Part shown: positions 1 through 36,432 of the stretch, piece by piece
How the letters are laid out: each line of letters starts with the position of its first letter
Numbering within the stretch: the first letter of the stretch is position 1
DNA from: Planctomycetota bacterium
GTDB lineage: Bacteria > Planctomycetota > UBA8108 > SXIK01
Length of the DNA stretch: 36,432 nt
NCBI GenBank assembly: GCA_016209535.1
Contig: JACQVW010000323.1
Coordinates: 1-36,432, forward strand
Direction of reading: 5' to 3'
Made by a program: the position numbers and the translations under genes
The notes under the pieces: model-generated
Database searches by the model: none
Told to the model about the DNA's origin: nothing
What the model saw: the letters and a program-made list of their open reading frames with translations, nothing else

Positions 1-170
1 ATGTCGACCTTGCGTCCGGCGTCCATCGCCTTCATGCGCTCGTCGGCCTTGGATCTGAAGCCGTGTTCGTCCGCTTCTTCCAGCTCGGCCAGGAACGACG
101 AGAGGAGCAACCTCTCTCGAGGCGTCAGCTTGGCGACCCGTTCCTTGAGCTCGGCAAGGCTCATGCGCAT
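1..170 (-). CDS. Small antitoxin-like protein, C-terminus outside window
   Basis: The first 56 codons are visible; the gene runs off the left edge. The start used is the ATG at 170-168 (MRMSLAELKE...); a second in-frame ATG lies at 164-162. Neither has a clear Shine-Dalgarno, so the start is uncertain. The peptide is helical and charged: an N-terminal segment with LTPRERLLLSSFLAELEEAD, then a basic stretch with RSKADERMKAMDAGRK. This layout (short helix, 'L..eeR..l..FL..L..ad', then 'f...l..r..d') recalls small antitoxins encoded next to ParE/RelE toxins. That is inference from style; the partner, if any, would lie to the left of base 1. The following intergenic stretch (171-422) separates it from the divergent sigma-factor gene. 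Confidence 0.6.
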   Translation of the reverse strand, partial: MRMSLAELKERVAKLTPRERLLLSSFLAELEEADEHGFRSKADERMKAMDAGRKVD

Positions 171-360
171 CTTGTACTGCGAGCTGCATTCCCCTTCAAC
201 CCCCATATCGGGGCCCGGCGGCCGAGGGACCAGGGGCGCCGCGCCCCCGGCTGCGCCCTTCCCCGGCCCGGGCACGGACCCGACCCCGGCGGACCCCCTG
301 GGCTGCGACCTTGCGGGGTGACCGTGATCGCGCTCACACGCGGAGCGCCCCGGCCATGGC

Positions 361-366
361 TAGAAT
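361..366 (+). promoter_or_regulatory. Candidate -10 element (TAGAAT) of the sigma/kinase operon
   Basis: TAGAAT lies 57 bp upstream of the sigma-factor ATG in otherwise very GC-rich sequence. No convincing -35 box is visible at the usual distance. Similar TAGRAT-like words occur before other genes here, for example TAGGAT at 5381-5386. Confidence 0.3.
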
Positions 367-422
367 GGTCCCCAGGGATCGAACGGAGGGTGGAGGCTGG
401 GATCCGGTCCAAGGCGGCGCGC

Positions 423-1075
423 ATGTCCGAGGAGCTCCGGCCGATCATCGAGGCGGCGAAGCGAGGCGACCGGGAGGCGTTGAACCTCCTGGGAGGCTGC
501 GCGGACCGCTTCCTCCGCATCTTCTCGGGCAGGCTGAGCCGGCGGGTCCGGCGCGCCTGCGGCTCGACGGCGGACTTCGTCCTGGAGGGCCTCGCGGACG
601 CCCTGGCCAGGCTCCCGGCCCACGAGTACCGGAGCGACGAGGCCTTCTACGCCTGGGTCGGCCAGCACATCCACCACCGGATCATCGACGCCCACCGCGC
701 CGAGGGCCGGAAGAAGCGCGGCGACGAGCCGTTGCCCCTCGACGGCCTCGAGGGCTGCGGGTCGAGGGGGCCTGCGGCGGCCGGCCCGAGCCCGTCCGAG
801 GAGGCCTCGGCCGCCGAGGCCCACTCCAGGCTCGGGGAGGCGATCCTCGCCGTGCAGGTGGAGCACCCGCGGGAGATGGAGGCCGTCGTGCTCAGGGTCT
901 TCGAGGGCTCGAGCTTCCCGGAGATCCGGGAGAGGCTCTCCCTCGACTCGGAGAGATGCGCGCGGCTCCTCTTCCTCCGCGGGCTCGACCAGCTTAGGCC
1001 GCGGGTGCGCCGCCTCGCGGGCTCGGACGACCGGCCGGGGCGCTTCGATGTCCAGGGGGAGGGGAGGTCGCGCCC

Positions 1076-1079
<4 letters not shown>
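423..1079 (+). CDS. ECF-type RNA polymerase sigma-70 family factor
   Basis: This 218-residue protein directs RNA polymerase to specific promoters. The start chosen is the ATG at 423, preceded by an AAGGCGG-like stretch; upstream in-frame sequence looks non-coding. The first half reads as sigma region 2: FLRIFSGRLSRRVRRACGS, then EGLADALARLP and FYAWVGQHIHHRIIDAHRAE, which resembles regions 2.2-2.4. An acidic linker rich in Gly, Ala and Pro follows (about residues 105-135). The end resembles region 4 (EAVVLRVFEGSSFPEIRERL, then SERCARLLFLRGLDQLRPRV). The stop overlaps the start of the kinase gene by 4 bp (GTGA), so the two are probably translationally coupled. ECF sigma factors next to Ser/Thr kinases are known from Planctomycetota, where the kinase is thought to control the sigma factor; that regulatory link is inference here. 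Confidence 0.85.
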
Positions 1080-3639
<2,560 letters not shown>

Positions 3640-3643
<4 letters not shown>

Positions 3644-3689
3644 GGACCGTGAGGATCGTGAGGATCGTGAGGATCGTGAGGATCGTGAG
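3640..3689 (+). repeat. Tandem 9-bp repeat over a start codon (GTGAGGATC, five units plus partial)
   Basis: Units at 3640-3648 (GTGAGGACC), 3649-3657, 3658-3666, 3667-3675 and 3676-3684 (all GTGAGGATC), with GTGAG again at 3685. Each unit carries an in-frame GTG and an overlapping out-of-frame TGA. The repeat encodes the Arg-Val-Ile run before the signal peptide. Confidence 0.95.
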
Positions 3690-4821
3690 ACGCATCGCGC
3701 TCGCCGGCCTGCTCGCGCTGGCGCTGCGCGGGGCCGCGCAGGCGGCCGAGTTCATCCGCGGCGATGCCAACGGCGACGGGAGGGTCACCCTCTCCGACGT
3801 CGCGCACATCGCCGATCAGCTCCTGCCCGGGGCGCTGCCGGCCGCGTGCGCGAGCGCCGCCGACGGGGACGACGACGGCGCGGTCGGCGTCGGCGACGCG
3901 ATCGCCGTGATGCTCTGGTGCTTCAACCACGGTCCGCCGCCGCCCCAGCCCTTCCCCGACCCGGGGTCCGACCCGAGCCCCGACCTCCTGGCCTGCGAGC
4001 CGTTCACCGCGCCGGGCCGCGACCCGGACCCGGCCTACGGCGTGTCCTGGACGCACCCGGCCGCGGTCCAGCGCGGCCAGCCGGCGGTCGAGCTCTTCGT
4101 CCGGGCGCGGACCGCGGCGGCCATCGAGGGCTTCTCGATCGCCTACCTCGTCGAGGACGCGTCCCTCGAGGTCGCCTCCGTGGACCTCGAGGGGACCATC
4201 GTGCCCCCGTCGCCGGCGGCTCGCCCCGGGACCTGGAGCTTCTTCCAGTGGGACCTCGCGCCCACGCTCATCCCGGAGGTCCGCCTGCTCGTGGCGGGGG
4301 TCGTCTTCGTGACCGAGTCGCCGCTCGAGCGGATGGCCTTTGCGGCCACGGAGGGCCCCCTCGACGGCGAGCCGCTCTTGCGCGTCGTGGCGAACGTCCG
4401 GCCCGAGGCCCCGGCAGGGCCCGAGCCCTGGAAGGTCCTCTGGCCCGCGCCGGAGTCGTTCCCGGGGGCCAACGAGTACGCGGTCGGGGGCAAGGCACGC
4501 GTCGCCGGCGTGGTCGATGACCTGGGCATCGTCATCGTCGATCCCGGGGAGTTCCTCCGGGCCGACTCGAACCAAGACGAGCGCGTGGACGTGAGCGACC
4601 CTATCGCGATCTTCGCCTACCTCTTCCTGGGCGGCCCGGAGCCGGACTGCCTCAGCGCCTGCGACATGAACGACGACTCGCGAGTCGACATCAGCGACGG
4701 CGTCTTCGGCCTCAACTACCTCTTCCTCGGCGGCCCGTCGATCCCCGAGCCGACCTCCTGCGGCCTCGACCCGACGCTCGACGGCCTCCTCTGCCCGCGG
4801 AGCCGGTGCCGGGGGCCGTGA
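3640..4821 (+). CDS. Exported protein with dockerin-like repeat pairs at both ends
   Basis: This 393-residue protein starts at GTG 3640, overlapping the kinase stop (GTGA). The first 18 residues are mostly an Arg-Val-Ile repeat encoded by tandem 9-bp units, then a hydrophobic signal segment (IALAGLLALALRGAAQAAE). Two EF-hand-like dockerin repeats follow directly (RGDANGDGRVTLSDVAHIAD and DGDDDGAVGVGDAIAVM). The middle, about residues 120-290, looks like an all-beta cohesin-like or Big-like domain (VSWTHPAAVQRGQPAVELFV onward). The C-terminus has another pair: DSNQDERVDVSDPIAIFAYL and DMNDDSRVDISDGVFGLNYL, each ending FLGG. Calcium binding by the DxNxDG loops is family knowledge. Since it is coupled to a sigma/kinase pair, it may be the exported output or sensor of that module; this is inference. 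Internal GTGs every 9 bp make the exact start ambiguous. Confidence 0.85.
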
Positions 4822-4855
4822 GAGGGCCCGCGGAGCCGGTGCCGGGGGCCGTGAG
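4793..4855 (+). repeat. 30-bp direct repeat (two copies) spanning a stop codon
   Basis: Identical 30-bp copies lie at 4793-4822 and 4826-4855 with a 3-bp spacer. The first copy contains the last codons and the TGA (4819-4821) of the preceding dockerin-like gene, so the second lies just after it. This looks like a local tandem duplication. Confidence 0.93.
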
Positions 4856-4976
4856 GTGAGCTCGGCGCGGGACCCTCGCAGCCTGCGAGCCCGAGACGGA
4901 CCGTCCCTGCGACGCCGTGCTCGCCACCGGAGGACCCTTGCCCCCACACCCAGGCCCCTGTAGCGTGGAGGCCGCG

Positions 4977-5258
4977 ATGTCCGAGTCCCGGATCAACGAG
5001 GCGCTTGCCGCGTTCACCAACTGGGAGAGGCCGTGGCTGTTCGAGGGCACCGTCCAGCGGTTCGAAGGCTTGTCCGCCCCCGACCGGCAGATCCTCGCCC
5101 AGGCGTGGTCCGAGGCGATCGACGCGGAGCATTGGCGATCGGTCGAGCTGGAGGTGGGCTGCAAGGCTGCGCACGAGGCGTTGAGGAAGCGTTTCCCGAT
5201 GTTGAGCGAGGCGGCGTTGGGTGCGTTGGTCAGGGCCGCGTCCTATCCGTGGAGGTAA
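4977..5258 (+). CDS. Small protein of unknown function
   Basis: This 93-residue protein is not recognised. The start chosen is the ATG at 4977, preceded by GGAGG six bases upstream; the in-frame extension back to 4917 looks non-coding (Pro/Gly-rich). The sequence is helical and acidic: MSESRINEALAAFTNWERPW, then LFEGTVQRFEGLSAPDRQIL, a segment with AWSEAIDAEHWRSVELEVG, and a C-terminal helix ending AALGALVRAASYPWR. No signal peptide or membrane segment is seen. It stands alone on the plus strand between the dockerin-like gene and the DUF932-like gene, with about 150 bp gaps on both sides, and a TAGCGT -10-like word about 15 bp upstream. Confidence 0.7.
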   Translation: MSESRINEALAAFTNWERPWLFEGTVQRFEGLSAPDRQILAQAWSEAIDAEHWRSVELEVGCKAAHEALRKRFPMLSEAALGALVRAASYPWR

Positions 5259-5380
5259 CCGCCAGGGACCGTGGGCGGCTCGCCGGCCCGGGGCTCGGCG
5301 GTGGACTCGAGCGGTGCCGCCGGCGAGGCGAGCTGCGCGAGCCGCGCCAGCCTCCGCTGGCGCCGCGGCGGCCGGAGGCG

Positions 5381-5386
5381 TAGGAT
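5381..5386 (+). promoter_or_regulatory. Candidate -10 element (TAGGAT)
   Basis: TAGGAT sits 20 bp upstream of the ATG at 5407, just before a strong Shine-Dalgarno (AAAGGAGGT). If real, the 5' leader is about a dozen bases. No clear -35 box is visible. Confidence 0.28.
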
Positions 5387-5406
5387 GGCCCCCAAAGGAG
5401 GTCCCC

Positions 5407-6204
5407 ATGGCGCAGTCCGTGAAGTCGCGTTGGCAGCCGGGTCCGGGGGAGGTCCTCGCGCTCTTCCGCGAGGAGGTGGAGCGTGAGGGCGGGAGGGTGC
5501 TGGATGCGTACGCGGAGGGCGACCTCCTCGTCGCGCGGGGCGAGGTCCCCGGGCTCGAGGAGCCCGTGCGCCGCGGAGACGCCGTGCGGGGGGGCGTCGC
5601 CATCCGCACGAAGGGCCCCGATGTGCTCGTGCACCCTTTCACCTACCGCCTCGTGTGCAAAAACGGCGCGGTCCGCGCCCATGCCCTCGAGACGCGCAGG
5701 GTCCAGCGGCCCGCCGCTCAGGAGGCCGAGCCCTGGGCGGTGGAGTCCGTCGAGACCGCGCTCCGCGAGGCCGTGCGGGCTTCCCTCGCGCCCGAGGCGT
5801 TCCGGGAAGGGATCCTCGAGATGCGCGCGGCGGCGGAGGTCGAGATCGACCGCCTCGAGGCCGAGACGCTCCTCCAGCTCCTCGAACTCCTCCAGGTCCT
5901 CCCCATGACCGAGGCGCGGTCGCGGGGCCTCCTCGTGGACGGCGGGACCACGGCGAGCTTCCTCGCGAGGAGCCTCGTCGACGGGATAGGCCGCACGGGC
6001 CGCGACCGCCGCCGGGGCGAGGACGCGACCCTCTTCGGCCTCATGAACGAGATCACCGCAGCGGCGCGCGACGATCGCGACGTCGAGGAGCGCTGGCGCC
6101 TCGAGGAGCTGGGGGGCGCCGTCGGTGCCCTCGCCCTCCGCCCGCGGCCGGCGTGGAGCCGGCCCGCGCGGAGCTCGCCGGCGTGCCCGGTCGGGGTCGG
6201 ATAG
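5407..6204 (+). CDS. DUF932-like protein of unknown function
   Basis: This 265-residue protein has a strong ribosome site (AAAGGAGGTCCCC before ATG 5407). The start reads MAQSVKSRWQPGPGEVLALF. The stretch from GDAVRGGVAIRTKGPDVLVH to FTYRLVCKNGAVRAH resembles the core of DUF932, a family found in phages and plasmids and also as stray chromosomal copies, where a segment around 'G..v.nS..G...l.v.p..yRlvC.NG' is typical. The second half is helical (VETALREAVRASLAPEAFRE, then EIDRLEAETLLQLLELLQVL), consistent with that family. The last 20-odd residues are Pro/Arg-rich and may be poorly structured. No signal peptide is visible, so it is presumably cytoplasmic. The DUF932 match is by eye and moderate; no biochemical role is claimed. 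Confidence 0.75.
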   Translation: MAQSVKSRWQPGPGEVLALFREEVEREGGRVLDAYAEGDLLVARGEVPGLEEPVRRGDAVRGGVAIRTKGPDVLVHPFTYRLVCKNGAVRAHALETRRVQRPAAQEAEPWAVESVETALREAVRASLAPEAFREGILEMRAAAEVEIDRLEAETLLQLLELLQVLPMTEARSRGLLVDGGTTASFLARSLVDGIGRTGRDRRRGEDATLFGLMNEITAAARDDRDVEERWRLEELGGAVGALALRPRPAWSRPARSSPACPVGVG

Positions 6205-6224
6205 CGGGCCTGCTGAGGCCGGCC

Positions 6225-7025
6225 ATGCCTCCCTGCGCCGCGGCCTTCCTCCTGGCGCCCTTCCTTCCCGCCTGCTGCGTCCTCGAGCCCGTGAACCCCT
6301 CCTTCGCGATCGGCGCCGGCGATGCGGCGCGGGAGCTCCGGGCCGCGCGGCAGGCGCCGCGGCGGCTCGCGCGGCCCGTCGTCGTCCTCGGCGGGTACCT
6401 CGACCCCATGGGCGCTGCGTGGATCGCGCGCGAGGTGCGGCGCCTGACCGGGGACGAGCGCGTCCTGGCGGTCCATTTCCCCTCCTGCGGGACCTTCGAC
6501 GCGTGCCGCGACCGCCTCATCGCCGCCGTGGACCGGGCCTTCCCGTCGACGGATCCATCGTGGACCACTGAGGTGGACGCCATCGGGGTTTCCATGGGAG
6601 GCCTGGTCGCGCGCCACGCGGCCATGGCCGGCGCGGGCGGCAGGCTCGGGGCGAGGCGGCTCAAGCTCGCGCGGCTCTTCACCATGAGCACGCCGCACCG
6701 GGGCGCGGCGATGGCCGAGCTGCCGTGCTTCCTCGAGCTCCACCGCGACATGCGCCCGGGCTCGGCCTTCCTCGCGCGGCTCGACGCGGGGTACCCGTCG
6801 TGCGAGTACGAGCTCTTCCCCTACGTCCAGCTCGGCGACCGCATCGTGGGCGTCCGGAACGCAGCGCCGCCCGGCGAGGAGCCCTGGTGGGTTCCGCGCG
6901 GCCTCTGCCCCTTGGCGCACATCGCCGTCGTCCTCGACCCCCGCATCCAGCTCGACATCGCCCGCCGCCTCCGGGGCGAGGAGCCCGTGGCCCGCGAGCC
7001 GCGGTCGCCGGTGCCGGGGAGGTGA
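6225..7025 (+). CDS. Putative lipoprotein alpha/beta hydrolase (lipase-like)
   Basis: This 266-residue protein starts at ATG 6225, 20 bp after the DUF932-like gene. The N-terminus is hydrophobic (MPPCAAAFLLAPFLPACCVL) with a lipobox-like LPAC, suggesting an exported lipoprotein. An alpha/beta-hydrolase core follows: the strand RPVVVLGGYLDPMGAAWIAR, then the nucleophile elbow GVSMGG with Ser123, and MSTPHRGAAMAELPC, a segment typical of PGAP1/LipA-like and triacylglycerol-lipase-like hydrolases. A C-terminal His in CPLAHIAVVLDP is a plausible catalytic base. Family members hydrolyse ester or acyl bonds; the substrate cannot be read here. The gene is convergent with the DUF4058 gene. Confidence 0.8.
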   Translation: MPPCAAAFLLAPFLPACCVLEPVNPSFAIGAGDAARELRAARQAPRRLARPVVVLGGYLDPMGAAWIAREVRRLTGDERVLAVHFPSCGTFDACRDRLIAAVDRAFPSTDPSWTTEVDAIGVSMGGLVARHAAMAGAGGRLGARRLKLARLFTMSTPHRGAAMAELPCFLELHRDMRPGSAFLARLDAGYPSCEYELFPYVQLGDRIVGVRNAAPPGEEPWWVPRGLCPLAHIAVVLDPRIQLDIARRLRGEEPVAREPRSPVPGR

Positions 7026-7113
7026 GCGAGGGATGCGCTGGCGCTTGAAGCTCGCGGTCGCGGCGGATGGGCTCCTCGGGGGAGCGTTGCACGTCCGCCC
7101 CGGCGACCCCCGC

Positions 7114-7129
7114 GCGCGCCGCGGCGCGC
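7114..7129. repeat. 16-bp perfect GC palindrome between convergent genes
   Basis: GCGCGCCGCGGCGCGC is its own reverse complement. It lies immediately before the stop codon of the minus-strand DUF4058 gene and 89 bp after the hydrolase stop. It could fold as a stem in transcripts from either strand, but there is no T-tract, so a terminator role is uncertain. Confidence 0.5.
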
Positions 7130-7921
7130 CTAGCCGCGCAGCCCCTTCGCGCGGAGTAGCTCCGCGGCCCAGGCGGCATCCTCGGGGTCGAGCGGCGGGT
7201 CCGGCTCGCGCCTGTAGTCCAGGCCTTCGTAGGCGCCGTTGCGGTAGCACTGCTCGATCAGCGGCTGGAGCTCGAGGGGCACATCGGGGTCCTTCTGACG
7301 GAGCGGAACCCGGATCGCCGGGAGCGGCTCCTCGAGGGCGACGCGGTAGACCTCCCAGGTCAGCAGGGACCACCCTCTGCGGACACAGACCTGGTACGTC
7401 GTGCGGTGGGAACGAGGGATCCTCTCGGCCGCCACCGACAGGACTCTCTTCCCCTTCCTCGTGAGGTCGATCTCGACCAGGCTGACCCTGGCCTCCCAGA
7501 GCTCCTCCCGCTTCTTCTCGTAGAGCTTCCGGCCTTCCCCAGGGAGTTTGTTCGTGGGGCTCAGGAGCTCGATCACGGTGACGACGCCCCCACCTGTGCT
7601 CAGGTCGATGATCTGGATATAGCCTTGGGTGATGGGTTCGCGTTGCAGCTGGATGACGAGCGGCTCAGCCACCTGGACACCAGTCGTTGGCGGCTCGGCC
7701 GCGGTTCGCAGGCTTCCCAGCTCCACGACCCGCACGTCAGGGTAGCGCTCGCTGCTTTCACCTCCCTCCTGCTCAAGGAACACGCGTTCCTCGACGCGGG
7801 CCCGCAGGTCTCGGGGCAGTCTCGCCTGAAGCTGGTCCGAGGCGTATGTGACGAGGCGGTGATGAATATCGCCCCAGTGCTGCTCGAGGTAAGGGTCCAT
7901 TCCAGGAAATGGGCTGGGCAT
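7130..7921 (-). CDS. DUF4058 family protein
   Basis: This 263-residue protein starts at the ATG at 7921, with GGAGG eight bases upstream on the minus strand. The opening MPSPFPGMDPYLEQHWGDIH is the hallmark of DUF4058, a family common in Planctomycetota, Cyanobacteria and Chloroflexota. Further conserved parts are YPDVRVVE near residue 75, VIELLSPTNKLPGEGRKLYE and SLVEIDLTRKG. The 'D.RVVE...VIELLSP.NK...G...Y..KR.....s...lvEiDLlR.G' layout is reminiscent of PD-(D/E)XK-like folds such as the Uma2 family. A nuclease-like fold is therefore possible, but function is not established. Length fits the family. No signal peptide. A plus-strand dockerin-type gene starts about 160 bp beyond its start. 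Confidence 0.93.
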   Translation of the reverse strand: MPSPFPGMDPYLEQHWGDIHHRLVTYASDQLQARLPRDLRARVEERVFLEQEGGESSERYPDVRVVELGSLRTAAEPPTTGVQVAEPLVIQLQREPITQGYIQIIDLSTGGGVVTVIELLSPTNKLPGEGRKLYEKKREELWEARVSLVEIDLTRKGKRVLSVAAERIPRSHRTTYQVCVRRGWSLLTWEVYRVALEEPLPAIRVPLRQKDPDVPLELQPLIEQCYRNGAYEGLDYRREPDPPLDPEDAAWAAELLRAKGLRG

Positions 7922-8081
7922 CGCGAAACCTCCAGTCGATTCAAGGTCCATTGTCCAGTGCCACCGCGCCCTGCGCCAGCCCCTTGACAACCCCTTCGCC
8001 GCGGGGGACATTGGAGGGTGTGCCGTCGCGCGGGCAGCAGGGTCGATAGGCTCGACAGGCTTGATCGGAAAGGAGGCGACG

Positions 8082-8891
8082 ATGCTTTTCGACGCGAGGA
8101 TGCGGCTCCCATGGACCCTCCTTCTGAGCCTTCTGAGCGTGGTCCTGGCTTCGGGGGGGCTGTGCCTTGCCGAGGATTGCAACGCGAACGGCATCCCTGA
8201 CGCCGAGGACGTCACGCCGGTCCGGGAGCTCCGGGCCGCGGGGGAGTACGCCGTGCCTGCCGGTGCGTGCGACCTGTGGGCGGGCGACGCGGACGGCGAC
8301 GGGTTCCTGGACCTCGCGGTCCGGGTGGGCGACGCGGAGGTCTGCGTGCTGCTCAACCATGGCGACGGCACCTTCCGCTCGCAGCCGGCGTGCTTCGTGC
8401 CGCAGGAGCTCGGCCTGCCCTGCAGGGGGTCCGACGAGGTCCGGGCCGACCTCGACGGGGACGGCCTCGTCGATCTGGCCGAGCTCGATGCGGAGTCCGC
8501 CGTCGTGAGGGTGCTACTCCTGGTCCGCGAGCTGCCCGCGAGGAGCCGGGACTTGAACGGGAACCTCGTCCCCGACGAGTGCGAGGGGCCGCTCTTCCAC
8601 CGCGGCGACCCCAGCTCGGACGGCGAGCTCAACATCACCGACGCGATCCAGATCCTGGGGTACCTCTTCCTGGGGAGCCAGGCCCCGCTCTGCCTGGAGT
8701 CCGCCGACTGGGACGACGACGGGAGCGTGGACATCTCCGACCCCATCGCGCTCCTCCGCTACAACTTCGCGGGGGGCCCGCCCCCCGCGCCTCCGGGCGC
8801 CCCCGCCACGGGCCCTTGCGACGTCGATCCGGACCCGCCAGGCTCCCCCGGCGACCTCGGGTGCGCTGCCTACGACGGCTGCGGGGGGTGA
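8082..8891 (+). CDS. Exported Ca-binding repeat protein with dockerin-like C-terminus
   Basis: This 269-residue protein starts at ATG 8082 after AAAGGAGG. A signal peptide is clear (MLFDARMRLPWTLLLSLLSV then VLASGGLCLAED). Next come a thrombospondin-3-like loop (DCNANGIPDAEDV), an FG-GAP/VCBS-like unit (DADGDGFLDLAVRVGD, then LLNHGDGTF), another 'DLDGDGLVDLAEL' loop and DLNGNLVPDECE. From about residue 172 there is a dockerin-like pair (RGDPSSDGELNITDAIQILG and DWDDDGSVDISDPIALLRYN), then a Pro-rich segment and a Cys-rich end. It is probably extracellular or on the cell surface and binds calcium; ligand unknown. A collapsed paralogue with matching ends is at 13144-13270. The short form suggests that this copy too may have lost propeller repeats. 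Confidence 0.87.
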   Translation: MLFDARMRLPWTLLLSLLSVVLASGGLCLAEDCNANGIPDAEDVTPVRELRAAGEYAVPAGACDLWAGDADGDGFLDLAVRVGDAEVCVLLNHGDGTFRSQPACFVPQELGLPCRGSDEVRADLDGDGLVDLAELDAESAVVRVLLLVRELPARSRDLNGNLVPDECEGPLFHRGDPSSDGELNITDAIQILGYLFLGSQAPLCLESADWDDDGSVDISDPIALLRYNFAGGPPPAPPGAPATGPCDVDPDPPGSPGDLGCAAYDGCGG

Positions 8892-9056
8892 CGGGGCTCT
8901 CCACGAGGCCAGAGGCCAGGTTCCCGCGGAGGTAGCATCTTCTCCGTCGGGGAGGCGAATGCGTGTGCTCGAGCCTCGAGGGGGCGCAAGGGCGGCGGGA
9001 TGACTTCGCAGAGGGGTGTCGGTGGCTCTTCGAGAGAGCTTTTCCAAGGGCCCGTC

Positions 9057-9075
9057 GGGAACCGATGGGGTTCCC
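9057..9075. terminator. Inverted repeat downstream of the SBBP gene
   Basis: GGGAACC (9057-9063) pairs with GGTTCCC (9069-9075) around a 5-base loop, 17 bp past the stop of the minus-strand gene at 9092. There is no clear T-tract on either strand, so terminator function is tentative. The rest of 8892-9091 holds only a 14-codon ORF at 8959. Confidence 0.3.
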
Positions 9076-9091
9076 ACGCCGGGCCCGGCGA

Positions 9092-10744
9092 TCACGAGCA
9101 CGGCGCGAAGGCCGCGCAGTCGATCAGGTCCGCCGTCGGATCGGCGCCGCAATCGGAGGGTCCGGGGGAGGGCGGCGCCGGGCCTCCGAGGAATAGCCAC
9201 ACGAGGATGTGGACGGCGTCCGAGAGGTCAAGGCTCCCATCGTCGTTCGAGTCGGCGGCATCCGTGCAGCTCGGGCACTCCTTCCCGAGGAACAGGCACC
9301 CGAGGACGAACACGGCATCCGAGAGGTCGAACCCGCCGCTTGAGTTCGCGTCCCCGCGGCGGAACAGGATCGCGCCGGCGGAGATCTTCAGGATGGCGAT
9401 ATCGGAGGAGTTGCCCTCCCCGCCGCTCGCGGCCGCCACGAACACGTTCCCCGAGGCGTCGGCGGCCAGCCCGGAGGCCCCGTCCAGGTCGTTTCCAGGG
9501 CCGTCGTAGCGCATTTCCCGCAGCACGGCGCCTTCGGGAGAGTACTCGAGCACGATGACGTCCAGGTTGCTGCCGGCGCCCGTGCTGGACCCCGCCGCGT
9601 GGATGTTGCCGAGACCATCCAGGGCGAGGAACGAGGCCTCATCCAGATCGTTCCCCGATCCGTCGTAGCGCGCCTGCCAGAGGAGCTCTCCGGCGGTGGA
9701 GTACTTGAGCGTCGTGAGATCGCCGGAGGTGCCGCGGCCGGCGCTCGAGCCGGTGACGTACACGCCATCGAGCCCATCGACCGCGAGGGCGGCCGCCTCA
9801 TCCCAATCGTTTCCCGGTCCGTCGTAGCGGGCTTCCCAGAGGAGATCTCCCGCCGGAGAGTACTTCAGGGTCGCGTAGTCTCCCGACGTGCCGGCGCCCC
9901 TGCTGAAGCCCGTCACGTAGACGTTGTCCGCTGCGTCGGCCGCCAGGGCGGCAGGCCAGTCCTCGGAGCCGCCCGGCCCATCGTAACGCGCCTCCCAGAG
10001 GAGGTCGCCCGACGGCGAGTACTTCAGGGTCACGAAGTCGTGGGTGACGCCGTCCGCGCTCGAGTAGCCCGTGACGAGGACATTCCCGGAGCCATCGATC
10101 GCGAGCGCCCTGGCGATGTCATTGCCGCCGCGTGGGCCATCGTAGCGCCGTTCCCAGAGGGGCGTCCCGTCCGAGGAGTACTTGAGGATCACGATGTCGT
10201 GCAGCGTGGCGGGGTGGTAGCTCAGCCCCGCCACGAGGACGCTGCCGTCGCCGTCGATGGCGAGGGCCGCCGGCTCGTCCCACCCGCCCCCGGGGCCATC
10301 GTAGCTCTGCTCCCAGAGGAGATCTCCCGCGCGCGAGTAGCAAAACGTGACGAGGTCCGTCGAGGAGACCCCGGTGACCACTCCCGTCACGTAGAGCCTC
10401 GACGGCGCACCAAGCCGCAGGGCGACCGCGCGGTCGGCCTCGTTCGCGGGGCCGTCGTGGCGGCGCTCCCAGAGGAGCACGCCCGTGCTCGAGTACTTGA
10501 TCGTGACGAGATCGCTGTCCGTGCCCGTTCCCCCGCTGGATCCGGCCACGTACAGGCTCCCATCGCCGTCAAGCGCGAGGGAGACGGGCGCATCGTCCGC
10601 ACTGGCCGGGCCGTCGTAGCGAGCGACCCAGGCCGGTCCCTGGGAGGCGGCCGGGCTCAGGCCGATCAGGCCGATAGGGAGGGCTGACAGGAAGGCGAAG
10701 GGCGACGCTGGGCTCGGGAAGGCTCTTGAGCTTCGTGGGGTCAT
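9092..10744 (-). CDS. Exported SBBP-repeat beta-propeller with dockerin-like tail
   Basis: This 550-residue protein starts at ATG 10744 with AGGAGG just upstream. A signal peptide (FAFLSALPIGLIGLSPAASQ) is followed by eight tandem units of about 51-54 residues. Each begins near '(A/R)RYDGPGNDxDEA' and runs through 'ALAxDGxGNVYVTGxSxG' and 'DxxTLKYSxxGxLLW', the SBBP (beta-propeller repeat, PF06739) pattern. After the last unit there is a dockerin-like pair from about residue 461: RGDANSSGGFDLSDAVFVLG and DSNDDGSLDLSDAVHILVWL. Acidic turns may bind calcium. It is probably extracellular. It lies 44 bp downstream of the caspase-like gene on the same strand and may be cotranscribed. Unit number is even and unit similarity is high, suggesting recent internal duplication. 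Confidence 0.92.
   Translation of the reverse strand: MTPRSSRAFPSPASPFAFLSALPIGLIGLSPAASQGPAWVARYDGPASADDAPVSLALDGDGSLYVAGSSGGTGTDSDLVTIKYSSTGVLLWERRHDGPANEADRAVALRLGAPSRLYVTGVVTGVSSTDLVTFCYSRAGDLLWEQSYDGPGGGWDEPAALAIDGDGSVLVAGLSYHPATLHDIVILKYSSDGTPLWERRYDGPRGGNDIARALAIDGSGNVLVTGYSSADGVTHDFVTLKYSPSGDLLWEARYDGPGGSEDWPAALAADAADNVYVTGFSRGAGTSGDYATLKYSPAGDLLWEARYDGPGNDWDEAAALAVDGLDGVYVTGSSAGRGTSGDLTTLKYSTAGELLWQARYDGSGNDLDEASFLALDGLGNIHAAGSSTGAGSNLDVIVLEYSPEGAVLREMRYDGPGNDLDGASGLAADASGNVFVAAASGGEGNSSDIAILKISAGAILFRRGDANSSGGFDLSDAVFVLGCLFLGKECPSCTDAADSNDDGSLDLSDAVHILVWLFLGGPAPPSPGPSDCGADPTADLIDCAAFAPCS
9499..10626 (-). repeat. Eight tandem coding repeats (about 153-162 bp each)
   Basis: The codons for the RYDGP-type motif recur eight times, from about 10626 down to 9499, at roughly 153-162 bp spacing. 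The DNA is similar enough between units to be a recombination or assembly hotspot. Confidence 0.85.
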
Positions 10745-10788
10745 GGGACCTCCTGGCGGAGCCAGGGTCTGGAGACTCGTTCTACCGA

Positions 10789-12810
10789 CTAGGGCCGCGA
10801 CAGGTCATGGGGGGGATGAGGCCAGTGGTGCTTGGTTTCCCAGATGTAAGGATTCCGGCCGATGATCTGGCCAGGGAGACTCGCATAGAGGGTGTAGTGG
10901 AAGCTGTACACTCTCCCGCACACGAGCTTATCCGTCCAGTTCGCGCTGTAGGTGTTGCAGCCCAGGAAGACCATCTCGCGCAGGAAGGGATGCTGAAAGC
11001 ACTCCCAGGCTGTGCGGCTCGCGAAGCCGAAGATTTCGGAGTCCAGCACGTTCTCATCCGGTGACGATTCTGCAAGGAAGATGCGCCCCTCGGCTCCATG
11101 TCCCGTGATCCACAAGGCCTGGTAGCAGGATGTCCCGATGGCGCTCTTGACGGCGCCGATCGTCGCGGTCGGGTTGTGCTCGACCTCGTAACCGGCGGCC
11201 TCGTACTTCTCCTTCGCTTTCTCCGCCGCCCGCTCGAGATCGATGATCCTCCCCGTCCAGTGGGACGCATCGCCGATCCCGACGAAGGCCTTGGGCCTCT
11301 TCGCCTTGAAGATGCGCTTCTCCTCGCTGGTGACCTGGGGATCGGAGAGCTGCGTCCCGCTGTCGGTCAGCTTGCAGGAGACGTCCGCGTCCTTGGACCG
11401 CGACCGCCAGAACGCGACCACAGGGCCCTTGTTCCCGAGCGGGAAGGCGCCGCCTCCGCTCGAGGAGCTCCACTCGTAGCGGATCGGGTCGCCCGTGGGG
11501 AACTTCCTTGCGTCGGCGGAGCAGAAGCTCAGGGGCTCCACGCACCGGAGGTCCATCTCGTCCTGATCGGCTCCCTCGACCGAGAGGAGCGTCAGGTAGT
11601 TCGGGCACAGGTCCGGGGCGTCGAGGAACGAGACCGGGGAGCTGACGATGGGCGTGAGGTAGTCCCCGAAGATCTCCGGCAGACAGGCCCCAAGCTGCAC
11701 CTCGGGCACCTCCTCGTCCCCCGGCAAGAGGCCCTCGGTGGTCGCCACCGAAACCTTGATCCAGCCAGGGATCTCGGAGCAGTCCTTCTTCATGTTGAAG
11801 GTGATCGACAGGCCCAGGATCGGGTCATCGGCGGCCTTGAGGGAGGAGGCATCGTTTGCGATCTCGAGGACGACCGTGGCGGACTGCGTGGGGTCCGGCT
11901 CCTTCCAGCCGCACAGCGGGATCTGGTAGAGGACCATGTTGCGCTCGCTGTTTTCGCTCTGGATGAGCCTGCCGGGATCTTCATCGAGGAGCCTCCAGTC
12001 GTACCTCACCTTGTCCGCATAGGGGCCCCACTTCTTCGTGTAGACACTCTTCCCCTCGCTGCAGTCAGCGCACTTGTGAAGCAAGAAGTCGAGGTCCTCG
12101 GCGTAGGCGGAGACCGCGATGACGTCGCCTGGACGCATCTTCGTCAGCTTGAAGCCCTCCGGCCAGTAATCGAGCCCGCTCACGAGCTGGATCGCGGGGC
12201 CGCGGCGCCACTCGTACTCGAGGACGCAGCTATCGCGTGGGGGCGGGACGTCGGTCACGGAACAGGTGACGTCGGTCCACGCGGGCCTGAAGGAGTGGCC
12301 CAACTCGGTGGTGAAGGTCGGAACGCCAGCGATCGTGCCGAGATCATCGACGTCCTCGACGCGGATGTCGCCGGGGTTGTCGATGGTGACGACGATGGTC
12401 GCCAGGAGCCCATCGCCCGTGACCCCCTCCCGTACGGTCGAGCCGCTGAAGACGATCGTGAACGGCGGGGCCGCCGGGTCCGGGTCAGGCTCCTCGGTGA
12501 CGTCCAAGCGCTCGAAGCCGGCGACGGCGGAGCCCTCGAAGGCCCTTCTGACGCTCGAGTCCACGGAAACTATGTTGTCCCCCCTGAGGGTCACGGGCAG
12601 CTTGAAGCCCGCGATTCGATTCCTGCCGGTGTTGTCGCTCTGGAGCCGAAGCTGAAAGGTCACCTCGGACGTGCCGGAACCCGGGTAGGTGTTCTTCCCG
12701 CAGACGACGGACGCCGAGTCGGGCTCGCCTTCAGGATCCACCCTGCCAGGGAGCGCCACCGGGGTCCCGAGAGCGACGCAAATCGCCGCCAGAGCTGTCT
12801 TTTTGCACAT
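10789..12810 (-). CDS. Exported protein with C-terminal caspase-like domain
   Basis: This 673-residue protein starts at ATG 12810, preceded by GGAGGAGG. The N-terminus is a signal peptide (MCKKTALAAICVALGTPVAL). The first third looks like a beta-sandwich, cohesin-like region (VTFQLRLQSDNTGRNRIAGF, then DGLLATIVVTIDNPG), followed by Cys-containing beta-rich segments. The C-terminal 130 residues contain a helical run (DLERAAEKAKEKYEAAGYEV), then ALWITGHGAEGRIFLAE with His571, and EMVFLGCNTYSANW with Cys618. A hydrophobic strand ending HG, then a second ending GC 47 residues later, is the usual arrangement of the His/Cys pair in caspase-like (clan CD) folds. Proteolysis is therefore possible but untested; specificity cannot be read. 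The protein lacks the dockerin tail of its neighbours. Confidence 0.82.
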   Translation of the reverse strand: MCKKTALAAICVALGTPVALPGRVDPEGEPDSASVVCGKNTYPGSGTSEVTFQLRLQSDNTGRNRIAGFKLPVTLRGDNIVSVDSSVRRAFEGSAVAGFERLDVTEEPDPDPAAPPFTIVFSGSTVREGVTGDGLLATIVVTIDNPGDIRVEDVDDLGTIAGVPTFTTELGHSFRPAWTDVTCSVTDVPPPRDSCVLEYEWRRGPAIQLVSGLDYWPEGFKLTKMRPGDVIAVSAYAEDLDFLLHKCADCSEGKSVYTKKWGPYADKVRYDWRLLDEDPGRLIQSENSERNMVLYQIPLCGWKEPDPTQSATVVLEIANDASSLKAADDPILGLSITFNMKKDCSEIPGWIKVSVATTEGLLPGDEEVPEVQLGACLPEIFGDYLTPIVSSPVSFLDAPDLCPNYLTLLSVEGADQDEMDLRCVEPLSFCSADARKFPTGDPIRYEWSSSSGGGAFPLGNKGPVVAFWRSRSKDADVSCKLTDSGTQLSDPQVTSEEKRIFKAKRPKAFVGIGDASHWTGRIIDLERAAEKAKEKYEAAGYEVEHNPTATIGAVKSAIGTSCYQALWITGHGAEGRIFLAESSPDENVLDSEIFGFASRTAWECFQHPFLREMVFLGCNTYSANWTDKLVCGRVYSFHYTLYASLPGQIIGRNPYIWETKHHWPHPPHDLSRP

Positions 12811-13012
12811 GGCCTCCTCCAGGACGCCGGGCGGACTGTGGAGCTGCCGCCAGGAAGAATCGACTACGATGTCAACTACGGTGATGCAGAATCCAACCGG
12901 CGCGGTCCGAGACAATTTCGAGCGTCGGCGTGGTTCAAATCAGGCTCCATTCGGCTAACAGGTAAGAGCTCAGCAGGGGCAGTTTGGTAGGGGCAGTATC
13001 GTGGGAATGAAC
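12811..13012. other. Upstream region of the caspase-like gene, no gene seen
   Basis: Apart from the ribosome site at about 12815-12825 (minus strand), this stretch contains a TTGACA on the minus strand (12875-12870) without a good -10 at the right spacing. Its base composition is less GC-rich than the coding regions. No convincing gene. Confidence 0.4.
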
Positions 13013-13053
13013 GCGTGGTTCATAGCCGGGTGTAACCCGGCGGTGAACCACGC
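13013..13053. repeat. Strong two-tier inverted repeat (possible REP/MITE-like element)
   Basis: Outer arms GCGTGGTTCA (13013-13022) and TGAACCACGC (13044-13053) are perfectly complementary. Inside them CCGGGT (13026-13031) pairs with ACCCGG (13035-13040) around GTA. The 3-base side pieces (TAG and CGG) form an internal bulge. Just beyond, TCATGAAC occurs twice (from 13061 and 13089). There is no T-tract. It sits between the caspase-like gene and a pseudogene and may be an extragenic palindromic element. Confidence 0.8.
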
Positions 13054-13143
13054 CCGAGCGTCATGAACACCCGCGCGGTTTCCTGCGTCATGAACCGCCG
13101 GGCGTTGCCCGGCCCGGGTGGTGCCCGGTCAAAGGAGGGATCG

Positions 13144-13270
13144 ATGCTCTTCGACGCGAGGTTGCGGCTCCCGTGGACCTCCCTTCTGAGCCTCCTGACC
13201 GCGGTCCTGGCCTCGGAAAGGCTCTCCCGGCGACCTCGGGTGCGCTGCCTACGAAAGCTGTGGGGGATGA
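13144..13270 (+). pseudogene. Collapsed paralogue of the 8082-8891 dockerin-like gene
   Basis: The region has its own AAAGGAGG and an ATG followed by MLFDARLRLPWTSLLSLLTA, nearly the same signal peptide as the gene at 8082. After about 26 codons the DNA jumps straight to the equivalent of that gene's 3' end (GGCGACCTCGGGTGCGCTGC, to the TGA at 13268-13270). About 680 bp of middle are missing and the join is out of frame, so no functional product is expected. GGCT occurs at both deletion ends in the intact copy, so slippage or recombination between short repeats is possible. Confidence 0.82.
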
Positions 13271-13563
13271 CAGGCATGACAGGGCTCTCGACCTTGCCGG
13301 GACTGCGCGATCGGCGCGAGAGCCGGGGGCGCCGCCCCGTTCTCGCCCAGGAACCGCTGCGCGGTCTTCTCCCAGCTTCCGATGGTGAAGAAGAAGCCGT
13401 CGTAGAGGGGCTTCACATCTCGGGCGTGGTCGTTGAGGTAGGGGTTCGGCTGGACCGAGTAGCAGATCCTGGCCGGGCCGCTCTCGCCGCGGGCCGAGGC
13501 GGCGAGGAGGCTCGTGGCCAGGAGGTGCCCGACGCATATCGCGTGGAACGTCGAAGTGCGCAT
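13249..13563 (-). pseudogene. Truncated exported protein, N-terminus only
   Basis: From ATG 13563 the peptide begins with a convincing signal sequence (MRTSTFHAICVGHLLATSLL then AASARGE). A coding-like segment follows: ARICYSVQPNPYLNDHARDV, then KPLYDGFFFTIGSWEKTAQR and FLGENGAAPP. After about residue 78 (near 13330) the reading enters DNA belonging to the flank of the pseudogene at 13144-13270, read antisense, and ends at 13249. The intact protein was presumably much longer; the opening resembles exported glycosidase-like proteins of Planctomycetota only in style, so no function is assigned. The two relics meet tail to tail. Confidence 0.55.
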
Positions 13564-13714
13564 GCTTCACCCGTGGAGATCGTGTGGGGACGAGGATGGC
13601 CGGGATCGTGTGGGGCGTAAAGGCATATCCGGGAGCAGGTATGAGGGCGACCTCGTGACGGCGGTCACTGCCCCGCCGCGCCGATGCAATAGAAGCATGG
13701 GTGGGAGGTGATCC

Positions 13715-14488
13715 ATGAGCCCCGAGACGAAGAGCGTCATCGTCGAGGTGAAGGACGGCGTGGTCCGAGTCGTCCTGAACAAGCCGCCCCTCAACGTCCT
13801 CGACATCCCCACGATGCGCGAGCTCCGCGCCGCCATCGACGGCCTCGCGCGCCGGGGCGACGTCAAGGTCGTGGTCGTGGACCACGAGGGCAAGGCCTTC
13901 TCGGCCGGCGTGGACATCAAGGACCACACTCCGGACAAGGTGGAGGAGATGCTCGAGGTCTTCCACGGCATCTTCCGCGCCCTGGAGGCCCTCGAGCCGC
14001 CCACGGTGGCCGTGGTCCGTGGGGCGGCCCTCGGCGGCGGCTGCGAGCTCGCGACCTTCTGCGACCTGGTCGTCGCATCCGAGGACGCCAAGCTCGGCCA
14101 GCCCGAGGTGAAGGTGGGCGTCTTCCCGCCCGTCGCGGCCGTCGTGCTGCCCCGCCTCCTGGGCCGGAGCCGCGCGCTCGAGATGATTCTCACGGGGGAC
14201 CCGGTGGACGCGATGGAGGCCGACCGGATCGGCCTCGTGAGCAAGGTCTTCCCCGCCGAGGGCTTCCGCGAGAAGGCGGACGCGTGGATCGGCCGGCTCG
14301 CGTCCCTGAGCGCGCCGGTCCTGCGGCTCGCGAAGCGAGCCGTGGTCCGAGGGGCGAGCGGCGGCTTCGGCGAGGCGCTCGCCGCCGTGGAGAGGATCTA
14401 CCTCGACGAGCTCATGCGGACCGAGGACGCCCGCGAGGGGCTCGACGCCTTCCTCGAGAAGCGAAGGCCCCAGTGGCGGGGGAAGTAG
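13715..14488 (+). CDS. Enoyl-CoA hydratase/isomerase family, dienoyl-CoA-hydratase-like
   Basis: This 257-residue crotonase-family protein starts at ATG 13715 with GGGAGGTG upstream. The sequence has PPLNVLDIPTMRELRAAI, the first oxyanion-hole segment GKAFSAGVDIKDHTPDK, the second at VRGAALGGGCELATFCDLVV, and KLGQPEVKVGVFPPVAAVVL. The combination NVLDI..M, FSAGVD.KDHTPD, FHGIFRALE and GQPEVKVGVFPP strongly recalls cyclohexa-1,5-dienecarbonyl-CoA hydratase (Dch) of anaerobic benzoyl-CoA degradation. General enoyl-CoA hydratases usually have an active-site Glu followed by a different 'PE' context; here the Glu lies in GQPEVKVG. No other benzoyl-CoA pathway gene is visible in the window, so the substrate may differ. 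Length is normal for the family. Confidence 0.92.
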   Translation: MSPETKSVIVEVKDGVVRVVLNKPPLNVLDIPTMRELRAAIDGLARRGDVKVVVVDHEGKAFSAGVDIKDHTPDKVEEMLEVFHGIFRALEALEPPTVAVVRGAALGGGCELATFCDLVVASEDAKLGQPEVKVGVFPPVAAVVLPRLLGRSRALEMILTGDPVDAMEADRIGLVSKVFPAEGFREKADAWIGRLASLSAPVLRLAKRAVVRGASGGFGEALAAVERIYLDELMRTEDAREGLDAFLEKRRPQWRGK

Positions 14489-14552
14489 GAGGGTCGCGGG
14501 CTGGACTTCTCCGCGCCGCCGCGTTCCTCACCAGCCATGCCGACGCAATAGC

Positions 14553-14867
14553 TCACCGTCGTCTGCGGCGCGGTGGTCTCAGAGGGCGCCTCGCCCCATG
14601 GCGTACGTGGGCCACGTGCACTGCTGTGGCCTCGACGGTGAACAGGATGCGGTAATTGCCGTAGAGGAGCTGCCGGATCTCGCGACCGAACGTCCGGCTC
14701 TCTGGAGCCAGTGGACAGCGCTCGGGCATCTCTGCCATCGACTGCATCGCATCGATGCGGCCGTTGTACCATGCAGCGGCTGCCTGGGGAGCACACTTAG
14801 CGATCCAGGCATAGGCCTCTTCGATCTCGGCCTCCACGGAAGGGCCGAGGATGATGTCGAAGGTCAT
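14553..14867 (-). CDS. ParE/RelE-family toxin
   Basis: This 104-residue protein starts at the ATG at 14867, overlapping the antitoxin stop by 4 bp. It begins TFDIILGPSVEAEIEEAYAW with the typical N-terminal beta strand and helical hairpin, has AWYNGRIDAMQSMAEMPERC, then REIRQLLYGNYRILFTVEA and HVAHVRHGARRPL. The order 'R.l.yg.YRilF.V....v.v..vrHg.R' is characteristic of the ParE/RelE fold. ParE members target DNA gyrase and RelE members cut mRNA on ribosomes; which applies is not clear. The C-terminal RRPLRPPRRRRR is unusually basic. It forms a type II toxin-antitoxin pair with the upstream gene, where autorepression by the complex is usual. Confidence 0.9.
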   Translation of the reverse strand: MTFDIILGPSVEAEIEEAYAWIAKCAPQAAAAWYNGRIDAMQSMAEMPERCPLAPESRTFGREIRQLLYGNYRILFTVEATAVHVAHVRHGARRPLRPPRRRRR

Positions 14868-15157
14868 GCCTCAGCCGGGATCTTGTGTTTCCTTCGCATC
14901 CTGGCATCGAACGCGGCCAGGGAACGCCCCTTGCCCTTCTCGATTTCCCGAAGCCCCCGGCGGATGCCCACGATGGCCTCGGCGCGGTCCAGGACGTCCA
15001 GCAGCCTCTGGTAGGACACCGCGTCCTGGACGACCACCTCCGCCCTGCCGTTCACGGTGAGGACCTCCGGCAGCCCGGCCTTCTTGAGGCGCTTGAGGTG
15101 CCGCTTGTAGTTGCGGAGGAAGTCGGTGAGCGGGTGGATGCTACTCAGATGGACCAT
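14864..15157 (-). CDS. Phd/YefM-family antitoxin
   Basis: This 97-residue protein starts at ATG 15157, with GGAGA about 13 bp upstream. It carries the Phd/YefM DNA-binding pattern near the N-terminus: IHPLTDFLRNYKRHLKRLKK, then PEVLTVNGRAEVVVQDAVSY and QRLLDVLDRAE. The C-terminal part (IRRGLREIEKGKGRSLAAFD onward) is the flexible tail that usually wraps around the toxin. The first gene of a two-gene operon with ParE/RelE 4 bp overlapped; the antitoxin-first order is typical. The AT-rich leader between 15158 and 15190 contains TTATCT, a plausible promoter -10 on this strand. Confidence 0.88.
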   Translation of the reverse strand: MVHLSSIHPLTDFLRNYKRHLKRLKKAGLPEVLTVNGRAEVVVQDAVSYQRLLDVLDRAEAIVGIRRGLREIEKGKGRSLAAFDARMRRKHKIPAEA

Positions 15158-15190
15158 ACCTGATTCTCCAAGATAAAGCAGATTTAACCA
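15158..15190 (-). promoter_or_regulatory. AT-rich leader of the toxin-antitoxin operon
   Basis: This is one of the few AT-rich stretches in the region. On the minus strand it reads GGTTAAATC, then TTTATCTT, then GGAGAATC before the ATG at 15157. TTATCT is a possible -10. An operator for the antitoxin would be expected here, but no clear palindrome is seen. Confidence 0.4.
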
Positions 15191-15214
15191 TGCTCTCCTG
15201 GACCAGCCTCGGAG

Positions 15215-16375
15215 TCAATACAGCTCCACCCCCGCGAGGTAGTGGGTGCCGCGCTTCGCGCCGCGGCGGATCAGGTAGCGGCGACTGCAGAGCTGCTTCA
15301 GCTCCCGGGTGGCGGCCTCTGCCGGCACCGAGAAGAGCCGGCGGTACTGGGCGTTGGCGAGGGTGTCCTCCTGAAGGAAGTGCTTCTTCAGAGCCGCCAG
15401 CCGGTCCTCGATCTGGCCCGAGGCTGCGCGACCGGCATCCGGCTGGACGTCGGGCCGGGCGGCCTGGCGAGCCCCGGCTCGCGGCGCGGCCTCGCGCCCG
15501 GCAGGGGCCCTCGCTTCGGGCCGGGCGGCCTGGCCGGCCTCGGCTCGCGCAGGGACCTGGCGCCTGGAAGGGGCCTTCCCGCCGGACAGGGCGGCCCGGC
15601 GGGCCGCCGCTCGCGCTGCGGCCGGCGCAGCCGGCTGCAGCGGCGCGGCGCCGCCGTCCGTGTCCAGCTCGATCCCGAACACGCGCGAGATCTCCTCCTC
15701 CTCGAGGGCCGGCGAACCCGGAGCGTCGCCGCCGAGGGTCGCGGCTTGGACGGCCTCGCTCACGAGCTCCGCGGGGTCCACGCCCCTCAGGAGGAAGAGG
15801 AGCTCCGGCCGCGCGTCGAGCCTCGCCCCCACGCCGTAGAGCACGGCCGCGACGTGCTTGCACATGTCCGCCCAGTCGGGGCACGAGCAGTCCAGGTCGA
15901 TCTCATCGGGCGCCGGGAAGAGGCCGCTCTCCTTCGCAGTCAAGACGCCCATGACCCCTTCCGAGAGCCTGCCCTGGAGGAGCTCCACGACCGAGTCGAT
16001 CCGGCCCGCGCAGGCCTTCTTCACGCCCTCCCAGTGGGCTTTTCGCGCCGCGGCGAAACCGATCTTCACCTTGTAGAGCTCGGAGCCGCTCACGAGGGCG
16101 TCCACGCGGCCCTCGGCGATCTGGAGGTCCATGACGGAGCCGTTCCGGACGTAGGTGCGGCCGCGCGGGAGCCGGTTCTCGAAGTCGCTGTAGCGCTCGA
16201 GGTTCTCGCACCAGGCCTTGCCCCAGAAGGTGGTCGCGATGGTGCGGCCCTCGATCCTCACCGGGTCCACCTTGTGACCCTTCTTCCTGAGCTTCGCCGC
16301 CTCGCGCGCCGCCCGCGACCGCCTCTCGGCGACCGAGACGTAGGGCCGCCACTGGAAGTCTCGCCACCCGGCCAT
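15215..16375 (-). CDS. SWIM zinc-finger protein, SNF2-helicase partner
   Basis: This 386-residue protein starts at ATG 16375 with GGAGGA upstream. The N-terminal domain is typical of SWIM proteins found beside SNF2 helicases: YVSVAERRSRAAREAAKLRK, then TIATTFWGKAWCENLERYSD, and RLPRGRTYVRNGSVMDLQIA. The zinc finger is DCSCPDWADMCKHVAAVLYG (CxC...CxH). After about residue 245 comes a long Ala/Arg/Pro linker, which looks recently expanded and low-complexity. The C-terminal 70 residues (EDTLANAQYRRLFSVPAEAA, then LCSRRYLIRRGAKRGTHYL) look like a winged-helix DNA-binding domain. SWIM proteins are thought to bind nucleic acids with the helicase. The partner helicase lies just upstream (20 bp) but is decayed, so this gene may be orphaned. 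Confidence 0.92.
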   Translation of the reverse strand: MAGWRDFQWRPYVSVAERRSRAAREAAKLRKKGHKVDPVRIEGRTIATTFWGKAWCENLERYSDFENRLPRGRTYVRNGSVMDLQIAEGRVDALVSGSELYKVKIGFAAARKAHWEGVKKACAGRIDSVVELLQGRLSEGVMGVLTAKESGLFPAPDEIDLDCSCPDWADMCKHVAAVLYGVGARLDARPELLFLLRGVDPAELVSEAVQAATLGGDAPGSPALEEEEISRVFGIELDTDGGAAPLQPAAPAAARAAARRAALSGGKAPSRRQVPARAEAGQAARPEARAPAGREAAPRAGARQAARPDVQPDAGRAASGQIEDRLAALKKHFLQEDTLANAQYRRLFSVPAEAATRELKQLCSRRYLIRRGAKRGTHYLAGVELY

Positions 16376-16395
16376 GAGCAGGTTCCTCCACCAAG

Positions 16396-17403
16396 CTAGG
16401 TTTCCGAAAGCGCCCTATTCTTATCGAGCGAGACAAAGCGAAGCAAGTCCTCGTCGCTCATCTCCGTCAGCGCCGACTCCGCGCCGTCCCTCAAGACCTC
16501 GTCGGACATGCCCTGCTTGGCCTCGAGGAGCGAGTCGATCCTCTCCTCGATCGTCCCCTGACAAAGGCGGCCCATCCTCCTCCTGGAACGCCTCGACGCG
16601 CTGGCGCCGATCCTTGACCGGCGTCGTGCCGTCGAGGACCAGGCACGTCCGGCGGAAGACGCGCTCGAGGAGGCCGGCACGGCCGCCCGTGCTCGCGAGG
16701 ATCTCGCGCCACTCGGCCTCCGAGATCTATTCCCCTTCGAGGGACACCTCGACGGAGAAGTCGAGCAGCGCTTCGAGCCCCAGACCGGCCGGCTCGCGGC
16801 CCCCGACCGTCACCGCGACCGCCAGCCGGGGCGGGCCCCGGCGGCTCCACCAGTCGGGCACGCGCACGAAGATGCCGTGGGCCTCGTAGAGCGGCACCTC
16901 CTTCAGGAACCGGTGCGCCTCCGCCGGCGTCCAGGCCTGGGGCTGGAAGACGCGGTTCGAGTCGACGAGCTCCTTCAGGAAAGGGCTCGCGGCGGCGGCG
17001 CGCTGGATGGGCACCAGGAGGGCGAGCAGCGAGTCCTTCCTCGACGCCGCAGCGTGCTCCTTGACGGCCTTGCCGAGGGGCACGTGCCGGCGCTTGCCGT
17101 GGCTCGAGATCCGGGACGTGTAGGTCGCGAGGAAGGCAAAGGGGAGGTCCGGGCGGGCCTCATGTAGAGCTTCCCGAGGTCGCGCCAGTATCCGAGCACG
17201 GGCCCGAGCTCGCCGGAGAGCTCGACCGAGCCAAGCTGGAGGAGGCCGTGGCCGGTGCCTTCCTCGAACGTGGCCTCCAGGGCCTCGAGCGTCCTGGCGG
17301 GTACGGGGTGCTCGAAGCTGTCGGCGCGCGAGACGTGGAGCCGCCCGCTCGGGGCGAGCCTGAGGGAGCAGGCGGTCTCGGCGGTCGTGGCGGTCGGGGT
17401 CAC
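16396..17403 (-). pseudogene. SNF2-family helicase remnant with internal deletions and frameshift
   Basis: From GTG 17403 the start matches SNF2 helicases that pair with SWIM proteins (EGTGHGLLQLGSVELSGELG, then PVLGYWRDLGKLY). Near 17160 the frame shifts; coding continues with FAFLATYTSRISSHGKRRHV, then EAHRFLKEVPLYEAHGIFVR and LLDFSVEVSLEGE. A TAG interrupts it near 16730, followed by SEAEWREILASTGG. Then the sequence jumps to what looks like helicase C-lobe text (CLVLDGTTPVKDRRQRVEAF, then QEEDGPP), and again to the C-terminus (GTIEERIDSLLEAKQGMSDE to the TAG at 16396). The ATP-binding motor (Walker A, DEAH) is missing. Intact relatives have about 1000 residues or more; here about 330 codons are left. 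No active helicase is expected. Confidence 0.85.
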
Positions 17404-17580
17404 GGCGGGGCGATGGAGGCCTCCTTGAAGCGCGAAGGTATACAGGAAACCCCTCGCGGAGGGAAGGGGCGGGCGGCGCGCGGAGCGCGGAGCGCATCCT
17501 GGACTTCTCCCCGCCGCCGGGGCATCGTGGGGGCTGTTTCCCCGGCTCGGCTCGGGCGAGCCGCTTCCAACGAGAGCGCG
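17404..17580. other. Divergent intergenic region
   Basis: It separates the SNF2 remnant (minus) from the small lipoprotein gene (plus). TTGAAG at about 17424 and TATACA about 10 bases on, and TATACC on the opposite strand, are possible promoter pieces, but the spacing is not standard. AAGGAGG on the minus strand is too far from GTG 17403 to be a good ribosome site, so the original start of the helicase may differ. Confidence 0.35.
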
Positions 17581-17922
17581 ATGGATCGATGCGATCTAGG
17601 CCGAGCGCCTGCGAGACTCGAGCGGCGAGACCTGCTCCGCCGCTCGGCGCTCGCCGTCCTGGGGGCGCTGAGCGTCTCGTGCCGGCGGCGGGCGGCGCCG
17701 GGGCCGGCTTCGCGGCCCGCCCCGGGCGTCGTCGCGGGGGTCGTCTTCGTGGAGCTCGAGCGCGCCGTGGATGTGCCCCTCTCCGAGCTCGACGCCCCGT
17801 GGCGGCCCGTAGCCTTCGACGTCGAGTGCCGCGGGCGGCGGTTCGCGGGCTTCGCCTTCCGCGTGCCGGACTCCGAGGCGGCATCGGCCGTCGAGGAGGG
17901 CGTCCTGCGGCTCACGGCTTGA
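17581..17922 (+). CDS. Small putative lipoprotein with Tat-like signal
   Basis: This 113-residue protein is not recognised. The start chosen is ATG 17581. The N-terminus RRDLLRRSALAVLGALSVSC has a twin-arginine-like RRD.LR pattern and a lipobox LSVSC, so it is probably exported and lipid-anchored at Cys. The mature part begins RRRAAPGPASRPAPG, a short linker, then a small domain with GVVFVELERAVDVPLSELDA, VAFDVECRGRRFAGFAFRVP and a C-terminal EAASAVEEGVLRLTA. It has no recognisable catalytic residue. A weak ribosome site (GAGAGCG) precedes the ATG. It is 73 bp ahead of the YVTN propeller gene and may be part of the same transcription unit, though that gene has its own strong ribosome site. 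Confidence 0.6.
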   Translation: MDRCDLGRAPARLERRDLLRRSALAVLGALSVSCRRRAAPGPASRPAPGVVAGVVFVELERAVDVPLSELDAPWRPVAFDVECRGRRFAGFAFRVPDSEAASAVEEGVLRLTA

Positions 17923-17995
17923 GACGCGGGCCACGGATGGCGATCATGGAAGGCCAACTCAGGTCACGAAAGGCAACGCTCGCAAGGAGGTCCCC

Positions 17996-19090
17996 ATGAA
18001 GAGCCGACGCTTCTCGCTCGGATCGCTCGGATCGCTTCCCGTCCTGCCTCTCGTCTTGGTCGCCCAGCAGGCTTGCGCGGCGCCCGAGACGAAGCTCTAC
18101 GTCTTGAGCAGCCGCGCCGATGACATGACGGTCATCGACGTCGCGACCAACGAGATCCTGCGCCGGGTGACGGTGGGGAAGCTGCCCCACGGCATCGCCG
18201 CCTCCCCTTCGCAGGAGGTCCTCTACGTCGCCAACGAGGGCGAGGACTCCCTCTCGGTGGTCGACACGCGCACCGACACGGTCACGGCGACGCACCGGGG
18301 CTTCGGCCGGAGGCCGAACGAGATCGAGATCACTCCCGACGGGCGCACCATCTACGTCCCGATCCAGGGCGAGGGCCGGTACGAGGTCTTCGACGTCTCG
18401 AAGAAGGAGATCGTGGCCCGCATCCCCGTGGACGGCTACGCCCACAACGTCGTCTGCTCTCCCGACGGCCGCTGGATGTACCTCTCGCCCTGCGACCGCG
18501 GGGGCACGAGCGAGGAGTCGGCCCGGGCCCAGGGGCTCCCCACGAGCCTCTCGCGGCACATGGTCGTCGCCGACGCCCGGGCGCACACGATCGCCGCGAA
18601 GGTCGAGGTGCCCAACGCGCCGCGTCCGATCGCCGTGAGCCCCGACGGCAAGCGCGTCTACCTGAACACCGACAACCTCCTGGGCTTCCTCGTGATCGAT
18701 ACGAGCGCGCGCAAGGTGATCCACAAGGTGGAGTACGACCTCACCGCGGAGGAGAGGAAGGCACCGAGCCGCTCCCACGGGATCGGCGTCACCCCCGACG
18801 GCAAGGAGGTGTGGTCCACGGACACGACGAACGGTCTCGTCCACGTCTTCGACGCCATGCGGGAGCCGCCCAAGCAGGTCGCGCGCGTCCAGGTCGGCAA
18901 GGTGCCCTACTGGCTCACCTTCACCCCGGACGGGAAGACGATCTACGTCTCGAACACGGCCGACGACACCGTCTCCGCCGTGGACGTGAAGAGGAAGACG
19001 GAGGTGACGCGCATCTCCGTGGGCAAGGGCAAGAGCCCGAAGCGGTCGCTGGTGGTCGCCGTGCCCGAGGCGCCGCCGGCGGTGCGGTGA
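17996..19090 (+). CDS. Exported YVTN-type beta-propeller protein
   Basis: This 364-residue protein starts at ATG 17996, with AAGGAGG upstream. A signal peptide spans about residues 1-28 (PVLPLVLVAQQACAAPE). The rest is made of about seven beta-propeller blades with the YVTN/cytochrome D1-like pattern: LYVLSSRADDMTVIDVATNE, then HGIAASPSQEVLYVANEGED, PNEIEITPDGRTIYVPI, IAVSPDGKRVYLNT, GIGVTPDGKEVWS and LTFTPDGKTIYVSNTADDTV. It lacks the haem-ligand signature of a true cytochrome cd1, so it is more likely a ligand-binding or surface protein in the periplasm or outside the cell. It lies 9 bp before the next gene, indicating an operon with the two following genes. Confidence 0.9.
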   Translation: MKSRRFSLGSLGSLPVLPLVLVAQQACAAPETKLYVLSSRADDMTVIDVATNEILRRVTVGKLPHGIAASPSQEVLYVANEGEDSLSVVDTRTDTVTATHRGFGRRPNEIEITPDGRTIYVPIQGEGRYEVFDVSKKEIVARIPVDGYAHNVVCSPDGRWMYLSPCDRGGTSEESARAQGLPTSLSRHMVVADARAHTIAAKVEVPNAPRPIAVSPDGKRVYLNTDNLLGFLVIDTSARKVIHKVEYDLTAEERKAPSRSHGIGVTPDGKEVWSTDTTNGLVHVFDAMREPPKQVARVQVGKVPYWLTFTPDGKTIYVSNTADDTVSAVDVKRKTEVTRISVGKGKSPKRSLVVAVPEAPPAVR

Positions 19091-19099
19091 GGGCCGGCG

Positions 19100-22000
19100 A
19101 TGCGGGCGATCCTGCTCGTCGCGGCCTGCGCGCTCGGTGTGCCGCTGCCGCCGTCCTCCGCTGCCGAGCTGCCCTGGCTCTCGCCGGCCCGTTGCCGGAT
19201 CGTCCTGCGGGTGGACCCGCGGCGCGGCGGGCGGTCGGAGTCGCCGGCGTCGGTGCGCTTGGACTTCGCGGTGGCCCTCGCCGAGGCGGGGATCCCCGGC
19301 GCCTGGCACGAGGACTCGATCGAGGTCGTGGCGTACGACGCGGCCGGCGAGCCCGCCGCGTTCGATTCCGAGCGGCGCGGCCACGAGCGTTACCTCCTCC
19401 CGTGGCGCATCGAGCGGCTCTACGGGGCGGCCGAGGCGACGCTCCGCTTCGTCCTCCCCTCGGAGCGTTTCACGGCGGTCGCTGTCTACGTCGATTCGGT
19501 GGAGGCGGGGACCGGGCAACCGGGGCGCTATCGCGGCCTCGTGGGCGATGGCGACTTTCTCGTGGAGGACTTCGGCCGGCGCGAGCTCGGCGCCACCCAC
19601 TTCGACGCCTTCGCGGACCTCGACGGCGACCGTGACCTCGACCTCTTCCAGGGCGGCGTGGAGCCCTTCCTCCGCTGCCTCGAGAACACCGGCGGCAACC
19701 GCTACGCCGATCGCGGGTGGCTCTCGAGCGGCGGGAAGGTCCTCACGCTGCCCAGGAACGAGGGCAACAACCGGAGCTGGGTCGTGCCCCACTTCCACGA
19801 CCTCGACGGCGACGGGGACCTTGACCTCTTCCCGAGCTTCACCGACGGCCCGTACGCTCACAGGATCCTCTTCTTCGAGAACGCGACCGCCGGCGGCTGG
19901 CCGCTGACCTTCGCGGACCGCGGCCCCCTCGCCACCGCTCGAGGCACGCCCATCGCCGGCGGGCCCCAGGAGGGCGGCTGGTTCCCCTCGGTCGCCTTCG
20001 TCGAGGACCTCGACGGAGACGGCGACGGGCACCTCGACCTCGTCGTGGGCTCGAAGGACCGGTGCTGGCTCTACCGCGGCATCGGGCGGGACGCCTCGGG
20101 CCGCCGGCTCTGGGCGGAGGCCGAGGCGCTGCGGGCGGGGGGCGAGGAGATCATCCTCCCGAACCCCTGCTTCGAGGTGGCGGACGTCGACTCGGACGGC
20201 GACCGCGACCTGCTCGCGGCCCCCCAGTCGGGCCAGGTCCTCCTCTACGAGAACGTCGACGAGGGCGCGCCCCGGCGCTCGCTCGTCTTGGCCGCCGGGC
20301 GCGTCATCGCCTACGGCGAGCGCCACGTCGTCCAGAGCACCCACCCGCGCGTGACCGCGGCCGACTTCACCGGCGACGGGCACCTCGACCTCGTCGTCGA
20401 CCGGGCCTGGGAGCTGGCCGACCTCGCCCGCGTCTCCGACGAGCGGGACTTCGGCGCCCTCCTCGCGAACGCCGGGACGAGGACGGCGCCGCGCTGGGAG
20501 CGGCGGGACGCCCGGCACGGGGCGCCCTGCACCGAGGGCTTCCCGATCTGCGACGCGGTGCGGCAGAACGTCGTCCGCGCCTTCGACTGGGACTCGGACG
20601 GCAGGACCGACGTCCTCGCCGGCGATGCCGACGGCTTCGTGTGGTGGTTCCGGAACGCGACCGGGAGCCGGTTCCCGGTCTTCGCGCGCCCCGTGAGGCT
20701 CCGCGCCGGCGGGGGCTTCTTGAGCCACGCCGCGAGCGGCGGGCACGCGAGGCCCGACGTCTGCGACTACAACGGCGACGGCCTGCCGGACCTCCTCGTC
20801 GCCGACGGCTCGGGCGCCGTCACGGCGTACCTGAACGAGGGGACGCGGGAGCGGCCGGCCCTCGGCGCGGGGAGGAGGGTCGAGGCGGTCGGAGCCGACG
20901 GCGTCTCGCGGCCCATCGCCCTCGGGACCCGCGCCCACCTCCTCGCCTGCGACTGGAGCTCGGACGGGAAGCTGGACCTCGTCGTCTCGGACCAGGACAG
21001 CCGCGCCTTCCACGTGCTCCTGAACGTCGGGAAGGCCGGCGAGGGCTCGATGCCGCGGCTCTCGGCGCCGCGGAAGCTCGACCTCGAGCCGTGCCTGCGT
21101 CCGAACCTCGGCTCCTTCGTCGACTGGGACGGCGACCGGAAGAAGGACCTCATCGCCTGCGAGTTCGAGAGCTCCATCCGGCTCTACCGGAACGCCGGCT
21201 CCGGGGCCCCCGGCGAGGAGCCCGTGCTCCGGGACCGGAAGGGCGCCGTCCTGGTGAAGCCCTGGACGGTCATGATGATCTCCGGCGCCGACGCCGTGGA
21301 CTGGAACCGGGACGGCGACCTCGACCTGCTCACGGGCCAGGGCCACGGCGGGAGCGGGATCCGATTCTACGAGCGCGACTTCATCGAGGACGAGCTCGCC
21401 GGGACGCACCCCGTCGCGGCCGTCGAGCGCGTCGAGGCGGCCCGGCCGTCCCTCCTCGACGTCGTCCGCCGCTACGCCGACGCGATGCTCGAGCACGGCC
21501 GCGACGTTTTCGGTCCGGTGAAGAGCGGGCTCTTCCTGAGCGCTCTCGACCGCCGCACGCTCCAGCCTCTCGCCGTGCGCCCCTCGCCGCCGGGCGGGAT
21601 CCGGCGGGAGGACCGGCCGGGGCTCCCCTGGCGGCCCTTGACCGGCGCCAACCCCCACCTCGACGAGAACCTCCTCCGCGTCCTGTACACGCTCGGCGCG
21701 ATTGACGGCGACTCTCGTTACGCCGCCGCGGCGGACCACGAGGTGAAGTGGTTCCTCGAGAACGCGCAGTCACCGGCGACGGGGCTCCTGGCCTGGGGAG
21801 AGCACCTCGCGTGGGACGTCCTCCTCGACCGTCCCATCTCGGGGAGCACCGACCTGACCCACGAGCTCGCGCGGCCCTGGGTCCTCTGGGACCGGAGCTT
21901 CGAGCTGGCCCCCGAGGCATCGAGGCGCTTCGCCCTCGGGCTCTGGGAGCACCAGATCGCGAACCGTGAGACCGGCGGCTTCGACCGGCACGCCCCGTAC

Positions 22001-22759
22001 GACCGCCACGGCCCCACGGACGGCAAGGACTTCGCGCGCCACGCCGGCTTCTACATCCACACCTGGGCCCACGCCTACCACCGCACGAGGGGCGAGGCGT
22101 TCCTCCGGGCGATCGAGGTCCTCCTCGAGCGCTTCGAGAGGAAGCGCGCGGCCGCCCCCGGCTCCACCCTGGGGCCCCTCGACGCGACGGCCGCGGCGGC
22201 GCTCGTCCCGGAGCCCCTCGTCTCGCGCCTCCGGGCCTTCGCCGACGAGGAGGACCGGCTCGTCCTCGAGGACCTCCGCCGCCAGCACGGCGGCCCCGGC
22301 GGGGCGTGGTCGTTCCGGCCCACCTGGCAGGCCGGCTACTCCTCGGGCGTGACGGCGGGCTGGGCCATGTACGCGGTCGCGAGGCTCGAGCAGTCGCCGG
22401 GGCAGGAGGTGCGGGACGCGCTCCGGGACGTCGTCGTCGCCGTCGCGGACGCGTACGTGGACTCGCTCCCCGACGAGGACGTGGACGTCTGGCCCATGAG
22501 CCTCGCCCACGTGATCTCGGCCCAGGTCGCAGCGTACCGCCTCACGGGGCGCGGCCTCTACCTGGCGGAGGCCTGCCGCTTCGCGCGTCTCGCCGTCCAG
22601 GTCCTCTGGGAGGAGAGCCCGCTCCCGAGGGCGAGCTTCAAGACGGGGCACTACGAGACGATCACGGGCGCGGACTCCCTCGCCTTGGCGCTCCTCGAGG
22701 TGCACGCGGCGGGGAGCGGGCTCAAGGTCCCGGTGCCGACCAACACGATCGACCGATGA
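19100..22759 (+). CDS. Exported FG-GAP/VCBS propeller fused to alpha/alpha-barrel domain
   Basis: This 1219-residue protein starts at ATG 19100 and has a signal peptide (MRAILLVAACALGVPLPPSS). Residues about 25-155 form a beta domain (RIVLRVDPRRGGRSESPASV). From about 170 to 745 there are many FG-GAP/VCBS loops: FADLDGDRDLDLFQGG, HDLDGDGDLDLFPSF, DLDGDGDGHLDLVVGSK, VDSDGDRDLLAAP, FDWDSDGRTDVLAGDADG, CDYNGDGLPDLLVADGSG and DWNRDGDLDLLTGQG. These loops normally bind calcium. From about residue 783 the fold becomes all helical, with WVLWDRSFELAPEASRRFAL, FYIHTWAHAYHRTRGEAFLR and WPMSLAHVISAQVAAYRLTG. It resembles (alpha/alpha)-barrel carbohydrate-active enzymes (lyases or epimerases), but no catalytic set can be assigned. 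The stop overlaps the ATG of the paralogous next gene. Confidence 0.88.
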   Translation: MRAILLVAACALGVPLPPSSAAELPWLSPARCRIVLRVDPRRGGRSESPASVRLDFAVALAEAGIPGAWHEDSIEVVAYDAAGEPAAFDSERRGHERYLLPWRIERLYGAAEATLRFVLPSERFTAVAVYVDSVEAGTGQPGRYRGLVGDGDFLVEDFGRRELGATHFDAFADLDGDRDLDLFQGGVEPFLRCLENTGGNRYADRGWLSSGGKVLTLPRNEGNNRSWVVPHFHDLDGDGDLDLFPSFTDGPYAHRILFFENATAGGWPLTFADRGPLATARGTPIAGGPQEGGWFPSVAFVEDLDGDGDGHLDLVVGSKDRCWLYRGIGRDASGRRLWAEAEALRAGGEEIILPNPCFEVADVDSDGDRDLLAAPQSGQVLLYENVDEGAPRRSLVLAAGRVIAYGERHVVQSTHPRVTAADFTGDGHLDLVVDRAWELADLARVSDERDFGALLANAGTRTAPRWERRDARHGAPCTEGFPICDAVRQNVVRAFDWDSDGRTDVLAGDADGFVWWFRNATGSRFPVFARPVRLRAGGGFLSHAASGGHARPDVCDYNGDGLPDLLVADGSGAVTAYLNEGTRERPALGAGRRVEAVGADGVSRPIALGTRAHLLACDWSSDGKLDLVVSDQDSRAFHVLLNVGKAGEGSMPRLSAPRKLDLEPCLRPNLGSFVDWDGDRKKDLIACEFESSIRLYRNAGSGAPGEEPVLRDRKGAVLVKPWTVMMISGADAVDWNRDGDLDLLTGQGHGGSGIRFYERDFIEDELAGTHPVAAVERVEAARPSLLDVVRRYADAMLEHGRDVFGPVKSGLFLSALDRRTLQPLAVRPSPPGGIRREDRPGLPWRPLTGANPHLDENLLRVLYTLGAIDGDSRYAAAADHEVKWFLENAQSPATGLLAWGEHLAWDVLLDRPISGSTDLTHELARPWVLWDRSFELAPEASRRFALGLWEHQIANRETGGFDRHAPYDRHGPTDGKDFARHAGFYIHTWAHAYHRTRGEAFLRAIEVLLERFERKRAAAPGSTLGPLDATAAAALVPEPLVSRLRAFADEEDRLVLEDLRRQHGGPGGAWSFRPTWQAGYSSGVTAGWAMYAVARLEQSPGQEVRDALRDVVVAVADAYVDSLPDEDVDVWPMSLAHVISAQVAAYRLTGRGLYLAEACRFARLAVQVLWEESPLPRASFKTGHYETITGADSLALALLEVHAAGSGLKVPVPTNTIDR

Positions 22760-22787
22760 GACCGATGAGACCGATGACAACCATGAG
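22756..22787 (+). repeat. Tandem ATG repeat at a gene junction (ATGAGACCG units)
   Basis: ATGAGACCG occurs at 22756 and 22765, followed by ATGACAACC at 22774 and ATGAGACC at 22783. All four ATGs are in frame, nine bases apart, and the first overlaps the stop of the previous gene (ATGA). It is the second such start-codon repeat in this window (see 3640-3689). Confidence 0.92.
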
Positions 22788-24123
22788 ACCATCCCTCCCC
22801 GCGTCTCTCCTCCTCCCCGCGTTCGCTGCTGCCGCCGCCCCCGGCCTCCGCGGCGAGGAGCTGGACCTGAAGCGGCTCTTCCAGGAGGGCATCCCGGCCT
22901 CGAGCTTCATGAACGTCGCCTACGCCTACGCCGACGCCATGCTCCGGCACGGGCGCGCCGGCTCCGGCCCCGAGACGACGGGCCCATTCCTGGGCGCCCT
23001 CGACCGGAAGACCCTCGCGCCGCTCGCGGCGCCGCCCTCGGAGCGGCCCTCCGAGCCTCCCGCCTCGCAGCCCGCCTCGCCGGCCGGCGGCCCGCTGGCC
23101 GGCGCGGGCCCCGGCCTCGACCAGAACCTCCTCCGCCTGCTCATCTTCCTGAAGGGCACCTCGGGGGAGGATCGCTTTCCGAAGGCCGCCGAGGACGCGC
23201 TCCGGTCGTTCCTCGAGGGCGCCGCGCCCAGGAGCGAGGGCGGCGCGGGCCTCGCGGAGCAGGGCCACGAGCCCTCGGGGCCCTGGCTCCTCTGGGAGAA
23301 GTGCTTCGAGCTCGCGCCCGAGGCGGCGCTCCGGCACGCGCTCGCGCTACGCCCCGGCGCCTCGCCGCGGGCGGCGGGCTTCGCCCTGCGCGCCTGGGCC
23401 GAGGCCCACGCCCGCACCGGGGACGCCACGTTCCTCGAGGCCATCGAGGGCGTCCTGCGGCCGTACGACGGGGCCGGCGCCGCGGCCATCGCGGCGCGCG
23501 GCTTCGCCCCGGCGGAGGCGCTCTCCCTCGCCGTCGACTCGGACGGCGCCGCGAGGAAGGTGCCCGAGCCCCTCCGCGGGCGCTTGAAGCGGCTCGCGGC
23601 GCGGCTCGACGAGGCCTTCCTCTCGGGGCCGCACGACCTCGCGGGCCGGAAGGGTTTCGCGAGGGCGTTCGCGGGGGAGATCTCCTGGACGCCGCTCTGG
23701 GACCCGCGCTCGAGCGGCGAGACGACGGCGAGGGTCGCCGTGACCTGTGCCTCGCGCTACGAGAACGGTGGAGGTACGCGCTTCCGCGACCTCGTCGTGG
23801 CCGCCGCCGAGGCGTACCTCGACGCGCTTCCCGAGGATGGCGCCGGCGCCTGGCCCATGACCTTCGGCCACGCGATCGAGGTCGAGCTGGCCGCCTTCCG
23901 CGCGACGGCGCGGGAGGACTTCTTCCGCCGCGCCCTCCGCCTCGGCGAGATCGCGATCGAGAGGCTCTTCGACGGGAGCCCCCTCCCGCGGGCGAGCCTG
24001 CGCTCGGAGCGCTACGAGAGCGCGACCGGCGCCGGCACCCTCGCCCTCGCGCTCGTGGACCTCCACCTGACGACGAGAGGCATCACGGCGGTGAGGGCGC
24101 CGGCGAACACGGGGGACCGGTAG
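22756..24123 (+). CDS. Exported alpha/alpha-barrel-like protein, paralogue of preceding C-terminus
   Basis: This protein has 455 residues from ATG 22756; three more in-frame ATGs follow at 22765, 22774 and 22783. The signal peptide is best read from the last (MRPSLPASLLLPAFAAAAAP). It aligns with the helical C-terminus of the 1219-residue neighbour: YADAMLRHGR vs YADAMLEHGR, LDQNLLR vs LDENLLR, WPMTFGHAIEVELAAFRATA vs WPMSLAHVISAQVAAYRLTG, and PLPRASLRSERYESATGAGT vs PLPRASFKTGHYETITGADS, ending ANTGDR vs TNTIDR. It lacks the FG-GAP propeller. The two probably arose by duplication and are translationally coupled. They may act on or bind a polysaccharide, but no active-site motif can be named. 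It is convergent with the minus-strand gene ending at 24128, leaving only 4 bp between them. Confidence 0.88.
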   Translation: MRPMRPMTTMRPSLPASLLLPAFAAAAAPGLRGEELDLKRLFQEGIPASSFMNVAYAYADAMLRHGRAGSGPETTGPFLGALDRKTLAPLAAPPSERPSEPPASQPASPAGGPLAGAGPGLDQNLLRLLIFLKGTSGEDRFPKAAEDALRSFLEGAAPRSEGGAGLAEQGHEPSGPWLLWEKCFELAPEAALRHALALRPGASPRAAGFALRAWAEAHARTGDATFLEAIEGVLRPYDGAGAAAIAARGFAPAEALSLAVDSDGAARKVPEPLRGRLKRLAARLDEAFLSGPHDLAGRKGFARAFAGEISWTPLWDPRSSGETTARVAVTCASRYENGGGTRFRDLVVAAAEAYLDALPEDGAGAWPMTFGHAIEVELAAFRATAREDFFRRALRLGEIAIERLFDGSPLPRASLRSERYESATGAGTLALALVDLHLTTRGITAVRAPANTGDR

Positions 24124-24127
24124 CCCC

Positions 24128-25636
24128 TCAGCCTCTCCCCCTGCCCAGCTCCCACACGAGCGGGCTGCAGCCCAGCTCGTCGTGGAAGCCCGTCTCGTCG
24201 ATCCCCGGCTCGGGGTAGGGCGGAGGGGGCGGCTCGCCGCCCTGGAAGAGGTACCCGAGGAGCCGCACGGCGTCCGTGAGCTCCACGCGGCCGTCGTCGT
24301 CGGCGTCGAGGGCCTTGCCGCAGGAGACGGGCCCGCCGAGGAATAGGGCCCGGAGGATCGCCACGGCGTCGGAGATGTCCACGACGCCATCGTCGTTCGC
24401 GTCGCCCCGGATGAACCGCCGGTCGACGTCCCCGAGCGCGACGATGCTGTCGGCGAACGCCGGCCCCGGGTACGCCGCCGGCTCCGAGAACCTCGCCCCC
24501 CCGAGGCCCTCGTAGACCAGCACCGCGCCGTCGATGGGGGGCGTTTCGGGCTCCCACCGGGCGACGGCCAGGTCGGCGAGGCCGTTGCCGTCGAGGTCCG
24601 CCGATGCGATGTCCGCCGGGCGCACGAAGCTCCCGCCGAGCTTCAAGGGCAGATCGATCTCGCGGACCTCCCGCAGGGTGCCGCCGCGTCCCAGGAGGAG
24701 GAGGGCGATCCTCGCGGGCTGCCCCGAGATGACATCGCCGTGTCGCAGGGAGGCGAGGTCGAGCTGGCCGTCCTGGTCGAGGTCCGAGACGGCGAGGCGG
24801 AAGAGGCCGCCCGTCCCCAGCACGGCGGCGTCGTAGGACTCGGCCGAGAAGCCCCCGCGGCCGTCGCCCCTGTGGACCGAGAGCTGCGGCCACGGGGTCA
24901 AGCTGACGGCGTCCAGGTGGCCGTCGCCGTCGAGGTCGACGACCTCCACGTACTCCCCGGCCCCGAGGAGGCCCGGAGCCCGCGTGAAGCGGCTCCCGTC
25001 CTCGTTGAAGAAGACCGGCGGCACGAACTGCGCCTGGCCAGCGAGGACGTCGGGGAAGCCGTTCTCGTCGAGGTCCCCGACCTCGAGGACCATCTCGGAC
25101 TCGGCGCTCTCGTACCGCTCGGTCGTCTCGAGGCGGGGCCCGGGCTCGAGGTAGGGCGCGTCTCGCGTGCCGCGAAGCACATGGAGCGTCCTGCCGCAGG
25201 CGTAGAGGACGTCGAGGACCCCGTCGAGGTCCAGGTCCGCGAGCGCCGCCGCCTGGTCCGAGGGACCGCCGTTCGAGCACTCGTCGATCCCCGGCAGGGG
25301 CCGCTCCTCCGTGGAGAGGTACCACGTCGGCGGGAGGCTCGCGAAGTACCCGCCGCCGAGCCCGAGGAGGACCGTGGGACCCACCGCGAAGTCGGCGAGG
25401 TCGTCCGCAAGGAGCTCGCCGACGGGGACGGGGAGCGTCCTCGCGTCCCAGGGCGTCCTCTCCTCGGCGTGGAAGGTGCCGTCTCCGCGGTTGACGAGGA
25501 GCCAGGACCCGCCGGCGAGGAGGTCCTCGGAAGGGTCCCTCCGCTGCGACCAGGCCGCCGGGCAGACGCTGCAGAGCGTGACGAGCCCGGCCCACAAGCC
25601 TGCCTTCTTCGTGCGGCTCAGCGTCGCGGTTCCCAT
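24128..25636 (-). CDS. Exported FG-GAP/VCBS protein with dockerin-like tail
   Basis: This 502-residue protein starts at ATG 25636 with AAGGAGG upstream. A signal peptide (LWAGLVTLCSVCPAAWSQ) precedes a propeller with VCBS/FG-GAP loops: LADLDLDGVLDVLYA, VGDLDENGFPDVLAGQA, VDLDGDGHLDAVS, VSDLDQDGQLDLASL and ASADLDGNGLADLAVARWE. From about residue 406 a dockerin-like pair follows (RGDANDDGVVDISDAVAIL, then LDADDDGRVELTDAVRLLGY), with LFLGG and LFQGG ends, then a Pro-rich linker and a C-terminal ETGFHDELGCSPLVWELG. It is probably secreted and binds calcium. Homologous tails occur on three other proteins in the window. A TACAAT -10 candidate sits about 56 bp upstream. Confidence 0.9.
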   Translation of the reverse strand: MGTATLSRTKKAGLWAGLVTLCSVCPAAWSQRRDPSEDLLAGGSWLLVNRGDGTFHAEERTPWDARTLPVPVGELLADDLADFAVGPTVLLGLGGGYFASLPPTWYLSTEERPLPGIDECSNGGPSDQAAALADLDLDGVLDVLYACGRTLHVLRGTRDAPYLEPGPRLETTERYESAESEMVLEVGDLDENGFPDVLAGQAQFVPPVFFNEDGSRFTRAPGLLGAGEYVEVVDLDGDGHLDAVSLTPWPQLSVHRGDGRGGFSAESYDAAVLGTGGLFRLAVSDLDQDGQLDLASLRHGDVISGQPARIALLLLGRGGTLREVREIDLPLKLGGSFVRPADIASADLDGNGLADLAVARWEPETPPIDGAVLVYEGLGGARFSEPAAYPGPAFADSIVALGDVDRRFIRGDANDDGVVDISDAVAILRALFLGGPVSCGKALDADDDGRVELTDAVRLLGYLFQGGEPPPPPYPEPGIDETGFHDELGCSPLVWELGRGRG

Positions 25637-25691
25637 GGCCGACCTCCTTCCAAGGACGCGTCGAGGGTCTGGACTTCCTGGCTGTCCAGGC

Positions 25692-25697
25692 ATTGTA
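25692..25697 (-). promoter_or_regulatory. Candidate -10 element (TACAAT)
   Basis: On the minus strand TACAAT lies 56 bp upstream of ATG 25636 and is flanked by GC-rich sequence. No convincing -35 box is seen at 16-18 bp. Confidence 0.3.
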
Positions 25698-25749
25698 AGG
25701 GCTGGAGCCGGCAGGAAGCGATCCAAGAATGCGCGCCGCGTCGCAGCGG

Positions 25750-27102
25750 CTACTCCCTCACGGGCAGGTGAATCTCCCGCAGGAACGTTTCGAAGCCCTT
25801 GAGCTTGCCCGGATCGACCGCCGCGCGGAGGTCGGCGACGAAGGCGCGGAAGAGCGGGACCCGGGCCTCGTCCTCAGCGTCGGAAGCATCGTCACCGAAG
25901 GTGGGGATCGGGACGTCGAAGGCCTTGAGCACGGCCGCCCGGACGCGGTCTCGCTCGGCGCCGGTCAGGGCGCCGCCGGCCGCCTCGACGCACACGACCC
26001 AGGCATCGGCGATCGGGGGGGCGTAGGACTTGCTCGCGCCAAAGAAGTGGCGGTGCATGACACCTTCGAAGTCGGCCGCAAGGTGCGGGTTGATCCAGTT
26101 CAAGGCCTCATAGCACTGGCCCAGGAGATACCGGAAGGCCAGGTTGCCGGCGCTCACGGGACTCACCTCCGAAAGGCGTGCGATGAGCCCGCGGAGGACC
26201 CGGAAGAGAGCCGATCGGCTCTCCTCGTCGTCCCGGGGTTCGATCCACGATGCGGGCTCGATGGGATCCTTTCCCTCCGGAGCGCCCTCGATCCTCGCGA
26301 TGGCGGTCCGGACCGCGACCTGGAGGACGGAGTCATCGACGCCGCCGGAGTCCCCGGGGACCGTGATCTTCCCCGGCGTGATCAGGGCCCGGAGCGCCGG
26401 GAGCGCCTCCCTGGCTCGCGGGCCCATCCGGCCGAGGGCCTGGGCGGCCTCGAGGAGGGCGTGGCGCGCGAGCGACGAGAGGAGCTGGACCACCACCGCG
26501 ACGGCCCTCGAGGGCTCGAGCTCGATGAGGCAGACTGGCTCGGCGGGGTCCTGCGGGCTGTGGCCGGCAGGGCCGACGTGCGGCGCGGCCTCGAGCGCCC
26601 GGCGGAGCTCGAGGATCCGGAACGTGAAGTCAGGGTAGCCGTCCAGGGTGTGCTCAGTGCCCTCGAGCCGCGGCAGCAAGGACCGCAGGGCCGGCACTGC
26701 GGCGGGAGAGCAGCCCTTGACGTTGTACCCGAGCGGGCCCCGCGACGACCCGCTGACGTCCCACGGGATGAACGACGCCCGGGCCCCGGCGGTCCAGACG
26801 ATGGCGTGGATCCAGCGCTCCGTGCCCTCGTCCGGGAGCACGCTCTTCAGCACGAGGTCCGCGTAGCTCCGGAAGAGGGCCTCCTTCCCCGCCGGAGTCC
26901 TCAGGTGCTCGTCAAGGGCCGCCCTCGCGAGGGAGCCCTCGGGCCTCTCGAGGGCGTCGACGATCGCGCCGCGGTCGCGCTCGAGCTCGCGGACGAGCCA
27001 GCGCACGGCGATGCGGCGCCAGTTTGCCGCGGCCACGGCCCCCACGGCGGCGATCCCCAGGCCGCACGCCCACGCGACGAGGCGGACCCTCCGGCGGGTC
27101 AC
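25750..27102 (-). CDS. Membrane-anchored protein with HEAT-like repeats, unknown function
   Basis: This 450-residue protein starts at GTG 27102, with GGAGGAG six bases upstream; it overlaps the previous small gene by 4 bp. The N-terminus MTRRRVRLVAWACGLGIAAV then GAVAAANWRRIAVRW is one transmembrane segment or an uncleaved signal. The remainder is helical, with HEAT-like units: SSLARHALLEAAQALGRMGP, then RAREALPALRALITPG and VQVAVRTAIARIEGAPEG. A middle section has DEGTERWIHAIVWTAGARAS. The C-terminal third (NLAFRYLLGQCYEALNWINP, then VPLFRAFVADLRAAVDPGKL) is not recognised. No catalytic motif is visible. Together with the small upstream gene it seems to form a two-gene operon. Confidence 0.78.
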   Translation of the reverse strand: MTRRRVRLVAWACGLGIAAVGAVAAANWRRIAVRWLVRELERDRGAIVDALERPEGSLARAALDEHLRTPAGKEALFRSYADLVLKSVLPDEGTERWIHAIVWTAGARASFIPWDVSGSSRGPLGYNVKGCSPAAVPALRSLLPRLEGTEHTLDGYPDFTFRILELRRALEAAPHVGPAGHSPQDPAEPVCLIELEPSRAVAVVVQLLSSLARHALLEAAQALGRMGPRAREALPALRALITPGKITVPGDSGGVDDSVLQVAVRTAIARIEGAPEGKDPIEPASWIEPRDDEESRSALFRVLRGLIARLSEVSPVSAGNLAFRYLLGQCYEALNWINPHLAADFEGVMHRHFFGASKSYAPPIADAWVVCVEAAGGALTGAERDRVRAAVLKAFDVPIPTFGDDASDAEDEARVPLFRAFVADLRAAVDPGKLKGFETFLREIHLPVRE

Positions 27103-27293
27103 GGGCGCTCCTCCTGCCGCCGAGGGGCCTCGAGCGCGGCCGGGGTCAGGTCCAGGCCCCGGCACACCCGCTCGGCGGCCGCGCGCCGTCGCGGGTCGGG
27201 GTCGGCGAGGGCGCGGCGCAGGAGGGCGGCCGCCCCCGCGGCCGCGATGGCGACCGCGGTCCTCCGCGCCGGGCGTGGTGGGTCTCGTTGCAT
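27099..27293 (-). CDS. Small membrane or HEAT-like leader protein
   Basis: This 64-residue protein starts at ATG 27293; the stop overlaps the GTG of the next gene (GTGA). It has a basic start (MQRDPPRPARR), a hydrophobic segment (TAVAIAAAGAAALLRRALAD) and a helical end (PDPRRRAAAERVCRGLDLTP). 'LADPDPRRRAAAE' looks like the start of a HEAT repeat, in keeping with the HEAT-like protein it overlaps. There is no good Shine-Dalgarno, so the start is uncertain. The coding frame and coupling make it plausible but not certain. Confidence 0.5.
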   Translation of the reverse strand: MQRDPPRPARRTAVAIAAAGAAALLRRALADPDPRRRAAAERVCRGLDLTPAALEAPRRQEERP

Positions 27294-27600
27294 GGGGAAC
27301 CGCGAAGGCCATCATGGCACGGGCGCCGCGCAAGCCGCAAGCGCGAGCCGCGCCGTCTCCAGAAGGGCCCGTTCCGGCGGCCACCGCCGGGGATGAAAAC
27401 CGTTCGTTTCCGGACACGCGGACGTTCGAATCCGGACACCTGCGCAGGGTGCACGCGCCATGCTCGGGTACGAAGCTCTCGAACCCCGGGACCCCGCTGA
27501 CATTGCGGCGCTCTCGGCCCGTCGCGCCGCCATGGCATCGCCTTTGCGCCTGAGGGTGGGACGACATGACGGGAACCTATCCTTCCCAGGCCCACGACGC

Positions 27601-28074
27601 GTGAGCCACATTCCCTCCCAGAAGCCCGTCGTCCTGTACGAGGCATCCTGCGAGCGCATCCTGACCGCACGGGGGATCCTTGAGGCGGGCCGCCCCGACT
27701 ACGTGGCCGCCATGTACCTGGCAGGCCTCGCCGTCGAGTGCATCCTTCAGGCGCATGCGCTGCGCAGCGGCGCCCCTCCGGACGCCGGGCACAGCCTCGC
27801 TCGGTGGCTCTCCAGGTGCCCGAGTCGGGTCCGGGAAGGGGTCAAGGGGCAGACCGCGGCCGCATGGAACACCCTGTGCAGATCGTGGGACAACCGCCTT
27901 CGTTACCTCTCACAACACGGCCTCCTCGGCTATCTCAGGCTCAGGGGGTTTGCACGTGGAATCTCGGGGGGGCCCGAGGCTATCATCCGGCGTAACGCCA
28001 AGGTGCTCGTCGCCGCCGCCGAAGCGGTGCACTCGAGAGGAAAATCGCAATGGGAAAGCTTCACAAGAAGGTGA
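27601..28074 (+). CDS. HEPN-like domain protein (copy A)
   Basis: This 157-residue protein is read from GTG 27601. The frame is open back to ATG 27460, but between copies A and B that upstream part is only about a third identical, whereas from GTG on they agree at about 86%, so the later start is preferred. The pattern ASCERILTARGILEAGRPDY, then VAAMYLAGLAVECILQAHAL, 'GHSLARWLSRCPSR' and AWNTLCRSWDNRLRY is that of HEPN proteins (helical bundle, 'YLAGlAvE..Lka', 'H.L', 'W...lRY'). Many HEPN proteins are RNases, toxins or parts of defence systems. RYLSQH is an RX4H-like motif, but whether it is the catalytic one is uncertain. It overlaps the partner gene by 25 bp. Confidence 0.75.
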   Translation: MSHIPSQKPVVLYEASCERILTARGILEAGRPDYVAAMYLAGLAVECILQAHALRSGAPPDAGHSLARWLSRCPSRVREGVKGQTAAAWNTLCRSWDNRLRYLSQHGLLGYLRLRGFARGISGGPEAIIRRNAKVLVAAAEAVHSRGKSQWESFTRR

Positions 28075-28322
28075 TCCGTATCCTCAGGGAGAGCTTCAGG
28101 GACCTCGAGGACGACCTGGAGGATGTTCCAACGACAGGGTGCGTGCTGGGCACCGTCATCAGCCCGGCCTTCGATCGGCTCGACTGCAAGAAGCGGCAAG
28201 AGCGCCTCAAGAAGGTCCTCACGAAGAAGCTCACCGAGGCGGAGTACGCCAAAGTGGGCCCGATCGCCGCGTTGACTCCGCGGGAGACCAACGAGGACGC
28301 CTTGTCCTGGCTTCCGGAGTAG
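28050..28322 (+). CDS. Small HEPN-partner protein (copy A)
   Basis: This 90-residue protein starts at ATG 28050, inside the end of the HEPN-like gene and in another frame. The gene above carries GAGAGGAAA just upstream as ribosome site. It begins MGKLHKKVIRILRESFRDLE, then DDLEDVPTTGCVLGTVISPA, FDRLDCKKRQERLKKVLTKK and LTEAEYAKVGPIAALTPRET. A short beta strand with GTVISPAF followed by a basic helix (RQERLKKVLTKKL) and 'VGPIAALTP' resembles a BolA-like small alpha/beta fold, but this is only a by-eye impression. It could be an antitoxin or RNA-binding partner of the HEPN protein; not a known MNT nucleotidyltransferase partner. Differs from copy B at three positions and in lacking the final Lys. 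Confidence 0.75.
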   Translation: MGKLHKKVIRILRESFRDLEDDLEDVPTTGCVLGTVISPAFDRLDCKKRQERLKKVLTKKLTEAEYAKVGPIAALTPRETNEDALSWLPE

Positions 28323-28340
28323 TGGTGGAAAGCTCCCCTC

Positions 28341-28404
28341 TCCGCCAGTAGGCGTTCAGGTGCGCCCGGGTCTGGGTGCGGAGCGAGAAGGGGTTGAGCC
28401 TCGC
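28341..28404 (-). pseudogene. Fragment of radical SAM gene 3' region
   Basis: The 64 bases match 29742-29805 almost exactly: 37 identical, a 3-base mismatch, then 24 identical. On the minus strand both encode RLNPFSLRTQTRAHLNAYWR from the C-terminal part of the radical SAM protein. Neither start nor stop is here, so this is a leftover from duplication of the locus, located between the two HEPN-like cassettes. Confidence 0.85.
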
Positions 28405-28763
28405 CGTGGAGCACGGGAAAGGCCAGATGCATCTCCGTGCAGGGGCTACCGCGCAGGCCGGGGTGGCACGGGTGCGGCGCAGGTCGCGAGCGCGAGGCGC
28501 GCCGTCTCCAGAAGGGCCGGTTCCGACGGCCAGCGGCGGGGATGAGGGGATGAAAACCGTTCGTTTCCGGACACGCGGACGTCCGGATCCGGTCACTCGC
28601 CCTGGATGGACTCGCTGTGCCTCGGGACGGAGCTCTCGAAGTCCTGGCCCACGCTGAGATTGGAGCCCTCCGAAGCTCTCGCGTTACCGTGGCAACGATT
28701 TTGCGCGTGAGGGTCCTGCCGGCACGCCATGACAGGAACGTAGCCCCACCAGAGCTCCGACGG

Positions 28764-29237
28764 GTGAGCAACATCTCCTCCCAAAACCCTGTCGTCCTGT
28801 ACCACGCGTCCTGCGAGCGGATCGTGACCGCCCGCCGCGTGCTCGGGGCCGATGGCCCCGACTACGTGGCCGCCATGTACCTGGCGGGCCTCGCCGTCGA
28901 GTGCATCCTTCAGGCCCATGCGCTGCGAAGCGGCGCCTCTCCGGACGCCGGGCACAGCCTCGCTCTGTGGCTCTCCAGGTGCCCGAGTCGGGTCCGGGAA
29001 GGGGTCACGGGGCAGACCGCGGCAGAATGGAATACCCTGAGGGCTCTCTGGGACAACCGCCTTCGCTACTTCTCGCGAGGCGGCCTCCTCGGCTATCTCA
29101 GGCTCAGGGGATTTGCCCGTGGCATCTCGGGGGGGCCCGAGGCTATCATTCGGCGTAACGCCAAGGTGCTCGTCGCCGCCGCCGAAGCGGTGCACTCGAG
29201 AGGAAGAGCGCAATGGGAAAGCTTCACAAGAAGGTGA
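28764..29237 (+). CDS. HEPN-like domain protein (copy B)
   Basis: This 157-residue protein is read from GTG 28764, the same start as in copy A. It differs from copy A at about 22 positions, mostly near the N-terminus (VLYHASCERIVTARRVLGAD) and around WDNRLRYFSRGGLLGYLRLR. There the RYLSQH of copy A is RYFSRG, so the His is lost. If that His is catalytic, copy B would be inactive or have another role. The VAAMYLAGLAVECILQAHAL core is unchanged. It overlaps its partner gene by 25 bp, as in copy A. Purely from neighbourhood it may be part of a toxin-antitoxin or defence system. Confidence 0.75.
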   Translation: MSNISSQNPVVLYHASCERIVTARRVLGADGPDYVAAMYLAGLAVECILQAHALRSGASPDAGHSLALWLSRCPSRVREGVTGQTAAEWNTLRALWDNRLRYFSRGGLLGYLRLRGFARGISGGPEAIIRRNAKVLVAAAEAVHSRGRAQWESFTRR

Positions 29238-29488
29238 TCCGCATCCTCAGGGAGAGCTTCAGGGACCTCGAGGACGACCTGGAGGATGTTCCATCGACAG
29301 GGTGCGTGCTGGGCACCGTCATCAGCCCGGCCTTCGATCGGCTGGACTTCAAGGTGCGGCAGGAGCGCCTCAAGAAGGTCCTCACGAAGAAGCTCACCGA
29401 GGCGGAGTACGCCAAAGTGGGCCCCATCGCCGCGTTGACTCCGCGGGAGACCAACGAGGACGCCTTGTCCTGGCTTCCGGAAAAGTAA
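29213..29488 (+). CDS. Small HEPN-partner protein (copy B)
   Basis: This 91-residue protein starts at ATG 29213 and is nearly identical to copy A. Differences are Thr/Ser in VPSTGC, Cys/Phe and Lys/Val in RLDFKVRQER, and a C-terminal extra Lys. Such conservation of the small partner, compared with about 14% divergence of its HEPN-like neighbour, suggests stronger constraint on the partner or recent gene conversion. Function unknown; see copy A for the possible BolA-like fold. Confidence 0.75.
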   Translation: MGKLHKKVIRILRESFRDLEDDLEDVPSTGCVLGTVISPAFDRLDFKVRQERLKKVLTKKLTEAEYAKVGPIAALTPRETNEDALSWLPEK

Positions 29489-29526
29489 GGGAAAGCACCC
29501 CTTGCACACGCGATGGGTTTCCACGC

Positions 29527-29593
29527 TTCGGCGTAGCGCCAAGGTGCTCGTCGCCGCCGCCGCAGCGGTGCGCTTGACTCCGCGAGAGACCAG
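29527..29593 (+). pseudogene. Third, collapsed HEPN/partner cassette relic
   Basis: Bases 29527-29572 match the end of the HEPN-like genes (TTCGGCGTARCGCCAAGGTG, then CTCGTCGCCGCCGCCGMAGC). Directly after them 29573-29593 match the 3' part of the partner gene (TTGACTCCGCGRGAGACCA). The HEPN end and most of the partner are missing between them, so nothing functional remains. This implies at least three cassette copies in the past. Confidence 0.8.
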
Positions 29594-29610
29594 GCCCTGC
29601 CGAGCCCGCC

Positions 29611-31764
29611 TCACTTCCCGTAGCTGAACAGGAAGGACAGCGTGAACAGGGTGCAGAGCTTCGCGTCCCGGGCCAGGTTGAAGGCGAGCATGAAGGGGTT
29701 GATGCGGAAGATCTGGCCCCGGGTGAGCGACGCGTAGGTCGTCCGCCAGTAGGCGTTCAGGTGCGCCCGGGTCTGGGTCCTGAGCGAGAAGGGGTTGAGC
29801 CTCGCGGCGGCGCGGCGCCAGAAGGCCATGCCCAGGCCCCTCCGGACGCGCGCGCGGCCGAGGCGGCCCAGGCTGCCCAACCGGCCCAGGCCGCCCGCGA
29901 GCCCATCCGCAGCCTGGCGGCCGGCCTGCCCAGCCCGCTGCCAGGCATCGCCGGCCTCCGCGCGGACCCTGGCGATGCCCTGGCCCAGGGCCTGCCCGGC
30001 GCGGGACGCGGACTCCTCGAGGCGTCCGCGCACTTCCCGGTACCGCGCCCTCAGGCTCGCCAGGTTCTCGCGAAGCCTCGCGCGGCCCCGCGTCGCGAGC
30101 CAGACCTCCTGCATGTCGAAGTAGAGCTTCACGATCTCGCGAGCCCAGGTCACCACCTCGCGCGCCCGCTGGACGTGGTGCTTGAAGATGCCGTCGACGG
30201 GATACCCTTCCCGCTTGTCCTTGCGGTCCTTGAGCCGGAAGAACCCGCAGATCATGGGGTGCGTGCCCTCGATGACCGCCGAGTGCCTGTACCAGACGAA
30301 GTTCTTGAAGAGGCCCCAGTAGCTCCGCTCCTTCGTGCGTCCGAGGACGGTCTTCATGGCGTCCACGGTGTAGGTGTCGCGCCAGGCCTGCCGGTACACG
30401 TCGAACCACTCGCCGGCGCTCATCCGGGGGTGCCGGATCGTGGGGTGGAAGGAGTCGAAGCGGTTGTAGTCCGAGTCCATCCACTCGCCGCGCTCCTGCA
30501 TCTGGCGGTGGTCCTGCGAGCCGGGGAGCGGCGTCAGCATGAAGAAGGATACCTGGTCCACGCCGATCTCCTCCCTCAGCCGGCGGACGTCCTCCCGCAC
30601 GCTCTCCACGGTGTCGAAGGGGAACCCGATGATGTAGCCGACGTGGCATGCGATCCCGCGGGCGTGCCACGCGTCGATCATTCGCTTGTAGTCCCCGACC
30701 CGGTTCTGGCTCTTGCCGGCTGCCGGCAGGTTGTCCGGGTTCAAGGTCTCCATGCCGATGAAGACCTGGGTGCAGCCCGCCTCGGCCGCCTTCTCCACGA
30801 AGCCGGGGAGCCGGTAGGCGAGCGTGTCGATCTGCATCATGAACTGGATCGAGATCCCCTCCTCGCGCTTGAGCTCGATCAAGGCGTCGAAGATCTCCTG
30901 CCAGCCCGGGTTCCGGGAGAAATTGTCGTCGGTGAAGAAGTAGTAGTCGATCTTGTGCTCGGCGTTGCGGCGGATGCGGTCCTTGATCCGCGAGGCGAGC
31001 CGGTTCCGCATCTTCCGCCCCTGGACGTTGATGATGGTGCAGAAGCTGCAATGGAACGGGCAGCCGCGGCCCGCGTCGATCGTCCCCATGTAGGGGTACG
31101 CGAAGCGCTTCATGAGCCGCGGGTCGACGACGGGGATGCTGGCCCGGGAGAGGTCCGGGGGATCGACGACGTCGTAGAAGGCCTTGAGCCGGCCGTGGAG
31201 CGCGTCCCGGAGCAGGTCGCCCCAGCACTCCTCCACTTCCCCCTTGACGAGGGTGATGCCCTGGTCGAGCAGGGCCTGGCACTCCGGCGGCATGCCCGAG
31301 GCGCTCATGGCGATGGCGCCCGAGACGTGGAAGCCTCCCAACATGACCTGCAGGCCCTCGGCGCGGAGCCTGCGCGCGAGGTCGGCGGCGCGGGGGACCT
31401 GGTTCGTCTGGACCCCGCACAGGGCCACGACGGCCCGGACCCCGGGCCGGAGGTGCTGCTGCGCGAGGCGCCTCGCGTCGACCTTCTGGACGAGCTCGTC
31501 GAGGAGGACGACGTCGATCTGGACGTCCCCGAGCTGCCCCTCGCTCGCGACCTCCTCGGTGAGGCCCGCCAGGGTGGCGAGGGTGTTGCTCGGGAGCACC
31601 CCGCGGAAATAGCGCATGACGTACCCGTCGTCGTCGTACTTGCTCGGCTTGACCAGGATGACCTGGAGGCGCTTGATCCCGGCGGGGGGAGGCGTCCCGG
31701 GCGGCACGGCGCCGACGGCGGGCGCGGGAGGAGCGGCTGAGCCCCTGCTGAAGAGATCGATCAA
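29611..31764 (-). CDS. B12-binding radical SAM protein
   Basis: This 717-residue protein starts at TTG 31764 (MIDLFSRG), with GGAAGGAGGGGG before it; no good ATG is nearby. Residues about 35-200 form a cobalamin-binding-like domain (VILVKPSKYDDDGYVMRYFR, then LGGFHVSGAIAMS and GITLVKGEVEECWGDLL). The radical SAM core begins at GRGCPFHCSFC, with Cys235, Cys239 and Cys242 ligating a 4Fe-4S cluster, and continues through FIGMETLNPDNLPAAGKSQN, HVGYIIGFPFDT and FFMLTPLPGSQD. The last 200 residues are helical, with a basic Ala/Gly/Arg-rich segment (LGRLGSLGRLGRARVRRGLG). Such enzymes use SAM radicals, often for methylation or carbon-skeleton changes; the substrate is unknown. It ends 18 bp from the relic of the HEPN cassette. 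Confidence 0.93.
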   Translation of the reverse strand: MIDLFSRGSAAPPAPAVGAVPPGTPPPAGIKRLQVILVKPSKYDDDGYVMRYFRGVLPSNTLATLAGLTEEVASEGQLGDVQIDVVLLDELVQKVDARRLAQQHLRPGVRAVVALCGVQTNQVPRAADLARRLRAEGLQVMLGGFHVSGAIAMSASGMPPECQALLDQGITLVKGEVEECWGDLLRDALHGRLKAFYDVVDPPDLSRASIPVVDPRLMKRFAYPYMGTIDAGRGCPFHCSFCTIINVQGRKMRNRLASRIKDRIRRNAEHKIDYYFFTDDNFSRNPGWQEIFDALIELKREEGISIQFMMQIDTLAYRLPGFVEKAAEAGCTQVFIGMETLNPDNLPAAGKSQNRVGDYKRMIDAWHARGIACHVGYIIGFPFDTVESVREDVRRLREEIGVDQVSFFMLTPLPGSQDHRQMQERGEWMDSDYNRFDSFHPTIRHPRMSAGEWFDVYRQAWRDTYTVDAMKTVLGRTKERSYWGLFKNFVWYRHSAVIEGTHPMICGFFRLKDRKDKREGYPVDGIFKHHVQRAREVVTWAREIVKLYFDMQEVWLATRGRARLRENLASLRARYREVRGRLEESASRAGQALGQGIARVRAEAGDAWQRAGQAGRQAADGLAGGLGRLGSLGRLGRARVRRGLGMAFWRRAAARLNPFSLRTQTRAHLNAYWRTTYASLTRGQIFRINPFMLAFNLARDAKLCTLFTLSFLFSYGK

Positions 31765-31802
31765 GGTCCCCCTCCTTCCGGGGAGCCCCGTGGGAAGCGG
31801 GT

Positions 31803-31808
31803 ACTATA
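31803..31808 (-). promoter_or_regulatory. Candidate -10 element (TATAGT)
   Basis: TATAGT on the minus strand lies 39 bp upstream of the TTG start of the radical SAM gene. It is the best AT-rich -10 match in the surrounding GC-rich DNA. The -35 region is not clear. Confidence 0.35.
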
Positions 31809-31809
31809 C

Positions 31810-32564
31810 GTGGGGGAGGGCCCGGCGCCACGAGAAAAACGGCGGCGGGGCGCGCAGCTCCGATAAGGTCTCGACCAGCTCCTGCGCGATGGCTCGCCTC
31901 TCCACGGAGGTCGCTCGATGGGCGTCGAGGGGGTGGATCGGCGGCTCGCCGCTCAGCTTTCGAGGGTCGCGGGCCGGATGTGGCGGCTGCGGTTTCGAGG
32001 CAAGCGGATCCCCACTCTGGCCGAGTTGAGCCAACTGACCGCGGGCGGGGGATGACGCGCAGGGGCGGGAAGGGCAGTGGGGGCCTGTGTACGCGAGCTG
32101 GCGAGGCACCGTTGTGGATACTTCCTTTGCACCGAGGCGCTGCTCGGTATGACGATGGAGTTCGACCACCTGACGGCGCGTCGTCGAGGGAGCCCTCGAA
32201 GTCGTCGTGCGTGCGGGAGAGGGTAGGTAGGTAGGCAGTGGAGGCGTGGGCCTGCGACGCGCAGGAGCTGCTCTTCTCGTGCGTACGCGGTAGGTCCGCT
32301 GGGCTTTCTCATCGGGGGTCGTTAGGTTCGAAGACACACTTCGTGCCGTTCGTCCATTGACCGGTCGTCGGGGGTGGCAGAACCACAAGCCACCAGGTGG
32401 AGCGAGGGGGAGCCGCCCAGGAATGGGAAAGAGGGTGGATGGGCACCGGCCAGTCGGAGAGAATGCGGTCTCGAACTCTCCTCCCGAAGGATCAACAAGG
32501 ATGGCGTGGCAGAAAATGGTCCGTTGTGGAACGGCCCCTCAGGGTCATGCGTGAGGGCTCCACA
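31810..32564. other. Long intergenic region, possible gene debris
   Basis: No convincing gene. On the minus strand, about 31825-31965 reads with coding-like composition (SGEPPIHPLDAHRATSVERR then AIAQELVETLSELRAPPPFF) but lacks a start and is not recognised; it may be the end of a lost gene. A short (GTAG) tandem run lies at 32223-32235. The plus-strand frame of the next gene is open back to 32397 but this leader looks unlike the mature protein. Base composition here is lower in GC than to the left. Confidence 0.4.
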
Positions 32565-35264
32565 ATGGGTCGAGGACGCTGGCGCGACTGGCTCCGGACG
32601 CTAATTCGACGACTCCGCGCGACGCTGTTTCGTGCTCGGGCTCAACCAGCAGAGGTTTCGTCCGAGGAAAGCCGAGGTCCAGCCTGGTCTCAGGTCGCTC
32701 CCAAGGCAGAAGAAACCGCTGGAGAAGGGCCTCTGCCATGCGGACACAGGGGCGTAGCAGGGCACGAATCTTCACCTGCGAACGTGGAGGAGGCTCGCTT
32801 GGTAGCCGGCTTGGATCAGGCGTCGGGGGTATCGCCAGCCGCGGTCTTGGAAGAGCCCCAAGTCCCTACGGGCGAGCTCCTGGCTCCCGCGGCATTGGCT
32901 CCTTCTACTTTCGAGGAGCGGCGTACGGAAGATGTCGCTCCCAAAGACCCTGTCCCAGATGCCAAGGTCGGTTTTCCAGGCCCCGAGACGACTGCCGCGA
33001 CTTCGCTTGCGCCGGACGGGCCGCCCTTGGAGGTCAACGGTGAGGAGACGATTCTCCCTGACGATCGTGCGGCTTCGAGCACCCTCGAAAGGCCCGCGAC
33101 GTTGGAGTCTCCAGGCCCGAAGATCGTCGCGAGGGACACGTGCCCGGTGGCCGAGGCGACCACCGAATCAGCGTATGAGACGTCCAGTCCGTGCTCGCCT
33201 CCCCTGGAGAGTCCCTCCAAACCACTCCTGAGCTTGGACGGTGAGGCCGACGAGACGGGCTCGCTGTCACTCGTGGAGGCAGAGGAATCTGCCACCACGA
33301 CGGCGATCCCAGCGAGGCAAGCCGAGGAGATCCCTGCGCGTGCGCAGCTCAGCGGGGAGCGGGTCCCCCAACCTACCGGATCAGGGGAAAAAGAGAACCC
33401 CCAGAGGAGCGAAAGAGAGCGTTGCGTACGCATCGCGCCCGCGAAGCGCGGCGGCCGGGCACGCGCCCCGGCCAGGCCAACCGGGGTACAGCAGGACCCA
33501 CCTGGCCCTCCCCGCACCGAGCGACGCGCGCGACCTGAGATCGTCTGCGTGCGTGAGGGAATGGCATGGCAAATCAGGCTGGAGATTCCGGAAGAACTGG
33601 CAAACCGCGGATGCGCTGTGCTCCAGCTCTCGAGGGAGTTACGCGAGCACCCGCGGGTTACTGACTCCTATCCGCTGGAGGATCCACTGGGTCCCATCAC
33701 TGTGCAGGTCGCCCCCGACCAGGACGAGCCCCCTTGGGAGATTCGTGCGGAAGAGCCTCGCGTCTTCAAGCTCGTCGGGGCAAGTGGCGAGCGCGGCCGA
33801 AGGATTGCCCGGGCGACATCAGGAACCTTCCTTGCTGTGGTTCCTGCTGGGGCACGGCCCGAGCCCGAGTCCGCCGAATGGCTCCGCGGAGGGCATGAGC
33901 AGGTCAAAGGGGCTTCGGCCAAGGCATACGTCGTGGATCTCGCGGGCGGTCTTCCGGCGGATGTCGTCTTCGTCACGAGCGACGGCCGGCGGCTCAGGGT
34001 CCCCCGTTCTGCGGGGTGCGTAGAGCTCCATGGATCCACAGTCGAAGATCCGCTGACGGAGAGCCTCGGCCCACTATTCATCGGCGAGCCGCCGCGAATG
34101 GAAACGAAAAGCGGCTGCCGCACCGCGACCTTCGTGGTCGTGGACGAAGGTGGCCGGGACCCTCGGGGACGCGCCTGGCGGGCGGACGGTTCCGAGTTCG
34201 AGGCGCTCCGGACCGAGATCGCCACGCGCGGTTGTGGTTGGTTCTCAGTTCGATGCTACGACGAGCAGAACGATCTCATCGAGAGCGTCCCCTTCCGGTT
34301 TTCACGCTCCCTCGAGCGAGTCCTTGTCGAGAACCCGTCCGTTGACGCGGTTCCAGGTCCACGAGGGCACGAGGGGGCTCTCCTTCGCTTTGTCCACGGC
34401 CATGGCTGCCGCATCACTTCGGCGCGCCCCGCTGGCAAACTGCACATTGTGGCAAGTGCCAGGGGCACGGAGACGCTGATTCCTCCCAACCCCGAGTACG
34501 ACGAGACCGAGTGGCACCTCAGGGAGGGCTCGAGTCATGTCACTCTCGCTGTGCGTGTGGAGCGCGTCTGGTGGGCGCTGGTCGATGAGCTCACGCCCGT
34601 GGAGCGATTCCCGTGGAGCGACCAGCCCCTCGACCTGTTGCGCACCGACTTCAAAGCGACCTCTTCCAAGGTTCTATACGTCCGGCTGCCCGGCGAGGGC
34701 TGGAGGGCCGACGTCGGGTTTGAGGCGCAGGGTACGCTGCCCCTCCAGGGCTCGAAGGGCAGCCACGACCGTTCCCTGCCGCTGCGAAACCTCGGAGACC
34801 GGCGCGAGATTGGCGACACACTCGAGGTGGTCCCGCTCCGGCTCTACGTGGTATCCCCCGACACCACGCGGCCCGCAGAGATGCCCGTAGCGCGGATAGC
34901 GGCATCCAGCGAGCCACGGCTCCGGCCGGTCCGCCTTGACACGGCTTCGATCAACCCCGCGCGTGTCGCGACCGCGCTCACGCGTTTGGCGCGGTCGTTT
35001 CGGGGCAGCCAGCGGCGCACGCTCCACCGGTTTCTCCGGGAACGATATGTTCCACCGCGCGGGAGGCGAGGTGCCTCGCAGGGGGACTTTGTGCCGGCCG
35101 CCCTTTGTCTCATCGAGGCCGTTTGCGAGGCTGGAGGTCGGGCCGCGGAGACGCTACCACGGCGGTGGCGGGAGAGAGCGTCTGCGGCGCGCGATGCGTT
35201 TCCCGCGCTGGCGGACGAGGTAAGGCGCTTCTTCGCGCGTGCAAGAGATGATCCAAGGCCATGA
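32565..35264 (+). CDS. Large protein upstream of DEAD/DEAH helicase, DruH-like by context
   Basis: This protein has 899 residues from ATG 32565 (GAGGG about 8 bases upstream). In-frame alternatives are ATG 32547, ATG 32463 and GTG 32397. A basic start (MGRGRWRDWLRTLIRRLRAT) leads into about 270 residues of Glu/Pro/Ser/Ala-rich, low-complexity and probably disordered sequence. From about residue 325 a conserved-looking, beta-rich part begins: RPEIVCVREGMAWQIRLEIP, then YPLEDPLGPITVQVAPDQDE, and SVRCYDEQNDLIESVPFRFS. The C-terminus is helical (VATALTRLARSFRGSQRRTL, then HRFLRERYVPPRG). No catalytic motif is recognised. It overlaps the helicase start by 4 bp (ATGA). A large partner protein directly before a DruE-like helicase is the Druantia type III (DruH-DruE) order; identity as DruH rests on context, not motifs. 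Confidence 0.8.
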   Translation: MGRGRWRDWLRTLIRRLRATLFRARAQPAEVSSEESRGPAWSQVAPKAEETAGEGPLPCGHRGVAGHESSPANVEEARLVAGLDQASGVSPAAVLEEPQVPTGELLAPAALAPSTFEERRTEDVAPKDPVPDAKVGFPGPETTAATSLAPDGPPLEVNGEETILPDDRAASSTLERPATLESPGPKIVARDTCPVAEATTESAYETSSPCSPPLESPSKPLLSLDGEADETGSLSLVEAEESATTTAIPARQAEEIPARAQLSGERVPQPTGSGEKENPQRSERERCVRIAPAKRGGRARAPARPTGVQQDPPGPPRTERRARPEIVCVREGMAWQIRLEIPEELANRGCAVLQLSRELREHPRVTDSYPLEDPLGPITVQVAPDQDEPPWEIRAEEPRVFKLVGASGERGRRIARATSGTFLAVVPAGARPEPESAEWLRGGHEQVKGASAKAYVVDLAGGLPADVVFVTSDGRRLRVPRSAGCVELHGSTVEDPLTESLGPLFIGEPPRMETKSGCRTATFVVVDEGGRDPRGRAWRADGSEFEALRTEIATRGCGWFSVRCYDEQNDLIESVPFRFSRSLERVLVENPSVDAVPGPRGHEGALLRFVHGHGCRITSARPAGKLHIVASARGTETLIPPNPEYDETEWHLREGSSHVTLAVRVERVWWALVDELTPVERFPWSDQPLDLLRTDFKATSSKVLYVRLPGEGWRADVGFEAQGTLPLQGSKGSHDRSLPLRNLGDRREIGDTLEVVPLRLYVVSPDTTRPAEMPVARIAASSEPRLRPVRLDTASINPARVATALTRLARSFRGSQRRTLHRFLRERYVPPRGRRGASQGDFVPAALCLIEAVCEAGGRAAETLPRRWRERASAARDAFPALADEVRRFFARARDDPRP

Positions 35265-36432
35265 AGACCACCGACGAGTTCCCGGGCCCGATCGACCTCG
35301 CGGAAAGGATCGCGGAGCAGTACCGCCGCTACCTGAGGTCGACGTTCCAGTTCAAGGACCTCACTCTCCGGAGTTCTTTCGCTGAAGCTCTCGAGCGCGA
35401 GGGAAGCCTCGTGAACGGCCCCTTCCTTGAGGCCGCGCCGCTCTACCAGCGAGGCCTCGAGTGCCAAGCGCTCCTGCGTGAGCTTCTGGGCAGAGACGTC
35501 GACCCGAGGTTTGTCGATGCCCTGACCCCCATGCGGCGGCTCTACACCCACCAGGAAAAGGCCATACGCCGCGTGCGCGAGGGTCGAAACGTCGTCGTGG
35601 CAACCGGCACTGGAAGCGGCAAGACGGAGGCGTATCTGTACCCGATCCTCCTCGATCTCTACGAACGCCACCGGACGGGGAGGGGATCTCCTGGCGTACG
35701 TGCCCTCGTGCTGTATCCGATGAACGCCCTCGCCGAGGACCAGCGCCAGCGCCTGGGCAGGATTGCCAAGCAACTCGAGGAGCATGGATGCCCGTTCCAC
35801 TTCACATTCGGACGGTATACGGGCGAGACCCCAGAGCACGCCCTGGACCACCGTCGCGAGGCAAAGAGCCATCTCAAGAGCCGTCTGCCCGGCGAGCTCG
35901 TCCTCCGCTCCGAGATGCGTGAGAGCCCTCCCGATATCCTCCTAACGAATTACTCGATGCTCGAGTATCTCCTCCTCCGGCCTGACGACAGCCCGCTTTT
36001 CGATGAAGGCCGTGGCGCCATGTGGCGCTTTGTCGTGCTCGACGAGGCGCACCAGTACCGAGGCACGAAGGGCCTCGAGATGGGGATGCTCTTGAGGCGC
36101 CTCAAAGACCGTTTGCGCCGCGGCGGTCTCACCGAAAGGCTGCGCTGCATCGCCACCAGCGCGTCGCTTGGAGGTCCTGGGGACGGCGGAGCGCTTGCCC
36201 AGTTTGCCACGGAGCTTTTCGATGAGTTGTTTGAGGCCGATGACATTCTCGTCGGCGAACAAGTGCCGTTTCCCCCACCATCTGGTCGCGAGTTGTCGGC
36301 GCAAGCCTACGTCAAGATCTCGCACGCGATCGCATCAACGGACGGAGCTATCCGCGAACGGATCGAGCGCGCTGCCGCCGAACTGGAAGTTGGTCCGATG
36401 CCGTCCCTTGACGACCAGGGCGCTCTTCACCG
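35261..36432 (+). CDS. DEAD/DEAH helicase, DruE-like (3' end outside window)
   Basis: The first 390 codons are visible from ATG 35261; the frame is open at the right edge. N-terminal IAEQYRRYLRSTFQFKDLTL and GPFLEAAPLYQRGLECQALL precede the motor. Q motif: LYTHQEKAIRRVREGRNVVV. Walker A: ATGTGSGKTE with Lys121. Motif Ia: VLYPMNALAEDQRQRLGRIA. Then RYTGETPEH, ILLTNYSMLEYLLLRPDDSP, Walker B DEAH at 261-264 (VVLDEAHQYRGTKGLEMGML) and motif III IATSASLGG. This combination (YRRYL..F.F, LTNYSMLEYLLLRPDDSPLF, DEAHQYRGxKGxEMxMLLRR) is what I associate with large DUF1998-type helicases such as DruE of Druantia, an anti-phage system. DUF1998 itself would be downstream of the window. The gene overlaps the preceding one by 4 bp. 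Confidence 0.88.
   Translation, partial: MKTTDEFPGPIDLAERIAEQYRRYLRSTFQFKDLTLRSSFAEALEREGSLVNGPFLEAAPLYQRGLECQALLRELLGRDVDPRFVDALTPMRRLYTHQEKAIRRVREGRNVVVATGTGSGKTEAYLYPILLDLYERHRTGRGSPGVRALVLYPMNALAEDQRQRLGRIAKQLEEHGCPFHFTFGRYTGETPEHALDHRREAKSHLKSRLPGELVLRSEMRESPPDILLTNYSMLEYLLLRPDDSPLFDEGRGAMWRFVVLDEAHQYRGTKGLEMGMLLRRLKDRLRRGGLTERLRCIATSASLGGPGDGGALAQFATELFDELFEADDILVGEQVPFPPPSGRELSAQAYVKISHAIASTDGAIRERIERAAAELEVGPMPSLDDQGALH

Follow-up and report, generated by a model that had tools for sequence, protein, structure and literature searches.

At the right end of the window, by which we mean the whole 36432-base stretch of DNA analysed here, itself one entire contig (G000:C169), two coupled genes on the + strand probably form a defence system from the type III-like branch of Druantia, one in which the sensor is a modular partner protein of a new kind. 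The first gene encodes a large protein with a predicted Ig-like core and the second a DruE-like DEAH helicase. This reading builds on direct observation of the gene pair and its conservation, the helicase motifs over the full length, the predicted folds, the swapped ends of the partner and the defence neighbourhoods of its relatives, and the anti-phage activity of the pair is inferred. Druantia has been known for years, and how its two-gene form senses phage has only recently begun to be clarified. A constant core with replaceable ends allows the sensing part to be asked about directly. The pair would also add a defence family, almost all of it uncultured, whose partner side is missed by PADLOC 2.0.0.

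Architecture of the gene pair

The partner ORF (32565..35264, +) encodes 899 aa from the ATG at 32565, with an alternative 955-aa frame from the GTG at 32397. The ATG is favoured because the proteins of relatives have a short helix, basic or transmembrane, as their very first element. The partner and helicase genes are joined by an ATGA overlap at 35261..35264 (+), as the preliminary description had proposed. Its Glu/Pro/Ser-rich leader was also seen, and extends for about 319 residues ahead of the core (32565..33521, +), consisting of a short basic amphipathic helix (MGRGRWRDWLRTLIRRLRATLF) and a long Glu/Pro/Ser-rich linker that is probably disordered. At this position the relatives carry a helix that is either transmembrane or amphipathic, and the leader helix may touch the membrane.

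The conserved core (33522..34856, +) is supported by alignments A2 and A4, AlphaFold2 and Foldseek and covers ~445 residues (376-820 of the 955-aa frame). AlphaFold2 with 23 sequences predicted an all-beta core, mostly with pLDDT above 85 (mean 84.4 including the tail), and the best PDB matches in Foldseek were tandem Ig arrays with low global TM-scores. Low global TM-scores are usual for flexible beads, and because of them we limit the reading of the core to Ig-like repeats, predicted to form tandem Ig-like domains. The core is followed by a helical C-terminal module (34863..35261, +) that has a homologous tail in the related locus L029 (35-37% identity) and that AlphaFold2 models as a helical bundle (pLDDT 75). 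The structure prediction suggested earlier for the 899-residue protein therefore yielded an Ig-like all-beta core with a helical tail. A fold search with the window's own C-terminal module returned no match, including none to a nucleic-acid-binding fold. Searches of PADLOC, Pfam and NCBIfam gave the partner no family, in agreement with the earlier suggestion that it may be a divergent or new partner type. Its profile matched no PDB sequence, and Foldseek against viral models returned only generic Ig repeats with low TM-scores. Sister partner families from Coriobacteriia and Clostridia gave no significant profile match to the core.

The helicase gene (35261..36432, +) encodes residues 1-390 of 1565 and is open to the contig end, with the remainder on contig C10:1-3584 (L006). 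Both previously noted blocks, LTNYSMLEYLLLRPDDSP and DEAHQYRGTKG, were found in this 390-aa frame; the Walker A motif ATGTGSGKT lies at 35600..35626 (+, residues 114-122) and the DEAH box at 36041..36052 (+, residues 261-264). Joined across C169 and C10, the helicase is 1565 aa long and is collinear with the L029 helicase over its full length at 53% identity, with motifs V and VI at residues 988 and 1017 and six CxxC pairs. DUF1998/MZB was detected over the cut-off at C10:3237-3491 (Pfam PF09369), so that the predicted DUF1998 C-terminus is present in a protein somewhat shorter than the about 1700-2000 residues expected. The DUF1998 cysteine cluster is located at residues 1521-1534 of 1565, too close to the C-terminus for a nuclease domain to follow. 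The two PLD nuclease domains of III-A DruE, sought after DUF1998, were absent and no C-terminal Vsr nuclease domain was found on the helicase.

The top PADLOC match for both halves of the helicase was DruE1 (229 bits for the first part, 362 bits for the remainder), followed by DruE2, DruE3 and DruE4, with DpdJ, BrxH and DrmA far lower. The helicase also combines a DEAH-type RecA core with a C-terminal DUF1998, the combination expected of Druantia of any type. In a quick tree of 43 helicases, with some references long-branched and the III-B reference GIH50614.1 left out, the window helicase fell into a clade of 20 with an SH-aLRT of 100%. This clade was placed on the side of Klebsiella DruE3, itself unsure in position, and cyanobacterial Druantia-like helicases, and apart from the ARMADA-like and other DUF1998 helicases that the tree included. 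PADLOC matches, DUF1998 and tree position together bear out the DruE-like identity first suggested for this protein.

Relatives and interchangeable ends of the partner

Helicase relatives were sought by scanning 84,980 species genomes and the 80 best loci were retained. Among these 80, about 25 helicases had 52-62% identity and nearly all had a partner immediately upstream, and this recurrence in about 25 genomes makes the pair more than a chance arrangement. Alignment of the core between the window partner and the relatives' upstream proteins gave a best E of 5e-78. The core profile matched each member of the helicase clade that had enough upstream contig, and gave no matches beside the more distant helicases examined. 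The pair-bearing clade spans at least 10 phyla, archaea included, with members in Planctomycetota, Bacteroidota, Chloroflexota, Bacillota, Thermodesulfobacteriota, Acidobacteriota, Gemmatimonadota, Latescibacterota, Pseudomonadota, Methanophagales archaea and others. Within the window's own phylum the pair was present in 2 of 246 sampled genomes. A wide scatter over phyla combined with rarity in its own phylum is what defence genes spread by horizontal transfer would show, and the pattern fits a module that is rare, moves horizontally and is strictly paired. No relatives of the partner were found in plasmids or in viral contigs, and the helicase relatives in viral contigs were distant, none over about 41% identity.

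Gene neighbourhoods were assessed using PADLOC. The scanned flanks of the window pair held a duplicated two-gene pair, a radical SAM protein and, downstream on C10, a nucleotidyltransferase-like gene, with no known defence system among them. For the relatives, 145 flanking ORFs were compared with PADLOC at E below 1e-15, a descriptive survey without a matched background scan, and this returned HmaC/DUF499 twice, ZorB, ZorC, GajB, Cmr3, Csx1, Cas6b and DRT along with several candidate defence families. The Zorya, Gabija and type III CRISPR genes near the relatives are specific.

Alignment of the partner family demonstrated a constant core with variable ends. A transmembrane front helix was clear in only about seven relatives (L031, L032, L033, L035, L041, L047 and L060), and the window, L029, L030, L042, L046, L048 and L051 carry a short amphipathic basic front helix followed by a long Pro/Glu/Ser-rich or coiled-coil linker. 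In two Acidobacteriota loci, L049 and L050, the front is a complete sigma-70 with regions 2, 3 and 4 (E down to 2.5e-25) and with region 1.2 placed after region 4; compared with the free-standing sigma-70 proteins that these genomes encode elsewhere, the module reaches 65% identity with the best one. Between L049 and L050, dN/dS was 0.32 for the sigma module, 0.21 for the region 1.2 segment and 0.23 for the Ig core, and this purifying selection means that the sigma module is not accidental read-through. In L038 and L117 the front was considered as a candidate SMC-like ATPase; Pfam gave no confirmation and we do not claim it.

The tails varied in the same manner. Pfam detected uS9 tails in L031 (E 2.7e-14) and L035 (E 1.9e-10) and an L13e tail over its cut-off in L060 (E 5e-9). 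In L042, L046, L048 and L051, L13e fell short of the Pfam cut-off, narrowly or by a wide margin, and its motif was also visible in L049 and L050. C2H2/BED-like zinc-finger tails were present in L037, L047 and L044 and, by pattern, in L032, L038, L041 and L117. Close pairs show that the tails were exchanged recently. Between L031 and L037 the helicases are 74% and the cores 50% identical, with unrelated tails (uS9 versus zinc fingers), and L035 and L060 have helicases 72% and cores 56% identical, again with unrelated tails (uS9 versus L13e); tail-to-tail scores in both pairs were at or near the level of shuffled sequences. At 50-56% identity against 72-74%, the core of the partner evolves more rapidly than the helicase, and a rapidly changing core with a tail that is replaced outright is what a sensor would be expected to show.

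Zinc fingers, sigma-70 regions 2-4, uS9 and L13e are nucleic-acid-binding domains, and the host-like ends may serve as bait or targeting heads. That every end domain identified by Pfam binds nucleic acid makes it a serious possibility, if one we hold at somewhat under even chances, that the ends are heads delivering the helicase to DNA or RNA structures and are neither phage-protein sensors nor decoys. However, the sigma module retains regions 2, 3, 4 and 1.2, beyond what simple DNA binding needs, and the fold search described above gave the window's end module no nucleic-acid-binding match. We more tentatively put forward, as a rather doubtful idea, that the partner is an immune receptor with integrated decoys, in which an Ig-like signalling core would carry grafted copies of host machinery targeted by phages (primary sigma factor regions 1.2-4, ribosomal uS9, L13e) and a phage protein binding such a copy would switch on the helicase. 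Plant NLR receptors carry integrated decoys, and the likeness, in that copies of host proteins are built onto a conserved immune core, is one of analogy only, without homology. If the ends are decoys, they would provide a bacterial parallel of these plant receptors.

Relation to Druantia and other DUF1998 helicases

In DruH, three Ig-like domains (residues 257-748) are proposed to sense phage proteins, a separate N-terminal patch (63-137) is essential and the dimer has nuclease activity (PMC13192584). DruH is the likely sensor and the DruE helicase loads on 3' single-stranded DNA (PMC13192584), and interaction between DruH and DruE is needed for protection (PMC13316683). The pair shares with Druantia type III two co-directional genes with a large partner first and a DEAH/DUF1998 helicase second, an Ig-like region in the partner and a helicase of the DruE family. 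It differs in lacking a DruH model match or a detected DruH N-terminal domain, in a helicase of 1565 aa without the two PLD domains (type III DruE is about 2100 aa in L028), and in that the best DruE profile for the window helicase is that of type I.

To compare the partner with DruH, 23 partner sequences (the window and 22 relatives from many phyla) were searched with the PADLOC DruH models and none matched, whereas true DruH scores up to 2466 bits on the PADLOC DruH model. BLASTP with true DruH did not match the partner. Using hhalign, the core aligned with six to nine diverse DruH over about 200-400 columns (DruH roughly 274-740), in register with the Ig-like region, with E of 3e-3 to 2e-5 and a probability of 10-78%, compared to E of about 0.3 and a probability of at most 0.2% for singly reversed controls. 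This similarity hints at common descent of the Ig region only; it is weak and could be generic Ig-fold resemblance. The DruH-DruE order proposed in the preliminary description held for the DruE-like helicase in second place and not for the partner, which is not DruH by PADLOC or BLAST, and in profile searches DruE was matched in both halves and DruH only weakly, in the Ig-like region. With no DruH match and no PLD nucleases, the locus falls outside Druantia type III proper. We consider it unlikely that the locus is an ordinary type III system whose DruH has diverged beyond recognition. Gene order, size class and coupling are alike and the core has its weak profile similarity to the Ig-like region, but 0 of 23 partners matched a DruH model, the resemblance is confined to DruH 358-725 and misses the essential N-terminal patch of DruH (PMC13192584), and the helicase, without either PLD domain, is closest to DruE1.

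The reading that we prefer is a two-gene system of the type III-like branch. In PMC12458937, Druantia type III-like or III-B is a branch of YprA helicases that are most often nuclease-free; this helicase branch is already noticed. The window helicase shares the lack of a nuclease and is on the Druantia side of our tree, from which the III-B reference was omitted. The main text of PMC12458937 gives no partner for III-like/III-B and does not mention DruH, Ig-like domains or sigma fusions, and our literature search, supplements and most subscription papers aside, turned up no account of the partner or of its Ig-like core, nor of ends of the sigma-70, uS9 or L13e kind on it. Druantia type I (DruA-E) shares DruE1, the best PADLOC profile for both halves of the window helicase; it differs in that no DruA, DruB, DruC or DruD adjoins this helicase by gene order and PADLOC scan of its neighbours. 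ARMADA types I and II (PMC12458937) have a related YprA-like helicase, but the pair has no adjacent BrxHII-like helicase or PglX-like methylase and is on a separate branch of the tree.

The DUF1998 helicases include the MrfA/YprA repair enzymes (PMC12458937), and a DNA repair or housekeeping helicase of this kind with an accessory protein would share that domain. We regard this as very improbable, as DruE is the best profile match, the pair is rare in its own phylum, its relatives sit among defence genes and no MrfB-like gene adjoins the window helicase. YprA/MrfAB repair helicases have no conserved partner or have the MrfB exonuclease, in contrast to the Ig-core partner found throughout this helicase clade.

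Proposed mechanism and contig junction

By analogy with DruH-DruE (PMC13192584, PMC13316683), from which membrane contact, sensing, contact between partner and helicase and the effect on DNA are all drawn, we propose that the partner acts as a sensor of infection. Its short N-terminal helix would hold the protein at or near the membrane, and the long flexible linker would bear the Ig-like core while the end module touches the trigger or target. On infection the core, in the place of DruH, would recruit or release the helicase. The helicase, with its RecA domains, zinc modules and DUF1998 canopy, might then load on single-stranded phage DNA and translocate or unwind it, blocking replication or exposing the DNA to host nucleases. 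Unwinding, a replication block or host nucleases are proposed since the helicases of this clade carry no nuclease domain themselves, and the blocking or killing step is a guess.

The last 58 bases of the window (36375..36432, +) recur exactly as the opening 58 bases of contig C10. This overlap is unique in the assembly, as expected of assembly-graph neighbours. A decayed or mis-assembled locus, to which the helicase split across two contigs and the broken copies in some relatives (L045, L047, L036) might point, is scarcely credible given this exact and unique contig-end overlap, two open reading frames and a joined helicase that aligns end to end with relatives.

The preliminary description had also placed the pair at an island edge from upstream debris and a less GC-biased composition. 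Positions 31765-32564 indeed have no convincing gene, which is a weak argument for such an edge. GC is 65-67% at the pair compared to 70-77% across much of the window, a drop that is real but not unique. GC is about as low at 10.5-13.5 kb and 27.5-31 kb of the window as at the pair, so GC does not mark an island edge and we rejected composition as a sign of one.

Fused modules and broken copies among the Ig-core relatives

In the two Acidobacteriota relatives L049 (positions 5941-10014) and L050 (5767-9993) a sigma-70 module was fused to the Ig-core partner, the protein encoded upstream of the helicase. Region 1.2 of this module was found after region 4, not ahead of region 2, and this order was common to both loci. 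The partners of L117 (G137:C766) and L038 carried a long coiled-coil front with an ATPase-like stretch at its end (LFLDEVLVNWD and LILDDPLVNYD), and the fronts are possibly SMC-like; Pfam provided no confirmation of this identity. Broken copies of the pair were observed in three relatives, with the partner spread over three frames in L045, the helicase shortened in L047 and the helicase in two pieces in L036.

Other partners and neighbours of DruE-like helicases

Two additional partner families of about 1000-1150 aa adjoined sister helicases in Coriobacteriia and Clostridia, lying upstream of the DruE-like helicase (loci L052, L053, L056, L057 and L058-L063). The four members compared with PADLOC (L052, L058, L061 and L062) gave no convincing system-family match. 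On a Roseomonas mucosa plasmid (L027, 2929-12178) a DruE3-like helicase was accompanied by a 1325-aa partner, which matched no PADLOC model. DUF499 NTPase genes are a recurrent neighbour of Druantia-like systems, being located immediately upstream of DruH-DruE on a Rhodobacter plasmid (L147, 1-8272); L041 and L044 likewise have them immediately ahead of the Ig-core pair.

Other loci in the window and its genome

A two-gene pair encoding a protein of about 205 aa and a 90-aa protein was present twice as a tandem duplication, at 27460-28322 and 28617-29488 of the window, with near-identity between the copies in some parts. Neither copy matched PADLOC, and the ~205-aa protein produced a below-threshold HEPN match (E 0.069). 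Elsewhere in the same genome another DUF1998 helicase was detected at L007 (G000:C900, 4303-11163), followed by a restriction-endonuclease-like gene and a SNF2-type helicase. In total the genome held five DUF1998 places, counting the continuation of the truncated window helicase among them.
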